A stretch of DNA of 64,000 bases, taken from the NCBI GenBank assembly GCA_030834695.1, contig JAUQXK010000101.1, forward strand, positions 62,001 to 126,000. The letters are read 5' to 3'. The notes below the pieces were generated by a model that saw only the letters and a program-made list of their open reading frames with translations, was not told the origin of the DNA and ran no database searches. The DNA is from Desulfobacterales bacterium. GTDB lineage: Bacteria; Desulfobacterota; Desulfobacteria; Desulfobacterales; SpSt-501. Of this stretch, positions 1 through 64,000 are shown one piece after another (the first letter of the stretch is position 1; each line of letters starts with the position of its first letter). Made by a program: the position numbers and the translations under genes.

Positions 1-1247
1 ATATCATCGACACGGTGATGGCGCCCTACGCTTACCGCACGGCCCACGCCGCCATCGAGCCGCTGGTCATGGCGCTGCTCGGCACCAACCGCGACACCGG
101 CTTCGATATCAAGCTGCTGGCCAAGATCAACGACGTGCTCGAGAAGGAAGTCATGCCCAAGTACAAGCACCTGCTCGACGACACCAAGGTGTCCATCATC
201 GACATCAACGTTCTGCTGCACCAGACTCCGGGCGGCATGCTCTCCAACTTGGTCAACCAGCTCAAGGAGATGGACGCCGTGGAGCGCATCGACGACGTGT
301 TCGCCGAGCTGCCGAAGGTGCGCAAGGACCTCGGCCAGATCCCGCTCGTCACCCCCACCAGCCAGATCGTGGGGGTCCAGACCGTCATGAACGTGCTCTT
401 CGACACCAAGGAGGAGCGCTACAAGCGGATCACCGACCAGGTCAAGGACCTGTGCTACGGCCTGTACGGCAAGACGGCCGTTCCCATCAACTCGGACGTT
501 CAGAAGAAGGCCCTCAAGGGCTATGCGCGCGGGGAGAAGCCCATTACGGCTCGCGCGGCCTCGGTGCTCGATCCCGAGCTGGAGAAGGCCAAGGAGGCCA
601 CCAAGGGCCTTGCCAAGGACATCGACGACGTTCTGATTTACGCGTTGTATCCGGTCACCGGCCTGAAGTTTCTCAAGTGGAAGTACGGCAAGGAGGCCCC
701 GCCGGTCGAGACCAAGGCGCGCACGATGGAAGAGGTCCGCGCCGAGGACGACCTCGTCCGCAAGGCCAAGGCGGGCCTGCTGGCGGAAAAGCCTCAGAAG
801 AAGGCGCCGGCGCCGAGCGACCTTCTGCGCAAGTTCAATGTGTTCGTGGACGGCGAGTATTTCGAAGTCGGGGTGGACGCCATCGGCGGCGCCCCCATGG
901 TGAACTATGCGCGTCCGATGGCGGCGCCGGTGGCTGCGCCGACGGCCGCCCAGACTCCCGCTCCGGCCCCCGCGCCCGCCGCGGCCCCGGAGGCCCCCAA
1001 GGCCGAGGCGCCCAAAGCGGCAGCCGACACCAAGGGGACTCCTCTGACAGCGCCCATGCCGGGCATGATCGTCAAATACCTGAAGAATGTCGGCGATTCG
1101 GTGAAGGAGGGCGAGACCCTGCTGGTCCTGGAAGCCATGAAGATGGAAAACGCGCTGCCGGCGCCGGCGACCGGCACCGTCAAAGCCCTGGGCTTCAGCA
1201 GCGGCGATTCGGTGAAGAAGGGTGACGTTCTGGCGGTGGTGGGATAG
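1..1247 (+). CDS. Biotin-dependent carboxyltransferase with C-terminal biotinyl domain (5' partial)
   Basis: The reading frame is open to the left edge, so the N-terminus is missing. The visible part is the C-terminal half of a carboxyltransferase subunit of the pyruvate carboxylase B / oxaloacetate decarboxylase alpha / transcarboxylase 5S family. It is followed by an Ala/Pro-rich linker (about 915-1025) and a biotinyl domain. The biotin attachment motif EAMKM is intact, with the acceptor lysine codon at 1140-1142. The protein would move carboxyl groups between carboxybiotin and pyruvate or a related acid. The stop codon lies 4 bases before sucC, so co-transcription is likely. Which substrate it uses cannot be decided from this fragment. 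Confidence 0.9.
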
Positions 1248-1251
1248 AAAA

Positions 1252-2412
1252 ATGAAAATCCACGAATACCAGGCAAAGGAGCTGTTCAAGAAATACCGCA
1301 TCCCCGTGCCCAGGGGCGGGGTTGCCTTCAGCGTCGACGAGGCCCAAAAGGCCGCGGCCGGGCTGGACGGTTGGCCGGTGGTCGTCAAGGCCCAAATCCA
1401 TGCCGGCGGGCGTGGCAAGGGCGGCGGAGTTAAACTGGCACGCTCGGCAGAGGAAGTGAAGCAGACGGCCGGCCAGATCCTCGGCATGACCCTCGTCACC
1501 CACCAGACCGGCCCCGATGGGCGCCTGGTGCGCAAGCTGCTGGTGGAGCAGGGGTTGGACATCGCCAAGGAACTTTACCTCAGCATCATTCCCGACCGAT
1601 CGACGGCCAAAATCGTGATCATGGCCAGCGAGGCCGGCGGCATGGACATCGAGGAAGTGGCCGCCAAGACCCCGGAGAAGATCATCAAGGTTTTCGTCAA
1701 TCCGCTGCTCGGACTTCAAGGCTACCACTGCCGGCAGCTCGCCTTCGGCCTCAATCTGCCGCCGGCAGCCATCAAGGGCTTCACGCCCATGATCCAGAAC
1801 CTCTATCGGCTGTTCGTGGAATACGATTGTTCGCTCGTGGAGATCAACCCGCTCGTCATCACCGCCGAAGAGGCGGTCATCGCTCTCGACGCCAAGGTCA
1901 ACTTTGACGACAACGCGCTCTTCCGGCACAAGGACATCCTCGAGTTCCGCGATCTTGACGAGGAGGACCCGCTGGAGGTCGAAGCATCCAAGTTCAATCT
2001 GAATTACATCAACTTGGACGGCAATGTCGGCAACATGGTGAACGGCGCAGGTCTCGCCATGGCGACCATGGACATCATCAAGCTCGCCGGGGCCGAACCG
2101 GCCAATTTTCTGGACGTAGGCGGCGGCGCCAGCGCCGAGATGGTTGAAAACGGGTTCCGCATCATTCTTTCCGACCCGAACGTGAAAGGGATCCTGATCA
2201 ACATTTTCGGCGGCATCCTGCGCTGCGACACTCTGGCCAAGGGAGTGGTCGAGGCGGCCACAAAGACGGGGATCCAGGTGCCGGTGGTGGTGCGGATGGA
2301 AGGCACCAACGTCGAGGAGGGCCGGCGCATTCTGGCCGAGTCGGGCCTGAACCTGATCACGGCCGCCGACCTCAAGGATGCGGCGAAGAAGGTGGCGGAG
2401 ATCGTGAAGTAA
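1252..2412 (+). CDS. sucC: Succinyl-CoA ligase (ADP-forming) beta subunit
   Basis: The 386-residue product starts [15 protein letters not shown], the classic SucC N-terminus, followed by the ATP-grasp fold and a C-terminal CoA-ligase domain with the GGGAS and NIFGGI segments. Length matches the family. It forms the heterodimer with SucD that interconverts succinyl-CoA and succinate with ATP formation in the TCA or methylmalonyl-CoA route. The ATG at 1252 is chosen because it aligns with family N-termini; an upstream GTG-type start at 1222 would overlap the carboxyltransferase gene. It is followed by sucD after 10 bases. Confidence 0.97.
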
Positions 2413-2422
2413 GGAGAGAAAC

Positions 2423-3295
2423 GTGGCCATATTCGTGAACAAAGACACACGGGTCGTCGTGCAGGGCATCACCGGCAAAGAGGGTCAGTTCCATACCCGG
2501 CAGTGCGTGGCGTACGGCACCCAGGTTGTCGCGGGAGTCACTCCGGGCAAGGCCGGCCAGGATATGGACGGCATCCCGGTTTTCAACACGGTGCTCGATG
2601 CCGTGCAAAAAACCGGTGCGGACTGCAGCCTGATCTTCGTGCCGCCCGCTTTTGCCGCCGATGCCATCATGGAATCGGCCGATGCCGGTATCCGCCTGAT
2701 CGTGGCGATCACGGAAGGCATTCCGGTGCTCGACATGATGAAGGTCAAGAACACCATCGAGGGCCGGCCGGTGCGGCTGATCGGACCCAACTGCCCGGGC
2801 ATCATCACCCCCGGCGAAGCCAAGATCGGCATCATGCCGGCCCCGATCCACAAACCCGGGGGGCCCATCGGGGTCGTGTCCCGCTCCGGGACCTTGACCT
2901 ATGAGGTGGTGCACCAATTGACCAACCAGGGGATCGGCCAGACGACCTGCATCGGCATCGGCGGGGACCCGGTCAACGGCACCAACTTTGTCGACTGCCT
3001 GGCGGCCTTCGAAAAAGACCCCGCCACCCGCGGAGTCGTCATGGTCGGCGAGATCGGCGGCAGCGCCGAGGAGACGGCCGCGGAGTTCATCAAGACCCAA
3101 ATGACCAAGCCCGTGATCGGATTCATCGCCGGGCTGACGGCGCCTCCGGGCCGCCGGATGGGCCATGCGGGTGCCATCATCAGCGGCGGATCCGGCACCG
3201 CTCAGGCCAAAATCGCCGTCATGAAGGCGGCCGGCATCCATGTGTGCGAGAACCTCGGCACGTTCGGGGAGCTTTGCAAGAAAGTGTTCAGCTAA
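2423..3295 (+). CDS. sucD: Succinyl-CoA ligase (ADP-forming) alpha subunit
   Basis: The 290-residue product has an N-terminal CoA-binding Rossmann domain (GITGKEG) and the active-site phosphohistidine segment [10 protein letters not shown] near residue 245. It pairs with SucC. The GTG start at 2423 is supported by a good ribosome binding site (AAGGAG) 6 bases upstream, and length is normal for the family. The stop codon is followed immediately by a palindromic repeat that separates it from hypA. Confidence 0.97.
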
Positions 3296-3322
3296 TAGGT
3301 CCTATAAGACCTATAGGACCTA
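3296..3322. repeat. Palindrome (11-bp arms) over the hypA ribosome binding region
   Basis: TAGGTCCTATA and TATAGGACCTA form a perfect 11-bp stem with a 5-base loop, directly after the sucD stop. The only purine-rich element upstream of the hypA ATG (AGGA) lies inside the right arm, so the hairpin could hide the ribosome binding site. A related 18-bp palindrome occurs at 27019-27036. Confidence 0.75.
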
Positions 3323-3327
3323 CTGTT

Positions 3328-3705
3328 ATGCACGAAATGGGCATCGCCCTGCAGATCATCGACATCGCCACAGCATCGATCCCGCCGGACATGCGTTCCG
3401 CCCGGGTGGAGCGCGTCAATTTGAAAATCGGCAAGCTCGCGGCGGTGGTGGCGGACAGCCTGCGGTTCTGCTTCGACATCGTTTCCAAGGACACCCCGCT
3501 GGCCGGCGCCGAACTCGCCATCGAGGAGACCCCCGTGGTCGCGCGCTGCAAGGACTGCGACGCGCGGTGGACCATCGTCGAGCCGGTTTTTACCTGCACG
3601 GCCTGCCAAAGCGGCGCACTGGAGATCCTTTCCGGCCGAGAGTTGGACATCGTTTCGATTGAAATCGCTCAAGAGGAAAGCCATGAAACCGGTGGAGGGC
3701 AATAA
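3328..3705 (+). CDS. hypA: Hydrogenase/urease nickel incorporation protein HypA
   Basis: The 125-residue product begins MHEMGIA, the nickel-binding HypA N-terminus (His2, Glu3), and carries the zinc site as two CxxC pairs (CKDC and CTAC) around residues 74-94. HypA delivers nickel to NiFe hydrogenase together with HypB. The ATG at 3328 is chosen because the family starts MHE; an in-frame upstream start would run into sucD. It overlaps hypB by 23 bases. No hydrogenase structural genes are in the window, so the client is elsewhere. Confidence 0.95.
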   Translation: MHEMGIALQIIDIATASIPPDMRSARVERVNLKIGKLAAVVADSLRFCFDIVSKDTPLAGAELAIEETPVVARCKDCDARWTIVEPVFTCTACQSGALEILSGRELDIVSIEIAQEESHETGGGQ

Positions 3706-4390
3706 ATCTACCCGAGAGGTCAAGGTCGTCACCCGCGTGCTGGCCGTCAACGAGCGCATGGCGGAACAGAACCGGCGGCGTTTTGCCGAGAAGGGGGTCT
3801 TCGTCATCAATGTGATGAGCTCCCCGGGATCCGGCAAGACCACGACGCTGCAAAAAACGCTCGAGCGCATCATGCCAGGGATTCGGGCGGCGGTGATCGT
3901 GGGCGACGTGTCCACCACCCACGATGCCGATCGGCTGGCGGTCACCGGCGCTCCGGTGGTGCAGGTCAATACCGACGCTTTCGGCGGCGATTGCCATCTG
4001 GCGGCCCATGTGATCGAGAAAGCTGCGGATGCCATCGATCTGGATGCCATCGATCTGTTGATCATCGAGAACGTGGGCAACCTGGTGTGCCCGGCGGAGT
4101 TCGACATCGGCGAGGATGCACGGGTGGTGGTTTTAAGCGTGACCGAAGGCGAGGACAAGCCGGTGAAGTACCCGACCATGTTCCGGCTGTGCGATGCGGC
4201 CCTGCTCAATAAAATCGATCTGCTGCCCCACCTCGATTACGACAAGGCCCAGGCTGTCGGTTACATCCAACAGGTGCATCCCGGCATGCCGATTTTCGAA
4301 ATCTCTGCCCGCAGCGGCGAAGGCCTGGAGGCATGGATCAACTGGCTGAGAGAAAAGATTCGCGTGAAGCTCGCCGCTCGCAGCAAATAA
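3683..4390 (+). CDS. hypB: Hydrogenase nickel incorporation GTPase HypB
   Basis: The 235-residue product is a SIMIBI-class GTPase with P-loop SSPGSGKTT, a GDVST switch region, the metal-site segment GGDCHL at the dimer interface, and NKID for guanine specificity. It hydrolyses GTP to drive nickel insertion with HypA. The N-terminus lacks both a His-rich stretch and the CxxCGC nickel motif found in some HypB proteins. The ATG at 3683 follows GAGGAAA and lies inside hypA, suggesting translational coupling. Confidence 0.95.
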   Translation: MKPVEGNKSTREVKVVTRVLAVNERMAEQNRRRFAEKGVFVINVMSSPGSGKTTTLQKTLERIMPGIRAAVIVGDVSTTHDADRLAVTGAPVVQVNTDAFGGDCHLAAHVIEKAADAIDLDAIDLLIIENVGNLVCPAEFDIGEDARVVVLSVTEGEDKPVKYPTMFRLCDAALLNKIDLLPHLDYDKAQAVGYIQQVHPGMPIFEISARSGEGLEAWINWLREKIRVKLAARSK

Positions 4391-4408
4391 CCATTCGAAG
4401 CTCAAACT

Positions 4409-4456
4409 AAAACAGAGGGCCAGGGTCCAAACGGATGGACCCTGGCCCTCTGTTTT
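4409..4456. terminator. Bidirectional intrinsic terminator between hypB and nifS
   Basis: A perfect 21-bp stem (4409-4429 and 4436-4456) with a 6-base loop, flanked by A4 on the left and T4 on the right. It lies between the convergent hypB and nifS genes and can stop transcription on both strands. Confidence 0.93.
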
Positions 4457-4466
4457 GCCGTTGCAC

Positions 4467-5648
4467 TCAGCTGACAGCTTCGAGCTTCGCGCCCTTCCAG
4501 AACGGAGACATTTCTCTCAGCCGTGCGATGATCGGAGGCAGTTTCTCGAGAACCAGGTCGATTTCCGGACCGGAGGTGTACCGGCTCAGGCTGAAACGGA
4601 TCGAGCCGTGGGCCGCGGTGAACGGCACCCCCATGGCGCGCCGCACGTGGGACGGCTCGAGCGAACCCGAGGTGCAGGCCGACCCGGAAGAAGCGCAGAT
4701 TCCGTGCTCATTCAGCATGAGCAGGATGGACTCGCCTTCCACGTACTCGAAGGCGAGACTGGTGGTGTTCGGCAGGCGACTGGCCCGGTCTCCGTTGACC
4801 AGTGTGCTGGGAACCCGCTTGAGGATCTCGCATTCCAGGCGATCGCGCAGTTCGTCCACGCAGCGGTAGGATCCGTCGTCGAGGTGCTGCTTGGCCAACT
4901 CGGCCGCCTTGCCCAGCCCGATGATGGCGGCCGTGTTCTCGGTCCCGCCGCGCCGTCCCTTTTCCTGATGCCCGCCGATCATGAACGGCGTGAACCGGGT
5001 TCCCTTGCGCAGATAGAGCACGCCGATGCCTTTGGGAGCGTGGATCTTGTGGCCGGACAGCGAGAGCATGTCCACTCCGGTGTCTCCCACATGGATGGGG
5101 ATCTTGCCGGCCGCCTGCACCGCATCGGTGTGAAAGACGATGCCGCGTTCCCTGACCTTGCGCGATATTTCCTCGATGGGGAAGATCACTCCGGTCTCGT
5201 TGTTCGCCCACATCAGGCTCACGACGGCCGTGTCGTCGGTCAGGCTGTCATAAAGAACATCGAGATCCAGGCGGCCCTCGCGGTCTACCGGGACAAACGT
5301 CGTCCGGTAGCCTTTCTTGGAGAGCGTTTCAAACAGGTTCTTGATGGCCGGATGCTCCACGCGCGATGCCACAATATGCCGCTTGGCCGGATAGGACTCG
5401 ATGGCCGCCCGAATCGCCGTGCCGTCGCTCTCGGTGCCGCAGCTGGTGAAAATAACTTCATCCGGCAACGCGCCGATCAGACGGGCGACCTGCTCGCGGG
5501 CGTGTTGGATTTTGGCGGCGACTCCTCCGCCGAAGGCGTGCATGCTGGACGGGTTGCCGTAGTATTCGGAGAAATACGGCAGCATGGCTTCAAGGACCCC
5601 GGGGTCCACTTTAGTGGTCGCGTTGTTGTCCAGATAGGTCACGCGCAT
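4467..5648 (-). CDS. nifS: Cysteine desulfurase (NifS-type)
   Basis: The 393-residue PLP enzyme starts MRVTYLDNNATT. It has the Schiff-base lysine in LSGHKIHAPKG and the persulfide-forming cysteine in SGSACTSG near residue 330. It removes sulfur from cysteine for Fe-S cluster assembly on the adjacent NifU. The start overlaps the nifU stop (TGATG), and GGAGGAGG lies just upstream within nifU. A GTG one codon earlier is also possible. With no nitrogenase genes visible, it probably serves general Fe-S assembly. Confidence 0.95.
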   Translation of the reverse strand: MRVTYLDNNATTKVDPGVLEAMLPYFSEYYGNPSSMHAFGGGVAAKIQHAREQVARLIGALPDEVIFTSCGTESDGTAIRAAIESYPAKRHIVASRVEHPAIKNLFETLSKKGYRTTFVPVDREGRLDLDVLYDSLTDDTAVVSLMWANNETGVIFPIEEISRKVRERGIVFHTDAVQAAGKIPIHVGDTGVDMLSLSGHKIHAPKGIGVLYLRKGTRFTPFMIGGHQEKGRRGGTENTAAIIGLGKAAELAKQHLDDGSYRCVDELRDRLECEILKRVPSTLVNGDRASRLPNTTSLAFEYVEGESILLMLNEHGICASSGSACTSGSLEPSHVRRAMGVPFTAAHGSIRFSLSRYTSGPEIDLVLEKLPPIIARLREMSPFWKGAKLEAVS

Positions 5649-6475
5649 CACTGCACCTCCTCCACCACCAGATCGGGGGTCACGAGTTCCCGCAGTTTGG
5701 ACTCCACATAGTGTTTGAGCGTGACGTGCGACCGGGCGCAGGTGGCGCAGGTGCCCTTCATGCGCACGATCACGCGGTTGCCGTCCACATCCACCAATTC
5801 CAGGTGGCCGGCGTCCTTCTTGAGTGTGGGATTGATCTCACGCTCGATGCTGTCCTCGATCAGCTTGATCTTCTGGAGGTTGGTGAGGACCCTCGGCTTG
5901 ATCGGCTCCAGCCGTTTCCCGCCGAGGACCTGATCGATGATTTCCTGAATGCGTTCGTGGCACTTGCCGCAGCCGCCGCCGGCCTTGATGTAGTCGGTCA
6001 CGTCCTCGATGGTCTTGAGCTGGTTTTCGCGGACCACGCGTTCGATATCCCGGTCCGTCACCCCGAAGCACTCGCAGACGATTTCGCCCTCGATGATCTT
6101 GGCGGCCTGTCCGCGGTGGCAGGAGATGGCCTTCTCGAGCGCCTCGCGGCCCATGACCGAACAGTGCATCTTCTCTTTGGGTAATCCGCCCAGGTAGCGG
6201 GCGATATCGTCGTTGGTGATCCGGGCGGCCTCGTCGAGCGTCTTGCCGATCACCATCTCGGTCAGGGCCGAGGAAGAGGCGATGGCGCTGGCACAACCGA
6301 AGGTCTGGAACTTGGCATCTTTGATCGTGCCATTGTCATCCAGCTTGAAATAAAAGGTCAGGGCGTCTCCGCAGGCGATGGAACCGACCTCGCCCACGCC
6401 GTCGGCATCTTCGATCACCCCGACGTTGCGCGGGTTCAAAAAATGATCCTTTACTTTATCCGTGTATTCCCACAT
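5648..6475 (-). CDS. nifU: Full-length NifU Fe-S scaffold protein
   Basis: The 275-residue protein has all three NifU parts. An IscU-like N-domain carries conserved cysteines in ACGD, FGCASAIA and HCSV. A central 2Fe-2S domain has CECFG and GGGCGKC. A C-terminal Nfu domain has CATC. It assembles clusters with sulfur from NifS, encoded immediately downstream with a one-base stop/start overlap. The ATG at 6475 follows GGAGG at a good distance; an upstream in-frame start at 6511 lacks support. Confidence 0.95.
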   Translation of the reverse strand: MWEYTDKVKDHFLNPRNVGVIEDADGVGEVGSIACGDALTFYFKLDDNGTIKDAKFQTFGCASAIASSSALTEMVIGKTLDEAARITNDDIARYLGGLPKEKMHCSVMGREALEKAISCHRGQAAKIIEGEIVCECFGVTDRDIERVVRENQLKTIEDVTDYIKAGGGCGKCHERIQEIIDQVLGGKRLEPIKPRVLTNLQKIKLIEDSIEREINPTLKKDAGHLELVDVDGNRVIVRMKGTCATCARSHVTLKHYVESKLRELVTPDLVVEEVQ

Positions 6476-6559
6476 GAGGTCCTCCCGGTGTTGGCGGTTG
6501 CAGAACAACATTAACCATCATGGTGGCAATTTAAAGGTCTCACGCTCGCGCGGAGCCTG

Positions 6560-6588
6560 TTGACTTGATCTCGGGTCTGGTCTAGTAT
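6560..6588 (+). promoter_or_regulatory. Predicted sigma-70 promoter for the MEMO gene
   Basis: TTGACT and TAGTAT separated by 17 bases, in the 237-base divergent spacer between nifU and the MEMO-family gene. The predicted transcript would have a leader of about 115 bases. Confidence 0.55.
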
Positions 6589-6712
6589 GAATGGCATTCT
6601 CCGGCAGCCCAAACACTCCCTTCAGCCGGTCGAGCGGCCGCTATCCTTGGGCAGCTGACATCGCCAGGCAGCAGGCCTTTGAAATCGCCGGAGCCAGCAT
6701 AAGGACATTCCG

Positions 6713-7576
6713 ATGGCTTCCAAGGTCAGGCGTGCGGTTTTTGCGGGCAGTTGGTATCCCGCCCGTGCTCCGGAATGCGAGCGCGAGATCCGGGCGTTTG
6801 TCGAAAGGGGCGGAATCCAGCCGCCGCGCCGCCGCCGACTCGTGGGCGGCATCCTGCCGCATGCCGGATGGTATTTTTCCGGCAACATCGCCTGCAACGT
6901 TATACACGCCCTGAAGACGGCCGGCGGTCCGGCACCGGATGTGTTGGTGCTGTTCGGCATGCACCTTTCTTCATCATCTCCAAACATCATGATGCCAACG
7001 GGTGCGTGGGACACTCCCTTCGGCTCCATCCCCGTCGCCGAGGACTTGGCCGAGGCGTTGAGCCATCAATTCCCCTTTCGTTTGGAAACCCCGGACCGAT
7101 TCACTCAGGACAACACGATCGAGCTGCAGCTGCCGTTCCTGAAGTATTTTTTCCCTCAGGCGAAAATTCTGGCGATGGGGGTTCCGCCCACCGATGCCTC
7201 GCTGACCATCGGGCGGGCGGTGATCGACGCAGCTCAGCAGCTGGGCCTCACTCTCAACGTCATCGGTTCAACCGACCTCACCCATTACGGCAGCAGCTAT
7301 GGGTTCACCGGACACGGGAGCGGACCTTCAGCGGTCGCCTGGGTGAAGGAGGAAAATGACCGGCGGATAATCGAGGCCATGCTGGACCTGGACCCCAAAC
7401 GCCTGATGGCCGAGGCGCGAGTGAACCAGAATGCCTGCTGCCCCGGGGCGGCGGCAACCGCCATCGAAGCCGGCCGGCGCCTCGGAGCCAACGAGGCGGA
7501 GTCGATCGACTATGCAACCAGCCACGACCGCAGCCCGGGTGAAAGCTTTGTCGGATATGTGGGCATCGTTTTTTGA
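6713..7576 (+). CDS. MEMO-family protein (AmmeMemoRadiSam system protein B type)
   Basis: The 287-residue product begins VRRAVFAGSWYP and contains GGILPHAGWYFSG, both hallmarks of the MEMO/YjjI-like dioxygenase fold. GSTDLTHYG and a late CCPGAA segment are also typical. Bacterial members often sit with an AMMECR1 domain and a radical SAM enzyme; neither partner is encoded next to it here. The biochemical function of the family is unresolved. The ATG at 6713 follows AAGGA. Confidence 0.9.
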   Translation: MASKVRRAVFAGSWYPARAPECEREIRAFVERGGIQPPRRRRLVGGILPHAGWYFSGNIACNVIHALKTAGGPAPDVLVLFGMHLSSSSPNIMMPTGAWDTPFGSIPVAEDLAEALSHQFPFRLETPDRFTQDNTIELQLPFLKYFFPQAKILAMGVPPTDASLTIGRAVIDAAQQLGLTLNVIGSTDLTHYGSSYGFTGHGSGPSAVAWVKEENDRRIIEAMLDLDPKRLMAEARVNQNACCPGAAATAIEAGRRLGANEAESIDYATSHDRSPGESFVGYVGIVF

Positions 7577-7720
7577 GGACTCAGAGTGGCGTGGCGAGCC
7601 AGGGGCTGCAGAGTGAAAACCGGCAAGATCCGAGGGGCTGGCAACAACGCATGGTTTTTGTTGGTCCGGCAAAAAAACAGGTTCGACTGGAGCCGATGGG
7701 TGATATGGCCGCAATTGAAT

Positions 7721-7738
7721 ATATTTTATTGCCGGAGC
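7721..7738. repeat. Dispersed intergenic word ATATTTTATTGCCGGAGC, copy 1
   Basis: Identical 18-base match to 34719-34736, with similar upstream flank (GCCGcAATtGAAT versus GCCGtAATcGAAT). A looser relative is at 21851-21868. All three lie between genes. Confidence 0.7.
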
Positions 7739-8180
7739 AAAAAAACGAAATCGGGGCGGCTTTGACCGGCTTTTTGAATTCCCGCTGCTGCGAGGCGACC
7801 GTGACGTTTTCAGGATCGGTGGCTCCAAAAACCCGCCGGAGTCCTTCGCCACCGCTTTAAATCCGCAATAGTCCGATGTGCCCCTTTTAACGCGCGCAGG
7901 AAGTTCGAAATCACCCCTTTTAGATCCCGGTATCTGTTCTCCTCCATAGCGACGTAGCAAAAAATCCAAACCGGAATAACGCCGCATACCGCGATGGGAT
8001 GCACCGAGCTTTTCGGCCCGAAGCCGAAAACGTCAGGGTGCCGGTGATTTCGAAGCAAGCCGGCTCGACATTCATTGCTGAACGCAAACCGCCCCGATTT
8101 CGATAAGCTACCTTGTCGCTAATTTTCCAATATAAATCAAGAAAAAAGTGCAATTTCCCGGAAACAGGCTTTGCGAGCGG

Positions 8181-8210
8181 TTGGCAATTTGCGCCTTTAG
8201 CTGGTATGAT
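8181..8210 (+). promoter_or_regulatory. Predicted sigma-70 promoter for the sugar-nucleotide dehydrogenase genes
   Basis: TTGGCA and TATGAT separated by 18 bases, about 75 bases upstream of the first dehydrogenase ATG. Confidence 0.5.
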
Positions 8211-8284
8211 AAAAAATTATATTCTGCGCTGGTCGAGCCGCTTCTTGCCTCAAACCGGAGTACCGAGCGAACGGAAGGGGAGTA

Positions 8285-9643
8285 ATGAACATCTGCATTG
8301 TGGGAACAGGGTATGTCGGTCTTGTGACAGCGGCCTGCCTGGCCGAGATGGGTAACAACATCGTCTGCGTGGACAGCAATCCGACAATCGTTGACGGCCT
8401 GCAGAGAGGCGTTGTGCATATTTTTGAACCCGGCCTTGAGCCGCTGGTCAAACGCAACATCGCCGAAAGTCGGCTGGCGTTCTCCGTGGATCTGAAGGAA
8501 AGCATGGAGAACGCCCTTTTTATTTTCAACTGCGTGGGGACCCCGCCGCTGGACGACGGTTCCTGCGACCTTGCCCAGGTGCGGGAAGTGGCCCGCCAGA
8601 TCGGGGCGGTTATTACGGAATACAAGATTATCGTGAACAAATCGACCGTGCCGGTGGGCACCGCCGACGAAGTCCACCGGATCATCCGCGAGCAGACCGA
8701 ACAACGCGGGATGCGTCTTGAGTTCGACGTCGTTTCAAACCCCGAATTCCTCAAGGAAGGCGATGCGGTCAATGATTTCATGAAACCCGATCGCATCATC
8801 GTGGGAACCGATAACGTGCGCACAGCCAAGCTGTTGGAAACCCTCTATGCTCCGTTTGCGCGCAGCCGCGACAAGATGATCGTGATGGATGTGCGCAGTG
8901 CCGAGATGACCAAGTATGCGGCCAACTGCATGCTTGCCACCAAAATATCGTTTATCAACGAAATCGCAAACATATGCGAGCGGGTCGGGGCTAATGTGGG
9001 AGCAGTCCGCCGGGGGATCGGAGCCGACCACCGCATCGGCCACCACTTCATCTACCCGGGGATGGGCTATGGCGGATCGTGCTTCCCCAAGGATGTCCAG
9101 GCGCTGATCACCACGGCGCGCAGCAGCGACTACGAGCCTGAACTCATCGCCGCCGTGGATGCAGTCAACCGGCGGCAGAAGCAAATTCTGGGTCGGAAGG
9201 TCATCGATTATTTTGCAAAACTTGGCGGAGTCGCCGATCGGGTGCTGGGGCTCTGGGGCCTCGCCTTCAAAGCCAACACGGATGACATGCGCGAAGCCTC
9301 TTCGCTGGAAATCATCCGGGAACTGACGGCCGCGGGCATGGCGGTGAAGGCGTTCGATCCGGTCTCCGGCAGCCGAGCAAAGGGCCTTTTCTCGGCCAAT
9401 CCGCTGGTCCATATCTGCGAGAATCAATACGAGGCCCTGGAAGGGGCGGACGCGCTGGCCGTCGCGACCGACTGGAACCAATTTCGCAATCCGGATTTCA
9501 GCCGGATGCGGAACCTCCTGAAAATACCGGTGATATTCGACGGCCGCAACCTGTATGACCCTGAATTCACCGTCAGCCTGGGATTTGACTACTTCAGCAT
9601 CGGCCGGGCCGGTGTTGTATCTTCACTTAAAAAATCTGCGTGA
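8285..9643 (+). CDS. UDP-glucose 6-dehydrogenase
   Basis: The 452-residue enzyme has an N-terminal NAD-binding motif GTGYVGLVTAACLAE, the substrate loop NPEFLKEGDAV and the catalytic cysteine in GGSCFPKD near residue 265. These are diagnostic for UDP-glucose dehydrogenases (Ugd/TuaD/RkpK group). It would oxidise UDP-glucose to UDP-glucuronate for surface polysaccharide. The ATG follows GGGGAG. A second dehydrogenase begins 14 bases after its stop, suggesting a joint role in making acidic sugars. No glycosyltransferases are nearby. Confidence 0.93.
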   Translation: MNICIVGTGYVGLVTAACLAEMGNNIVCVDSNPTIVDGLQRGVVHIFEPGLEPLVKRNIAESRLAFSVDLKESMENALFIFNCVGTPPLDDGSCDLAQVREVARQIGAVITEYKIIVNKSTVPVGTADEVHRIIREQTEQRGMRLEFDVVSNPEFLKEGDAVNDFMKPDRIIVGTDNVRTAKLLETLYAPFARSRDKMIVMDVRSAEMTKYAANCMLATKISFINEIANICERVGANVGAVRRGIGADHRIGHHFIYPGMGYGGSCFPKDVQALITTARSSDYEPELIAAVDAVNRRQKQILGRKVIDYFAKLGGVADRVLGLWGLAFKANTDDMREASSLEIIRELTAAGMAVKAFDPVSGSRAKGLFSANPLVHICENQYEALEGADALAVATDWNQFRNPDFSRMRNLLKIPVIFDGRNLYDPEFTVSLGFDYFSIGRAGVVSSLKKSA

Positions 9644-9657
9644 GAAAAGGAAAGGGT

Positions 9658-11352
9658 ATGCCGCGTTCAACATCCAAATCGTCTCCAAAAACCAGGACCG
9701 GATCTCCCGCTGCGCCGGTGTCCGTGTGTCCGAACAACGAAAAGTTTTCCCTTCCGTCGGATGCCGACTATTCGAAGGAACTCAAACGGCTGCAGCGTGC
9801 AGTGGATCAACAGCGTCGAATGGGCCGGGAAATCGTCGTCGTGATGGGGGTCGGCTTCGTCGGTGCGGTCATGGCCGGAGTCGTTGCAGATGCCGTCGAC
9901 GCCCAGGGGCAGCCGAGCAAATTCGTCATCGGCATGCAGCGGCCCTCATCGCGTTCTTTCTGGAAGATCGCCTATCTCAACCGAGGCGTTGCACCGGTTG
10001 AGGCCGATGATCCCGAGGTGGCGCGGATGATCCGGCGCTGCGTCCAGGAGAAAAAAACGCTGACGGCCACCTTTACCTACGAGGTACTCGGGCTGGCGGA
10101 TACGGTCATCGTGGACATCCAGTGCGATTACCACAAGGACACCTTCGGCAACGTCCGCCAGGGGCATGCGGACATCAAGGCCCTGGAGGATTGTCTCAAA
10201 GTCGTGGGCGAAAAGATCCGCCCCGAGTGTCTGGTCCTGATCGAGACCACCGTTCCGCCGGGTACGACCGAGTATGTGGCCTATCCCATCATCAAGAACG
10301 AATTCGACCGCCGCGGCTTGGCTGGCCGGGAACCGCTCCTGGCCCATTCCTTCGAGCGGGTAATGCCCGGGCGCAACTATGTGGCCTCGGTCAGGGATTT
10401 CTGGCGAGTGTGCAGCGGCATCAACCCCGAGGCCCGCGAGCGGGCGGTCGCTTTCTTGTCCAGCGTCTTGAATGTCGCCAAGTTCCCGATGACTGTTCTG
10501 GACCGGCCGATCGAGAGCGAGACCTGTAAAATCATAGAGAATTCTTATCGGGCCGCCATCCTGGCGTTCATGAACGAGTGGAGCCTTTTTGCCGAACGCA
10601 ACGGCGTGGATCTGCTCAAGGTGCTCCAGGCCATCAAGGTCCGGCCCACCCACTCCAACCTCATGTTCCCGGGTCCGGGGATCGGCGGCTATTGCCTGCC
10701 CAAGGACGGGGGGCTCGGATTCTGGGCCTACCACACCCTCATGGGGTTCGAAGACGATATCTTCAAGCTGACCCCCAGCGCCATCGACATCAACGATACG
10801 CGTGCGCTGCGGGTGCCGCAGCTGGTGCGCGACGGTTTGTTCGAGATGGGCAAGATCGTGGCGGCCTCCAAAGTGGCCATTCTCGGTGCCTCCTATCGCG
10901 AAGACGTCGGCGACACCCGCTACAGCGGCTCGGAGGTCATCGTCCGCAAGCTGACCGAGATGGGAGCGGACCTTACGGCCCACGATCCATATGTCAGCCA
11001 CTGGTGGGAGTTCGAAAAACAGGATACCTACCCGGCCCCCGGCCATTCGCTGGCGCGTTTTTTCCGGAACCAGCAGAAATTGGCCGACCTGCGCATGCAG
11101 ACGGATCTATCCGGCGCGCTCAAAAACGCCGATGCGGTGGTCTTGGCGGTCCGGCACAAAGCCTATGTCGATCTCGAACCGGACGAGGTGGTCCGGATGA
11201 TCGGCCGGCCGGCGGCGGTGACCGACTGTTTCGGTTTGCTGGATGATTGCAAAATCCGCCGCTATCTCGAACTCGGCTGTGAAGTCAACGGACTCGGGCG
11301 CGGGCACGTCAAGCGCATCAAGGACGAAGTGCGCGGCTGTCCAGCCCGATGA
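9658..11352 (+). CDS. Nucleotide-sugar dehydrogenase with N-terminal extension
   Basis: The 564-residue product belongs to the UDP-glucose/GDP-mannose/UDP-ManNAc dehydrogenase superfamily: dinucleotide motif GVGFVGAVMAG, TTVPPGTTEY, and catalytic cysteine in GIGGYCLPKDGG. About 60 Ser/Lys-rich and charged residues precede the Rossmann fold, and there is extra sequence between the first strands, so it is over 100 residues longer than typical members. The substrate cannot be named. The ATG at 9658 has AAGGAAAGGG upstream; a GTG at 9640 overlapping the previous stop is less likely. Confidence 0.85.
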   Translation: MPRSTSKSSPKTRTGSPAAPVSVCPNNEKFSLPSDADYSKELKRLQRAVDQQRRMGREIVVVMGVGFVGAVMAGVVADAVDAQGQPSKFVIGMQRPSSRSFWKIAYLNRGVAPVEADDPEVARMIRRCVQEKKTLTATFTYEVLGLADTVIVDIQCDYHKDTFGNVRQGHADIKALEDCLKVVGEKIRPECLVLIETTVPPGTTEYVAYPIIKNEFDRRGLAGREPLLAHSFERVMPGRNYVASVRDFWRVCSGINPEARERAVAFLSSVLNVAKFPMTVLDRPIESETCKIIENSYRAAILAFMNEWSLFAERNGVDLLKVLQAIKVRPTHSNLMFPGPGIGGYCLPKDGGLGFWAYHTLMGFEDDIFKLTPSAIDINDTRALRVPQLVRDGLFEMGKIVAASKVAILGASYREDVGDTRYSGSEVIVRKLTEMGADLTAHDPYVSHWWEFEKQDTYPAPGHSLARFFRNQQKLADLRMQTDLSGALKNADAVVLAVRHKAYVDLEPDEVVRMIGRPAAVTDCFGLLDDCKIRRYLELGCEVNGLGRGHVKRIKDEVRGCPAR

Positions 11353-11538
11353 CCCCGATACCGACGGCAGCGGGCGATTCCATGCCGGAACAGCAGGGAT
11401 TAAGGGGATCGGCCGCATGGCCGCATCGCATTGCCACTCCGCCGCTTGCCGGAACGCCTGAGCCTATGCTATAGCCTGAAGCGAATGGGCATCTTGAGTG
11501 AGACGGATTCCAGTATGCAGCGGGTGTGAAGGTTCAGC

Positions 11539-12156
11539 ATGTATCGGTGGGTGGTCGGGGGCGTTGGCTTGGTGCTGGCAGGCCTGGTCGGCTTCCTGGT
11601 CTGGGGAAACGATTTTCTCAGCATGGAGCCGGGTCAGATCGGCGAAAAGGCTGATCTGGCAGTGGTCTTGGCCGGTGCGCCGCCGGAAGACCGCGAGCGG
11701 GTGCTGGTCGCCGTCGACCTGGTGCAGGCTGAAGAATCCCGCGTGCTGCTGCTGCCGGTCCGGCACCGTGCCATCGACTGGCCCTGGTTTGTGCGTCGAT
11801 ACCGCATCAAGGCCCATCTGTCCGAAGACCGGGTTCTGATCGGCCGTGAGGAAAGCCCCAAGCCGGAATCCTGGCCGGACCTCGGCGGTACGTTCGCCGA
11901 GGCCCGCAAGACCCTCGAGATCATGCGGCAGCACCATTTTTCCTCGGCCATCATCGTCAGCTCCAACTACCACATGCGCCGGGCGCGGCTGGCTTTCGCG
12001 CGCGCCAACCAGGACCCGACGCTGGTCTTTTATTTTCACCCCGTGGATTACCGCGACCCCGAGGACTCCGATCCGTGGTGGTGGGACAGCACTTACGTAA
12101 TGAAAGTGGTCGATGAATACGTCAAGCTGCTGGCCGGTTATATTTTCTACCGATAG
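11539..12156 (+). CDS. DUF218 (YdcF/SanA/ElyC-like) membrane-anchored protein
   Basis: The 205-residue product has one N-terminal transmembrane segment (residues 4-24) followed by a DUF218 domain with DLAVVLAG, an acidic GTFAEAR segment and the signature SSNYHMRRAR. Relatives affect envelope integrity or polysaccharide metabolism, but the reaction is not established. It lies 186 bases after the sugar dehydrogenases in the same direction and converges on glnS with only 11 bases between stops. Confidence 0.85.
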   Translation: MYRWVVGGVGLVLAGLVGFLVWGNDFLSMEPGQIGEKADLAVVLAGAPPEDRERVLVAVDLVQAEESRVLLLPVRHRAIDWPWFVRRYRIKAHLSEDRVLIGREESPKPESWPDLGGTFAEARKTLEIMRQHHFSSAIIVSSNYHMRRARLAFARANQDPTLVFYFHPVDYRDPEDSDPWWWDSTYVMKVVDEYVKLLAGYIFYR

Positions 12157-12167
12157 ACCGGATACGA

Positions 12168-13904
12168 CTATTTTCCTGCCCCTTTTGTCCCCCCGGTTTC
12201 TTTTTTGACGATTTTGGCCCAGGTGTCGCGCAGGGTCACGGAGCGGTTGAAGACCAAGCGATCCGGCCGCGAATCCCCTGCGTCTGCGCAGAAATAGCCC
12301 AGGCGCTCGAACTGGTAAGGACTTCCGGGCGCCGCGGCTGCGAGGCCGGGTTCGAGGCGGCAGCCCGTCAGCACCTCAAGGGATGCGGGGTTGATGTGGT
12401 CGGTGAAGTGCCCGCCCGTCGCCACATCGCCCGGATTCTCCTGGGTGAAGAGATGGTTGTAGAGCCGCACCTCAGCCGGCACGGCGTGGGCCACCGACAC
12501 CCAATGCAGGGTGCCCTGGACCTTGCGGCCGTCGGGGGCGTCCCCGCCGCGGGTGGCCGGGTCATAGGTGCAGCGCAGCTCGGTCACCTCGCCGGTTAAG
12601 GGGTCCTTGACGACCTCCTGGCAGGTGATGAAGTAGGCGTAGCGCAGGCGCACCTCCCGTCCCGGCGCCAGACGGAAGAACTTCTTGGGAGGGGCTTCCA
12701 GGAAGTCCTCACGCTCGATGAAGATCTCGCGGCTGAAGGGCACCCTGCGCGAACCCATGGTGGGATCCTCGGGGTTGTTGATTGCATCGAGCTCCTCGAT
12801 TCGGCCCTCCGGGTAGTTCACCAGGGTGACCTTGAGCGGCCGCAGCACCGCCATCACCCGGGGTGCACGCCGGTTCAAGTCCTCCCGCAGACAGTGTTCC
12901 ATGAGGCCGATGTCCACGGTGCTGTCGGCGCGGGCGACCCCGATCCGTTCGCAGAAATTGCGGATGGCTTCGGGCGTGTAGCCGCGCCGGCGGTAGCCCG
13001 AGATAGTGGGCATGCGCGGATCGTCCCAGCCGGTCACGATCCCCTTTTCCACCAGCTCGATGAGCTTGCGCTTGGAGAGCACCGTGTAGTTCAGGTTCAG
13101 GCGTGCGAACTCGATCTGCTGGGGGTGGCAGGGCGTTCGGAGGGTATCCAAGACCCAGTCGTAAAGCTCCCGGTTGTTTTCGAATTCGAGCGTGCAGATG
13201 GAGTGGGTGATGCCCTCGAGCATGTCCGACAGGCAGTGGGTGAAGTCATACATCGGGTAGATGCACCAGCGTTCGCCGGTGCGGTAGTGGGAGACCCGCT
13301 TGATCCGATAGAGGGTCGGGTCGCGCATGACGATGTTGGGCGCCGCCATATCGATCTTGGCCCGCAGCACGCACTCTCCGTCTTTGAACTCGCCGGCCCG
13401 CATCCGCCGGAACAAGTCCAGGTTTTCCTCCACACTGCGGTTGCGGCAGGGGCTGTCCTTGCCGGGCTGGGTGAGGGTGCCGCGGTATTCGCGGATTTCA
13501 TCGGCGGTCAGGTGATCGACGTAGGCCTTGCCGATCCGGATGAGCTGCACGGCGAAATCGTAGAGCTGTTCGAAATAGTCTGATGCAAAGAAGACCTTGT
13601 CCTGCCAGTCGAATCCCAGCCAGCGTACATCTTCCTTGATGGACTCCACGTATTCCATGGACTCCTTGGCCGGGTCGGTGTCGTCGAAACGCAGGTGGGT
13701 GAAGCCGCCGACTTCCGCCGATAGTCCGAAGTTCAGACAGATGGACTTGGCGTGGCCGATGTGCAAGTAGCCGTTCGGCTCCGGCGGGAAGCGGGTGACG
13801 ACGCGTCCGTCATTCTTGCCGGCGGCGAGGTCGGCAGCGACGATCTGCTTGATGAAATTGGTGGGGGCGCTGGGTTCCCCGACCCTGCTGTCGAGCTTGG
13901 TCAT
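12168..13904 (-). CDS. glnS: Glutaminyl-tRNA synthetase
   Basis: The 578-residue class I synthetase has the HIGH motif in [15 protein letters not shown] and a KMSKS-type motif in VLSKRKL, then the C-terminal anticodon-binding beta-barrels. It charges tRNA-Gln directly. The ATG at 13904 follows GGAAAGAA; a longer start at 13925 is unlikely. A tRNA-Gln gene and gltX lie immediately upstream on the same strand. Confidence 0.97.
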
Positions 13905-14022
13905 GGTCGTTCTTTCCAGTATCAATTCATTCTGTAAAAAACATCATAGCGTAGAATAGGCCGATTCCACACACAAAGCAACCGTTGCGGTCTCTTTCGG
14001 GCGATGACCGTAGGCACGACCA

Positions 14023-14056
14023 AAAAAAGGCTTACGGTTGCCCGTAAGCCTTTTTT
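14023..14056. terminator. Bidirectional intrinsic terminator after tRNA-Gln
   Basis: Perfect 15-bp arms (AAAAAAGGCTTACGG and its complement) around a 4-base loop, 10 bases past the tRNA CCA end on the minus strand. It ends the tRNA transcript and isolates glnS, which would need its own promoter. Confidence 0.92.
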
Positions 14057-14066
14057 AGCATGGAAT

Positions 14067-14140
14067 TGGCTGAGGGACTAGGATTCGAACCTAGGTTAAC
14101 GGGGCCAGAACCCGTCGTCCTGCCGCTAGACGATCCCTCA
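14067..14140 (-). tRNA. tRNA-Gln (anticodon CTG)
   Basis: Folds as a complete cloverleaf: 7-bp acceptor stem TGAGGGA/TCCCTCA, D arm, anticodon stem ACGGG/CCCGT with loop TTCTGGC (anticodon CTG, codon CAG), and T arm with GGTTCGAATCC. The U1-A72 pair and G73 are glutamine identity elements. The 3' CCA is encoded (14067-14069 in complement). It lies between gltX and glnS. Confidence 0.97.
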
Positions 14141-14191
14141 GAAATTCGATCTAAAATAGCCGACCCGATTGATTCAGTCAAGAGAGAATTG

Positions 14192-14269
14192 GTTGTCTGG
14201 ATAGCCGGATGTCTGGATATGCGGTTGGTTCAAGCATCCTTAGCAAGACACCTAACTACCCAAATACCA
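14192..14269. repeat. Low-complexity imperfect inverted repeat downstream of gltX
   Basis: The left side repeats the word TGTCTGGAT; the right side is rich in the loosely complementary ACACC/CCCAAATACC. A similar word family recurs at 26285-26358. Confidence 0.5.
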
Positions 14270-14270
14270 T

Positions 14271-15671
14271 TCACTTTTTTTCTATATGCTCGATGGCCCT
14301 GCGCAGGCGCAGAAGGGTCTTCTCCTTGCCGATGATGGCGGTGATTTCGAAGATGCCCGGACTGGCTGCGCGGCCGCTCAAGGCGACTCGGACCGGCTGG
14401 GCAATCTTGCCGAGCTTCAAGCCGGTCTCGGCCATCACGGCTTTAAAGACTTCTTCAAGGGCCGGTTCGGTGTAATCTTCCAGTGGGTCGAGCTTCGCCG
14501 TCAAGGTTTTGAGTGCGGGGAGGGCCTCTGCCGTCAAAAATTTTCGCGCCGCGTCCGGATCGTAGGCGATCTCGTCCTGGTAGTAAAAGAGGGCCTGATC
14601 GGCCATCTCCACCAGTGTCTTGCTGCGGGGTGCCAGCGAGACGATCATCTTTTCGGCCGTGGGGCTTTCAACCAGCTCCACGCCGCGGGCTGCCATGAAC
14701 GGCCGCAGGCGGTTGATCAGCGCCGCAGGCGGCGTCGCCTTGATGTGGTTCGCGTTGAGCGCCGACAGTTTTTCCGGGTCGAAGACGCCGGCTGCCCGGC
14801 CGATGTTTTCCAGGTTGAAGACCTCTACCAACTCCTGCCGGGTGAAGAATTCCTGATCGCCGTGGGACCACCCCAACCGCACGAGATAATTCAGCATGGC
14901 CTCGGGCAGGAACCCCATCTCCCGGTAGGCGGTGACCGAGGTGGCGCCGTGGCGCTTGCTCAGGCGCGCGCGGTCCTTGCCGAGCACCATGGGCACGTGG
15001 CCGAAAACGGGCAGAGGGCATCCCAAGGCTTTGTAGAGCTGGATCTGCTTGGGGGTGTTCATCACATGGTCATCGCCGCGGATGATGGTGTTGACGCCCA
15101 TGGTGATGTCGTCCACCACCACCGCGAAATTGTAAGTGGGCGTGCCGTCGCTGCGGCAGATGATGAAATCGTCCAACTCCTCGTTCTGGAAGACGATGCC
15201 GCCCTTGATCACGTCGTCCAGCACGGTGGCGCCGGCCAGCGGCGCCTTGAAGCGCACGGCCGCACCCGGTCCGGCCGATAGTCCTATGTTGCGGCAGGTG
15301 CCGTCGTATTTGGGCTTGCCGCCGGTGGCCATGGCCTTCTGGCGCATGGCGTCGAGACGCTCCGGCGGACAGGTGCAGTAGTAAGCGTTGCCGGAGTCGA
15401 GCAGTTTCTGGATATATTGCCGATAGACGGGGAAGCGCTGGGTCTGGAAATAGGGCCCTTCGTCCCAGTCGATCCCGAGCCATTCCAGAGACTCCAGGAT
15501 GGCATCCACATATTCCTGCGAGGAGCGCTCGATGTCCGTGTCCTCAAAGCGCAGCACGAAACGCCCTTTCATTCGGCGGGCGTAAAGCCAGTTGAAAATA
15601 GCCGTGCGGGCACCACCGAGATGCAGATATCCAGTGGGGCTGGGTGGAAAACGCGTGATGATTCCGGACAT
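14271..15671 (-). CDS. gltX: Glutamyl-tRNA synthetase
   Basis: The 466-residue class I synthetase starts with RFPPSPTGYLHLGGART (HIGH-type motif) and has the KMSKS equivalent RLSKRHG around residue 240. The zinc-like CTCPPE segment follows the Rossmann half. Length is typical for discriminating bacterial GluRS. The neighbouring tRNA-Gln and GlnRS suggest this organism charges glutamine directly, so GluRS need not mischarge tRNA-Gln; that conclusion is inference. Confidence 0.97.
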   Translation of the reverse strand: MSGIITRFPPSPTGYLHLGGARTAIFNWLYARRMKGRFVLRFEDTDIERSSQEYVDAILESLEWLGIDWDEGPYFQTQRFPVYRQYIQKLLDSGNAYYCTCPPERLDAMRQKAMATGGKPKYDGTCRNIGLSAGPGAAVRFKAPLAGATVLDDVIKGGIVFQNEELDDFIICRSDGTPTYNFAVVVDDITMGVNTIIRGDDHVMNTPKQIQLYKALGCPLPVFGHVPMVLGKDRARLSKRHGATSVTAYREMGFLPEAMLNYLVRLGWSHGDQEFFTRQELVEVFNLENIGRAAGVFDPEKLSALNANHIKATPPAALINRLRPFMAARGVELVESPTAEKMIVSLAPRSKTLVEMADQALFYYQDEIAYDPDAARKFLTAEALPALKTLTAKLDPLEDYTEPALEEVFKAVMAETGLKLGKIAQPVRVALSGRAASPGIFEITAIIGKEKTLLRLRRAIEHIEKK

Positions 15672-15852
15672 AACACTCTCCTCGGGTGACCCCGCGTAGG
15701 CGGTGCGGACGGGATGCGAGTGCCCCCGTTCCGATGGGTTTATCTAATAGTTTTATCTAGACGATCGGGGCCGTTGCCGTCTATGCAGTTTTACAATTAA
15801 CTAATTAAAACTAAACAACAAGACAACCATTTTATTTCTTAACGATTATCTA

Positions 15853-15976
15853 ATGCCACCAAGTAATCCGGTGGAGCCGACCGGTCTGAGCCTTCGATGC
15901 CGGCCGGCCTTCGCGACGAACGGAGCTGGGGTTTCAGCGAACGCCGCATTCCCGCAGGCGGTGGGCCGGATTTTTT
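15853..15976 (+). ncRNA. Candidate structured RNA upstream of rpmF
   Basis: Successive helices can be drawn: CCACC/GGTGG, GCCGACCGG/CCGGCCGGC (one mismatch), CTTCG/CGGAG, GCTG/CAGC and CCGC/GCGG. They are followed by a GC-rich tail and T6 at 15971-15976. It stands out as a GC-rich island in AT-rich surroundings. It matches no riboswitch class I recognise. It could be a small RNA with its own terminator or a cis-acting leader; coding is unlikely. Confidence 0.3.
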
Positions 15977-16111
15977 GCTTGTCTATTAAATAATAACTAT
16001 ATCAAAATGTTAAAACAAAAAACGCCCGGCGCCGCAGCGAATGTAGGTTCATACCATAGATCGCAAGGCTTCTCAAGGAATCCTTCATCGAGCGTTTTTT
16101 TGGAAAAAGGC

Positions 16112-16140
16112 TTGACAGGCCGACCGAATTAAATTACTTA
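16112..16140 (+). promoter_or_regulatory. Predicted promoter for the rpmF-fab operon
   Basis: TTGACA and TACTTA spaced by 17 bases, ending 70 bases before the rpmF ATG. The -10 is weak. Confidence 0.4.
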
Positions 16141-16210
16141 ACGCAGGACTTTAAATTAGATAGTCGGTAAGTCTTTATCCAATTCAACTCAATTAGTTAG
16201 GAGATTGCTC

Positions 16211-16396
16211 ATGGGCCTGCCTAAGAGAAAAGTGTCCAAATCCCGGAGGGACAAGCGCCGGACCGGAAAGCGCCTGACGGCGCCGTCTATTTCCACCTGC
16301 CCGGATTGCGGAGAGCCCGTCCTTCCCCATCACGTCTGCTCCAGCTGCGGCTCCTACAAGGGCCGTAAAGTGGTCAAAACCAAAGAAGACGAATAA
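16211..16396 (+). CDS. rpmF: 50S ribosomal protein L32 (zinc-binding)
   Basis: The 61-residue product begins [17 protein letters not shown] and ends in a four-cysteine zinc ribbon (CPDC and CSSC), the C+ form of L32. The ATG at 16211 follows TTAGGAG. It opens the fatty-acid operon as in many bacteria, although the usual upstream DUF177 gene is absent. Confidence 0.95.
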
Positions 16397-16407
16397 GGAT
16401 CGACGGC

Positions 16408-18075
16408 ATGGCATCCCAGGATACAGCGCAGAGCCGGCCCCTGGCCGGATTGGACCCTGAGTCCAGGCAGATGGTCCTGGACACGGTGGCCCAGTTGAAG
16501 AAGCGGCTGCTGACCAAAGAACGGATTCTCGAATTCGACCGCAAGGAGATCTTCCCCGAGGATGTGATCCGGGAGATGCTGGGGCACGAGATCGGCCTGC
16601 AGCTGCTGATGATCCCGGAGGCTTACGGCGGCTTGGGCGGCGGGGCGCGGGACAGTTGCGCGATCACCCGTGAAATGGCCAAGATCTGCCTGGGCATCAC
16701 CACCGCCTTCTTCGCCATCCAGCTCGGAGCCGACCCGATCATCGTCGGGGCGACCGAGGAGCAGAAGCGCAAATGGCTCGGCAAGATCGCCGCGGGGGAG
16801 GCCCTCGTGGCCTACGCGGTCACCGAACCGGATGCCGGCAGCAACGTCGCCGCTCTCAAAACCAAGGCCGATCCGGTTACGGACGCTTCCGGCCGGATCA
16901 CCGGCTACCGCATCAACGGCAACAAGCAGTTCATCTCCACGGGCGGCTATGCGGATTTCATCACCGTGCTGGCCGATGCGCCGGAGGGTCCGACCTTCTT
17001 CATCATGGAGAAGGACACGGCCGGTTACCAGCGCGGCAAGGGCGAAGAGAAGCACGGGATCCGGGCCTCCAACACCTCTCCGCTGACCTTCAGTGACGCC
17101 TTCGTCCCGCTGGAAAACCTGATCGGCGGGGTTCCCGGGCAGGGCTTGAAGCAGGCCAATGCGGTCTTCGGCTACACCCGATTGATGGTGGCTTCCATGG
17201 CCCTGGGCGCGGGCGAGGCGGCGCTTGAAATCGCCGTCCCCTACGCCAAGGAACGCATCCAGTTCAAGACGCCGCTCTCCGAGAAGCAGGGGTACACCCA
17301 TAAGCTGATCGTTCCCAACGTGGTGCGCCTGGCGGCGGCCGAGGCTTATATCGACGAGGTGGCCGAGCGGCTCGATGCCGGCGAGAGCGACCTCGAGGTG
17401 GAAGGCTCCATTGCCAAGTGGTTTGCCACCGAGGCCGGCAACCGGTCGGCGGAGGATTGCGTCCAGGCTCTGGGCGGCTACGGCTACATTGCCGAGTACG
17501 GGGTGGAGAAGATCAAGCGCGACGTCCGCATCACCACCATCTACGAGGGTACGAGCGAAATCCAGCAGAACATCATCAGCACCTTCCGCTGGAAGAAGAG
17601 CCGTAAGACCAAGGGCGGTTTCTACGGATCCATGGCCGCCGAGATGGAGCAGTTGGAGAAAACCTGCCCGGGCTGCAGCGGCGGCTTCTATGCCCTGGCC
17701 GCCCGGGCGCTGAACCACCTGATCGTGGTCGCCGATACCAGCCGCCTCACCCGGCAGCAGATACTCATGTTCGACCTGGCGGACCTGATGGCCCACGTAG
17801 AGGTCGGGGTGGCGGTCGCGCGCAAGGCGTCGGCCCTGGCGGTCGCCGGAGACCCCCTTGCCGGACGCGCTGCGCTTGTGGCGCGGATCTTCGCCTGGGA
17901 GGTGTGCCAGCTCTTCGAACGCAACAGCCTGCGGATTCTCACCGGCACCGGCGAGATCGACGCGGCGGCCGTGGTCGGCTCTCTGGCCGAGATGCGTTTC
18001 AGCGAATTCGCCGGCAGCTGCCGCAACGTGATCAAAGATATGGACCGCCTGGCGGACCTTGTCTTCGGACGGTGA
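16408..18075 (+). CDS. Acyl-CoA dehydrogenase family protein inside the fab operon
   Basis: The 555-residue flavoprotein has the FAD/substrate segments TEPDAGSN and GNKQFISTGG and the catalytic glutamate in YEGTSEIQ near residue 388. An extra helical domain of about 140 residues follows the usual C-terminus. It would introduce (or in reverse remove) an alpha-beta double bond in an acyl thioester. It starts 11 bases after rpmF and is followed by fabG after 50 bases, where plsX, fabH and fabD usually lie. Substrate and physiological direction are unknown. Confidence 0.88.
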   Translation: MASQDTAQSRPLAGLDPESRQMVLDTVAQLKKRLLTKERILEFDRKEIFPEDVIREMLGHEIGLQLLMIPEAYGGLGGGARDSCAITREMAKICLGITTAFFAIQLGADPIIVGATEEQKRKWLGKIAAGEALVAYAVTEPDAGSNVAALKTKADPVTDASGRITGYRINGNKQFISTGGYADFITVLADAPEGPTFFIMEKDTAGYQRGKGEEKHGIRASNTSPLTFSDAFVPLENLIGGVPGQGLKQANAVFGYTRLMVASMALGAGEAALEIAVPYAKERIQFKTPLSEKQGYTHKLIVPNVVRLAAAEAYIDEVAERLDAGESDLEVEGSIAKWFATEAGNRSAEDCVQALGGYGYIAEYGVEKIKRDVRITTIYEGTSEIQQNIISTFRWKKSRKTKGGFYGSMAAEMEQLEKTCPGCSGGFYALAARALNHLIVVADTSRLTRQQILMFDLADLMAHVEVGVAVARKASALAVAGDPLAGRAALVARIFAWEVCQLFERNSLRILTGTGEIDAAAVVGSLAEMRFSEFAGSCRNVIKDMDRLADLVFGR

Positions 18076-18125
18076 TCGGCCGGGCGGTTTCCGAAGATGG
18101 GGCGGTTTGACTGAAGGAGAAAATG

Positions 18126-18857
18126 ATGCGTTTCAATGAAAAAGTGGTGATGGTTACCGGAGGGGCTGCCGGGATCGGACGGGTGACGGCCGAAGCCTTT
18201 GCTTGCGAGGGGGCCAAGCTGGCCATCTGCGACCTCAATCCCGAAGCCGGAGCAGAGGCGCTGAAGGCGCTGGGACCGGAGGCTTCCTTCGAGAAGGTGA
18301 ACGTGGCCGACGAGGCGGACGTGTCCAAGTGGACCGATCAGGTGGCCCAGCGCTACGGCCGCATCGACATCCTGGTGAACAACGCCGGGATCACGCGCGA
18401 CGCCCTGTTGCTGCGTATGAAGGAGTCGGATTGGGATCTGGTTCTAAGCGTCAACCTCAAGGGCGCGTTTCTGTGCACCAAGGCGGTAGTGCGTCACATG
18501 GCCCAGCAGCGGTCGGGGCGTATCATCAACGTGGCTTCGGTGGTCGGGGTGGTCGGCAACGCCGGCCAGGCCAACTATGTCGCCTCCAAGGCCGGTCTCA
18601 TCGGCCTGACCAAGACCGTGGCCCGAGAGTTCGCCGGCCGCGGCATCACGGTGAATGCGGTCGCGCCCGGGTTCATCGAAACCCAGATGACCGCGGTTTT
18701 GAGCGACAAGATCAAGGAAGGTTTTTTGGCCCAGATCCCGATGGGGCGCGCCGGGTCTCCTGAAGACGTGGCCGGCGCAGTGACGTTTCTCGCCTCCGAT
18801 CAGGCGGCCTATCTGACCGGCCAGGTGCTGCACGTGAGCGGCGGTATGTATATGTAG
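18126..18857 (+). CDS. fabG: 3-oxoacyl-[ACP] reductase
   Basis: The 243-residue short-chain dehydrogenase has the cofactor motif TGGAAGIG, NNAG, and the Ser-Tyr-Lys active site (NVASVV and NYVASK). The end SGGMYM is typical for FabG. It reduces 3-oxoacyl-ACP with NADPH. Two ATG codons occur in tandem; the second (18126) is better spaced from AAGGAG. Direct followers are acpP and fabF. Confidence 0.93.
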   Translation: MRFNEKVVMVTGGAAGIGRVTAEAFACEGAKLAICDLNPEAGAEALKALGPEASFEKVNVADEADVSKWTDQVAQRYGRIDILVNNAGITRDALLLRMKESDWDLVLSVNLKGAFLCTKAVVRHMAQQRSGRIINVASVVGVVGNAGQANYVASKAGLIGLTKTVAREFAGRGITVNAVAPGFIETQMTAVLSDKIKEGFLAQIPMGRAGSPEDVAGAVTFLASDQAAYLTGQVLHVSGGMYM

Positions 18858-18863
18858 GAGAAC

Positions 18864-18950
18864 GGATTCAGGGTTCAGGGCCAAGGGTTTGAGGGATCCT
18901 GCCGGGAGTTGAAGCGATCGCCAAACACCAACCCCAAATACTCAACTATC
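18864..18950. repeat. Low-complexity inverted repeat between fabG and acpP
   Basis: The left part repeats TTCAGGG/GGGTTCAGGG words (18864-18899); the right part is the loosely complementary CCAACCCCAAATACTCAAC (18928-18946). Related GGGTTC words occur at 25071 and 39135. Confidence 0.5.
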
Positions 18951-18980
18951 GACTCATCGAACATTACGGAGGAAATCACG

Positions 18981-19220
18981 ATGTCCAACAAAGAAATTCA
19001 AGAAAAGGTAAAGAAAATCATTGCTGAGAAGCTGAGCGTGGATATTGCGGAAGTCAAGCCCGAAGCCTCTTTCGTCGACGACTTGGGCGCCGACTCCCTG
19101 GATCTCGTCGAGTTGATCATGTCCATGGAAGAGGAATTCGGGGTCGACATTTCCGACGAGGACGCGGAGAAGATCGTGACCGTCAAGGATGCGATGGACT
19201 ACGTCACCAAGAAGCAGTAA
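18981..19220 (+). CDS. acpP: Acyl carrier protein
   Basis: The 79-residue acidic protein has the phosphopantetheine attachment serine in [13 protein letters not shown] near residue 38. Length and sequence match bacterial ACP of fatty-acid synthesis. The ATG at 18981 follows GGAGGAAA. Expression is likely uncoupled or boosted relative to fabG because a 120-base spacer with an inverted repeat precedes it. Confidence 0.97.
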
Positions 19221-19256
19221 TTTCAATCGCGTGCGATGAACGATCGAGGAGGCCTT

Positions 19257-20507
19257 TTGACGAAGCGGGTGGTTATCACGGGTGTGGGGCTGGTCTGCCC
19301 GGTGGGAATCGGAGTCGAGGAGAGCTGGAAAGCCATATGCGCCGGACAATCCGGCGTGACGCGGATCACCCGGTTTGATCCGACGCTCTACGAAACCCAA
19401 ATTGCGGCTGAAGTCAAGGGATTCAAGGCGGAAGACTTCATGAGCAAGAAAGAGGCCAGGCGGTTTGAGCTGTTCATTTCTTACGCGGTGGCGGCCACCC
19501 GCATGGCGGTCGATGATTCCAAACTGCAGATCACGGAAGAAAACGGCAACCGGGTGGGCGTCATCACGGGCTGCGGGCTGGGCGGGTTGCGCTTCATGGA
19601 GGACACCATTCTGAATATTCACAGCAGCGGTCCCAAACGGGTCAGCCCCTTTTTCATCCCGATGATGATCGGAAACATGGCGCCGGGCATGATCTCGATT
19701 CTTTTCGGGGCGAAGGGGCCCAATCTGTCCCTGGCGACGGCCTGCGCCGCCGGGGCCCACGCCGTGGGCGACTCATTCAAGATCATTCAGGAGGGCCGCG
19801 CCGACGCCATGATCACCGGCGGGACCGAGGCCGTGATCTCGCCTTCCTGCGTCGCCGGTTTCAATGCCATGAAGGCGCTGTCCACGCGCAACGCGGAGCC
19901 GGAGCGGGCGTCGCGGCCGTTTGAACGCGACCGCGACGGGTTCGTGCCCGGCGAGGGCTCGGGCATCCTAGTGCTCGAAGAACTGGAGCATGCCCGCCGC
20001 CGGGGTGCCGCCATTTATGCGGAAGTGGTGGGCTACGGTCTCACCGGCGACGGGTTTCACATGACCGCGCCGCCGCCCGACGGGAACGGTGCCAGCCGCT
20101 GCATGCAAATGGCGTTGGACGATGCCGGCCTGCGGCCGGAGGAGGTGGACTACATCAACGCCCACGGCACGTCGACGGAGCTGAACGATCTCTACGAGAC
20201 CCGCGCGATCAAGACGGTTTTCAAACAACACGCCCACAAGGTGGCGGTCAGCTCCACCAAATCCATGACCGGGCACCTTCTCGGGGGCGCCGGCGGCGTT
20301 GAGGCCGTTTTCTCGGTTCTATCCATTCGCGACGGCATTATTCCACCCACCATCAATTACGACAACCCGGCGGAGGAATTGGATCTGGACTATGTGCCCA
20401 ACACGGCCCGCAGAGCCTCGGTTAATGTGGTCATGTCCAACTCCTTCGGCTTCGGCGGAACCAATGCGGCGCTGGTTTTCAGGAAGTGCAACCCGAACCG
20501 AGTGTAG
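19257..20507 (+). CDS. fabF: 3-oxoacyl-[ACP] synthase II
   Basis: The 416-residue condensing enzyme has the Cys-His-His triad: cysteine in ATACAAGAH, histidine in NAHGTST and histidine in [13 protein letters not shown]. It elongates acyl-ACP with malonyl-ACP. A TTG start at 19257 gives the family-like N-terminus (M)[10 protein letters not shown] and has GAGGAGG immediately upstream. An ATG at 19236 in the same frame would add seven residues and place that site inside the gene. Confidence 0.95.
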
Positions 20508-20556
20508 CGGCCAGGCGGTTCCTATCTTCATTGGCAGTACCATAACCAGTTGTGAG

Positions 20557-20618
20557 AGAGCATAGAGGAAAACACGCGGTGACTTCCGTGCGTTTGGGAC
20601 TATGCTCTTTGTTTTTGG
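20557..20618 (+). terminator. Intrinsic terminator after fabF
   Basis: AGAGCATAG (20557-20565) pairs with CTATGCTCT (20600-20608), with further partial inner pairing, followed by TTGTTTTT. It separates the fab genes from the dCMP deaminase-nrdR-rib cluster. Confidence 0.65.
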
Positions 20619-20650
20619 GCGAGATGGCCGGCGGACGTCCAAAACCGGGA

Positions 20651-20705
20651 TTGTGATTCGGACTTGTGATTCGGACTATTGATAGATACAATATTTTGTT
20701 ATAAT
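20651..20705 (+). promoter_or_regulatory. Tandem 13-bp repeat and promoter before the dCMP deaminase gene
   Basis: TTGTGATTCGGAC occurs twice head-to-tail (20651-20663, 20664-20676), just upstream of TTGATA (20679) and a perfect TATAAT (20700-20705). The spacer between these two boxes is only 15 bases; an alternative pair TTGTGA/TACAAT has 17. The repeat is a plausible operator. Confidence 0.45.
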
Positions 20706-20770
20706 TGAAATCGTTTCCATCAAGCGCCGATTCGGCGTGCGGTATTCTAACCCGTTCATCCGGACCGTTT

Positions 20771-21253
20771 ATGAAAAACCCTGACCGTCCATCCTGGGAA
20801 ACCTATTTCATGGACATCACCGCGCTGGTCGCCAAGCGCACCACTTGCCTGCGACGCGCCGTGGGCGCGGTGATCGTCAAGGACAAACGCATTCTGTCCA
20901 CCGGATACAACGGAGCTCCCTCCGGAATCCGTCATTGCGCCGAAGTGGGATGCCTGCGGGAGCAGCTCAAGGTCGAATCCGGCATGCGCCATGAACTGTG
21001 CCGCGGTATTCACGCCGAACAGAATGCCATCATCCAGGCGGCCTATCACGGGGTGTCCGTCAAGGGCGCCAGTCTGTTCTGCACCAACCAGCCCTGTTCG
21101 ATCTGCGCCAAGATGATCGTCAATGCCGGCATCGTCGCTATCTACTACCGATCCAGTTATGCCGATGAACTGGCGCGGGACATGCTGTCGGAAGCCGGCG
21201 TTCCCATGATTCAGGTCGCTGGATCTGAAATGCAGCCGCAGCCGGAGTCCTAA
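20771..21253 (+). CDS. dCMP deaminase / ComEB-type cytidine deaminase
   Basis: The 160-residue zinc enzyme has HAEQNA (zinc ligand and catalytic glutamate) and PCSIC (two zinc cysteines), plus an upstream extra Cys/His region typical for dCMP deaminases. It converts dCMP to dUMP for dTTP synthesis. The ATG at 20771 matches family N-termini ([11 protein letters not shown]). It precedes nrdR, as in many Desulfobacterota, so both concern deoxynucleotide supply. Confidence 0.93.
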
Positions 21254-21287
21254 CCGGTCTACACTGTTGGCCAAAAGGAGAGAGGGC

Positions 21288-21776
21288 ATGAAATGTCCGT
21301 ACTGCAGCGAGATCGAGAACAAGGTCATCGACTCCAGATTGAGCAAAGACGCCAGTGTGATTCGCCGGCGGCGCGAATGTCTGACCTGCAGCCGGCGCTT
21401 CACGACGTACGAGCATATCGAAGAAATTCCGATCATGATCATCAAGAAGGACGGACGGCGCGAGCTTTTCAACCGTGACAAGGTGCGCTCGGGCATGCTC
21501 AAGGCTTGCGAGAAGCGTAACATCAGCATGAACAGCATCGAGGAGTTCATCGACGACATGGAACGCGACCTGCGCGAGGCGGAAGAGAAGGAGATCCCTG
21601 CCGCGGTCATCGGCGAGAAGATCATGGGCAAGCTCCACGAACTGGACGACGTGGCGTATGTGCGTTTCGCCTCCGTATACCGAGAATTCAAGGACGTGAA
21701 CGATTTCGTTTCCGAGCTCAAAAAGCTATTGAGCACCGATCCGGCCGGCAAAGCGTCCGATTCTGCGGAATCCTGA
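21288..21776 (+). CDS. nrdR: Transcriptional repressor NrdR
   Basis: The 162-residue regulator has an N-terminal zinc ribbon (MKCPYC, CLTCSRRFTTYE) and an ATP-cone domain beginning about residue 49 (KDGRRELFNRDKV). It represses ribonucleotide reductase genes in response to ATP/dATP. None of those genes are in the window. ATG at 21288 with AAAGGAGAG upstream. Confidence 0.96.
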   Translation: MKCPYCSEIENKVIDSRLSKDASVIRRRRECLTCSRRFTTYEHIEEIPIMIIKKDGRRELFNRDKVRSGMLKACEKRNISMNSIEEFIDDMERDLREAEEKEIPAAVIGEKIMGKLHELDDVAYVRFASVYREFKDVNDFVSELKKLLSTDPAGKASDSAES

Positions 21777-21850
21777 GTTGCCGAGGTCGGCGGGGTCGTT
21801 CGGCCGGCCGTTGCTCCGCTGCACCGGTGAGCGCCATGGCCGAATCCGGC

Positions 21851-21868
21851 ATATTTTATGGCCGGAGT
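21851..21868. repeat. Degenerate copy of the ATATTTTATTGCCGGAGC word
   Basis: ATATTTTATGGCCGGAGT, two mismatches from the copies at 7721 and 34719, in the nrdR-ribD spacer. Confidence 0.4.
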
Positions 21869-21891
21869 GATTATTGTTGTCGCAATAACTC

Positions 21892-22992
21892 ATGAACGAC
21901 GAACATTACATGCAGATGGCCCTCGATCTGGCGGTGCAGGGCCGTGGCTGCACATCCCCCAACCCTTTGGTGGGGGCCGTGGTGGTCAAGAACGGGATCG
22001 TGGTCGGCCGGGGATTCCATCAATTCGCCGGCGGAGCGCATGCCGAGGTGCACGCCATTGACGCGGCTGGTGACGCCGCGCGCGGTGCCACGCTTTATGT
22101 CAACCTGGAGCCCTGCAATCATACCGGCCGAACCCCTCCGTGCACCCACAAAATCGTGGCGGCCGGGCTTCAGCGCGTGGTCATGGCCATGCGCGACCCC
22201 AACCCGCAGGTCGCGGGCGGCGGGGCCGGGTTTTTGGAAGCCCAAGGGGTCGAGACCACGTGCGGCGTATGCGAGGAGCAGGCTCTGGGGCTCAACGAAG
22301 TTTTCATCAAATATATCCGCACCGGCCGTCCGTTCGTCACGGCCAAGTGCGCCGCCACCCTCGATGGCCGCATGGCGACCCGCACCGGGGATTCCAAATG
22401 GGTCACCGGGGAGGAATCCCGGGCGTTCGTGCATGAGTTGCGCCATGCGGTGGATGCGATTATGGTAGGGGTCGGGACCATTGCAGCGGACGATCCCCTG
22501 TTGACCACGCGCTTGCAAGGCCGACCTTCCAAGGACCCGATTCGGGTCATTCTGGATACCCGGCTGCAAATCGCTCCGACGGCCAGGGTGCTGAACCACT
22601 GCTCTGAAGCGGAAACGATTCTGGTGGTGGGACAGGAGACGTCTGCGTCGGTCCGCACCCGGCTGCCTCTGAAAGGGGTACGGGTGATCGAGGGCGAGAT
22701 CCGGGATGGTCTCCTCGATCTGGATCGGCTGATGAATCAGTTGGGGCGGATGGGCGTGACCAGCATTCTGATCGAAGGGGGAGGCCGGACGCTGGGGTCG
22801 GCCTTCCGAGCGGGCATTGTGGACAAGATCTGTTTTTTTTATGCCCCTTTGCTGTCGGGCGGCGACGACGGGGTGCCGATCTGCAGCGGTGCCGGAGCGG
22901 AAACCATGCAGGACTGCATTCGACTGGACCGCATCCATACCCGGCGCTTCGGCGACGATGTGATGATCGAGGGGTATGTCATCCGGAATTAA
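21892..22992 (+). CDS. ribD: Bifunctional riboflavin deaminase/reductase RibD
   Basis: The 366-residue enzyme joins an N-terminal zinc deaminase (HAEVHAI, and PCNHTGRTPPC) with a C-terminal pyrimidine reductase domain (ATLDGRMAT, VGVGTI, EGGGRTLGS). It catalyses the second and third steps from GTP toward riboflavin. ribE, ribBA and ribH follow. No FMN riboswitch is visible upstream. Confidence 0.96.
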   Translation: MNDEHYMQMALDLAVQGRGCTSPNPLVGAVVVKNGIVVGRGFHQFAGGAHAEVHAIDAAGDAARGATLYVNLEPCNHTGRTPPCTHKIVAAGLQRVVMAMRDPNPQVAGGGAGFLEAQGVETTCGVCEEQALGLNEVFIKYIRTGRPFVTAKCAATLDGRMATRTGDSKWVTGEESRAFVHELRHAVDAIMVGVGTIAADDPLLTTRLQGRPSKDPIRVILDTRLQIAPTARVLNHCSEAETILVVGQETSASVRTRLPLKGVRVIEGEIRDGLLDLDRLMNQLGRMGVTSILIEGGGRTLGSAFRAGIVDKICFFYAPLLSGGDDGVPICSGAGAETMQDCIRLDRIHTRRFGDDVMIEGYVIRN

Positions 22993-23036
22993 AAACCGAA
23001 CGGTTGGTCTTCCGCTCGGTGCTGCGGCGAGCGCTT

Positions 23037-23696
23037 ATGTTTACGGGCATCATAGAGGGATTGGGAACGGTCACTGCGGTTCGCCCGGCAGGCCCCGGGA
23101 AACGGCTGGCCGTTGCGGCGGGCTTCGACCTGGCCGGCACCCGGATCGGTGACAGCATTTCGGTCAGCGGGGCCTGCCTGACGGCGGTCGCCATCGCCGG
23201 GCGGCAGTTTGAGGTCGACGTCTCGCCGGAAACCCTCGCCCGGACGACCCTCGGGTCCGCCCGGGTCGGCGAACGCGTGAACCTCGAGCGCGCCTTGCGC
23301 CTGTCGGACCGGATCGACGGCCATTTGGTGTCCGGCCATACGGACGGCACAGGGGCCATCGACGCCCGCGAGGCCGCCGGCAATGCCGTCATCGTGACGG
23401 TGGCCGTGGCGGAAGCCCTCACCCGCTATATGATCGTCAAGGGGTCGGTCGCCGTCGACGGGGTCAGCCTGACCATCAATCGTCTCGAGGCCGGCCGCTT
23501 CTCGGTGAGCATCATTCCCCATACCGCCGCGCTGACCACCATCGGTTTCAAACAGAAGGGCGAACCGGTCAACATCGAAGTCGACCTGATTGGCAAGTAC
23601 GTGGAAAAATTTTTATCCACCCCGTCGGGCCGGCCGGCGGCTCCGCCTTCAAGCGTGAGCATGGAATTGCTCGCCAAGGCGGGGTATGTAAAGTAG
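23037..23696 (+). CDS. ribE: Riboflavin synthase alpha subunit
   Basis: The 219-residue protein starts MFTGIIEGLGTV and shows two lumazine-binding repeats (GDSISVSGACLT near residue 43 and GSVAVDGVSLT near residue 138). It dismutates two lumazine molecules to riboflavin. The ATG at 23037 gives the universal MFTGII start; the ORF extends upstream without family similarity. Confidence 0.96.
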   Translation: MFTGIIEGLGTVTAVRPAGPGKRLAVAAGFDLAGTRIGDSISVSGACLTAVAIAGRQFEVDVSPETLARTTLGSARVGERVNLERALRLSDRIDGHLVSGHTDGTGAIDAREAAGNAVIVTVAVAEALTRYMIVKGSVAVDGVSLTINRLEAGRFSVSIIPHTAALTTIGFKQKGEPVNIEVDLIGKYVEKFLSTPSGRPAAPPSSVSMELLAKAGYVK

Positions 23697-23783
23697 GTTT
23701 AAGGTTAAAAGTTTAAAGTTTAAAGAGGGAAAGCCAGGGATTATATTCTTTGAACCTTAAACCTTAACCCTTAAACTTTAAAC
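23697..23783. repeat. AT-rich inverted repeat between ribE and ribBA
   Basis: The left arm consists of TTTAAG/TTTAAAG words (23697-23725), the right arm of CTTTGAACC/CCTTAAACC words (23748-23783), together an imperfect stem spanning the whole spacer. It uses its own word family, unlike the GC-richer repeats elsewhere. Confidence 0.7.
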
Positions 23784-23800
23784 GGTTTTTGGAGCCTTTT

Positions 23801-25015
23801 ATGCCTCATATTTCCATCGAACAAGCCATCGAAGACATTCGGGCCGGCAGGATGGTGATTCTGGCCGACGGAAACGACCCGGAAAGCGAGGCGGATTTCT
23901 GCCTGGCAGGCGAGAAGGTCACGCCGCAGGGCATCAACTTCATGGCCAAGCACGGGCGCGGTCTCATCTGTCTGTCGCTTTCAGCCCAGAAAGCCCAAGC
24001 CCTGGAACTGCCGCCCATGGTGGACAACAATACCTCACGCTACGGCACTGGATTTACCGTTTCGATCGACGCTCGTCAGGGGGTGACCAGCGGGGTGTCC
24101 GCCGCCGACCGGGCCACGACGATCCTGACGGCCCTAGCGGACACGACTCGGCCGGGTGACCTGGTGCGGCCGGGCCACGTGTTTCCGCTGCGCGCGCGCG
24201 AGGGCGGTGTGATCGTCCGAACCGGACAGACCGAAGGGTCCGTGGACCTGGCGCGCCTGGCGGGACTGAAGCCAGCCGGCGTCATCTGCGGGATCATGGA
24301 TGAAGACGGAGCCATGGCCAACATCGCCGCTTTGGAAAAGGTCAGCGTCACGCACGGGATCGGGATCTGCACGATTCCCGATCTGATCGAATACCGCATG
24401 CGCACCGAGGCGTTCGTGCACCGGGCGGCCGAAGCCGTCGTTCCCACCGTCATTGCGGGGGAATTCAAGGCGATCGTCTACGAAAACGACATCGACGACC
24501 TGCTGCACTTCGCCATGGTCAAGGGGGCGATCGACCCCGAGAAACCGGTCCTGGTGCGCGTGCATTCCGAATGCCTTACCGGCGATATCTTCGGCTCGAT
24601 GCGATGCGACTGCGGGCCGCAGCTGCACCGGGCGATGGCGATGATGGAAGCGGAAGGCTGTGGCGTGCTGTTGTACATCCGTCAGGAAGGCCGGGGCATC
24701 GGATTGGTGAACAAGATCAGGGCGTACGCGCTTCAAGAAAAAGGGTTGGACACCGTTCAGGCCAACGTGGAGCTGGGGTTTCAGCCGGACATGCGCAATT
24801 ACGGCATCGGCGCTCAGATTCTGGCGGACCTCGGGGTTCGCAAGATGCGGCTGATGACCAACAATCCCAAGAAAATGGTCGGCCTTCAGGGGTACGGCCT
24901 GAGCATTGTCGACCAGGTCCCGATTGAAATCGAGGCCAACGAGTTCAACAAGTGCTATCTCGAATGCAAAAAGGTCAAAATGGGGCATATGCTGTCGCTG
25001 AAGAAGACACCGTAA
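23801..25015 (+). CDS. ribBA: RibBA with degenerate DHBP synthase half and intact GTP cyclohydrolase II
   Basis: The 404-residue protein has an N-terminal DHBP synthase-like domain (1 to about 200) and a C-terminal GTP cyclohydrolase II domain. The cyclohydrolase half is intact: zinc cysteines in ECLTGD...RCDCG, then RQEGRGIGL. In the synthase half the acidic loop DDEDRENEGD reads DGNDPESEAD, GHTEA reads GQTEG, and the catalytic glutamate of ICEIM is glycine (ICGIM). It should still open GTP for riboflavin synthesis, but may not make 3,4-dihydroxybutanone phosphate. The ATG at 23801 gives the usual N-terminus. Confidence 0.93.
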   Translation: MPHISIEQAIEDIRAGRMVILADGNDPESEADFCLAGEKVTPQGINFMAKHGRGLICLSLSAQKAQALELPPMVDNNTSRYGTGFTVSIDARQGVTSGVSAADRATTILTALADTTRPGDLVRPGHVFPLRAREGGVIVRTGQTEGSVDLARLAGLKPAGVICGIMDEDGAMANIAALEKVSVTHGIGICTIPDLIEYRMRTEAFVHRAAEAVVPTVIAGEFKAIVYENDIDDLLHFAMVKGAIDPEKPVLVRVHSECLTGDIFGSMRCDCGPQLHRAMAMMEAEGCGVLLYIRQEGRGIGLVNKIRAYALQEKGLDTVQANVELGFQPDMRNYGIGAQILADLGVRKMRLMTNNPKKMVGLQGYGLSIVDQVPIEIEANEFNKCYLECKKVKMGHMLSLKKTP

Positions 25016-25070
25016 GGAATGAAAAGGGTTAACCATCAAAAAAGGTAGCTGCCCAGGCGGCGAGGATGCA

Positions 25071-25193
25071 GGGTTCGGGGTTCACAAGAGTGGCCAGCGC
25101 CGGGCTTTGGCCCATGCGGGCCAGATTTTTCCGCGCCGGATGCGGTTGAGGATCATGGCCCCGGCTGTGCGGACTTCCTGAACCCAGAACCCC
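25071..25193. repeat. Inverted repeat with about 95-base centre between ribBA and ribH
   Basis: GGGTTCGGGGTTCA (25071-25084) and TGAACCCAGAACCCC (25179-25193) are complementary with one mismatch. The enclosed GC-rich segment is open on the minus strand but has no recognisable product. Similar GGGTTC words occur at 18864 and 39135. Confidence 0.6.
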
Positions 25194-25226
25194 GGGACTT
25201 GAGCAGTTACGAGAAGAGGAGTCGGG

Positions 25227-25691
25227 ATGCCGAAGATCGTCGAGGGAAAATTAAACGCGGAAGGCAGGAAGTTCGCCATCGTGGCGAGCCGCTATAACGA
25301 TTTCATCACGGAGAAGCTCGTGGGTGGCGCGTTGGACGCCCTGAACCGCTGCGGCGCCAATGACAAGGACGTCGAGGTGTTCAAGGTTCCGGGCGCTTTC
25401 GAGATTCCTCTGGTGGCCAAGCGGGTGGCCATGACCCAGCGCTTCGACGCCATCATCTGCCTGGGGGCCGTGATCCGCGGGGCGACGCCGCACTTCGACT
25501 TCGTGGCGGCCGAGGCCTCCAAGGGCATCGCCCAGGTGATGATGGAAACGGGGCTGCCGGTGATCTTCGGGGTGATCACGGTGGACACCATTGAACAGGC
25601 CATCGAGCGGGCCGGCACCAAGCTGGACAACAAAGGCTTCTCCGCGGCCATAGCGGCCGTGGAAATGGTCAGCCTCTTCCAGGCGGTGTGA
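25227..25691 (+). CDS. ribH: 6,7-dimethyl-8-ribityllumazine synthase
   Basis: The 154-residue product has [10 protein letters not shown], the substrate segment [21 protein letters not shown] and the late GTKLDNKG loop of lumazine synthases. It condenses the ribD product with 3,4-dihydroxybutanone 4-phosphate. ATG at 25227 after GAAGAGGAG. nusB follows after 7 bases. Confidence 0.96.
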
Positions 25692-25698
25692 ACGGCGT

Positions 25699-26163
25699 AT
25701 GGGATCCAGGCGCAAGGCGCGCGAGACGGCCATGCAGGCCCTATTTTTCATGGACGAACGCCGGGACTTCTCGGATGAGATGTTCGAACGGTTCTGCGCG
25801 AATTTCGCTCCCAAACCGGACGTACGTCCCTACTTCCTGCGTTTGGTGCAGGGCGTGCTCAAATACAAGACCGATCTGGATGCGCTGATCGAGCGTTTCT
25901 CCGAGAACTGGAGCTTGAGCCGTATGTCGGGCATCGACCGTAACCTGATGCGCATCGCCGTATTCGAAATCCTGTGTTGCCGGGACATCCCGGCCAAAGT
26001 GAGCATCAACGAGGCGGTGGACATCGGCAAGAAGTTCGGAAGCGAGGAATCCGGAGCGTTCATCAACGGGATCGTGGACGGTATTCGGGCGGCGCTCGAT
26101 AAAGGGGAAATCCAGACTTCCATCTTCGTGCCGGAGGAGCCCGGTGCAGAAGCCGGTGTTTAG
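25699..26163 (+). CDS. nusB: Transcription antitermination factor NusB
   Basis: The 154-residue all-helical protein starts GSRRKARETAMQALFFMD and has the NLMRIAVFEIL and INEAVDIGKKFG segments typical of NusB. It acts in rRNA antitermination with NusE. The ribH-nusB pairing is common in bacteria. Confidence 0.96.
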   Translation: MGSRRKARETAMQALFFMDERRDFSDEMFERFCANFAPKPDVRPYFLRLVQGVLKYKTDLDALIERFSENWSLSRMSGIDRNLMRIAVFEILCCRDIPAKVSINEAVDIGKKFGSEESGAFINGIVDGIRAALDKGEIQTSIFVPEEPGAEAGV

Positions 26164-26208
26164 CAAGCCATGGCGCGCGGCGCCACTTTATCGGCAAGAA
26201 AGTTTTTT

Positions 26209-26260
26209 TGTGGGAGAGGCTTTCAGCCTCGATCGTCGCTGCTGGAAAGCCGCTCCCACA
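26209..26260. repeat. REP-like hairpin after nusB
   Basis: TGTGGGAGaGGCTTTC-AGC (26209-26227) pairs with GCTGGAAAGCCGCTCCCACA (26241-26260), nearly perfect, preceded by T7. The word GTGGGAGCGGCTTTC resembles REP elements mobilised by RAYT transposases in Proteobacteria. No RAYT gene is in the window. It may also serve as a terminator. Confidence 0.75.
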
Positions 26261-26284
26261 GAAAATGACCCAACTTACCTGGAA

Positions 26285-26358
26285 GGTGTTGTTGTATTTC
26301 GGTATGTTACTTCCCAGGGATTTGGCCAGACACCCTGACACCCAAATATCTAAATACT
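26285..26358. repeat. Low-complexity inverted repeat upstream of the metallo-hydrolase
   Basis: GGTGTTGTTGTATTTCGG on the left and CCAGACACCCTGACACCCAA on the right; same word family as 14192-14269. Confidence 0.45.
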
Positions 26359-26375
26359 AACTGCTGAGGAATCAT

Positions 26376-27011
26376 ATGATCATCAAGAAACTATCGGTGG
26401 GGCCGATCATGGCCAACTGCTTTATCGTCGGATGCAAGCAGACGCACGAGGCGGCGGTGATCGACCCGGGCGACGAGGCTGACCGGATCCTCTTCGCCCT
26501 AGCCGAGGTGAAGCTGACCGTAAAACAAATTATCAACACCCACGGACATTTCGACCATGTCGGGGCCAACAAGCGCATGAAAGCCGCGACCGGAGCGCCG
26601 ATCCTCATTCATGCCCTGGATGCGCCCATGCTGAGCATGCTCGCCCGCAGCGCGGCGGCCTGGGGCATGTCGGCCGAGAACTCTCCTCCTCCGGACCGGT
26701 TTCTCGAAGAAGGGGATACCATTGAAGTCGGCTCGCTCCGATTCCAGATCATCCACACTCCCGGGCACACCCCCGGGGGCGTTTCTCTGCTTGCGGACGG
26801 CCGCCTGTTCGTGGGCGATACGCTGTTTGCGGGTTCGGTGGGCCGGACGGACTTTCCGGGCGGCGACTTCGAGGCTTTGAAATCCAGCATCCAGAAGAAG
26901 CTCTTCACGCTGGGCGACGAGGTGGAAGTCTTCACCGGGCACGGGCCGGAGACCACCATCGGCGAGGAGAAACGGCACAACCCATTTGTTGGGCTGGGCG
27001 GGAGGGGTTGA
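26376..27011 (+). CDS. Metallo-beta-lactamase-fold hydrolase (glyoxalase II-like)
   Basis: The 211-residue product has the binuclear metal motif THGHFDH, a later HTPGHTPGG histidine and GDTLF aspartate, and a C-terminal GHGPETT histidine, so all expected ligands are present. The size matches YcbL-type hydroxyacylglutathione hydrolase relatives. The true substrate is unknown. ATG at 26376 after GAGGA. Confidence 0.9.
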   Translation: MIIKKLSVGPIMANCFIVGCKQTHEAAVIDPGDEADRILFALAEVKLTVKQIINTHGHFDHVGANKRMKAATGAPILIHALDAPMLSMLARSAAAWGMSAENSPPPDRFLEEGDTIEVGSLRFQIIHTPGHTPGGVSLLADGRLFVGDTLFAGSVGRTDFPGGDFEALKSSIQKKLFTLGDEVEVFTGHGPETTIGEEKRHNPFVGLGGRG

Positions 27012-27018
27012 AAAGCCG

Positions 27019-27036
27019 TAGGTCCTATAGGACCTA
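27019..27036. repeat. Perfect 18-bp palindrome TAGGTCCTATAGGACCTA
   Basis: Located in the 38-base gap between two convergent genes; the arms match those of 3296-3322. Confidence 0.75.
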
Positions 27037-27049
27037 TTTCCCGCTCGCC

Positions 27050-28495
27050 TCAATCGACAACGGTTTCGCCGCCGGGCCCAGAAACCATCTTCGCCAAAGC
27101 GGTATCCAGCTCCTGACGCTTGAGGATGTCATAGTAGATCATGATGTGTTTGACATAAGCGACGGTGACATCCCCACGGCAAAAACCCAGTTCAGCCTCC
27201 TGGTAGTACTTGCGGAAGCGCAGCAGCGGCAAGGTTTTGGCCAGTGACTCCCAGCGGTTGGGGTCAAGCCCCATTTTCAAAGCAAGCCGCCGGGCATCCT
27301 GGATATGTCCCAAGCCGGCGTTATAGGCCGCCAGCGACGTCAGCAGTCGATCATCCTCATCCATTCCCTCGAGCTGGTCATAGACCCATTTCAGGTATTG
27401 GACCCCTGCTTTGATGTTTGCGACCGGATCGAGCAGATCGGTGACTTTCAGGCTGCGCCCGGTGGCCGGCAACACCTGCAGCAGGCCCCGGGCGTCGTTG
27501 GCGCCGCGTGCCAGCGGGTCCAAATGGGATTCCCGGTAGGCCTGGGCGGCGATCAAGCACCAGTCGAAACCGTTCCGTTGAGCCGCATCCTTGATGAAGG
27601 GACGGTAACGGGGCAGGCGCGTGCGCGTTCGTTCGTGAAACGTCTTCAGGTCGATGTAATCAAAGTCGCCGATATTCCAGTGGTATTTTTCGTAAATATC
27701 TTCCAGGCGTCCGGTTTGGCTCATGATGCGGAAAAACTCGTTGACTTTTTCCAGCAGATGTTGGGCATCGTGGCGTACGGCCCAGCCGAGCGGAATGGTA
27801 TCGCGGCTGAGGGGTCGGACGGCTGCTGATGGATAATATCGCCGGATCATGAGGGCGACGTTGCTGTTGGCGACGGTGAAATCGGCCTCGCCCCGGACCA
27901 CTCTCTGGATCAACTGGTCCTCCACCAGGTTGTCATGAACACGGATGGTGACATCGATGCCCTGGCTTTTCAGTTCCTCCAGGCGTTCGTGATGCGGCGA
28001 TCCCCGGCCGACATCCACCGTTTTGCCGGCAAGATCATGAAGTGCGCTGATGGGAGCCAGGCGGCGGTGTGAAATGAGGTGCGGCTGCACCTCGCGGTAG
28101 CTTTCGGAAAATGCGACCCGGCGGGCACGGGTTCTCGTGATCTCGATGCCGGTGGCAATCACATCGCCCCGTCCGCGGTCCAGCGCCGTCAGCATCTCCT
28201 CCCACGTACGGCACGGCACGACCCGTAATCGAACGCCGATGCGGTCGGCGAACTCTCTGGCCAACTCGTAATCGAATCCTCGCGATTCGTTGCGATAGAC
28301 GTAATAGCTGTGCGGCGAGCTGCCCATAATAACCCGCAACTCGCCTGTCGCCAGGATCCGATCCAGGCTGAGATCCTGAAAACCGTCCGCTGGAATCGAA
28401 CCGGCATGAAATGTGGCCACTGCTCCGGCAGCCATCAAAACGGTCGGCACCCCAATTCGCAACATTTTATTTCGTTTGATTATTTTTCGCATCAT
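27050..28495 (-). CDS. mltF: Membrane-bound lytic transglycosylase MltF-like
   Basis: The 481-residue product has an N-terminal hydrophobic segment (about 11-28), a periplasmic solute-binding-type domain (about 45-280) and a C-terminal SLT domain with the catalytic glutamate in AYRESHLDPLA and the NAGLGH motif. It cleaves peptidoglycan to 1,6-anhydromuropeptides. AAAGGAG lies upstream of two tandem ATG codons (28495, 28492). It converges on the metallo-hydrolase gene. Confidence 0.92.
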   Translation of the reverse strand: MMRKIIKRNKMLRIGVPTVLMAAGAVATFHAGSIPADGFQDLSLDRILATGELRVIMGSSPHSYYVYRNESRGFDYELAREFADRIGVRLRVVPCRTWEEMLTALDRGRGDVIATGIEITRTRARRVAFSESYREVQPHLISHRRLAPISALHDLAGKTVDVGRGSPHHERLEELKSQGIDVTIRVHDNLVEDQLIQRVVRGEADFTVANSNVALMIRRYYPSAAVRPLSRDTIPLGWAVRHDAQHLLEKVNEFFRIMSQTGRLEDIYEKYHWNIGDFDYIDLKTFHERTRTRLPRYRPFIKDAAQRNGFDWCLIAAQAYRESHLDPLARGANDARGLLQVLPATGRSLKVTDLLDPVANIKAGVQYLKWVYDQLEGMDEDDRLLTSLAAYNAGLGHIQDARRLALKMGLDPNRWESLAKTLPLLRFRKYYQEAELGFCRGDVTVAYVKHIMIYYDILKRQELDTALAKMVSGPGGETVVD

Positions 28496-28543
28496 CGGAT
28501 TTCGCTCCTTTGCCGTTTGGCACCCGTCGCAATCTACCGATTG

Positions 28544-28990
28544 CTAAAAGGCACCGAGCTGACAGGGCTTGATCTTGATACCCAGCGCCTCGCAGACGGC
28601 GCTGACCCCCATGCGCGGCATCTTAAAAGCCTGTGCCAGGTCCCAGGCTGTCCGGCATGGAAGCCTCCCATTTTCCAACCCGCGTCGGATGGCCTCTTCA
28701 AGACCGGGGTCAACCGCCGAGGCGGCTTTGACGATTTTTTTTTCGGGAGTGTAGCCGAAAAGCCCCAGCTGACACTTCACTAGACGGATGGCGAGCAGAT
28801 CTGCGGCCTCACCGATGGCAGCCGGCGGCTTCTGAAGCTCGTCGGCCAGTCGGAAAGCCACCGCACAGGCGAGTTCGCCCTTTTCGGTGTTTCGCTCCAG
28901 GGACTCGCGGACGACCGGATCGATCTGATCGGGGTTGCTCTGGCTATGTTTGGAGGCAAAAGGCCTCCTTGCTTTTTCGGTCATGGGCAA
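28544..28990 (-). CDS. Conserved protein with two copies of a CQLGxF-ending domain
   Basis: The 148-residue protein contains an internal duplication. Each half has a GxLxCxxAxxLAxxxxxP helical pattern, then a segment ending in KCQLGLFG (about 72-79) or KPCQLGAF (C-terminus). The helical pattern resembles a helix-turn-helix, suggesting nucleic-acid binding. I do not know a function. It lies upstream of mltF (about 48 bases apart) and divergent from ispG. Confidence 0.75.
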   Translation of the reverse strand: MPMTEKARRPFASKHSQSNPDQIDPVVRESLERNTEKGELACAVAFRLADELQKPPAAIGEAADLLAIRLVKCQLGLFGYTPEKKIVKAASAVDPGLEEAIRRGLENGRLPCRTAWDLAQAFKMPRMGVSAVCEALGIKIKPCQLGAF

Positions 28991-29239
28991 CTCCTCGCTT
29001 GATGTCGGCTAACGTGTCTGATAAATGACGATTTTAGATGTTCAGCTTACTCTTTACACCCAGCTCAGATCGCATTACATAACTGGATCTCGGAAGATGC
29101 GACGGGGTGATGACCTATCTGAACCGCAGTGGACCGCCGGAGGAAAACCTTTTCGCGGACCATACCACAGACGGGGAGGGGTCGCAACCCCGGCCACAAA
29201 ATCAGGGCGTTCCAGAGCGAAAATGATTGCAGGCAGGCG

Positions 29240-30403
29240 ATGGTCCAGCGACGAATGACACGGCAGATCAAGGTCGGCGGCGTTCCCATAGGGGGCGGTG
29301 CTCCGATTCCGGTGCAGTCCATGACCAACACCCCGACTCAGGATGTGCCCGCGACGGTTGCTCAGATCCGGCGGTTGGAGAAGGCGGGCTGCGACATCGT
29401 ACGTGTGGCGGTGCCGGATGTCGCTGCCGCTCAGGCGATCAGCGCCATCAAAGCTCAGGTCCGGATCCCGGTTATCGCCGACGTTCACTTCGATCACCGT
29501 CTGGCCATCGCTGCAGCGCATTCGGGGGCCGACGGGCTGCGGATCAATCCCGGCAACATCGGAAGCTCCAAAAAGGTCAAAGCGGTGGTCGATTGTGCCA
29601 GGAGCTATGGAATTCCGATCCGCATCGGTGTCAATTCCGGCTCGCTTGAAAAGGATCTGCTCAAAAAATATAATGGAGCCACTCCGGAGGGCATGGCGGC
29701 AAGCGCTCTGCGGCATATCGAGTTGCTGCGTGCGCTGGACTTTCATGATATCAAGGTGTCGTTGAAAGCCTCGGACGTGCGGCGCACGGTGGCCGCTTAC
29801 CGTAGGCTGTCCGCCGTGACCGATCTGCCGCTGCATCTCGGAGTGACCGAAGCCGGCACGCTTTTTTCCGGTCTGGTCAAATCCGCCCTGGGCATCGGGA
29901 TGCTGCTGGCCGAAGGCATCGGCGATACGCTGCGGGTCTCTCTGACCCGGGATCCGGTCGAAGAGGTGCGGGCCGGGTACGAGATCCTGGCGGCCCTGGA
30001 TATCCGGCGACGGGGTCCTGAAATCATCGCTTGCCCCACCTGCGGCCGCACCCGGATCGACCTGTTTGGAATCGTGGAGCGGATCGAAAAAGCGCTCGCA
30101 ACCAGCGTCGCTCCGATCAAAATCGCCGTGATGGGCTGTGTCGTCAACGGACCGGGCGAAGCCCGCGAGGCCGACATCGGGATCGCGGGGGGGGACGGCA
30201 TCGGCGCCCTTTTTCGGAAGGGGAAGGTGATCCGGACGTTTCCCGAAGAACAACTGGTAGAGGTGTTGCTAAAAGAGGTGGCGAAGCTCGAAAAAAGCCG
30301 TCGGCCGAAAACCGGCGGCTTGACGGGTGGGACGACCACCGCCGCTAATCGTCCCGGGCTTGCCGATCGGAAGCGCAGGGTTCAGAGGGATGAGGATCGT
30401 TGA
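29240..30403 (+). CDS. ispG: 4-hydroxy-3-methylbut-2-enyl diphosphate synthase
   Basis: The 387-residue product has VGGVPIGGGAPIPVQSMTN near the start, a TIM-barrel, and the 4Fe-4S cysteines in CPTCGR and MGCVVNGPGEA. It catalyses the penultimate step of the MEP isoprenoid pathway. Start codons at 29240 and 29255 are both reasonable; upstream in-frame sequence has no family match. About 25 residues beyond the usual C-terminus are basic and low in complexity. Confidence 0.95.
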   Translation: MVQRRMTRQIKVGGVPIGGGAPIPVQSMTNTPTQDVPATVAQIRRLEKAGCDIVRVAVPDVAAAQAISAIKAQVRIPVIADVHFDHRLAIAAAHSGADGLRINPGNIGSSKKVKAVVDCARSYGIPIRIGVNSGSLEKDLLKKYNGATPEGMAASALRHIELLRALDFHDIKVSLKASDVRRTVAAYRRLSAVTDLPLHLGVTEAGTLFSGLVKSALGIGMLLAEGIGDTLRVSLTRDPVEEVRAGYEILAALDIRRRGPEIIACPTCGRTRIDLFGIVERIEKALATSVAPIKIAVMGCVVNGPGEAREADIGIAGGDGIGALFRKGKVIRTFPEEQLVEVLLKEVAKLEKSRRPKTGGLTGGTTTAANRPGLADRKRRVQRDEDR

Positions 30404-30421
30404 ACGTTTTCATTTTTCATT

Positions 30422-30465
30422 TTGAGCACTGAGCGTTCCGGTCGCCGGCAAGTGCTCAACGCTCA
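30422..30465. repeat. Imperfect inverted repeat between ispG and proS
   Basis: TTGAGCACTGAGCGTT and AAGTGCTCAACGCTCA share the words GAGCACT and GAGCGTT in complementary orientation but shuffled order. It is another word-repeating spacer element. Confidence 0.5.
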
Positions 30466-30486
30466 CAGAGAGGACATGCGAAAAAG

Positions 30487-32007
30487 ATGGGTAAGCAGCC
30501 GAAATCCGCTATATCGCCAACACGAAACGAAGACTATCCGGAATGGTACCAGCAGGTGATCAAAGCCTCCGATCTGGCCGAGCGATCGCCGGTAAGGGGC
30601 TGCATGGTGATCAAGCCCTGGGGCTACGCTCTTTGGGAAAACATCATGCAGGCCATGGACGCCATGTTCAAGGAAACGGGGGTTAAAAACGCTTATTTCC
30701 CGCTCTTCATCCCGCTGAGCTTCATGCAGAAAGAGGCGGACCATGTCGAGGGGTTTGCCAAGGAGTGCGCGGTCGTGACCCACCACCGGCTGGAGAAGAA
30801 CGAGCGCGGCGAGCTCGTACCGGCCGGGCCGCTGGCCGAGCCGCTAGTGGTCCGGCCCACCTCCGAGACCATTATCGCCGATGCGTTATCGAAATGGATC
30901 AACAGCTACCGCGATCTGCCGGTCCTGCTCAATCAGTGGGGCAACGTGGTGCGCTGGGAGATGCGCACCCGCATTTTCCTCCGCACCAGCGAATTTTTAT
31001 GGCAGGAGGGCCACACGGCGCATGCCAGTCGGGAAGAAGCGTGGGAGCGCACCGTCATGATGCTCGACATCTATGCCCGCCTGGCCGAGGAGTATCTGGC
31101 GATACCGGTCCTCAAAGGCCGCAAGACCGCGGCCGAGCGATTCCCAGGGGCGGTGGACACCCTTTGCATCGAGGCCATGATGCAGGATCGCAAGGCGCTT
31201 CAGGCCGGCACATCCCACTTTCTAGGCCAGAACTTCGCGCGGGCCTCCGAAATCAAGTTCCAATCGGCGGAGGAGCGCGAGGAATACGTATGGACCACCT
31301 CCTGGGGCGCATCCACCCGCCTGATCGGAGGGGTGATCATGACCCACGGGGATGACGACGGCATCATTCTGCCGCCGCGAGTGGCTTCCGCGCAGGTCGT
31401 TCTGCTGCCTATTTTCAAAAAAGAGGAGGAACGCCAAGCCGTGATGGCCTATACGGACAGCCTGGCGAAGGAGCTGAAAGCCGTGCGGTACAAGGACCGG
31501 CCGATTACGGTCGAGGTCGACCCGCGGGACATCGGCGGGGCCAGGGGCTGGGAGTGGATCAAGAAAGGCATCCCCCTGCGCATCGAAATCGGCTCCCGGG
31601 AGATTAAAGAGAATGCCGTGTTCCTGGGGCGGCGGGACAAGCCGCACCACGAGCGGGTGTCGCTGAAGCGGGAGGCGTTCGTCGCCGAAATTTCCGGCAT
31701 TTTGGACGACATCCAGAACAATCTGTTTGCGCGCGCGCTCAGCTATCGCACCGAAAACACCGTGACGATAGAGGACAAAGGGGATTTCTACGATTATTTC
31801 ACGCCCCGCAACCTCGAGAAACCCGAGATCCACGGCGGCTTTGCGCTGTCCGCCTGGTGCGGCGACGCCGACTGTGAGGCCCGCATCAAGGAGGATCTGA
31901 CGGTGACCATCCGCTGCCTGCCTTTCGACGCCAAGGAGCCGGCCGGCCGGTGCATCAGCTGCGGGAAACCCGGTCAGCATCGAGCCGTGTTCGCGAAGGC
32001 ATACTAA
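30487..32007 (+). CDS. proS: Prolyl-tRNA synthetase (archaeal/eukaryotic type)
   Basis: The 506-residue class II synthetase lacks the editing insertion of bacterial ProRS and has the short form with class II motifs (VVRPTSE, RTRIFLRTSEFLWQEGHT) and a C-terminal zinc-type segment with CISCGK. It charges tRNA-Pro. This type occurs in archaea, eukaryotes and part of Bacteria. The ATG at 30487 matches the family start (EDYPEWYQQVI). Confidence 0.96.
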   Translation: MGKQPKSAISPTRNEDYPEWYQQVIKASDLAERSPVRGCMVIKPWGYALWENIMQAMDAMFKETGVKNAYFPLFIPLSFMQKEADHVEGFAKECAVVTHHRLEKNERGELVPAGPLAEPLVVRPTSETIIADALSKWINSYRDLPVLLNQWGNVVRWEMRTRIFLRTSEFLWQEGHTAHASREEAWERTVMMLDIYARLAEEYLAIPVLKGRKTAAERFPGAVDTLCIEAMMQDRKALQAGTSHFLGQNFARASEIKFQSAEEREEYVWTTSWGASTRLIGGVIMTHGDDDGIILPPRVASAQVVLLPIFKKEEERQAVMAYTDSLAKELKAVRYKDRPITVEVDPRDIGGARGWEWIKKGIPLRIEIGSREIKENAVFLGRRDKPHHERVSLKREAFVAEISGILDDIQNNLFARALSYRTENTVTIEDKGDFYDYFTPRNLEKPEIHGGFALSAWCGDADCEARIKEDLTVTIRCLPFDAKEPAGRCISCGKPGQHRAVFAKAY

Positions 32008-32025
32008 TGATCGATGCCGGATGCT

Positions 32026-32094
32026 CGATACTGGGAAAAGCTGACACCGCATCCTCTCGTTATTCAGGTGTCCCGCAGCCACGATCCAGTATCG
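32026..32094. repeat. Nested inverted repeat between proS and rel
   Basis: Outer arms CGATACTGG/CCAGTATCG (32026-32034, 32086-32094) enclose an inner pair GACACC/GGTGTC (32043-32048, 32067-32072). It lies in the 161-base proS-rel spacer. Confidence 0.65.
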
Positions 32095-32168
32095 CTCCCG
32101 CTGTGGCCGGGTTCATCCTATTCAAGAGAGATAGCGCCGCAAGCTATCTGCGGACTTGCTGAAAAGAA

Positions 32169-34310
32169 ATGATCCGAATCAACAACATCCTCGACAAGCT
32201 CGCCGATGGCAGTCCAGGTGCGGATGTGGATGTGGTTGAACGCGCGTATGTCTATTCCGCGCAGGTCCACGCCGGGCAGGTGCGGCTTTCCGGCGAGCCC
32301 TACCTGATGCATCCCCTCGAGGTGGCCAACATCCTGGCGGATATGCGCTTGGATCCCGTCAGCGTGGCCGCGGGCCTGCTGCATGACGTTCTGGAAGACA
32401 CGCGCGCCCAGCCCGAAGACGTGGAGGCGTTTTTCGGCTCGGACGTTCTGCGCATCGTCTCGGGCGTCACCAAGCTGAGCCTGATGCCGACCTCCAGCTC
32501 GCAGGAGCGGCAGGCCGAGAACATCCGCAAGATGTTTCTGGCCATGGCCGACGACATCCGCGTGATTCTCATCAAGCTCGCCGATCGCCTGCACAACATG
32601 CGGACCCTGCGTTTCCATTCGCCGGAAAAACGCAAAGCCATCGCCCGGGAAACCTTGGACATCTACGCACCGCTCGCCGCCCGCCTCGGCATTTACTGGA
32701 TCAAGAACGAACTGGAGGAGAACTCCTTCAAATATCTGAATCCGGAAGAATACGCGCGCATCGAGCTGCTCGTGGCCAAGTCCAGGGCCGAGCGCGAACA
32801 GTACATCGACACCGTCAGGGCCACCATCCGCGCCAAACTGGAAGAAGCCGACCTGAAGGCTGAAGTTTTGGGCCGCAGCAAGAATTTTTTCAGCATCTAC
32901 TCGAAGATGAAGACTCAGAATCTCACTTTCGAGCAGATTTACGATCTCATCGCCTTTCGCATCATCTTGGACAGCCTGCCGCAGTGCTACGAGGCGCTGG
33001 GGTTGATCCACTCCATGTGGAAGCCCATCGACTACAAGTTCAAGGATTATATCGGGCGGCCCAAGCCCAACATGTATCAGTCGCTGCACACCACCGTCAT
33101 CGGCCCCGTCGGCGAGCGCATCGAAATCCAGATCCGGACCTGGGAGATGGACCGCGTGGCCAAGTCCGGGATTGCCGCGCATTGGAGTTATAAGGAAGGC
33201 CGGCGCATCGACGAGAACATCAGCAAGAAATTCGCCTGGATCCAGGACATGGTGGAGAACCAGGAAACGTTTCGGGACCCCGGCGAGTTTCTCGAAAACG
33301 TGCGCCTCGACCTTTTTCCCGACGAGGTTTATGTTTTCACGCCCAAGGGCGATATTCGGTCTCTGCCGAAGGGATCCACGCCGGTGGACTTTGCCTACCT
33401 CATTCACACGGAAATCGGCCATAAATGCGTCGGTGCCAAGGTCAACGGTCAAATGGTCAGCCTGCCGTATGTGCTCCAGACCGGCGACATCGTCGAGGTG
33501 GTAACTTCGAAGAACCATACCCCGAGCAAAGACTGGCTCAAGTTCGTCAAGACCATCAAAGCGCGCGCCAAGATCCGCCAGTGGGTCAAGACCCAGGAAA
33601 AGGAGCGCAGCATCAGTCTCGGACGGGAGATGCTGGACAAGGCCTTTCGCAAGGAACGGCTGAACTTCGTCACGTTGTCCAAAACGGAAAAAATGGACGA
33701 GGTGGTCGCCTCGCTGGGGGTGAAGAATCTCGACGATCTGATCGCCAATGTCGGCTATGGAAAGGTGACGCCCCTGCAGGTGCTCAGGCCATTCACGGCC
33801 AAGCCGGTATCGCCGGACAGCCGAGAGTCGCTCCTGGAAAAACTGATGAGCCGGGTGCGCAAGAAAAAGCCTCGGGCGGGGGTACTCGTCAAGGGACTGG
33901 AGGATATTTTAATCAAGTTCGGCAGATGCTGCCAGCCGGTTCCCGGAGATCCGATCATCGGATATATCACCCAGGGCTACGGGGTGACGATTCACCGGGC
34001 GAGTTGCGTGAACGCGCTGCGCAGCAGCCCGGAGCGGCAAATTGAAGTCCAATGGAACACCGATTCGGCCGAATCCTACCCGGTCAAAATCCAGATTATT
34101 TCGTATGACCGAATGGGATTATTGGCCGATCTGGTGGGCAGCATCAGCAAGTTGGGTGCCAACATCCTCAACGCCAGTTCGGACACCAAGGAAAACAAGA
34201 CGGTGGAAAGCCTTTTCACCATCAGCGTTGCGGACACCGGGCATCTCGATAAGATCCTTGCCGACATTCGGATGGTCAAGCAGGTTCAGTACGCCAAACG
34301 GGTCGGATAG
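32169..34310 (+). CDS. Bifunctional (p)ppGpp synthetase/hydrolase (Rel/SpoT)
   Basis: The 713-residue product has an HD hydrolase domain (HPLEVA, LLHDVLEDT), a synthetase domain (KNFFSIYSKM, KPNMYQSLHTT), a TGS domain (VYVFTPKGDI), a linker with a zinc-finger-type CC pair (GRCCQPVPGD) and a C-terminal ACT domain. Both catalytic halves look intact, so it should make and degrade (p)ppGpp. It probably uses its own promoter. Confidence 0.96.
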   Translation: MIRINNILDKLADGSPGADVDVVERAYVYSAQVHAGQVRLSGEPYLMHPLEVANILADMRLDPVSVAAGLLHDVLEDTRAQPEDVEAFFGSDVLRIVSGVTKLSLMPTSSSQERQAENIRKMFLAMADDIRVILIKLADRLHNMRTLRFHSPEKRKAIARETLDIYAPLAARLGIYWIKNELEENSFKYLNPEEYARIELLVAKSRAEREQYIDTVRATIRAKLEEADLKAEVLGRSKNFFSIYSKMKTQNLTFEQIYDLIAFRIILDSLPQCYEALGLIHSMWKPIDYKFKDYIGRPKPNMYQSLHTTVIGPVGERIEIQIRTWEMDRVAKSGIAAHWSYKEGRRIDENISKKFAWIQDMVENQETFRDPGEFLENVRLDLFPDEVYVFTPKGDIRSLPKGSTPVDFAYLIHTEIGHKCVGAKVNGQMVSLPYVLQTGDIVEVVTSKNHTPSKDWLKFVKTIKARAKIRQWVKTQEKERSISLGREMLDKAFRKERLNFVTLSKTEKMDEVVASLGVKNLDDLIANVGYGKVTPLQVLRPFTAKPVSPDSRESLLEKLMSRVRKKKPRAGVLVKGLEDILIKFGRCCQPVPGDPIIGYITQGYGVTIHRASCVNALRSSPERQIEVQWNTDSAESYPVKIQIISYDRMGLLADLVGSISKLGANILNASSDTKENKTVESLFTISVADTGHLDKILADIRMVKQVQYAKRVG

Positions 34311-34362
34311 CTCCATGCAACCTGCACCGGCCGGCGTCCGAGCAGGCCAGATGCCGCCGGAA

Positions 34363-34554
34363 TTAAGGGGCTTTTTGAACACGGCCGGACTTCAAGCATG
34401 CCGTGCATACCAGCAGGGTCTTGGCGCGGCCGGCGTCAATCGCGCGCACGCGCTGGAGGTTGGGGTTGAAACGGCGTTTGGTGACATTGTGGGCATGGCT
34501 GATATGGCTGCCCACCATTGGTTTCTTGCCACAGATATCACACATCTTGGACAC
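34363..34554 (-). CDS. rpmB: 50S ribosomal protein L28 (zinc-binding)
   Basis: The 63-residue product contains [16 protein letters not shown] and two CxxC pairs (CDIC and CTAC), the zinc form of L28. A GTG at 34554 gives (M)SKMCDICGK and has AGGAGGG nine bases upstream, so it is preferred over the ATG at 34545. It converges on the rel gene. Confidence 0.95.
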
Positions 34555-34629
34555 GGTTAACACCCTCCTGAATATCAACGCCTCCGCATAACGTTCAACT
34601 TCTGCATTGCGGATAATTTTAAAATCATT

Positions 34630-34658
34630 TTGATACACCAAGCGCGCACGGGAATCAA
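34630..34658 (-). promoter_or_regulatory. Predicted rpmB promoter
   Basis: On the minus strand TTGATT and TATCAA with a 17-base spacer, about 80 bases before the rpmB start. Confidence 0.4.
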
Positions 34659-34718
34659 TAGATTTTATTGCTCCGGCCAGTGCGCCTTCCGCCGATAAGT
34701 GCCGTAATCGAATTAGAC

Positions 34719-34736
34719 ATATTTTATTGCCGGAGC
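34719..34736. repeat. Dispersed intergenic word ATATTTTATTGCCGGAGC, copy 2
   Basis: Identical to 7721-7738. A partial relative with the GC half flipped (ATTTTATTGCTCCGGC) lies 50 bases away at about 34663-34678. Located in the bamD-rpmB spacer. Confidence 0.7.
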
Positions 34737-34746
34737 GATAACGAGG

Positions 34747-35529
34747 CTATCCGTTGTCGGGAAGGATCAGCGATGGCTCGGGGACCGGGGCGTCGGCGCC
34801 GTCTTTCGATAGAGGCGTTTCTTCGGTCATCTTCTTTTCACATGCTGCGATCAGGCTTAATGCCGGTTGATGATAGCCGACATCCGGGTAATCGGACACC
34901 ACCGTGCGGAAACGGGTTAAGGCGGCCTTGAAATGCTTGCTCTTGAAATAGAACTCGCCGACGATAAACTCGTGGCCGGACAGGCTCTTATAGCACGCCA
35001 CCATGTGCTCGGCGGCACTACGGGAATAAGGATCGTTCGGGAACTGCTTCTGAAGCCGGGTAAAACTTTCGAGCGCCTTGCGGGCCGAAGTTTGGTCCCG
35101 ATCGGGGGTGGTGACGCGATCGAAATGGCAGCGCCCGATCTGATAAATCACATAGGGAATCGCTTCGTTGCGCGGATGAAGTTTCTCAAACTCCTCGTAA
35201 GCGAATAAGGCATCCTCATACTGTTCCAGCCGATAATGAGCATCCCCCAGTTTCAACTCGGCCAGCATGGCATATCGGGAAAACGGGTAGATGTCCTTCA
35301 GTCGCTGGAAGTGTTCGACCGCTTTGTGATAATTCCCGTTTTCGAACTGATCCATCCCGCTGATCGCCAATTCCTCGGCGGTGAGATTCTCCTCGGTCCC
35401 CCAGAAAAGGGTGACAAAGGATTTCTTGAAATCGGTCGCGGTCTCCTTGATCGTGCTGCAGCCGGTGCTCAGCAGGGCAATCAACACGGCCAAGACCGAG
35501 AGCCGGGAGATCATGGCTTTCATCATCAT
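34747..35529 (-). CDS. bamD: Outer membrane assembly lipoprotein BamD
   Basis: The 260-residue product has a lipoprotein signal ending in LLSTGC and a series of TPR-like repeats (YHKAVEHFQRLKDIYPFSRYA type) over about residues 55-220. It belongs to the BAM complex that inserts beta-barrel proteins, confirming a diderm envelope. Three tandem ATG codons leave the exact start open. Lies downstream of trxA on the same strand. Confidence 0.92.
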   Translation of the reverse strand: MMMKAMISRLSVLAVLIALLSTGCSTIKETATDFKKSFVTLFWGTEENLTAEELAISGMDQFENGNYHKAVEHFQRLKDIYPFSRYAMLAELKLGDAHYRLEQYEDALFAYEEFEKLHPRNEAIPYVIYQIGRCHFDRVTTPDRDQTSARKALESFTRLQKQFPNDPYSRSAAEHMVACYKSLSGHEFIVGEFYFKSKHFKAALTRFRTVVSDYPDVGYHQPALSLIAACEKKMTEETPLSKDGADAPVPEPSLILPDNG

Positions 35530-35673
35530 TCAGCTTCACTGCGGGGGTTAAAAGAAGCCGGACAGCAGCAATGCAACCGATTTCTATAAGAAATTCATTC
35601 GGGTGCTCCATCGCCGCCCCATCCAAGGATCGGTCCGGCGGTCTGCTCGGCAGCGGGTCTCCGGGAGTCGAAC

Positions 35674-36000
35674 CTACACCAACTTGGTGAGTGCCTCCTC
35701 CAGTTTTGACTTGGCCACCATTCCAGTGATCTGATTGGCCACGTTGCCCGCCTTGAAAAAAATCAGGGTGGGAATCGCTTTGATTCCGTATTTGGCAGGG
35801 GTGACGGGATTGTTGTCGACATTGCATTTGGCGAACTTGATCTTGTCCCCGTAGCTTTTGGAAAGCTCTTCTACCAGCGGAGCGATCGCTTTGCAGGGCC
35901 CGCACCACGGCGCCCAGAAATCGACCAGTACCGGCTTGTCGCTTTTCAGCACTTCCGCCTCGAAATTGCCGTCTTCAACTTCCATCATGCCTTCCGCCAT
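35674..36000 (-). CDS. trxA: Thioredoxin
   Basis: The 108-residue protein has the active site WAPWCGPCK near residue 33, the cis-proline segment AIPTLIFF and normal thioredoxin length. It is a cytoplasmic thiol-disulfide reductant. A strong promoter is present upstream. Confidence 0.96.
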   Translation of the reverse strand: MAEGMMEVEDGNFEAEVLKSDKPVLVDFWAPWCGPCKAIAPLVEELSKSYGDKIKFAKCNVDNNPVTPAKYGIKAIPTLIFFKAGNVANQITGMVAKSKLEEALTKLV

Positions 36001-36038
36001 TTCACCGAATTCCTTTCTTGAAAATTAAACACGGGGTG

Positions 36039-36067
36039 ATAATAGAGTCAAAGCCTATCGATGTCAA
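36039..36067 (-). promoter_or_regulatory. Strong sigma-70-type promoter for trxA
   Basis: On the minus strand TTGACA and TATTAT separated by 17 bases, close to consensus, about 40 bases upstream of the trxA ATG. Confidence 0.7.
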
Positions 36068-36216
36068 CCCGGGCGGGCCGGCACCCGCCCTCCGAGCGGT
36101 CAGACGGAAACGTAATCGGGCATAATTCGAGTTTGCTCCTGCCGGCGGAGCAGGGTGACGGACGCGGTGCGTCTCAACCAATTTTTTTGCAACCAGCCAT
36201 GCCAGCGGAGGCGCCC

Positions 36217-37047
36217 ATGAAGAAAAAAATCCGTGTCGGGGCTTTGATTTCAGGGGGCGGCACCAACCTTCAGGCGATCATCGATGCCAGCCGCACGGGT
36301 GCGATCGATGCCGACATGGTCTTCGTCGGCGCGGACAACCCAGCCGCCAAGGGGTTGGAGAGGGCCCGGCGGCATGGCATATCCGAGTTTGTGGTAGACT
36401 ATGCGGCGGTTATTCGCGCCAGCCGCCAAGACGGCGGCAAGGTCCGGCCGCCGGGGGATTTCCAATTGGAGGACGTTCGCGCCAAGCAGGCTATTTTTCC
36501 GCCATCGGCCGACCGCAAAACCGTGGATGCTTATCTCACCTCCCGGGCCGTGGCCGAGGCGCTTCTGCTGAAGGCCATGCCGCCCGGCTCTTTTGACCTG
36601 CTGGTCCTGGCCGGGTTCATGCGCAATTTGACGCCGTATTTTATCGACCGTGTGAACACGGATCGCGCTCGGCCGCGCATCATGAACATTCATCCGGCAC
36701 TGCTGCCGGCCTTTCCGGGCACCGATGGATACGGCGACACCTTTCGTTACGGCTGCAAGGTCGCCGGCTGTACCGTGCACTTTGTCGACTACGGCGAGGA
36801 TTCGGGACCGATTATCGGGCAGCGCGCCTTTGCGGTTCACGAGGACGACACGCTGGAAGCCGTCCGCCAACGCGGGCTGGAGCAGGAGTGGCAGCTTTAC
36901 CCGGAATGCATCCAACTGTTTGCGCAAGGTCGTCTGAAAACCGAGCGCATGCGCTACGAGAGGCCGGGCGGAAGGGCGTATGAGCGCACCATCGTCAAGA
37001 TCCGCTCTGAATCCGGGTCCTCACGCTCTGAAGCCGGGTCCTCATAA
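36217..37047 (+). CDS. purN: Phosphoribosylglycinamide formyltransferase with insertion and repeat tail
   Basis: The 276-residue product has the PurN motifs GGGTNLQAI, GFMRNLTPYF, NIHPALLPAFPG and DSGPIIGQ; the catalytic Asn, His and Asp are all present. It formylates GAR with 10-formyl-THF in purine synthesis. It is longer than usual (about 190-220) because of an extra 30 or so residues (about 68-110) and a C-terminal tail from a duplicated 21-base unit (RSESGSS, RSEAGSS). ATG at 36217 follows GGAGG. Its stop overlaps the convergent NlpC/P60 gene. Confidence 0.9.
   Translation: MKKKIRVGALISGGGTNLQAIIDASRTGAIDADMVFVGADNPAAKGLERARRHGISEFVVDYAAVIRASRQDGGKVRPPGDFQLEDVRAKQAIFPPSADRKTVDAYLTSRAVAEALLLKAMPPGSFDLLVLAGFMRNLTPYFIDRVNTDRARPRIMNIHPALLPAFPGTDGYGDTFRYGCKVAGCTVHFVDYGEDSGPIIGQRAFAVHEDDTLEAVRQRGLEQEWQLYPECIQLFAQGRLKTERMRYERPGGRAYERTIVKIRSESGSSRSEAGSS
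37003..37044 (+). repeat. Tandem 21-base duplication in the purN 3' end
   Basis: Two adjacent 21-base units (37003-37023, 37024-37044) that differ at one base, in frame, immediately before the stop codon. Confidence 0.85.
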
Positions 37048-37893
37048 ATAGGATCGCGCGCCGACGTATCGCGCTCTGAAGTAGTCGCTGGACAACGAGG
37101 CCGTCTGAATCGTGCTGCCCCGTCCCGGCGCGTGCAGAAAGAGGTCTCCGCCGAGATAGATCCCCACATGGGAGATGTTCCGGCTGCCGCGCGTGGCGAA
37201 AAAAACCAGGTCGCCTTGAGCGATTTCATGCGGGTCGACCGGCCGCCCGGTCCGCCACTGGTCCGCGGATGTCCGCGGCAACTCCAGTCCGTTCAACTGA
37301 TAAACGACCATGGTGAGTCCGCTGCAGTCGAAGCCGTCCGTCGTGGACTCTCCGCCCCACCGGTAAGGCACTCCGATGAAGCGCTCCGCCGTTCGGAGGA
37401 TCTCGCGCCGCAGCCGGGAATCGCCCGCGCCTTCGTACCGGGCGGCGGCGTAGTCTCCGGGTGCCAGAATGAAGTAGTCTTCGATGACGCGTGCGGATTT
37501 CAGGCTCTCGGCTTTTTCGAGCGCCTCTTCACGGGACGGAAAATTGCCGATACGCACCTTGTAAAAGCCCGACTCGTCAATGAAATGGTAGGCCAGCAGC
37601 TTGTGCGCGAGCAGCTTGCCGGTCAAGCGCACGGCGTTGTCGATGTTTTTGAAAGCGCCGGCTTGAATGGCATAGCGCAGCTGGGGCAGGGCCGTCTTCG
37701 GTCGGACCGCGGGCCGCTCGCCTTCCGGCCGAGTCTGCTTGGCACAACTGCACAGCGCCAGCAGGGTCAGGCATACGGCCAGGGCCATCCGGCCGCCGGC
37801 CGCCGCCCGCTTCAAGGCGGTTGGATGCGCCGGGAGCAGGGGCGAGGCCTTGCATCGACCACACGCCGGGGGGACAGAGATCGATTTGCGCAT
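37042..37893 (-). CDS. SPOR and NlpC/P60 domain lipoprotein (peptidoglycan endopeptidase)
   Basis: The 283-residue product has a lipoprotein signal ending LLALCSC around residue 50, a SPOR-like domain (about 72-140: YAIQAGAFKN, YKVRIGNFPS) and a C-terminal NlpC/P60 domain with catalytic Cys in DCSGLT, His in SHVGIYLG and a later FLHAPGRG. It should cut peptide stems of peptidoglycan from the outer or inner membrane. The long basic stretch before the signal suggests a real start at 37788. Confidence 0.88.
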   Translation of the reverse strand: MRKSISVPPACGRCKASPLLPAHPTALKRAAAGGRMALAVCLTLLALCSCAKQTRPEGERPAVRPKTALPQLRYAIQAGAFKNIDNAVRLTGKLLAHKLLAYHFIDESGFYKVRIGNFPSREEALEKAESLKSARVIEDYFILAPGDYAAARYEGAGDSRLRREILRTAERFIGVPYRWGGESTTDGFDCSGLTMVVYQLNGLELPRTSADQWRTGRPVDPHEIAQGDLVFFATRGSRNISHVGIYLGGDLFLHAPGRGSTIQTASLSSDYFRARYVGARSYL

Positions 37894-37937
37894 TTCCGTT
37901 GCGTTGAGCCTTCAGCCTTGAGCCCGGTCTGGCGGCC

Positions 37938-39110
37938 TCAACCCAGCAGCATCTTCACGATCACGGGGAAGGCGACCAGGGTGCCGACCGATGCGCCGAT
38001 ATTGGTGAAGGCCACCACCAGCAGGATGCGGGTGACCTTGTTGCGCCAGAACCCTTTGAACGAAAGAATGTCGTCCGGGAGGCTTTCCAGGTCTTTAACC
38101 TTCGGCTTGCGGGAAAAGGCCTCCACCATCCCCGAAATCCAGCCTGCGGCGATCATGGGATGCAGGGTGGTAAACGGGGCGACGATGACCGAGGAAAGGA
38201 CGGTGGCCGGATGCGCGAGCGCCAGCGCGGCACCCAGCCCGGCCAGCGCACCGGTGCAGGCGCTCCAGAGGACCACCATGTCGGTGCCGGCGTCTTGACC
38301 GCCGTAAAAGAAGCCGGCAATGAACAGAGCGACGATGCTCCCGGGGAGCCCCCACTTCAGCAGGGCGCCCATTTTGCCCGGCGGCGGCAGTTGTTCCAGG
38401 GCGGGCAGATCGATGGCCTCGTTCCAGTGCTGCTTGATTCCCGGCACATGGCCGGCGCCGACCACGGCGACGATCTTGTTCCCGGGAGCCTGACGGATCT
38501 TGGCGGCCAGGAACCGGTCGCGTTCGTCGATCAGGATCGTTTTCAGCATCGGCAGGGAGCGGCCGACTTCCGAGAGCAGGGCTTCGAGCACGTCCTGCTG
38601 CTTCATGCGCTCGATTTCCTCCTCGGTGATGTCTTCCGCCTGGCCCATGGAGACCACCAGCTGAAAGAGGAGCTTGGCCCTGTTCCACAGGCCCATGGAA
38701 TGCCAGGCCCGTGACAGGGTCGTGCGGATATCGCGATCCGCCAGCCAAAGCTGAGCGCCGGAAGCCTCTGCCATTTCGATGGCCTTCAGCATTTCGGCTC
38801 CGGGCGTTACGTCGATTTTTTTGGCAATGCGCTTTTGAAATGAAGCCAGCAGGAGGTTGGAGAGCAGCAAAAAGGCTTTCTTTTCTTTGATGACCTTGAT
38901 GATGTCCATATCCCGCCAGCGGTCTTTCTGGCGAAGGGCCTGATGGCGCGAGGCGCAGAGTTCCACACAGACGGTGTCCGGCGTCTCGGCCCGAATCACC
39001 TCCTCGACCAGGCGCACGCTGTCTCGGGAAACATGGGCGGTGCCGACCAGGACGATCTCCCGGCCCTCAGCGCTCAGGCGATGGACCATTACATTAGAGT
39101 TGTCTGTCAT
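37938..39110 (-). CDS. TraB/PrgY family membrane protein
   Basis: The 390-residue protein has the TraB-domain motifs GTAHVS near residue 23, CVELCASRH and VGAGHVPGI, followed by three to four C-terminal membrane segments (about 245-390). Relatives include enterococcal pheromone shutdown protein, but in Gram-negatives the role is unknown; a metalloprotease-like activity related to TIKI has been suggested for the fold. SD GGAG is 4 bases before the ATG. Confidence 0.85.
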   Translation of the reverse strand: MTDNSNVMVHRLSAEGREIVLVGTAHVSRDSVRLVEEVIRAETPDTVCVELCASRHQALRQKDRWRDMDIIKVIKEKKAFLLLSNLLLASFQKRIAKKIDVTPGAEMLKAIEMAEASGAQLWLADRDIRTTLSRAWHSMGLWNRAKLLFQLVVSMGQAEDITEEEIERMKQQDVLEALLSEVGRSLPMLKTILIDERDRFLAAKIRQAPGNKIVAVVGAGHVPGIKQHWNEAIDLPALEQLPPPGKMGALLKWGLPGSIVALFIAGFFYGGQDAGTDMVVLWSACTGALAGLGAALALAHPATVLSSVIVAPFTTLHPMIAAGWISGMVEAFSRKPKVKDLESLPDDILSFKGFWRNKVTRILLVVAFTNIGASVGTLVAFPVIVKMLLG

Positions 39111-39134
39111 AGGGCTCCAGGTATATAAGGAAAA

Positions 39135-39164
39135 CCCAGGGTTCAGTGGGCCATGGGTTCAGGG
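39135..39164. repeat. Direct repeat of CAGGGTTCAG/GGGTTCAGGG words
   Basis: Two copies of GGGTTCAG around GGGCCATG in the divergent spacer upstream of the TraB-family gene; related to 18864 and 25071. Confidence 0.5.
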
Positions 39165-39358
39165 TCGCCAAAAACGCCCGACCCGAGTGGCGGATTAGAA
39201 GAGTTTATTACATCCCGGCGTATATGGCAACTTGGATGGCTCCGGGAATAGGCCAAGCGGGAGCGCCCGCTTGACGCGATGCGAACCCGGCGGCAAGTCG
39301 TTCCGCCAGCGTGACCCGACATGGGCGCTACGGTTGACGCACAGAGAGAGGGAGGCGC

Positions 39359-40156
39359 ATGGCGCTGGAAAGCTATCTTATCGAGCGGGAGCCTTATTAT
39401 TTGCCGGCGGGAGGCGAGATCGCCGTTTTTGAGGCCGCCTACGCCTCCCAACTCCCGGTTCTGCTCAAGGGCCCGACCGGCTGCGGCAAGAGCCGTTTCG
39501 TTGAGCACATGGCCTTTCGCCTTCGGCGCCCGCTGATCACCGTGGCCTGTCATGAGGACTTGTTCGCCTCCGACCTGCTGGGGCGCTATCTGATTCAAAA
39601 CGACGAAACCGTGTGGATGGACGGGCCGTTGACGCTGGCCGTGCGGTCCGGCGCCATCTGCTACCTGGACGAGGTCGTCGAAGCCCGCAAGGACACGACC
39701 GTCGTCATCCATCCGCTCACGGACCACCGCCGGCGGTTGGTGGTTGACAAGACCGGGGAATACGTCAGCGCGCATCCGGATTTCATGATGGTGATCTCTT
39801 ACAACCCGGGGTATCAGTCGATCCTCAAAGACCTCAAACAAAGCACCCGCCAACGGTTTGTTTCCATTGAATTCGATTACCCCGAGAAGGAGACGGAAGC
39901 GCAGATTGTGGCGCGTGAGGGCCAGGTATCGATGGAGTCGGCGTTGAATTTGGTGAGCCTGGCCGTCAAGATCCGCAGCCTGCGGGAGCAGGGCCTGACC
40001 GAAGGCGCCAGCACGCGACTGCTCATTCATGCGGCCCGCCTGATCGGGAATGGCATTCCCGAGCGGGAGGCCCTGCGCACCGCCGTATGCCTGCCGCTCA
40101 CCGACGATGAGCGTCTGATCGAGACGCTTTACGACCTGATCGAGGATGTTTTCTGA
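39359..40156 (+). CDS. MoxR-type AAA+ ATPase, CbbQ/NirQ/NorQ subfamily
   Basis: The 265-residue ATPase has Walker [10 protein letters not shown] near residue 38, Walker [10 protein letters not shown], and the sensor region SYNPGYQS, all typical of CbbQ/NorQ. These proteins form rings that remodel metalloenzymes (Rubisco, nitric oxide reductase) together with a VWA partner, encoded by the next gene with an 11-base overlap. SD GGGAGG. Confidence 0.93.
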
Positions 40157-42926
40157 ATCCTTTGAAATGCTTCTGCGGGTGAATCCCGGCGTGGCGGAAT
40201 TCGTAGCGTCCCGGCTGGCTGAAAAGCCGGAAGCGTTCGAGCCGGCGATGATCCAGCTGCTGGCGTCGGAAACCCTCTGGGCGCTGGCCATCGCAGCCCC
40301 CTTCGGTCGTAGCGTGGCCGCGGGATATGCGGACCTGGCCGGTGCGGTCGGGCCCGAAAAGGTGGAGGCCTATCGCCGGTTGGTCCGCGAGGCGGGCCGT
40401 GCCGGCGCCACTCAGGGCGGCCTGATGGCCGAATGCCTGCTGCCGGTTCTGGTATACGGCGATGGCGACCTTCTCCGGCGATTTCGCTTGGCCTGGGACG
40501 CCCTGGCGGGCAAGGGAACTTATGCGCTGAAAGCGCCGTTGCAGGCCCTCGAGCACCTGCTGAAAAGCGACGATACGGTCGGGGCAGCCGCCTATCTGGA
40601 TTTACTGAGGGATGCCTTCCGCCGAGACCTCACGTATGAGGAAGCCCGCTATTTCACCGCCGCGCTGCCTCTGGCGGCGCTGAGACGGAAGCCCCCGCAC
40701 CGGTGCTGGCAGTTGACGGCGTTGAGCCGTCTGCTGCGGGTCGATCATCGGTTGGTCGAGCCCTTTTTGACGGGGCTTGAAAAGGGGCTCGATCTGTTGG
40801 GGGAACCGGCTCTGACGGCATTTATCGATGCGGCGTTGCGGGTGCACGCCCGCCACGGCGACCTTGCCGCGCGGTTTCTGGCACTGGAATCGCGCTCCAG
40901 CCAGAATCTCTTCGCCGGTTTGCAGGTTTGCGTCGGGGTCGCCCAGGTTCAGGATCGCCTGAGGCGTTACCTGCAGATCCGTACCGGTCGGGCGTTTGCC
41001 ATACGGCCGTTATCCGCTCTTCCCGCCTTTTTCGTCAAAGCCATCGGCCGGGGCCGGATGGTTTGCTCCGACGGTGCGGCCATTTATGTCCCGGATGAAA
41101 TCGGCCGGTTCGCCCGCAAAGAGGAGAACCTGGCCCTCTATGCGGCCCTGGTGCGGCTGGAAGCGTCCTTTCACGAGTTCGGTACGACCGATTTCGATCT
41201 GGAAAAAGCGATCGACCACTACCCTTCGGTGGGCGCTCGCTTGGAGTCGGACACGGGGGGAGCGCCTCCGGGCGGCGAATCCAGGCCTGCGGCCGAAAGC
41301 GATCGATCCGCCGCCGGGCTGCAGGGCTCCGATCTCGACCGGTTTTTCAACCGGTTCCCGGACATAGAACTGGCCGCCGATCTTTTTACGGTATTCGAAC
41401 TGGGTCGCATCCGGCATTGCCTTCAGCGTCGTTATCCCGGCCTCGTGCGCCGTTTCTACCCCCTGCTGCGTCAGACGGCGCTGGCGACATTGGATCGGAA
41501 GCGCTTCGTCACGCTCTGCGACGGCCTGCTGATTCGGGCCGCCCTGGCGGTGTCGGCGCAGGAGTGGGTTCATCCGGATCCCGCAATCGATGAGATGCTG
41601 CAGACGCTATCCGATGCCTTCGAAGGCGAGATCTCCGCGGAGAGCCCCGTAGAGGCGAGCGCCGAACTGGCCGCACGGTTTTTTGAAACGGCCCATGCGT
41701 CCGGCTCCGATCGCCCGGGTGCCGATCGCGGACACCTTCCGGGAAGGCTAACGCCCCCGTTCGGCTGGCGGCCCTGGCCGAACCCGGCCGCGGACGGGGC
41801 CGCGGCGTTCACACCGGCGGCGCGCCGGCTCAAGGGGTTGTTCGCGGCGGCCGGGCATACGGCTTACACGGCAGACATCCGGCAACGGCTGGCGGCGAAT
41901 GCCGGGGTCCTGACGCCGGCGGATGTTCACGCGCTGTTCGGGAGCGATCGCGTGAGCGCAACGCGGTTGGAAGAACTGCTGCGGATGGCGGACCCGGATA
42001 CGGCGGCGCCGGGCGATGTTCCCCTGGAGAACGAGCCGGCTCGGTTTTACCCCGAATGGGATGCGCGCCTGGGAGATTACCTTCAGGCGCATGTGCACTT
42101 GCGGGAGAAAGCCTTTGCACCGGATGGAGGGAATTTCTATGAAGCGGTCCTGCAACGGCACCGTGATCTCGTCCGTCGCACCCGGGCCGCATTCGAGCGC
42201 CTGCGGCCCGAGGGTCTGAAGCGCCTGAGGCGCTGGCGCGACGGCGACGAGTTCGACTATCGCGGGCTGATCGAGGCCTGTATCGACCGCCGCAGGGGCG
42301 ACGCGCCGTCGGATCGGCTGTTTGTCAAGCGTGTAAAAGACCGGCGCGACGTGGCCGTTCTGCTGCTGGCCGATGTGTCCCGATCGACGGCGAACATCGT
42401 GCCGGGGACGGATGCCTCCGTTTTGGACATCGAAAAGGAAGCCATCGTCGTTTTGTGCGAAGCTCTGTCTATCCTCGGGGATGACTTTGCCGCCGCCGGT
42501 TTCTCCGGAAGCGGCCGGCATGGAGTCGATTATTTCCATATCAAGAAATTCGGTGAACCGCTTTCGGAGGCCGTGCGCGGACGGATCGGCGCACTCCGGC
42601 CCCAGCGCAACACGCGCATGGGAGCGGCCATACGCCACGCGGCCGATCAACTGGCGCGCGCGCCTGCCCGCGTGCGGCTCCTGATCGTTCTCAGCGACGG
42701 CTTTCCAAACGACTCCGGTTACAAGGGCGCATACGCCGTTGCCGACACGCGCCAGGCACTGGCCGAGCTGAGCGCCCGGCATATCCGGTTTCATGCCCTG
42801 ACGGTCAATCTGCCGGCCGATCCCAAACTGGATGAACTTTACGGCAAGGCGCGACACCACGTCATCTCCGATGTGGGTGAACTGCCGGAACGGTTGCTGC
42901 GGGTGTACAGCGCGCTGACGCGCTGA
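40146..42926 (+). CDS. CbbO/NorD-like VWA-domain protein
   Basis: The 926-residue protein ends in a VWA domain with the MIDAS-type motif DVSRST near residue 745 and [10 protein letters not shown]. The long N-terminal part is helical with a low-complexity acidic/Gly segment around 365-395. It is the usual adaptor partner of the overlapping CbbQ-like ATPase. No Rubisco, nitric oxide reductase or other obvious client lies in the window. Confidence 0.9.
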
Positions 42927-43051
42927 GGCGGCTTCGCCGAAAGCCCGACTTCGGCGTTGCGCGGCGCTTCGCGAGCCCTGCGGCGTGCCGGAAGCACGCC
43001 TCGGGCTGCGAGGCTGGCGCGCCTTGAATTCGGGCTTTGGGCGAAGCCGCC
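42927..43051. repeat. 125-bp nested hairpin element
   Basis: Begins at the base after the VWA gene stop. Outer arms of 21 bases (42927-42947, 43031-43051) match at 20 positions. Inside, GCGCG/CGCGC, GCTTCGCGAGCCC/GGGCTGCGAGGC and GGCGTGC/GCACGCC continue the stem to a small loop. Almost the whole element is self-complementary. Confidence 0.85.
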
Positions 43052-43117
43052 CCGGCGGCGGAGGAAAACCTGCTGCGGTGCTTCCGGCGCACGACATAAA
43101 AACGGTAGAAAAGCAGT

Positions 43118-43543
43118 ATGCTGATTTACGACGGCATCTATTCTTGGGAAGGGTTTGGAGGGCGGCTGAAGCTCTCCAGCGGGAGCTGCCGGCTGCGGCT
43201 TTACGATCTGAGCCAAGCCCCCTCCGGCGGCATGGCCTATCTGAGGCCTTTCATCGCCATCGTCTCCGATGTCCCGGAGAGCCGGATGTCGGTGCGCAGC
43301 TGCGCCGGCCACGTCGTCACCTCGGTGGCCCGATACTTCCAGATCGACCCCCAGCGCATGCTCTACATCGAATATTACCCGGAGAGCATTTACGGCGAGC
43401 GCGGGGAGCGCCGGATTCCAGAGAAATACGATGTCGTCGATTTCAACTGGACCGTGGGGGGGGCGATCCAGCCCCGTTGGCGGACCCTCCAGCCGCCGCT
43501 GCTGGAGGTCATCCGGAAGATGGTGGACGCAGCGGGGAAGTAG
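43118..43543 (+). CDS. Conserved hypothetical protein
   Basis: The 141-residue soluble protein has no signal or membrane segment. Visible features are an N-terminal LIYDGIYSWEGFGG stretch, two cysteines (GSCRLR, SCAGH) and a tyrosine-rich YIEYYPESIYG segment. The composition and codon pattern look like a real gene. I do not recognise a function. It follows the 125-bp hairpin and converges on the CAAX protease gene. Confidence 0.75.
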   Translation: MLIYDGIYSWEGFGGRLKLSSGSCRLRLYDLSQAPSGGMAYLRPFIAIVSDVPESRMSVRSCAGHVVTSVARYFQIDPQRMLYIEYYPESIYGERGERRIPEKYDVVDFNWTVGGAIQPRWRTLQPPLLEVIRKMVDAAGK

Positions 43544-43562
43544 AACCGGTGCGGGCGATGTT

Positions 43563-44192
43563 TCAGGGCATCGGTGCAACGGCGAAAATCACCGTGCTCC
43601 ATACGGCGTGCGAGATGATAACCGGCGCCAGGCTGCCTGTGCGAGCATACATGGCTCCCCAAAAGGCTCCGGCGACCGCGGCGGCGCCGACCAGCATGAA
43701 ATTGAACGACCAGATGTGTACGCCGGCGTAGATGGCTGTGGCGGCCGCCCATCCCGGCCAGCGGCCGAAGCGTTCCATCAGGCTGCGTTGGAGATACCCT
43801 CTCCAGTAAATTTCCTCGCTGGGTCCCGTGACGAAAAAAAGCAGCGTCGCGATGACGCCCATGGGCATCCCGGCGCCTTTGTGGTAAATGCCTCCGATCT
43901 GGCGGCCGGCAAAATCAAAAATGGCGATGGAAATCGTTCGCCCGGTCCAGAAAATGAGGTAAAGCAGTGCGGCCGACGCCAGTCCGAGCGCCACGGCCCG
44001 GCCGCCCCAGCCGAATTCATGACGTGCCCGCGGGTCCAAGACGATGGCGATGCCCGCCAGCAGCGCGGCGGACAGCGAAATCTTGATCCAAAAGGAGGCC
44101 CACTCCAGCGCGAATGTGATAAACCACAATGCAGCGGCCAGAAGCACGGTCGCCGCCAGCGGCAGGAAACGCAGGTGTGCGGGCGTCACCAC
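43563..44192 (-). CDS. CPBP-family intramembrane metalloprotease (CAAX/Rce1-like)
   Basis: The 209-residue polytopic protein has the glutamate motif SEEIYWRGYLQ near residue 125, a HIWSFN histidine and a final ISHAVW histidine: the three ABI/CPBP motifs. About six membrane segments are visible. Bacterial substrates are usually unknown. It overlaps the end of menA by 7 bases, so the two are co-translated. Confidence 0.9.
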   Translation of the reverse strand: MVTPAHLRFLPLAATVLLAAALWFITFALEWASFWIKISLSAALLAGIAIVLDPRARHEFGWGGRAVALGLASAALLYLIFWTGRTISIAIFDFAGRQIGGIYHKGAGMPMGVIATLLFFVTGPSEEIYWRGYLQRSLMERFGRWPGWAAATAIYAGVHIWSFNFMLVGAAAVAGAFWGAMYARTGSLAPVIISHAVWSTVIFAVAPMP

Positions 44193-45079
44193 CAGACCTT
44201 TACGACCAGCGAGAAAACCAACAGCAGACCGAACGCGGTATCGAGCTTGGCGGTCTGCGCATCGGCGTCGAGCGGAATGTTGTGGGCCATCTGACGCAGC
44301 AGCTTGACCGCCAACGGGGTGGACAGCAAGACGATCAGCGACCAGATGGTCAACGGGCCGAACACCGCCATGATCACAACCGCCAGATAGGCCGCCACAA
44401 TCAGCCCCAAATACAACGAAACGCCCCTGCGTTCGCCCAGCACGATGGCCAGGGTTTGAATGCCCTTGCTGCGGTCATAGCGGACGTCGCGGATGTTGTT
44501 GGCGAGCAGAACCAGCGCCACGAGCACGCCGAAGGGAATCGAGATGAGCAATGCGTCGGCGCTGACGGCCTGCTGTTGAACGTAATAAGCACCGGTGACC
44601 ATCAGCGGACCCCACATCAGAAACACCGAGAACTCGCCCAGCGCCTTGTATTTGTAATTCAGCGGTGCAGCCGTATACGTGATTCCGGCCGCCGTTCCGA
44701 TGATCCCCAGGACGAGCACCAGCATGCCGCGGGTGGCGGTCAGGAAGACACCGATCAGTGCAGCGAGGAGATAGAGCAGGTAGGCCGCGATGCGAACCTG
44801 ATCCAGTTGGAGTCGCCCCTCCATCAAGGGGTGTGGGCGGTAGCGCGCCGTCGGGACGTCCGGGCTGTCCACGCCGTGCCGCACATCGTCATAGTCGTTG
44901 ATGAGGTTGCTGGCCGCGTGCATCAGGACCGCTGCGATCAGGGTCAAGAGGTACAGCGGCCAGGAGAAAGCCCCCTCCACCGCGGCGACGGCGCTGCCGA
45001 CACTGACGGAAATGGCGGTCATGGTGAAGGACCACGGCCGAGCCGCCAAGAACCAGTTGCGATACGCGGTATCTATCAT
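44186..45079 (-). CDS. menA: 1,4-dihydroxy-2-naphthoate prenyltransferase-like (UbiA family)
   Basis: The 297-residue protein has eight to nine membrane segments and the two Asp-rich motifs of UbiA enzymes: NLINDYDDVRHGVD near residue 60 and NNIRDVRYDRSKG near residue 195. The ARPWSFTMT N-terminus resembles MenA. It would attach a polyprenyl chain for menaquinone, the expected quinone here, although other men/mqn genes are not visible. Confidence 0.85.
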   Translation of the reverse strand: MIDTAYRNWFLAARPWSFTMTAISVSVGSAVAAVEGAFSWPLYLLTLIAAVLMHAASNLINDYDDVRHGVDSPDVPTARYRPHPLMEGRLQLDQVRIAAYLLYLLAALIGVFLTATRGMLVLVLGIIGTAAGITYTAAPLNYKYKALGEFSVFLMWGPLMVTGAYYVQQQAVSADALLISIPFGVLVALVLLANNIRDVRYDRSKGIQTLAIVLGERRGVSLYLGLIVAAYLAVVIMAVFGPLTIWSLIVLLSTPLAVKLLRQMAHNIPLDADAQTAKLDTAFGLLLVFSLVVKVWW

Positions 45080-45095
45080 TCCAGTTTTCTAGTTT

Positions 45096-45623
45096 CTAGG
45101 GCTTGCCCGGTTGCGGTGGGTTGAGAGCCGTGCGAGCTTCTTCTGATGCGGCCCGCGCCGTATCGATGGCTCGCTGTGCTTCGGCCCGGGCCGCTTCGGC
45201 CTTTTCTTCCTCGGCCCGGATCTTGTATTTGAACTGCTCCCGGCGTGACGGCGTGTTGCCGAAGCGTTTGCGGTACTCCAACGCGTGCTGGGTTTGTTCA
45301 TCCGCTTTCTGGACAGCTTCCTGCGCTTGTTCGTCCGCTTCGCGTGCGCGGCGGAGGATGCCCTCAAGATCGGAACGGCGCTTGTCATCCAGCCGCGCCT
45401 CGTCGCGCTGCAGACGTTGCTGCTGACGCTGCCTGGCTTCGGCCGGCGTCACCGCCGAATCCTCGACGACGTCTTTGACGCTGGCGTCCACCGGCGGGGG
45501 ATCGTCGGTGATATACAGTTTCCCGCGGGAGTCGGTCCAGGTATACACTTTGCTCTGCGCCTGAGCACCGGTGTCCGCCACCAATGCAATGACCAACGAC
45601 GCCAAGAGGATCATCGATTTCAT
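45096..45623 (-). CDS. Secreted DUF4124 protein with coiled coil
   Basis: The 175-residue protein has a cleavable signal (about 1-22), then a DUF4124 motif VYTWTDSRGKLYITDDPP, then a long Arg/Glu/Ala-rich coiled coil (about 65-165). Function is unknown; such proteins are envelope-located. AAGGAGGG precedes the ATG. A second DUF4124 protein with the same layout is at 52596-53123. Confidence 0.85.
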   Translation of the reverse strand: MKSMILLASLVIALVADTGAQAQSKVYTWTDSRGKLYITDDPPPVDASVKDVVEDSAVTPAEARQRQQQRLQRDEARLDDKRRSDLEGILRRAREADEQAQEAVQKADEQTQHALEYRKRFGNTPSRREQFKYKIRAEEEKAEAARAEAQRAIDTARAASEEARTALNPPQPGKP

Positions 45624-45810
45624 CGCAGCCCTCCTTGAAAGCCATCGGGTAGCTATGAGGATGGCATAAAATTATCTGAAAAGGCCTGATATGTCAATTT
45701 CAGCGGGCTGCGGCGGTTTTTGGGGCGGCTGCCGACGAATACCGGAAACCGCTTGCCGTGGTGGACGTATCCCTGCCGGATGGACCCGGCTCCACAGCCG
45801 GGTCGGAAAC

Positions 45811-48168
45811 CTATCCGATTTTCGGCGGGACGGACATCTCGGTCCAGAATCTCAGCAGACCGCCGGCGAAATCGTCAGGATTCCTTATCGGTCGCGGCCG
45901 CCATCCCTCGGGCAACAGCGCCCGGTAGTGCTCTGAACCGTAGCGCTGGTCGATCAGCAGAACGACCCCGCGGTCGGTTTCGGAGCGGATGACCCGGCCG
46001 GCGGCCTGCAGCACGCGGTTGATGCCGGGGTACAGGTAGGCGTATTCGAAGCCCTGCTCCAGGCGGTCCGCGAAGTAGCTGCGGATCAGCTCCCGCTCCA
46101 GGCCGACGGCCGGCAGCCCCACGCCGACGACCGCCGCTCCGGAAAGCCGCGTCCCAACCAAATCGATCCCTTCGCCGAAGATGCCGCCCATGACGGCAAA
46201 GCCGACCAGGGTGCGCGGGTTGTCGGTTTCGAAACGCTCCAGAAAGGCCTCGCGTTGCCGCTCGCCCATGCCCGGCTGCTGGACGATCACGCCGATATCC
46301 GGGCGTGCCGCCTGAAATGCCTCCAGCACCAACCGCAGGTACTGGTAGGACGGGAAAAAGAGGAGGTAATTGCCCGCCCGAGTTTCCACCATGCAGTGAA
46401 GGATTCGGGCCACCTCGGACTTGGTGCGGTCGCGGTGCCGATAGTAGGTCGACAGCCGGTCGGCGACGAACACGGCCAAGTTCTCGGACGGAAACGGCGA
46501 GGGCAGGGACAAGGTTTCGGCGGATGTGCTGGCGAGCATCGTCTGGAAGTAATCCAGCGGGGTCAGCGTCGCCGAGAAAAATACGGCCGAACCACAGCGA
46601 GCCAAGGCCGCGCCGATCTGCCGCGACGGGTCGATGCAAAAGAGCTTGAGCCGTACATCGGGAGATAGGGTCTCATAGCAGGCCGCATAGCTTTCATCGA
46701 ATTGTTCGGCCACGCGCAGGAAGCCGCCGGTTTCGAAATAGCGCTCCAGAAGCTCCTCCCGAAAAACGGATTTAAGATTCTTCTCAAGCCATTTCTCGGC
46801 GGCGGCCATGAAATCGCGCAGCAAGGGATAGAGCTCGTCCGGTGCGCTGCGGTCGGCGATCGGTGCGCCGGCCGCTTCGACGCGCTGGCGGGCCGCCAGC
46901 ATCCAGCGGTTGATCTTTCCCAGGCAGCGGTAAACCGCCGGAAGGCTGCCCTTCACCGCCCGGCGCAGTTCCAGGAACGGCTGCTTGCGGAGTTCGGCCG
47001 AGAACATTTCGCGGGACCGATCCACCAGGTTGTGGGCCTCGTCAACCAGAAAAACATGGTCGCCGGTTCGCTCTAAAAAGAAATGGCGCAAATAGGCCTT
47101 GGGATCGAAGGCGTAGTTGTAGTCACCGATGATCAGGTCGGCCCAACGAGAGAGATCAAGGGAGAACTCAAAGGGGCACACCCGAAATTTCTGTGCGGTT
47201 GCGGCTACGGCCTCGCGCGTCCAGGCATCCTCATCAAACAGGGCGCGGCGGGCCGCCGGCAGTCGATCATAGTGGCCGCGGGCGAAGTCGCATTCCTCGG
47301 GGCGGCAGGCATGGTCGGGGTTGAAGCAGGCCTTTTCCTTGGCGGTCAGGGCGAGCGTCTTCAAGCGCAAGCCCCTCGCCCGCAGCTCGTCCAGGGCTTT
47401 TTCAGCCGCCATGCGGGTCGTGGTGCGGGCGGTCAAATAGAAGACCTTTGAGCCGGCGCGCTCGGCGACGGAGCATACGGCAGGGAAGAGCACGGCCATG
47501 GTCTTGCCGATGCCGGTAGCGGCCTGGATAAAAATCCGGCCGGCCTCCTGGATGGTCCGGCCGACCGCGTCCACCATTTCGCGCTGGCCGGGACGATAGT
47601 CCTCGAACGGAAACGCAAGCTGCCGGCCGGCAGCATCCCGTCGACGCTGCCAATGGGTGATGAGCATTGCCCATTGCAGATACCGCCCGACGAGGTCCTC
47701 GAAAAACGACTGCAGTTCGCTCCGGGTAAAAAAACGGCGGATGTCCCGGGAGGCGCCTGTCTCCAACCGCGCATAGGTCAATTGAACACCGGCTTCGGTC
47801 AGGTCGTGTTCCGCGGCGTAAAGAAAGGCATAGACTTTGGCCTGCCCCCAATGGAGGGGGTTATCCTCGCGCAGGCATTCTTCCGGGTTGCGGCGGGTGG
47901 TCTTGATCTCGTCGATGACCGGAACGGCGCCGCTTTCAAATACGCCGTCTATCCGACCGGTGATGTCCAGCACCAGGTCCGGTGTTTCCACTTGGTGGGC
48001 GATGGTGACTTCCGCTGCGTACCCGACCGGCCGCGAATATTGAATCCTCTGGTGCAGCTTGATGGCGTCGGCCGCGCGGGAGGCCCCGGAAAACTCGACG
48101 TTCAGATCGCCGCTGCGCAGCACAAACTCGACCAGTTCGCGCACGCCGATGGTCAGATGGGGTTTCAT
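45811..48168 (-). CDS. Rad3/DinG-type DNA helicase with N-terminal PD-(D/E)XK domain
   Basis: The 785-residue protein starts with a nuclease-like domain (about 30-160) carrying GRIDGVF and DEIKTTRR, the D...ExK core, then a QAK motif. The helicase follows: Walker A ATGIGKT, an Fe-S type cysteine set (KACFNPDHACRPEECDF and a later VCPFEF), DEAHN box, and C-terminal motifs GGIFGEGIDL and QAAGRVIRS. It should be a 5'-3' helicase for repair or replication-transcription conflicts. Divergent from the sigma-54 regulator genes. Confidence 0.92.
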   Translation of the reverse strand: MKPHLTIGVRELVEFVLRSGDLNVEFSGASRAADAIKLHQRIQYSRPVGYAAEVTIAHQVETPDLVLDITGRIDGVFESGAVPVIDEIKTTRRNPEECLREDNPLHWGQAKVYAFLYAAEHDLTEAGVQLTYARLETGASRDIRRFFTRSELQSFFEDLVGRYLQWAMLITHWQRRRDAAGRQLAFPFEDYRPGQREMVDAVGRTIQEAGRIFIQAATGIGKTMAVLFPAVCSVAERAGSKVFYLTARTTTRMAAEKALDELRARGLRLKTLALTAKEKACFNPDHACRPEECDFARGHYDRLPAARRALFDEDAWTREAVAATAQKFRVCPFEFSLDLSRWADLIIGDYNYAFDPKAYLRHFFLERTGDHVFLVDEAHNLVDRSREMFSAELRKQPFLELRRAVKGSLPAVYRCLGKINRWMLAARQRVEAAGAPIADRSAPDELYPLLRDFMAAAEKWLEKNLKSVFREELLERYFETGGFLRVAEQFDESYAACYETLSPDVRLKLFCIDPSRQIGAALARCGSAVFFSATLTPLDYFQTMLASTSAETLSLPSPFPSENLAVFVADRLSTYYRHRDRTKSEVARILHCMVETRAGNYLLFFPSYQYLRLVLEAFQAARPDIGVIVQQPGMGERQREAFLERFETDNPRTLVGFAVMGGIFGEGIDLVGTRLSGAAVVGVGLPAVGLERELIRSYFADRLEQGFEYAYLYPGINRVLQAAGRVIRSETDRGVVLLIDQRYGSEHYRALLPEGWRPRPIRNPDDFAGGLLRFWTEMSVPPKIG

Positions 48169-48275
48169 TAAAGGTGTCCAAATCCTCGATTGCGATTTTT
48201 AAGAAAAACTGCTATCAAAAAAACGCCGGCAAATCTACCGACAGCTCGATGGACAGCTATCTCGGGAAGAATTCC

Positions 48276-49313
48276 ATGAGTGGTTCCAACCTTACGTCCA
48301 ACAAGATCATCCCTATCGCGAGCTCCCCACCAACGGCCTTCAAGGACATCATCGGGCAAAGCCCGCCGATGAAGAGTATTTTTCGCATGGTCGAGAAGGT
48401 GGCCGGAAGCGACACCACCATCATGCTCAATGGCGAAACCGGCACCGGCAAGGGAGTGATCGCCCGGGCCATCCATGAGTGCTCGCCGCGCCGCAGCAAG
48501 CCGCTGATCCAGATCAATTGCGGGGCTACGCCGGAGGGCCTGCTGGAGAGTGAATTCTTCGGCTACCGCCGCGGCGCTTTCACGGGAGCGGTGGCGGACA
48601 AACCCGGAAAGTTCGAGATGGCCAACGGCGGCACCATCTTCCTGGACGAGATCGGCGACATGAGCGCCGATCTCCAAGTGAAGGTGCTGCGCGTGCTGGA
48701 AGAGGGGGAGTTCGAGCGCGTCGGCGGCCGCGAGACCATCAAGGTGGATGCGCGCATCATCGCGGCGACGCACCGCGACCTGGAGGAAGAGGTTCAGAAG
48801 GGCCATTTCCGAGAAGATCTTTTTTATCGGCTTTACGTGATTCCCATCATGCTGCCTGCGCTGCGGGAGCACAAAAGCGATATTCCGTTTCTCGTGCATC
48901 ACTTCCTCGAAGAGTTCGCCCGCAAAAACCAGAAGAACGTCATGAAAGTTGCGCCGGAAGCCATGCAACTATTGATGAACTATCCATGGTACGGCAACGT
49001 GCGCGAGCTAAAAAACACGATCGAACGCATCGTGGTCCTCAAGGACGGAAATACCCTGGGAGCGGACGATTTGCCGGAAAAGGTCCGGATGGACGAAGCG
49101 CCGGCCGGCCGGCGAAGGGGCGCGAGCGGGGGAGAGGAAGGCATTTCGTTTCAAACAGCGGTTTCGGAGTTCGAAAAGGCGCTGATTCTGAGCGCGCTTG
49201 AAAAAACCAACTGGGTCAAGAACCGCGCTGCGGATCTGCTCCAAATCAAGCGCACCACGCTGGTGGAAAAGATCAAGCGGTATCAGCTCGAAAAACCCGC
49301 GGGGGATATCTAA
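48276..49313 (+). CDS. Sigma-54 activator with AAA+ and Fis-type HTH, no receiver domain
   Basis: The 345-residue protein has the complete NtrC-type AAA+ domain (Walker A GETGTGKG, the sigma-54-binding GAFTGA loop, LDEIGDM, WYGNVRELKN) and a C-terminal Fis-like helix-turn-helix (NRAADLLQIKRTTLVEKIKRY). Only about 30 unstructured residues precede the AAA+ domain, so it has no receiver. The ATG at 48276 has GGGAAGAA upstream; starts at 48174 or 48249 are alternatives. Its stop overlaps the next gene's start (TAATG). Confidence 0.92.
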   Translation: MSGSNLTSNKIIPIASSPPTAFKDIIGQSPPMKSIFRMVEKVAGSDTTIMLNGETGTGKGVIARAIHECSPRRSKPLIQINCGATPEGLLESEFFGYRRGAFTGAVADKPGKFEMANGGTIFLDEIGDMSADLQVKVLRVLEEGEFERVGGRETIKVDARIIAATHRDLEEEVQKGHFREDLFYRLYVIPIMLPALREHKSDIPFLVHHFLEEFARKNQKNVMKVAPEAMQLLMNYPWYGNVRELKNTIERIVVLKDGNTLGADDLPEKVRMDEAPAGRRRGASGGEEGISFQTAVSEFEKALILSALEKTNWVKNRAADLLQIKRTTLVEKIKRYQLEKPAGDI

Positions 49314-50470
49314 TGTCGACGAGCGATGCGGAAATTCTGTTTGTGGACGACGACCGTACGATTCTGGAGCTGGTCCGGGAGTACCTGTCGGAAATCGGAT
49401 ACCGGGTGGAGGTGGTCGACAACGGCATGCAGGCCCTGGAGCGGATCAAGGCTCAACCCTACGCCATTGTTTTCACGGACATCAAGATGCCCGACATCGA
49501 CGGGCTGGATCTGCTGTCGGCCATCAAGGAATACCGGCCGGAGACCGAGGTGATCATCGTTACCGGCCACGGCTCGATGGAATCGGCCATCAAGGCCATG
49601 AAGTTCGGAAGCTATGACTATCTTCAGAAACCCTTCAAGCTGAATGTGCTGAAGATCATCATCGACCGCATCCTCGACGCCAAAAAACTCAAGCAGGAAA
49701 AGATCGTTCTGAAAACGCGAGTTAAGGAACGGCACCGGTACGAAGGACTGGTCGGCATCAGCCTCAAGATGCAGGAGATTTACGACATCGTCGACCGCAT
49801 CCGGCGGACTGGTGCGAACGTCCTGATCGAGGGCGAAAGCGGCACGGGCAAGGAGTTGACGGCTCACATGATCCATCGCACCAGCGACCGCAACCCCAAA
49901 CCTTTTGTGGCCGTGTCCTGCAAGAGCCTGTTTCGGGGCGCAGCGGCGGAGGCTTCGGCGGAGCGTGTGCACGAAATGCTCCAAGGCGCGGCGGAAGGCT
50001 CCTTGTTTCTGGATGACATCTGCGAACTGCCGGAATCCGCCCAGGCCGCCCTGGCCGAGCTTTTGCGTGAACGCCATGCGGACGCCGCGTCCGGGGCCGG
50101 ACCCCGGCTCATCGCCTCCACCAACAGGGTCGTTAAAGAGGCACTGGCGAAAGGCATCCTGGACAAAGGCCTGCACGCCTGCCTGTCCGAGGTTTTTATC
50201 CAGATGCCGCCGCTAAGGGACCGCAAGGAGGACATCTGCCTGCTCATCAATCACTTTTTGGATCAGTTCAACGCCAAGAGCGGAAAAAAGGTCCTGGCCG
50301 TGGCACCCGAGGCCATGGACTACTTGTTGAGCTACAACTGGCCGGGCAACGTCATTCAATTGGAAAACGTGATTGAGCGGGCGTTTGCTCTCGGCGTGGA
50401 ACTGGTAATCCAAATTGATGATCTGCCGGCAGAGATCAAGACCGCCGGTGAGATCGCGCGGATGCACTGA
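49313..50470 (+). CDS. Receiver plus degenerate NtrC-type AAA+ protein without GAFTGA or HTH
   Basis: The 385-residue protein has an intact receiver domain (DDD near residue 12, phospho-acceptor Asp in FTDIKMPD, lysine in LQKPFK) and an AAA+ domain with Walker A GESGTGKE. The segment between VSCKSL and GSLFLDD is shortened, so the GAFTGA loop is absent; DEIG reads DDIC. The protein ends shortly after the sensor II helix with no DNA-binding domain. It cannot be a normal sigma-54 activator on its own; it probably works with the preceding gene, translated in overlap. Confidence 0.9.
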   Translation: MSTSDAEILFVDDDRTILELVREYLSEIGYRVEVVDNGMQALERIKAQPYAIVFTDIKMPDIDGLDLLSAIKEYRPETEVIIVTGHGSMESAIKAMKFGSYDYLQKPFKLNVLKIIIDRILDAKKLKQEKIVLKTRVKERHRYEGLVGISLKMQEIYDIVDRIRRTGANVLIEGESGTGKELTAHMIHRTSDRNPKPFVAVSCKSLFRGAAAEASAERVHEMLQGAAEGSLFLDDICELPESAQAALAELLRERHADAASGAGPRLIASTNRVVKEALAKGILDKGLHACLSEVFIQMPPLRDRKEDICLLINHFLDQFNAKSGKKVLAVAPEAMDYLLSYNWPGNVIQLENVIERAFALGVELVIQIDDLPAEIKTAGEIARMH

Positions 50471-50475
50471 TCATT

Positions 50476-50524
50476 AAACGCTCGCCGGCCGAATCCGTTA
50501 CTCGGTTCGGCCGGCGAGCGTTTT
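50476..50524. terminator. Bidirectional intrinsic terminator
   Basis: Perfect stem of 18 bases on each side (50476-50493, 50506-50523) with a 12-base loop, flanked by A3 and T4, between the convergent regulator and hsp20 genes. Confidence 0.9.
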
Positions 50525-50561
50525 CCGATTCAGGACCTGGGGAGGTCCGGCCACCGTAGAA

Positions 50562-50966
50562 TCAAGTTGCCTTTATGGCAATCCTGCGGGGGGTGGCCTT
50601 TTCGACCTTGGGAAGGGTGAGGCGAAGAACGCCGTCTCCCAGTTTGGCGTCGATCTTGTTCTGGTCGATCACCTCCGAAAGGGTGAACTGCCGATAGAAT
50701 CGCCCGGTATCGTACTCGATGAGCACGCCCTCCTCTGCAACGGACCCCACCGCTTCGATGTCTCCGGTGATGGTCAGGATGTTGTCGCGCAGGTCGATGT
50801 TAAGCTTCTCGGATTTGACTCCGGGGATATCGGCCAGCAACGTGATCTCCTTCTCGGTTTCAAAAATGTCCACCTGAGGAGTGAACACCGCACCCGGGGT
50901 CGTCTGTTCGGCCGGAGTCGTCAGCTCCTGTTTTTCTTTGACTGTGATATCCTTGCCGTCTGCCAT
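50562..50966 (-). CDS. Small heat shock protein (Hsp20/alpha-crystallin), second gene
   Basis: The 134-residue protein has an alpha-crystallin domain (PQVDIFETEKEITLLADIPGV, then DGVLRLTLPK) and a C-terminal IAI-type motif (RRIAIKAT). It acts as an ATP-independent holdase. ATG at 50966 with AAAGGAGGTG upstream. It lies 21 bases after the other hsp20 in the same operon; the short Thr/Glu-rich N-terminus differs from the partner, suggesting two classes that may mix. Confidence 0.93.
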   Translation of the reverse strand: MADGKDITVKEKQELTTPAEQTTPGAVFTPQVDIFETEKEITLLADIPGVKSEKLNIDLRDNILTITGDIEAVGSVAEEGVLIEYDTGRFYRQFTLSEVIDQNKIDAKLGDGVLRLTLPKVEKATPRRIAIKAT

Positions 50967-50987
50967 TTTGTTCACCTCCTTTCATTC

Positions 50988-51443
50988 CTATCGCACAGCG
51001 ATCTGGCGCGGCTTGGCAACTTCCGCCTTGGGAACCACGACGGTGAGAATGCCGTTGACCAGGCTGGCATCCACCTTGTTCGGATCGATCTCGCCGGGCA
51101 TGGCGATCATTCGGGAAAACTTTCCGGCTTCGCGCTCCCGGCGATGCCAGCGGGCGTCCTTGTTTTCCGCAGGGATCTTGCGTTCGCCGCTAACCGCAAC
51201 GCTATTGGCGGTCGCCTGGATGTCGAGTTCTCCGGCAACCACGCCGGGGAGTTCCGCCCGGATGAAATAACTGTCTTTGCTTTCGGTCAGGTTGATCAGC
51301 GGAAACACGCCGGCGTAAGGCCTTTGATAGGCGCCGCCAAAGCCTTCCATCAATCGGTCCATTTGACGTTTCATGCGCTCGAGTTCGGCAAATGGACTCT
51401 TGAATTCCCAGCTCGGAAATCCTAGAAGTCTTCTGTAAATCAT
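50988..51443 (-). CDS. Small heat shock protein (Hsp20/alpha-crystallin), first gene
   Basis: The 151-residue protein has a hydrophobic N-terminal arm (PSWEFKSPFAELERMKRQMDR), an alpha-crystallin domain with NGILTVVVPK, and a C-terminal PRQIAVR tail. ATG at 51443 is chosen for AAAGGAGAA 6 bases upstream; an in-frame start at 51515 lies in the promoter region. It is the first gene of a two-gene hsp20 operon. Confidence 0.93.
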   Translation of the reverse strand: MIYRRLLGFPSWEFKSPFAELERMKRQMDRLMEGFGGAYQRPYAGVFPLINLTESKDSYFIRAELPGVVAGELDIQATANSVAVSGERKIPAENKDARWHRREREAGKFSRMIAMPGEIDPNKVDASLVNGILTVVVPKAEVAKPRQIAVR

Positions 51444-51495
51444 ATTGAATTCTCCTTTCATGATTTTGGTTTTAGGATTTTCCTTTACTGGCGAA

Positions 51496-51523
51496 AATTT
51501 AAAATCGATAATCAATATGTCAA
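51496..51523 (-). promoter_or_regulatory. Predicted promoter for the hsp20 operon
   Basis: On the minus strand TTGACA and TAAATT with a 16-base spacer in AT-rich DNA, about 50 bases before the first hsp20 ATG. It looks like a housekeeping rather than a sigma-32 promoter. Confidence 0.55.
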
Positions 51524-51654
51524 GATAAAAAATTTATTATTTGCTTAATTACGAAAAAATAATTAATTGATTAGTAATGAATATGAGTCGGTTTGATTCT
51601 AAAGCCGCGGCGATAGCAGGTGTCGGAATGGCGGTAAGCGCTTATCGAAAAAAA

Positions 51655-51739
51655 CGAAAACCTGCAGATCCGTTGGGCTCTGCAGGTTTTCGGGAAACTA
51701 AAACGCTCCGGCTCTTTTCGAAAACGGAACCGGAGCGTT
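51655..51739 (-). terminator. Two tandem hairpins after the LysM gene
   Basis: The first met on the minus strand is AACGCTCCGG/CCGGAGCGTT (51702-51711, 51730-51739) with an inner TTTT/AAAA pair. The second is CGAAAACCTGCAGA/TCTGCAGGTTTTCG (51655-51668, 51679-51692), a perfect 14-bp stem followed by TCGTTTTTTT on the minus strand. Confidence 0.8.
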
Positions 51740-51780
51740 ACGATGAAAAGTGAGTGAAATCGACGCGGGGGGTCCTATCC

Positions 51781-52461
51781 TTAGCCAGACTTGGCCGGGC
51801 CCAGCATCAACTGCTGGCCCGGTTTGATCGGATCATTGGGATTTAGCTTGTTCAATTTCATTAACTGATCAGCGGGAATCCCATACTTGCGGCTTATTCC
51901 GTAAATGGTCTCGCCTTTTTGAACCGCGTGCATCCTGGCCTTTGGGTCTTTTTCAACCTTGGCCGGTGCAGCGGGTTTCTGGACCACCGGGTCCGGCTTG
52001 TGCGCCGCACTTTCGGGCTTGGGAGCAGCGGGTTCCGTCGGTTTGACCGCAGGTTTGCTCATATCCCTGGACAGTTGGTCGACCTTTTTGGTCAACGTGC
52101 TATCGAGCTGGGCCATGCGCTCGGAGATGGAGGCCATTTCTTTTTCCTTGCGCTCCAGCCGGGCCATGCCGGTATCGATCCATTCCAGCTTAGCAAGTTT
52201 TTCTTCAATGTTCTTCAGCCGGGTTTCAAGGCTCTTGATTAGATCTCTTTCGGCGGTTTTCGGGGCGCTGGAAAGAAACATCAAAATGACGATGACGGCC
52301 ACGAGGAGAATGCCGCCGCCGATCAAAACGGGTTTCATGGACTTCGGCCGGCGGCTGTCTTCATTCTGGGAATAACCGTAGGATTCCTCGCGATCGTCGC
52401 TGCCCGCCTGCTTTCCGCTCATGACAAAGTCGTCTTTGGGGTTGCCGTCGTGGTCGTGCAT
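51781..52461 (-). CDS. Membrane-anchored LysM protein
   Basis: The 226-residue protein has an acidic cytoplasmic N-terminus, one membrane segment (about 43-64), a coiled coil (about 70-130), a Pro/Lys/Ala-rich linker and a C-terminal LysM domain (VQKGETIYGISRKYG to KPGQQLMLG). It probably anchors in the inner membrane and binds peptidoglycan. No catalytic domain is present. Confidence 0.87.
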   Translation of the reverse strand: MHDHDGNPKDDFVMSGKQAGSDDREESYGYSQNEDSRRPKSMKPVLIGGGILLVAVIVILMFLSSAPKTAERDLIKSLETRLKNIEEKLAKLEWIDTGMARLERKEKEMASISERMAQLDSTLTKKVDQLSRDMSKPAVKPTEPAAPKPESAAHKPDPVVQKPAAPAKVEKDPKARMHAVQKGETIYGISRKYGIPADQLMKLNKLNPNDPIKPGQQLMLGPAKSG

Positions 52462-52486
52462 TTTTCAGCCTCTTTGCTGGCTTGAA

Positions 52487-52514
52487 GAAAAAGCTCGGCT
52501 TCTAATAAAGCCGA
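52487..52514 (-). terminator. Intrinsic terminator after the second DUF4124 gene
   Basis: On the minus strand TCGGCTT, a 6-base loop, AAGCCGA and then GCTTTTT. Located between the DUF4124 stop and the LysM gene start. Confidence 0.75.
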
Positions 52515-52595
52515 TATATGAACCCCCAAATAGGGGACGCATGATAGACTATACACAATATATAGACGCTTTTTAGATTAAACGCAATGGAAAAA

Positions 52596-53123
52596 TTAGG
52601 GTGTTTTTGAACGTGGTTTGATATTGCCTTCGAAGGGTTCGGGATTGTTGAAATAATCCTCGGGGTTCGTCAGGAGGGTCTCCAGCCGATATTGATAGTA
52701 GCCGATGCGGATGCGTTTATTTTTCTGTGAACCGAAGTGATCAAGGGGCAACGCTTCAAGCTCGTTGATCTTTTTTTCGAGATTCGCTTTTTCGACCGCA
52801 ATCATTTCTTCCTGCTTCAGCGGCGCACTCGGTTTTGTCGACTCGGCTTCCTGGCGGGCCTGCTCCTCGCGTTGCACTTCTTCGTCGAGGCCGCGAACGA
52901 TCGCTTCCACGCTGCTGGAATCGTCCTGCGGAGCAAGGGGTTTGGTTCCGGGGCCTCCAGGCGCCTCCCGAAACATCAGCTTCACGTTGCTGGCGTCCGA
53001 AGGGGGCAGGTTGCCGTAGGCGACATTGCCTTTCGAATCCGTCCACCGGTAGATGTCCGCGTTGAGGTAGGACAGGCCGGGGATGACAAAAAAAAGCGCT
53101 GCGATGATGATACGGTATTTCAT
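52596..53123 (-). CDS. Secreted DUF4124 protein
   Basis: The 175-residue protein has a cleavable signal (about 1-22, MKYRIIIAALFF start), the DUF4124 motif IYRWTDSKGNVAYGNLPP, and a charged coiled coil (about 85-140). Function unknown. ATG at 53123 places the signal peptide at the N-terminus. Same architecture as 45096-45623, so the two are probably paralogues. Confidence 0.85.
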   Translation of the reverse strand: MKYRIIIAALFFVIPGLSYLNADIYRWTDSKGNVAYGNLPPSDASNVKLMFREAPGGPGTKPLAPQDDSSSVEAIVRGLDEEVQREEQARQEAESTKPSAPLKQEEMIAVEKANLEKKINELEALPLDHFGSQKNKRIRIGYYQYRLETLLTNPEDYFNNPEPFEGNIKPRSKTP

Positions 53124-53177
53124 TTGGTTCCAATCCCCGATCGCGACGCGTTTCAAGCGTTGCGTGCGGCCGGTCCG

Positions 53178-53726
53178 CTACTCTTTTTCGACATATTTTT
53201 TAATGGCGCTTCCATGAGGTTTGGGGATGCCCTCAAATTTGACACCGAACCCCTGAGGGCCGCTCCAAGCGATTTTTCCCGCCATGGTGAAAGGCTGCGA
53301 CAGGCTGGGCAGCGTGAAGTTGAGGACGATATTTTCACCCACCGGGACCCGTTCGCTGGTCTCGATGAAAACGCCTCCGATGCTGATATCCAATATGTAG
53401 CTCCGAAAGCTGCTTCCCTGGATTCGGTAGTTGGCGTTGATGAGACAGGATTTGCGGGGGTTTTCACGCATGGACGGCTCGGTGCCCTCCAAGCTGATAG
53501 TCGTCTCGGGGGCCTCGATTTCCAGAGGGTGGCCCATCTGTTCCAGCAGGAGCAGTTGCTGGTCCTCGGACATTTCGACGATCAGCTTAAAGAGGTATTC
53601 GGTGACCCTGTCGCCAACCAGCTGTTTCATCAGGATAAGCTGCTGATCCTTGGGCAGGAGACCGATCAGGTTGAAGAGCCTCACAGTGATGCCGTATTTT
53701 CCCGCCTGGGGGTCAGCGGTAAGCAT
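53178..53726 (-). CDS. PilZ-domain protein
   Basis: The 182-residue protein has an N-terminal helical half (about 1-85) and a C-terminal PilZ domain with RENPR (the RxxxR motif) and DISIGG (DxSxGG), the residues that bind cyclic di-GMP. It is a likely c-di-GMP effector; the target is unknown. ATG at 53726 has GAGAGG upstream, preferred over starts at 53771 or 53849. The 255-base gap upstream holds no gene. Confidence 0.88.
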   Translation of the reverse strand: MLTADPQAGKYGITVRLFNLIGLLPKDQQLILMKQLVGDRVTEYLFKLIVEMSEDQQLLLLEQMGHPLEIEAPETTISLEGTEPSMRENPRKSCLINANYRIQGSSFRSYILDISIGGVFIETSERVPVGENIVLNFTLPSLSQPFTMAGKIAWSGPQGFGVKFEGIPKPHGSAIKKYVEKE

Positions 53727-53981
53727 GAATGACCTCTCTTCGGTGGTGGTCTTAAGGATTGGCGAAGACATGCGTCCATGTGACGCCTCGTTTGGAACCA
53801 CACCAAATGAAGATATTCTATCAGCATCGGTTAAAATAGTCAAATCCATACTTAAATTAGGTGGTTATAGAAAAAAATGGACGGTTTTGGACATCGGTTA
53901 TCCGACAAGGCCCGGTTGGAGCGCATGAATCCGGCTGCCGATGGCGATCAATGGCCGGAAAACGAATCCGGCAGGCTTGGA

Positions 53982-54395
53982 TTACGGTGTAGAGATGATT
54001 TCATATTCGGTAGTGATCCTGGCCACCCCGCGGACCGTAGCGGCTACCGAACAATACTTTTCCTGGGAAAGATTGATGGCCTGTTCGACGGCCTTCGGCG
54101 TAAGCCCATGTCCGGCCAGGCGATATTTCAAGTGAATGCTGCGGTAGGGCCATGGCGGTTCCGGGTCGCGCTCGCCGGTAGTCACCACCTCAAGCAGCGT
54201 CAGCTTCAGGCGCTTTTTGGCGAGAATTTCGACCACATCCACGGATGAGCAGGACGCCAATGCGATCAGAAGCATTTCCGAAGGCTTGACGCCGATGCCA
54301 TCGGCCTGCCCCGATAAAACCACCGAGTGGTTGCCGGAGTCGATACCCACAAAATGTTTGTCGTTGAGCCAATGCAAGGTTGTCGTTACGGCCAT
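53982..54395 (-). CDS. OsmC family protein
   Basis: The 137-residue protein has the OsmC fold with the two reactive cysteines: ASCSSVDVVEILAKKR near residue 49 and EKYCSVAATV near residue 114. Members reduce organic peroxides or bind small thiol-reactive compounds. AGGAGG lies upstream of the ATG. Length is typical for the YhfA-like subgroup. Confidence 0.92.
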   Translation of the reverse strand: MAVTTTLHWLNDKHFVGIDSGNHSVVLSGQADGIGVKPSEMLLIALASCSSVDVVEILAKKRLKLTLLEVVTTGERDPEPPWPYRSIHLKYRLAGHGLTPKAVEQAINLSQEKYCSVAATVRGVARITTEYEIISTP

Positions 54396-54508
54396 CAGCG
54401 GACCTCCTATTTAAGCGGGGTGTAGGATGCATGTTGCCAGGTCTTCCGGGGTAACAGCATGAAATCCATTAACTCACCTGCCGCTAAAAGTCGAGATCGG
54501 AGAACCGA

Positions 54509-54538
54509 TTGACACTCATGGGTCTTTCAGGGTTAAAT
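54509..54538 (+). promoter_or_regulatory. Predicted promoter for the GcvT-SHMT gene
   Basis: TTGACA and TTAAAT with an 18-base spacer, about 60 bases before the ATG. Confidence 0.5.
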
Positions 54539-54596
54539 GCACACACACTCGGCGCGCGGCCCGCTGCCGCCGGCCATTCATTCGGAAGGAGGAGCC

Positions 54597-57248
54597 ATGG
54601 GAGAACTTATGCGGACCGTGTTGCATGATCGTCATGCCCGCCTCGGAGCCACCCTGGTGGAATTCGGAGGCTGGGAAATGCCCGTGCAGTATCCCGCGGG
54701 CATCGTCCAGGAGCACCTGGCGACCCGCCGCCGGTCCGGGCTTTTCGATGTTTCCCACATGGGGCGTTTCCGACTGCGCGGCGGAGACGCGCTGCCTCTG
54801 CTGCAGCACGCGCTCAGCAACAATGCCGCAGCGCTGGAGGTCGGCGAGGCTCAGTACACCATGATCCCGGCCTCCGACGGCGGAGCCCTGGACGACGCCT
54901 ATCTTTACCGGTTTGTGGCCGAGGAGTACCTGCTGGTGGTGAACGCCTCCAACCGTCAGAAGGATTGGGAGCACTTGAATGCGCTGGCCCGGAGCTATCC
55001 ATCGGCAGAGCTGACGGACCTCACCGCGGAGCTTGCCATGCTCAGCCTTCAGGGCCCGGCCGCAAGAGACATCCTGGCTGCGATCCTGGAATCCGGCCGC
55101 CTACCGGAGCCGCTGCGCAATCGCCTGGGAAGCGCAGCCTTCGACCGCACCCCGCTGCTGCTGGCCCGCACCGGATACACCGGTGAGCCGATCGGCTTTG
55201 AGCTTTTCATCGACGCTTCCACGGCGCCGGCGCTTTGGGACCGGCTGATCGCCGAAGGGGCTCAGCCGGTCGGTCTGGGGGCGCGAGATACGCTGCGCCT
55301 GGAGGCCGGTCTGCCGCTTTACGGGCACGAGCTGGGGCGGGATCCCGAGGGCCGCGACATTCCGATCTTCGCCTGCGGCCTGGCGCGCTTTGCCGTCAGC
55401 TTTTCCGAGCTGAAAGGCGACTTTGTCGGCCGGGAGGCACTGGGCCGGCAATTCGATGCCTATCGACGCATCCTGGGCCGCGACTTCAGCCGCCGCGCCG
55501 ATCTCCCCCGCCTGGTTCAACCCATCGCTATTGTTGAAAAGGGAATTGCCAGGGCCGGTGCACGGGTGCTGCGCGGCGGCCAGCCGGTCGGCACCGTCAC
55601 CAGCGGCACGATGGTGCCGTACTGGCTGAGTGCGGGAGAGGGTATCGACTCGGTGCAAACCGAGGAGAAGGGCATGCGCGCGATCGGCCTGGCGCTCGTG
55701 GACAGCGATTTGCGGGAAGACGACGAGGTCGAGGTCGACATCCGCGGCAAGCGGACCCGTGCGGTCATCGTGCCCTATCACCTGCGCAACGAAGCCCCGC
55801 CGCGGGCCTGGCCGATTGCATGGAACGAACAGCGCCGCAGCCGGCGGGCGGCCGCGGCGAGTGCCGATCCACTGCCCAGGGTTCGCGCGCTGGTGGAAAA
55901 GGCCGCGCGCAACCACACCTGGCGTCAAGGTGAATGCATCAATCTCATTCCCTCCGAGCAGACCGCTTCGCCCATGGTACGGTTGCTGTCGATCACGGAC
56001 CCGGCCGGGCGCTATGCCGAACACAAGGCCGTCAAGGCGTTCAAGGAGGCCGATGTCTTCTATTACCAGGGGACCGACTTCATCGCCGAGGTCGAGCAGT
56101 CGCTGGCGGCGGAGCTCAAAGCCTATCTGGGTTGCAGCGAAGTGGAGGCCCGGACCATTTCCGGCCAGATGGCCAACACGGCGGTCTTCAGCGCCATGGT
56201 GGATCATCTCAACCGCGCCGACCGCAAGCGCGAGCAGGGCCGCCTGCGCAAAGTGATGAATCACCACATCATCCGGGGCGGCCATCTCAGCGCCCAGCCC
56301 ATGGGCGCGCTGCGGGATTTCGTCATGCGCGACAGCCGGTGGGAGAAACCGGCCGTCGTGAATTTTCCGGTGCTGCCGGAAAATCCTTACCAGATCGACA
56401 TCGCAGGAACCCGCGTGCTACTGGCCGAGCACCGGCCGGAGCTGATCATTCTCGGAAAGAGCATGACACTGCATCGCGAGCCGGTTGCCGCGATCCGCGC
56501 GGCGCTGACCGAGCTGAACCTCGACGCGGTCTTGATGTACGATATGGCCCACGTGCTCGGGCTGGTGGGACGGCATTTCCAGCGTCCCTTCCAGGAAGGC
56601 GCGGACCTCGTGACCGGCTCGACGCATAAAACCTATTTCGGGACCCAGCGCGGCATCATCTCGGCGAACGTCACCCCCGAGCATCCGCGCTATCCGCTCT
56701 GGGAGGCCATCCAGCGCCGGACTTTCCCGGGCAGTCTCAGCAATCACCACCTCGGCACCCTGCTCGGCCTGCTGCTGGCGGCCTATGAAATGAACCACTT
56801 CAAGGAGAGCTATCAGCCGGCCGTCATCGCGAACGCCAAGGCCTTCGCGCGGTCCCTGGCGGACGCCGGGCTGGATGTGGCCGGCGATCCGGCGATCGGC
56901 TTCACCGAGACCCACCAGGTCATCGTGCGGGTCGGCTACGCCAAAGGCGCCGAAGTCGCCCGGCGGCTTGAGGACAACCACATTGTGTTGAACTACCAGG
57001 CCGCACCGGATGAAGAAGGCTTCACCGCCTCCGGCGCACTGCGGATGGGTGTGCAGGAGATGACGCGCTTCGGCATGCAGCCGGCCGACTTCGCCGAACT
57101 GGCGCAGCTCATGGCCGACTGCACCCTGAAACGCACTCCCGTGAAGGATGCGGCCATCCGTCTGCGCCGGCGTTTCCTGGAGATGCGCTATTGCTTCACG
57201 GGCAGCGCGGCCGACGAGTTGATGGCGAAGCTGCATGCCTTGATTTAG
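54597..57248 (+). CDS. Fusion of glycine cleavage T-protein and serine hydroxymethyltransferase-like enzyme
   Basis: The 883-residue protein joins two complete enzymes. Residues 1 to about 405 are a GcvT aminomethyltransferase (FGGWEMPVQYPAGI, FDVSHMGRF, GGALDDAYLYR, GYTGEPIGFE). After a short Arg/Ala-rich linker, about 430-883 is an SHMT-like PLP domain (NLIPSEQTASP, DMAHVLGLVG, and the PLP lysine in STHKTYFG). T-protein produces methylene-THF from glycine, which SHMT uses to make serine, so channeling is plausible. The frame is continuous. ATG at 54597 follows AAGGAGGA. GcvP and GcvH are not in the window. Confidence 0.92.
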   Translation: MGELMRTVLHDRHARLGATLVEFGGWEMPVQYPAGIVQEHLATRRRSGLFDVSHMGRFRLRGGDALPLLQHALSNNAAALEVGEAQYTMIPASDGGALDDAYLYRFVAEEYLLVVNASNRQKDWEHLNALARSYPSAELTDLTAELAMLSLQGPAARDILAAILESGRLPEPLRNRLGSAAFDRTPLLLARTGYTGEPIGFELFIDASTAPALWDRLIAEGAQPVGLGARDTLRLEAGLPLYGHELGRDPEGRDIPIFACGLARFAVSFSELKGDFVGREALGRQFDAYRRILGRDFSRRADLPRLVQPIAIVEKGIARAGARVLRGGQPVGTVTSGTMVPYWLSAGEGIDSVQTEEKGMRAIGLALVDSDLREDDEVEVDIRGKRTRAVIVPYHLRNEAPPRAWPIAWNEQRRSRRAAAASADPLPRVRALVEKAARNHTWRQGECINLIPSEQTASPMVRLLSITDPAGRYAEHKAVKAFKEADVFYYQGTDFIAEVEQSLAAELKAYLGCSEVEARTISGQMANTAVFSAMVDHLNRADRKREQGRLRKVMNHHIIRGGHLSAQPMGALRDFVMRDSRWEKPAVVNFPVLPENPYQIDIAGTRVLLAEHRPELIILGKSMTLHREPVAAIRAALTELNLDAVLMYDMAHVLGLVGRHFQRPFQEGADLVTGSTHKTYFGTQRGIISANVTPEHPRYPLWEAIQRRTFPGSLSNHHLGTLLGLLLAAYEMNHFKESYQPAVIANAKAFARSLADAGLDVAGDPAIGFTETHQVIVRVGYAKGAEVARRLEDNHIVLNYQAAPDEEGFTASGALRMGVQEMTRFGMQPADFAELAQLMADCTLKRTPVKDAAIRLRRRFLEMRYCFTGSAADELMAKLHALI

Positions 57249-57272
57249 CCCTATCAAAAACAGGAGAGGGTC

Positions 57273-57509
57273 ATGTCCGAAATCAGGATGACCGGAGAAC
57301 TACGAACGGACTACGACTGCGAAGCCACCGGGCTGCCGGCCGAACGCTGGGCCGAGGCGGTCTTCAAGGTGGGCGGCGAGGAGATCGTCCTGGAGATCAG
57401 CGTGGAAAAAGACGTGATCGTGGCAATCATGGCCGGCGAGGATACCGCCTGGAAAGGCACGCTGGCAGGATTAAAACAAATCCTGCGCGGCGAGATCAAG
57501 GCGAAATAG
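57273..57509 (+). CDS. Small conserved protein between GcvT-SHMT and nitroreductase
   Basis: The 78-residue soluble acidic protein starts 24 bases after the fusion gene and ends 9 bases before the next, with GGAGAGG as ribosome binding site. It has no membrane segment and no lipoyl-lysine motif, so it is not GcvH. Function is unknown; the tight spacing argues for a role linked to its neighbours. Confidence 0.7.
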   Translation: MSEIRMTGELRTDYDCEATGLPAERWAEAVFKVGGEEIVLEISVEKDVIVAIMAGEDTAWKGTLAGLKQILRGEIKAK

Positions 57510-57518
57510 CGGCCTCCA

Positions 57519-58430
57519 ATGGTTGATCGCACCGTCACCACCGTCATCGACCGCGAGCGCTGCATCGGCTGCGGCGAGTGCGTGCGCGTCTGCCCGTCGC
57601 AGACCATCTCCATGCAGGACGGCAAGGCCGCGGTGACGGGCGCTCGCTCGCTGGGTTGCGGCCACTGTGCGGCGGTCTGTCCGGTGGAAGCGGTGCGGGT
57701 GGAGGCCCTCGATCCGCACAGTTACCGGTTCCATTCATTTGACTGCCGTACGGATTGGCTGCCCTACGGCGCCTTCAACACGGGCGAACTGGTGCGGCTG
57801 ATGGCCTCGCGGCGCTCCTGCCGTTGTTTCGATTCCAAAGCGGTGGACCGCACGCTTTTGGAGGATCTTGTCAGGATCGGCGCCGCCGCGCCGTCCGGAA
57901 CGAACAGCCAGAGCTGGACCTTTACCATCCTGCCCACCCGCGCTGCGGTACTGGCGCTCGGTCATGCCGTGGGCGCATTCTTCAATCGCCTCAACCGCAT
58001 GGCCCGGAACCCGTTGCTGCGGCACGGCCTGCGTCTGGTCGGCCGGCCGGAGCTTGCGGATTACTACCGGGATTACCACCCGAGCGTAGCGGAAGGCCTG
58101 GCCGATTGGGAGGAGCGCGGCTTGGATCGGCTGACCCACGGGGCTCCCGCCGGCATCATCGTCGGCTCAAGGCCCGGGGGAAGCTGCCCGGCCGAAGACG
58201 CCCTGCTCGCCGCCCAGAACATCCTGCTCGGTGCGCACGCGCTGGGTCTGGGTACCTGTCTGATCGGGTTCGCCGTCAGCGCCATTCAGAAAGACGTCCG
58301 GATAAAGGAACTGCTGAAAATTCCCCGGGAGGAAAGCGTGCACGCCGTCATTGCCGTCGGCCATCCGGCGGTGACCTACCAGCGGCTGACGGGCCGTAAG
58401 AAGACCGTGTGGAGAGTCATCGAGCCTTGA
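57519..58430 (+). CDS. Ferredoxin-nitroreductase fusion protein
   Basis: The 303-residue protein has an N-terminal two-cluster ferredoxin domain (about 10-60) and an FMN nitroreductase domain (about 90-300: RRSCRCF, AAPSGTNSQSW, AQNILLGAHALGLGTC). The first cluster motif is complete (CIGCGECVRVCP). The second reads SLGCGHCAAVCP, with the first cysteine replaced by serine. It likely passes electrons from ferredoxin to an unknown substrate through FMN. A 160-base gap without features follows. Confidence 0.88.
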   Translation: MVDRTVTTVIDRERCIGCGECVRVCPSQTISMQDGKAAVTGARSLGCGHCAAVCPVEAVRVEALDPHSYRFHSFDCRTDWLPYGAFNTGELVRLMASRRSCRCFDSKAVDRTLLEDLVRIGAAAPSGTNSQSWTFTILPTRAAVLALGHAVGAFFNRLNRMARNPLLRHGLRLVGRPELADYYRDYHPSVAEGLADWEERGLDRLTHGAPAGIIVGSRPGGSCPAEDALLAAQNILLGAHALGLGTCLIGFAVSAIQKDVRIKELLKIPREESVHAVIAVGHPAVTYQRLTGRKKTVWRVIEP

Positions 58431-58592
58431 AGATGCAAGGTGAGCCCGGAAACAGGGCCTTCAGTTCCGGTACGAGCGGCCCGCTCGGCCCATCCGCAGA
58501 GATGGTGGCCAGGATCGTGGGCAGATGATTTCTGCTGGGTTTCAGGCCCTCGGTATTGCCTGTTGAAGCCTTCATTTTCGCGATAGGCTGAC

Positions 58593-58958
58593 TTAAGAAA
58601 GAAGCTTCTTGATGGCCCGATCCAGCTCCTCCATTTCGAACGGCTTATCCAATATCAAATCGGCTTTCGCCTCCGATGCGAGCGCTTTGGGATGATGGCC
58701 CCAACCGGTCATCGCGATAATGGGTATTTTCGGGTATTTTTGCTTGATGGCCCCTATCAGGGAGACACCGCTGAATGAAGGCATCACCAAATCGGTTATG
58801 ATCAGGTGAATGCCATCCTTGTCGTTTTCAAACGCCTGGATGCCCTCTGCGCCGTCATGAGCCATCACGATGTCGTATTTTCCGTCGAGGAAGCCCTTTA
58901 GACCGGCAACGGTTTCCTGGCTATCGTCGATTATGAGAATTTTGTGCTTCGCGTCCAT
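58593..58958 (-). CDS. Single-domain response regulator (CheY-like)
   Basis: The 121-residue protein is a receiver domain only: acidic pair IIDDS near residue 10, phospho-acceptor Asp in ITDLVMPS, Thr in AMTGWG, and Lys in LDKPFE. It lacks an output domain, so it acts by protein contact. No histidine kinase is nearby. GGAGG precedes the ATG. Confidence 0.93.
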   Translation of the reverse strand: MDAKHKILIIDDSQETVAGLKGFLDGKYDIVMAHDGAEGIQAFENDKDGIHLIITDLVMPSFSGVSLIGAIKQKYPKIPIIAMTGWGHHPKALASEAKADLILDKPFEMEELDRAIKKLLS

Positions 58959-58985
58959 GTCGGTCCTCCTGCAAAAGGCGGAATA

Positions 58986-59606
58986 TCACAAAGAGACCCT
59001 GACAGGGTCCGTCTCAACATAGCCTGCAATCGTATCCTCGAGCGTCCTGAAATGTCCAGTGTAAAAGTGGTCCGCGTCGGGGAGCACCTCGAAGGCGGCG
59101 GCGGGATTCCAGTGGTCCCGATAGGTCGAGATCGTACGAGCCGGCGCGATCTCGTCCCGGCCTCCGGTGACGATCAGTTGCAGGGCCGGGATGGGGGCCG
59201 GCGGATCGAAGCTGATGAAGGCAACGGGCGGTGAGACCATCACCATGCGCTGGAAGCCGCCGCCCGTGCCGGCATTGACCCAGGCTCCGAACGAATAGCC
59301 CGCAAGGTCGACGGCCGTGACGCCCCGGCCGGCCAAAAAGGCCAGGGCCGCGCCGACATCCCGGCGTTCGCCGGCACCGTTTTCATAGCGGCCCTCGCTC
59401 TCGCCCACTCCCCGGAAATTAAAACGCAGGGTACTGAACCCCTGACGCAGATAAGCGTGCCGCACGGCGATGACCACGGGGTTGTCCATGTCGCCGCCGT
59501 AGAGCGGGTGGGGGTGGGTGATGACCGCTCCGCGCGTGGGCGATGCGGTTTCGAGCATCCCTTCGATGCGCAGGTTGCCGGATGTGAAGAATACCCGTTC
59601 TTCCAT
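58986..59606 (-). CDS. Alpha/beta hydrolase
   Basis: The 206-residue protein has the nucleophile elbow GYSFGAW, an oxyanion-type HPHPLYGGDMDN segment, a FNFRGVGESEG loop, an acidic residue in TGGRDEIAP and a final histidine in DADHFYTG. This is the compact dienelactone hydrolase-like subgroup. Substrate unknown. ATG at 59606 lies 7 bases past the rnd stop, so the two are likely co-transcribed. Confidence 0.88.
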   Translation of the reverse strand: MEERVFFTSGNLRIEGMLETASPTRGAVITHPHPLYGGDMDNPVVIAVRHAYLRQGFSTLRFNFRGVGESEGRYENGAGERRDVGAALAFLAGRGVTAVDLAGYSFGAWVNAGTGGGFQRMVMVSPPVAFISFDPPAPIPALQLIVTGGRDEIAPARTISTYRDHWNPAAAFEVLPDADHFYTGHFRTLEDTIAGYVETDPVRVSL

Positions 59607-59613
59607 GCACGCC

Positions 59614-60762
59614 TCAGCGCTCTTTCGGAAGGGCGGCGAGGATGTCTCTGCCGAAGCTCTTGCGCTGCCAGGCGCGCAGCTCGGGGATTTCGGCAAGGTC
59701 CTCCGGTTTCATGGGCCGGCGTTCGGCGATGGCGGCCATGGCCGCCTTGGAGCAGATCAGGGAAGGCTCTATTTTCAGCCGGCGCGCCTGGGTTTCGCGC
59801 CAGCGCCGCAGGACGCGAATGCGATCCGACACGGCCGCGGGCATCGTTTTCGGCTTCCTGAACGGGTAGCGCGGCAGTTCGGCGGCCGGCAGGTGCAGGG
59901 CCTTTTGGATGGCGGCCAGGATGTCGCTGCCGTGGCGTTCGATCTGGGATGGGCTTAGGGCGCCCGTCTTTTCCAGCTCGCCGAGGTCAGCCGGCCGAAC
60001 CTCGGCCAGCCGCAGCAGGGCGTCGTGGTTGAAGACCTTGAACAACGGACGGTCCTTGTGCCGGGCGATCTTGCGGCGCAGCCTCAGCAACAGCTCGAGC
60101 ACCGCCAGACTGCTGGGGTCCAGCTTCCCGGCGCCTTTGCAGTGCAAAAACAAGGGGCCGTCTTCGCCGGCCGATGGCCTCACTTTGCTCAACAGCCGGC
60201 ACTCCTCCCCCAGCCAGGCCAGGCGGTCCTTGGCGACCAGCTCGGCTTCCAGGGCCTGCGCCAACGGCAGCAGGTAACACACATCGGTGGCGGCGTAAGC
60301 CAGCATCTCTTTCGGCAGGGGCCGTCTCGACCAGTCCTTGCGCTGGTATTTCTTGTCCAACGCCACGCCGAAGAGCTGCTTGACAACGGCTTCGAGGCTG
60401 GTCTCCTTGAACCCGAGGAAACGGCAGGCGCATTGGGTGTCGAAAAGATTGCTGACGCGGATATCGAAGTCCCGGTAAAGGCAGCGTACGTCGTAGTCGG
60501 CGCCATGGAACACTTTGCGGATGTCGGAACTACGGAAGGCGGCTTTCAGGGGCGACAGATCGGTGAGCGCGATGGTGTCCACCACCACATTGCGCCGGCT
60601 GCTGGCCAGCTGCAGCAGGCAGACCTTTTCCTGGAAATGATACATGGAATCGGCTTCCAGGTCGACGCCGAAGACGGTTTCAGTTTCAAGTTCTGCGGCC
60701 AGGGATTGGAGATCCGCCGGAGTCGCAACAATGTCATAGCGAAGAGATCCATCGGAAGGCAT
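59614..60762 (-). CDS. rnd: Ribonuclease D
   Basis: The 382-residue protein has the DEDDy exonuclease motifs VDLEADSMY, HGADYDV and YAATDVCYL, then one or two HRDC domains (about 215-375). It trims the 3' ends of tRNA and other stable RNAs. No strong ribosome binding site precedes the ATG. Divergent from thrS with a 139-base spacer. Confidence 0.94.
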   Translation of the reverse strand: MPSDGSLRYDIVATPADLQSLAAELETETVFGVDLEADSMYHFQEKVCLLQLASSRRNVVVDTIALTDLSPLKAAFRSSDIRKVFHGADYDVRCLYRDFDIRVSNLFDTQCACRFLGFKETSLEAVVKQLFGVALDKKYQRKDWSRRPLPKEMLAYAATDVCYLLPLAQALEAELVAKDRLAWLGEECRLLSKVRPSAGEDGPLFLHCKGAGKLDPSSLAVLELLLRLRRKIARHKDRPLFKVFNHDALLRLAEVRPADLGELEKTGALSPSQIERHGSDILAAIQKALHLPAAELPRYPFRKPKTMPAAVSDRIRVLRRWRETQARRLKIEPSLICSKAAMAAIAERRPMKPEDLAEIPELRAWQRKSFGRDILAALPKER

Positions 60763-60901
60763 TTTTTCTACTTGACCCGCTCGTTCCTTTTTCTTAAGGG
60801 TTTAATTTCGTCGAGTGCCTGCACCGACCCGTCGGCGGCCGTTGTGCCATCCGTCGAATGGGTGTAACATTGAAAAAAAGCGCTTAGGAGAACATCCTAC
60901 T

Positions 60902-62830
60902 ATGATTAGCATAACACTTCCGGATGGGAACATAAAGGCTTTTGATCAGGCCGTTTCCGGCCTGGAGGTGGCCGCCAGCATCTCCGACGGGCTGGCCCGC
61001 AACTGTGTCGCCATGGAGCTGGACCATCGCCTGGTCGACCTGAACACGCGCATCGAGCGTGATGCGACCGTGCGGCTGGTCACCACCAAAGACCCCGAGG
61101 CGCTCGAGATCATGCGCCATAGCGCGGCCCATGTCATGGCCCAGGCCATCCTGCGCCTTTACAAGGGGGCCAAATTGACCATCGGTCCCGTGGTTGAAGA
61201 GGGTTTCTACTACGATATCGACATGCCGCCGGTGTCCGAAGAAGACTTTCCGAAAATCGAAGCCGAGATCCAGAAAATCGTCAAGGCCAAGATCCCCATC
61301 CGCCGGCGCGAGGTGACCAAGGCCGAGGCGCTGGAGGCCTACCGGGAAGAGCCCTACAAGCTGGAGATGATCCAGGACCTGGCGGAAGGCACCATTTCGG
61401 TCTACGAGCAAGGGGAGTTCGCCGACCTGTGCCGCGGACCGCACGTGCCCCACACGGGCTTGGTCAAGGCCATCAAGCTGCTCAAGGTTTCCGGCGCCTA
61501 CTGGCGCGCCGATCCGACCCGCGCCCAGCTGCAGCGCATTTACGGCACGGCCTACTTCGATAAAAAGGAGCTGGAGGCCTACCTGCATTTCCTGGAGGAG
61601 GCCAAGCGCCGCAACCACCGCAAGATCGGCCAGGCCCTGGATCTGTTCAGTTTCCATGACGAGGCGCCCGGCATGCCGTTCTTTCATCCCAGGGGCATGG
61701 TCGTCTGGAACGCCCTCTTGGACTACTGGCGCAGTGAGCATCGCGCGGCCGGTTACGTGGAGACCAAGACGCCGATCATTCTCAACCGTGCGCTCTGGGA
61801 GCGCTCCGGCCACTGGGCGAACTACCGCGAGAACATGTACACGACCTCCATCGACGAGACCGAGTACGCCATCAAGCCCATGAATTGCCCCGGCGGGATG
61901 CTGCTGTACAACCGTAAACCGCATTCCTACCGCGACCTGCCCCTGCGGGCCTCCGAAATCGGCCTGGTGCACCGCCACGAGCTGTCCGGGGTGCTCTCCG
62001 GGCTGTTCCGGGTGCGGGCTTTCCATCAGGACGACGCCCACATCTTCATGACCCCGGAGCAGATCGAGCAGGAAATCCTCGGTGTGCTGCGGCTGGTGGA
62101 GCGAATCTACGGCACCTTCGGCCTGGGATTTCATTTGGAGCTCTCGACGCGGCCGAAGAAGTCCATCGGGACGGACGAACAATGGGAGCTCGCCACCGGC
62201 GGATTGAAATCGGCCCTGACCGCCTACGGCCGGGGCTACCAGCTGAACGAAGGCGACGGCGCCTTCTACGGGCCGAAAATCGATGTGCACATCAAGGACG
62301 CGCTCAACCGGACCTGGCAGTGCGGCACCATCCAGCTGGACATGTCGCTGCCCGAGCGCTTCAACCTGCATTTCGTCGACAAGGACAACGAGCGCAAGCG
62401 GCCGATCATGATCCACCGCGTGATCTACGGTTCCATCGAGCGGTTCCTGGGGATCCTCGTCGAGCATTTCGCCGGACGATTCCCGCTGTGGATGGCTCCG
62501 GTTCAGGGCATCCTGCTGCCCATGAACGACGATCTGGCAGCCTATGCCGAGGGGGTCCAGGTGCGCTTCGAAGCCGCCGGCCTGCGCACCGAGGTGGACA
62601 GCCGCACCGAGAGCCTGAATCGCAAGGTGCGGGAGGCCCAGCTGAACCAGATCCCGCTCACCCTCACTATCGGGCCGAAGGAAAAGGAAGCCGGGACGCT
62701 GGCCGTGCGAACCCTCGATGGGAAAGTCGCTTACGGTGTTTCGCAGGAGCGCTTCGTCCATGCGGTGCGCGACAATGTGCAGCGCCGCGCGCTGGTCTTC
62801 GAAGGGTTCGGCGCGGAGGACGGTCAATGA
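60902..62830 (+). CDS. thrS: Threonyl-tRNA synthetase
   Basis: The 642-residue class II synthetase has TGS (1-60), the editing domain with HSAAHVMAQA (about 75-225), catalytic core (FFHPRGM, MNCPGGM, RAFHQDDAHIF) and C-terminal anticodon-binding domain. ATG at 60902 after TAGGAG. No T-box or other leader structure was recognised. The stop overlaps the next gene's start (ATGA). Confidence 0.97.
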   Translation: MISITLPDGNIKAFDQAVSGLEVAASISDGLARNCVAMELDHRLVDLNTRIERDATVRLVTTKDPEALEIMRHSAAHVMAQAILRLYKGAKLTIGPVVEEGFYYDIDMPPVSEEDFPKIEAEIQKIVKAKIPIRRREVTKAEALEAYREEPYKLEMIQDLAEGTISVYEQGEFADLCRGPHVPHTGLVKAIKLLKVSGAYWRADPTRAQLQRIYGTAYFDKKELEAYLHFLEEAKRRNHRKIGQALDLFSFHDEAPGMPFFHPRGMVVWNALLDYWRSEHRAAGYVETKTPIILNRALWERSGHWANYRENMYTTSIDETEYAIKPMNCPGGMLLYNRKPHSYRDLPLRASEIGLVHRHELSGVLSGLFRVRAFHQDDAHIFMTPEQIEQEILGVLRLVERIYGTFGLGFHLELSTRPKKSIGTDEQWELATGGLKSALTAYGRGYQLNEGDGAFYGPKIDVHIKDALNRTWQCGTIQLDMSLPERFNLHFVDKDNERKRPIMIHRVIYGSIERFLGILVEHFAGRFPLWMAPVQGILLPMNDDLAAYAEGVQVRFEAAGLRTEVDSRTESLNRKVREAQLNQIPLTLTIGPKEKEAGTLAVRTLDGKVAYGVSQERFVHAVRDNVQRRALVFEGFGAEDGQ

Positions 62831-63066
62831 AGGCCCGGGTCGCGCGCACACCCCTGAAACCGCCGGCCAACGCCGGTGTTTCGACCAGCCGGATCACTTT
62901 CTGCGACCTGCGCTGCGATCGCGCGGACTTTGCCAAAACCGCCGCGCTCGACGGCAGCTGCCGCACTTTCATGTCGGTCTGGTGCCGCAAACTGCGGCGG
63001 CATGTCACCAAGAACGCCCCCTGCGAGGCGCGTTATGGACGCCGTCGGCCGACAACGGGGTTTTGA
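62827..63066 (+). CDS. Small Cys-rich protein translationally coupled to thrS
   Basis: The 79-residue basic protein starts within the thrS stop (ATGA). It has five cysteines in a regular pattern: CDLRC, then SC, WC and PC, spread over about 40 residues, which suggests a metal site. Basic residues at both ends could bind RNA. I do not know a function. The coupling and cysteine spacing support a real gene rather than a shadow. Confidence 0.65.
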   Translation: MKARVARTPLKPPANAGVSTSRITFCDLRCDRADFAKTAALDGSCRTFMSVWCRKLRRHVTKNAPCEARYGRRRPTTGF

Positions 63067-63076
63067 AAGCGGAATT

Positions 63077-63213
63077 CGGAAGGCGGAAGGGGGAAGTCAG
63101 AGGTGGGAAAGTGGCGAAAATGAAGTTGGAAAGGGGAATGCGGAATGCGGAAGAGCTACCGCTGCGGACATCCGCGAAACATTTTTTTTCCCCTTTCCCC
63201 TTCCGCCTTTTCC
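63077..63213. repeat. Purine/pyrimidine inverted repeat at the 5' end of the VanZ gene
   Basis: CGGAAGGCGGAAGGGGGAAG (63077-63096) is nearly complementary to the CCCCTTTCCCCTTCCGCC region (63190-63213). The enclosed stretch also repeats GGAATGCGGAATGCGG. The right arm lies in the VanZ reading frame. Confidence 0.65.
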
Positions 63214-63614
63214 TCTATTACTGGCTGCCACTGATCGCCTACAGCGCCCTCATCGTATTTCAATCACACTATCCTGCTCCCGAGTCGATCCCGCGCCTGC
63301 CGTATTTCGACAAACTGCTGCATACCGGCGGGTATGGCCTCTTGGGCCTGCTCTTCTGCCGCGCCTACCGGTCGGGTTGGCCGACGGCTTCGGGTCCGTC
63401 CCTGGCCCGCTGCGCAGTCCTGTCGGCCGCTCTTTTCGGTCTGAGCGATGAGATCCACCAATCTTTTGTCGTGTTCCGCACGGCGGATGCGTGGGATGTT
63501 CTGGCCGATGCGGTCGGCGGCGCTCTCGGCGTCGGCTTCTATTTTGTGCTGTTATCGATCTCCGCCCTTCGCTCCGCCTCGAAGCGGATTGACAAAGTGC
63601 GTGTGTTCGGATAA
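63120..63614 (+). CDS. VanZ-family membrane protein
   Basis: The 164-residue open frame ends in a VanZ-like domain with four membrane segments and the conserved YFDKLLHTGGYGLLGL and LSDEIHQSF stretches. Function of such proteins is unclear (envelope or resistance to teicoplanin-like agents in others). The first 30 or so codons, encoded within an inverted repeat, look non-conserved; the true start may be 63138 or later. Confidence 0.8.
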   Translation: MKLERGMRNAEELPLRTSAKHFFSPFPFRLFLYYWLPLIAYSALIVFQSHYPAPESIPRLPYFDKLLHTGGYGLLGLLFCRAYRSGWPTASGPSLARCAVLSAALFGLSDEIHQSFVVFRTADAWDVLADAVGGALGVGFYFVLLSISALRSASKRIDKVRVFG

Positions 63615-63714
63615 GAAATTCTCTGTATTTGCCCATTTGGCGATTGTGCCAAAAATAGTTATTAATATAAGAATGTTACACTCATTCTAACCAAAATAGC
63701 CATCCGAAGGACCT

Positions 63715-64000
63715 ATGACCACTGCAGCCCATCCGATCGTCATCGACGGCCAGGAGTTCACGTTTGAGCCGGGTGAAACCATTCTCGATGCGGCCCGGCG
63801 CAACGGCATCGACATCCCCACCCTTTGCCACCTCAAGGGGACCGCGCCGACCGGCGCCTGCCGCGTCTGCGTGGTCGAAGTCCAGGGCGCCCGGTCGCTC
63901 GTGGCGTCCTGCGTCATGCCGGCCGCCCCCAAGATGGTGGTGAGCACGGAAAGTCCCAAGGTGATGGCCGCCCGACGCATGGTCATCCAGCTCTTGCTGG
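63715..64000 (+). CDS. N-terminus of a 2Fe-2S oxidoreductase (formate dehydrogenase alpha / NuoG / HydA-like), 3' partial
   Basis: The frame is open to the right edge. The first 95 residues form a plant-type 2Fe-2S domain with cysteines in LCHLKG, ACRVC and ASCVMPA, as found at the N-terminus of NAD-dependent formate dehydrogenase alpha, NuoG and HydA-type hydrogenase subunits. ATG at 63715 follows GAAGGA. A small inverted repeat AGAATG/CATTCT (63670-63688) lies in the upstream spacer. Which of the families it is cannot be told here. Confidence 0.88.
   Translation, partial: MTTAAHPIVIDGQEFTFEPGETILDAARRNGIDIPTLCHLKGTAPTGACRVCVVEVQGARSLVASCVMPAAPKMVVSTESPKVMAARRMVIQLLL

Follow-up and report, generated by a model that had tools for sequence, protein, structure and literature searches.

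What does a bacterium gain by making a glycine cleavage enzyme and a serine-forming enzyme as one protein? In well-studied organisms, the glycine cleavage system (GCS) and serine hydroxymethyltransferase (SHMT) are separate proteins that interconvert glycine and serine. A locus from a Desulfobacterales bacterium departs from that arrangement. It lies in the window analyzed here, a stretch of 64,000 nucleotides, in which one open frame on the forward strand (883 codons plus the stop, positions 54597–57248) runs from ATG to TAG and encodes a GcvT half, the T-protein of glycine cleavage, followed by an SHMT-like half. An alternative in-frame ATG at 54537 would yield 903 residues and the same TAG, ending at 57248. 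The ATG at 54597 is the better start because AAGGAGGAG ends 2 bases upstream of it and because relatives align from this position; the Shine-Dalgarno-like GGAGGAG ahead of it, at 54588–54594 on the forward strand, is strong. Pfam assigns GCV_T to residues 9–249 (E 2e-74), GCV_T_C to 361–393 (2.9e-10), and SHMT to 435–838 (2.7e-31), all far beyond chance. The GcvT half spans residues 1–403 (54597–55805, forward strand) by Pfam, NCBIfam, and fold match. A variable linker, residues about 404–430 (55806–55886, forward strand), is marked by low identity among relatives and a block of low pLDDT. The archaeal-type SHMT-like PLP half occupies residues from about 431 to 883 (55887–57245, forward strand), as judged by Pfam, the best PDB match, and trees.

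Is the fusion genuine? The genome that contains the window is a draft assembly (149 contigs, 4.96% contamination), so an assembly or annotation artefact that joins two genes has to be considered; we give it next to no credence. Genome contigs were scanned for relatives of the fusion, and the best 80 of the 481 stretches found were analyzed. Both halves lie in a single frame in all 80. The frame is nearly end to end in 71 (from query residue 10 or earlier through residue 860 or later). Among the other nine, a contig end interrupts five (L037, L069, L085, L098, and L099), and a stop or frame change falls at or before residue 41 of the T half in four, all of them draft bins (L038, L044, L052, and L075). 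Firm cases are provided by the finished chromosome of Desulfoluna limicola (L042), the isolate Desulforhopalus singaporensis DSM 12130 (L048), and a 1.7-Mb Calditrichales contig (L068). The single frame in 80 of 80 relatives, together with the finished chromosome and the isolate, leads us to reject misassembly of two genes for the family. A preliminary description of the locus had proposed one 883-residue frame that holds both halves with no intervening stop, had recommended a search in other Desulfobacterota, and had named two separate genes as the outcome that would overturn the idea. The frame as read, the Pfam assignments, and the relatives all bear out the proposal.

The family is widespread in anaerobic bacteria. 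By NCBI label, the best 80 carry eleven phylum names, with four rows unlabeled; this count is soft, as many entries come from metagenome bins and Myxococcota is the label given there to “Deltaproteobacteria” bins. Closer to home, the fusion is present in 24 of 58 genomes, comprising the window's genome and its relatives, and in all 7 members of the genus. Those 24 consist of 21 rows that cover most or all of the length plus three others: G040, in which one 975-residue frame is matched as two pieces, and G013 and G038, in which the two pieces lie on separate contigs. Of the 21, the G042 row contains a TGA within the match. A search of the PMC literature by title and beginning of the abstract, a collection outside which bioRxiv and most subscription journals lie, returned no description of a GcvT–SHMT fusion. 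The protein is a widespread fusion of two known enzymes, one of them in divergent form. Surveys can miss such a protein when unmatched domain structures are removed. Specifically, in the part of the text available to us, a study of GCS evolution in Desulfobacterota dropped sequences with domain structures unlike those of its queries and treated the T-protein as GCST, with zero hits for “fusion,” “fused,” or “GcvT” (PMC12827605). A filter of this sort would conceal a fusion like the one here.

Where does the SHMT half come from? It exceeds the Pfam SHMT cut-off (109 bits against 27) and falls below that of the NCBIfam SHMT model NF000586 (233.8 bits against 335), which is why we call it SHMT-like and do not file it in that subfamily. 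The SHMT halves of two relatives score 255.6 and 270.5 bits against this model, and a stand-alone archaeal-type SHMT encoded in the same genome passes it with 399.8 bits. The best PDB match is the Methanocaldococcus jannaschii SHMT (4bhd/4uqv; Z 39.9, rmsd 2.4, 391 residues aligned). In a tree of 46 sequences, 13 GlyA rows split from the archaeal-type SHMTs and the fusions with support of 100/100. That first tree included a partial ObiH row with a branch of 6.89 that fell among the fusions, and the fusion group stayed on one side in 20% of 200 bootstraps. When the ObiH row is left out, all 20 fusion halves sampled group together (100/100, and 100% of 200 bootstraps). This topology fits, but does not prove, a single origin of the fusion followed by transfer between phyla.

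These trees place the SHMT half with the archaeal type; it is not an aberrant GlyA. The preliminary description had held that it deviates from canonical GlyA: the deviations are real and family-wide, but GlyA is the wrong reference point. The fusion half shares with archaeal-type SHMTs, both that of M. jannaschii and the stand-alone C111-like ones in Desulfobacterales, its side of the tree away from GlyA, its PLP-site residues, an HQ pair, and a similar C-terminal part. It differs from them in a loop-1 insertion, several folate-side substitutions, a long stem branch, and the attached GcvT. The stand-alone enzyme of the same genome (contig C111) is 44% identical to the fusion half, and a stand-alone archaeal-type SHMT is also present in five of six genus mates; in the sixth (G002), the stand-alone SHMT is more distant.

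An alignment of 81 fusions indicates that the SHMT half is under selection for function, with its substrate predicted. The Schiff-base lysine, Lys678 (E. coli Lys229; codon at 56628–56630, forward strand), is present in 81/81. The equivalents of E. coli S35, Y55, E57, Y65, H126, D200, H203, H228, K229, and R363, positions that we take to have PLP- or substrate-site roles, are likewise kept in all 81, save for R363, which is found in 80 with one gap. Among the folate-binding positions, the F257 equivalent is, like that of E57, present in 81, and that of L127 in 80. Four changes relative to E. coli GlyA are family-wide, each in 81 of 81: G58 to H, the His that follows Y-A-E; G66 to Q; S99 to Q; and N347 to Q. 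The K346 equivalent is Y or F across the fusions; we take Asn347 and Lys346 of the E. coli enzyme to be on the folate side. The residue after S-E varies (M in 41, Q in 37, and N in 3). Between Y-A-E-H and Y-Y-Q-G, an insertion of 7 residues in loop 1 (residues 482–488; 56040–56060, forward strand) is seen against E. coli GlyA, the genome's own GlyA, and the C111 SHMT, and is common to the family. Relative to the nearest relative, dN/dS is 0.10 for the SHMT half and 0.13 for the T half. The earlier claim that both halves carry complete motifs, including the PLP lysine, is upheld by the conserved active-site residues in this alignment.

The T half resembles GcvT in full-length domain order, catalytic Asp, fold, curated cut-offs, and operon place in other genomes; it differs in having a C-terminal PLP enzyme of about 450 residues appended. 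It passes both NCBIfam cut-offs (TIGR00528, 257.1 bits against 235.85; NF001567, 316.8 against 300). Nine T-protein structures match it with Z 43.8–47.1 and rmsd 1.8–2.1 over 354–365 aligned residues, among them 1yx2 (Z 47.1, rmsd 1.9, 355 aligned) and 1wos (Z 46.2, rmsd 1.8, 355 aligned). In the alignment with E. coli GcvT and the 81 fusions, Asp99 falls on E. coli Asp97, the residue altered in PDB 3a8k (D97N, per the PDB title). The Asp99–Asp100 codons lie at 54891–54896 on the forward strand, and the pair is invariant in 49 aligned rows. Altogether, 59 columns, including these two, are identical in at least 79 of the 81 fusions and in E. coli GcvT.

Genomic company ties the T half to glycine cleavage. 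Among the best 80 of the 481 stretches, gcvPA, gcvPB, or gcvH lies near the fusion at 30 loci, a lower bound; among loci flanked by 2.5 kb or more on each side, the figure is 20 of 45. At L082, the gene order is fusion-gcvH-gcvPA-gcvPB-lpd, and in G008 and G047 the fusion adjoins P genes. P-protein is encoded in 23 of 24 fusion genomes as against 15 of 34 non-fusion relatives (Fisher p 4e-5). Within the P-protein genomes, 13 of 23 with the fusion have no stand-alone GcvT, compared to 1 of 15 without it (p 0.002; 0.004 with the genus counted once). Stand-alone GcvTs were defined as frames under about 550 residues and were counted by hand, and the genomes compared are related, so these Fisher p values overstate independence. 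Among 36 fusion genomes picked from the 80 for variety, the fusion is the sole GCV_T protein in 21. On contig C121 of the window's own genome, a gcvH-gcvPA-gcvPB-lipB-lipA stretch lacks gcvT, and the same T-less arrangement occurs in seven relatives that were examined (G001, G002, G003, G004, G034, G045, and G050). Given the 13 of 24 fusion genomes that have P-protein and no stand-alone GcvT, and given this T-less operon, the T half very probably functions as a T-protein.

Judged by gene content, the fusion is thus the only T-protein candidate in many P-protein genomes. In its own genome it is not, because a second GCS on contig C104 has its own gcvT and lpd, and another GcvT is encoded on contig C119. 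On the contig that carries the window, a search for further SHMT, GCV_T, or P-protein genes returned none besides the fusion. The preliminary description had asked about separate gcvT and glyA genes. Both exist as stand-alone genes on other contigs of this genome, and many relatives, as noted, get by with no stand-alone GcvT. We also considered whether the fusion stands in for a GcvT and GlyA lacking from its own genome, and rejected this because that genome encodes two stand-alone GcvTs and two further SHMTs.

Coexistence with other SHMTs is the rule. All 24 fusion genomes among the relatives encode another SHMT, which in G001, G003, and G006 is the archaeal-type one only. In the 36 picked fusion genomes, 34 have another SHMT, and the fusion half is the sole SHMT in two. 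Around one of these two, 16 of 41 genomes (itself counted) have a fusion-type SHMT match, three of them only fragments. No other SHMT is found in 4 of those 16, and no SHMT at all is found in 3 of the 25 others (p 0.40), so draft incompleteness accounts for the fusion as apparent sole SHMT there. Around the other, 60 genomes (itself counted) include one further fusion genome, and 12 are without an SHMT match. Because a separate SHMT nearly always coexists, the fusion seems to be a second SHMT tied to the GCS, not the general-purpose enzyme.

Serine metabolism appears near the fusion at a few loci. Neighbors were inspected by eye at 24 of the 80 loci, and the findings were then used to search all 80 and the window. 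At L048, an L-serine ammonia-lyase gene, above its cut-off, lies 43 bp upstream. At L060, SerC (above cut-off) and a SerA-like gene (below cut-off) lie downstream. SerB-like ACT-HAD genes occur near the fusion at L073, L097, and L102; the L102 copy was scored and is below the SerB cut-off. L102 also has a class-V aminotransferase that reaches no NCBIfam cut-off and, by Pfam, a GlcD-like FAD oxidase, a neighborhood reminiscent of glycolate salvage. With serine genes at 5 of 80 loci and unrelated neighbors at most of the other inspected ones, this context is suggestive only. At the level of whole genomes, 16 of 24 fusion genomes encode L-serine dehydratase, as do 7 of 34 others (p 9e-4; 6e-3 with the genus counted once), a co-occurrence that fits a glycine-to-serine-to-pyruvate route. 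A reductive glycine pathway with glycine reductase is described for Desulfovibrio in the portion of PMC7547702 available to us. Pairing of the fusion with glycine reductase finds no support in the 58 genomes: the only full-length GrdB match is in G036, which is without the fusion.

We propose that the protein is probably a bifunctional glycine/serine enzyme that couples glycine cleavage, reversibly, to serine formation. The T-protein half, its linkage to the GCS, and the SHMT-like half together point to interconversion of glycine and serine via methylene-THF. The T half would convert the aminomethyl group on lipoyl-H-protein to 5,10-methylene-THF and ammonia. The SHMT half of the same chain would then add the one-carbon unit to a second glycine to form serine; we infer its folate specificity from sequence. 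The net reaction would be 2 glycine to serine, CO2, and NH3, or the reverse. If so, the fusion would connect glycine cleavage with the serine node and leave general biosynthesis to the separate SHMTs. Counted against this proposal are the sub-threshold NCBIfam score of the SHMT half, its folate-side substitutions and loop-1 insertion, the other SHMTs of nearly all fusion genomes, the small number of loci with serine genes, and the failure to find a P-protein gene on the contig of the window. The preliminary description had reached a similar interpretation, a one-carbon enzyme acting between glycine and serine. The GCS operon context, and serine genes in a few genomes, speak for it, but the separate gcvT and glyA of its own genome qualify it there.

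Could the C-terminal half be something other than a working SHMT? One suggestion is that it is a remnant, dead or purely structural. It falls short of the NCBIfam SHMT cut-off, nearly all the genomes have other SHMTs, and the AlphaFold model drops to its lowest confidence, pLDDT below 50, in three brief segments (residues 470–472, 561–568, and 711–716) located in the active site or close to it. In SHMTs, we take these segments to belong to the active site, the dimer interface, or their vicinity, presumably where dimers meet, a contact missing from a monomer model, which we count against a dead half. A dead SHMT half was also what the preliminary description had offered as a way to be proven wrong, but the conserved PLP-site residues, and purifying selection as strong as that on the T half, lead us to reject it as very improbable. 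A second suggestion is that the half is a folate-free PLP aldolase or transaldolase, of the threonine aldolase or L-threonine transaldolase type, such that the T-protein would be fused to an enzyme for some other reaction that forms or uses glycine. After the M. jannaschii SHMT, the next PDB sequence match is the L-threonine transaldolase ObiH (7k34), which is on a par with that SHMT in fold (Z 39.0, rmsd 3.8, 423 residues aligned). The fusion half also shares with ObiH and with fluorothreonine transaldolase (TIGR04506) the PLP fold and an altered loop 1. In the sections of PMC10495429 available to us, loop 1 of SHMTs is described as a region that binds folate, and transaldolase clusters differ in the length of this loop. 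Motif residues of L-threonine transaldolases are given, in the accessible part of PMC8072733, as F58, W68, F70, and H324-Q325, and an HQ pair (H773/Q774) is invariant in 49 of 49 fusion rows. However, the pair is also found in the M. jannaschii and C111 SHMTs and so does not discriminate. Moreover, the E57 equivalent is kept in every fusion and, if the register is as assumed, the next position is His and not Phe58; across the loop-1 insertion, W68 and F70 have no clear counterpart in the alignment. The TIGR04506 score, 126.3 bits against a cut-off of 650, is below that of the SHMT model, although a two-domain model makes this a weak test. Constant fusion to a folate enzyme and linkage to the GCS also favor folate chemistry. 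We consider a folate-free enzyme unlikely.

Even if both halves act in folate chemistry, how closely they cooperate is a separate matter. They may be fused merely for equal dosage or co-localization, with methylene-THF equilibrating freely and with no channeling, an explanation to which we assign not quite an even chance. The linker is variable (24–76% identity to eight relatives over residues 401–429, against 60–91% for the halves) and of low model confidence, and the separate SHMTs, along with the GcvTs of this genome, imply that bulk methylene-THF is present anyway. Two observations pull the other way. The model has a mean pLDDT of 89.0 and a pTM of 0.86 over 883 residues, and two halves of equal size would hardly attain that pTM if their mutual position were undefined, so the two halves are likely in fixed packing. 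Furthermore, the sampled fusion halves group together irrespective of phylum label, so the linkage has been kept for a long time. Direct passage of methylene-THF between the sites is hinted at by the modeled packing only. A bolder version of the coupling holds that the protein is a dedicated glycine-to-serine (or serine-to-glycine) synthase in which a single chain passes the one-carbon unit from the lipoyl arm of H-protein on to PLP-bound glycine with no release of methylene-THF. Such an enzyme would have arisen a single time, when a bacterial GcvT was joined to an archaeal-type SHMT, and would later have reached other phyla; the transfer itself would fall to the remodeled loop 1. On present evidence, this version is doubtful.

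The proposed bifunctional glycine/serine enzyme has partial precedents. Searches with the protein also matched dimethylglycine oxidase, sarcosine oxidase alpha, and TMAO demethylase, in which GCV_T is likewise fused to a second enzyme. In those proteins, GCV_T is joined to a flavin or metal enzyme and handles that partner's one-carbon product. By chain ranges, GCV_T is C-terminal there, whereas in the fusion it is N-terminal and its partner is a PLP enzyme. A natural, widespread GcvT–SHMT fusion offers a testable case of substrate channeling in one-carbon metabolism, and it could serve as a part for engineered glycine/serine pathways.

The surroundings of the gene in the window add a minor observation. 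Starting 24 bases past the fusion stop, a gene with its own Shine-Dalgarno sequence (57273–57509, forward strand) encodes a 78-residue protein of no assigned function and with no Pfam match. It is possibly co-transcribed with the fusion, and it also lies downstream of the fusion, within 451 bp, at 7 of the 80 loci (the best 80 of 481). A ferredoxin-nitroreductase gene is the other downstream neighbor, and the upstream neighbor is an OsmC-type gene on the opposite strand.

The Desulfobacterales genome that carries the single-chain GcvT–SHMT fusion also encodes a stand-alone archaeal-type SHMT (contig C111, locus L002, positions 1483–2769), which shares 44% identity with the SHMT half of the fusion. 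Relatives of this separate enzyme constitute the sole non-fusion SHMT found in genomes G001, G003, and G006. The same Desulfobacterales genome possesses two glycine cleavage loci. Specifically, L143, on contig C104, includes its own gcvT and lpd, and L162, on contig C121, lacks gcvT and continues into lipB, lipA, and a gene that was named alanine-racemase-like by eye.

An Oscillospiraceae bin (L101, 7001–11085) encodes, next after its fusion, a separate GcvT that is 50% identical to the T half of that fusion; a search of this bin for an SHMT besides the fusion found none. A 975-residue version of the fusion (G040, contig C9, 74429–77272) yields a match split in two, its halves being separated by a longer segment. 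In four draft bins (L038, L044, L052, and L075), the T half contains a stop or frame change within its first 41 residues, reflecting either sequencing error or decay.

Directly 3′ of the fusion in the window, on the + strand at 57273–57509, lies a gene with its own Shine–Dalgarno sequence, encoding a 78-residue protein that has no Pfam match. Among the best 80 of 481 stretches encoding a relative of the fusion, this gene occurs at most 451 bp 3′ of the fusion in seven (L023, L024, L029, L032, L034, L039, and L085). At another locus, L102 (8119–13489), four genes lie 3′ of the fusion, encoding a protein whose homolog at L073 matches no Pfam family, a SerB-like ACT-HAD protein, an aminotransferase of class V, and a GlcD-like oxidase. 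This set is reminiscent of a pathway from glycolate to glycine, and its first two genes are also present at L073 and L097.
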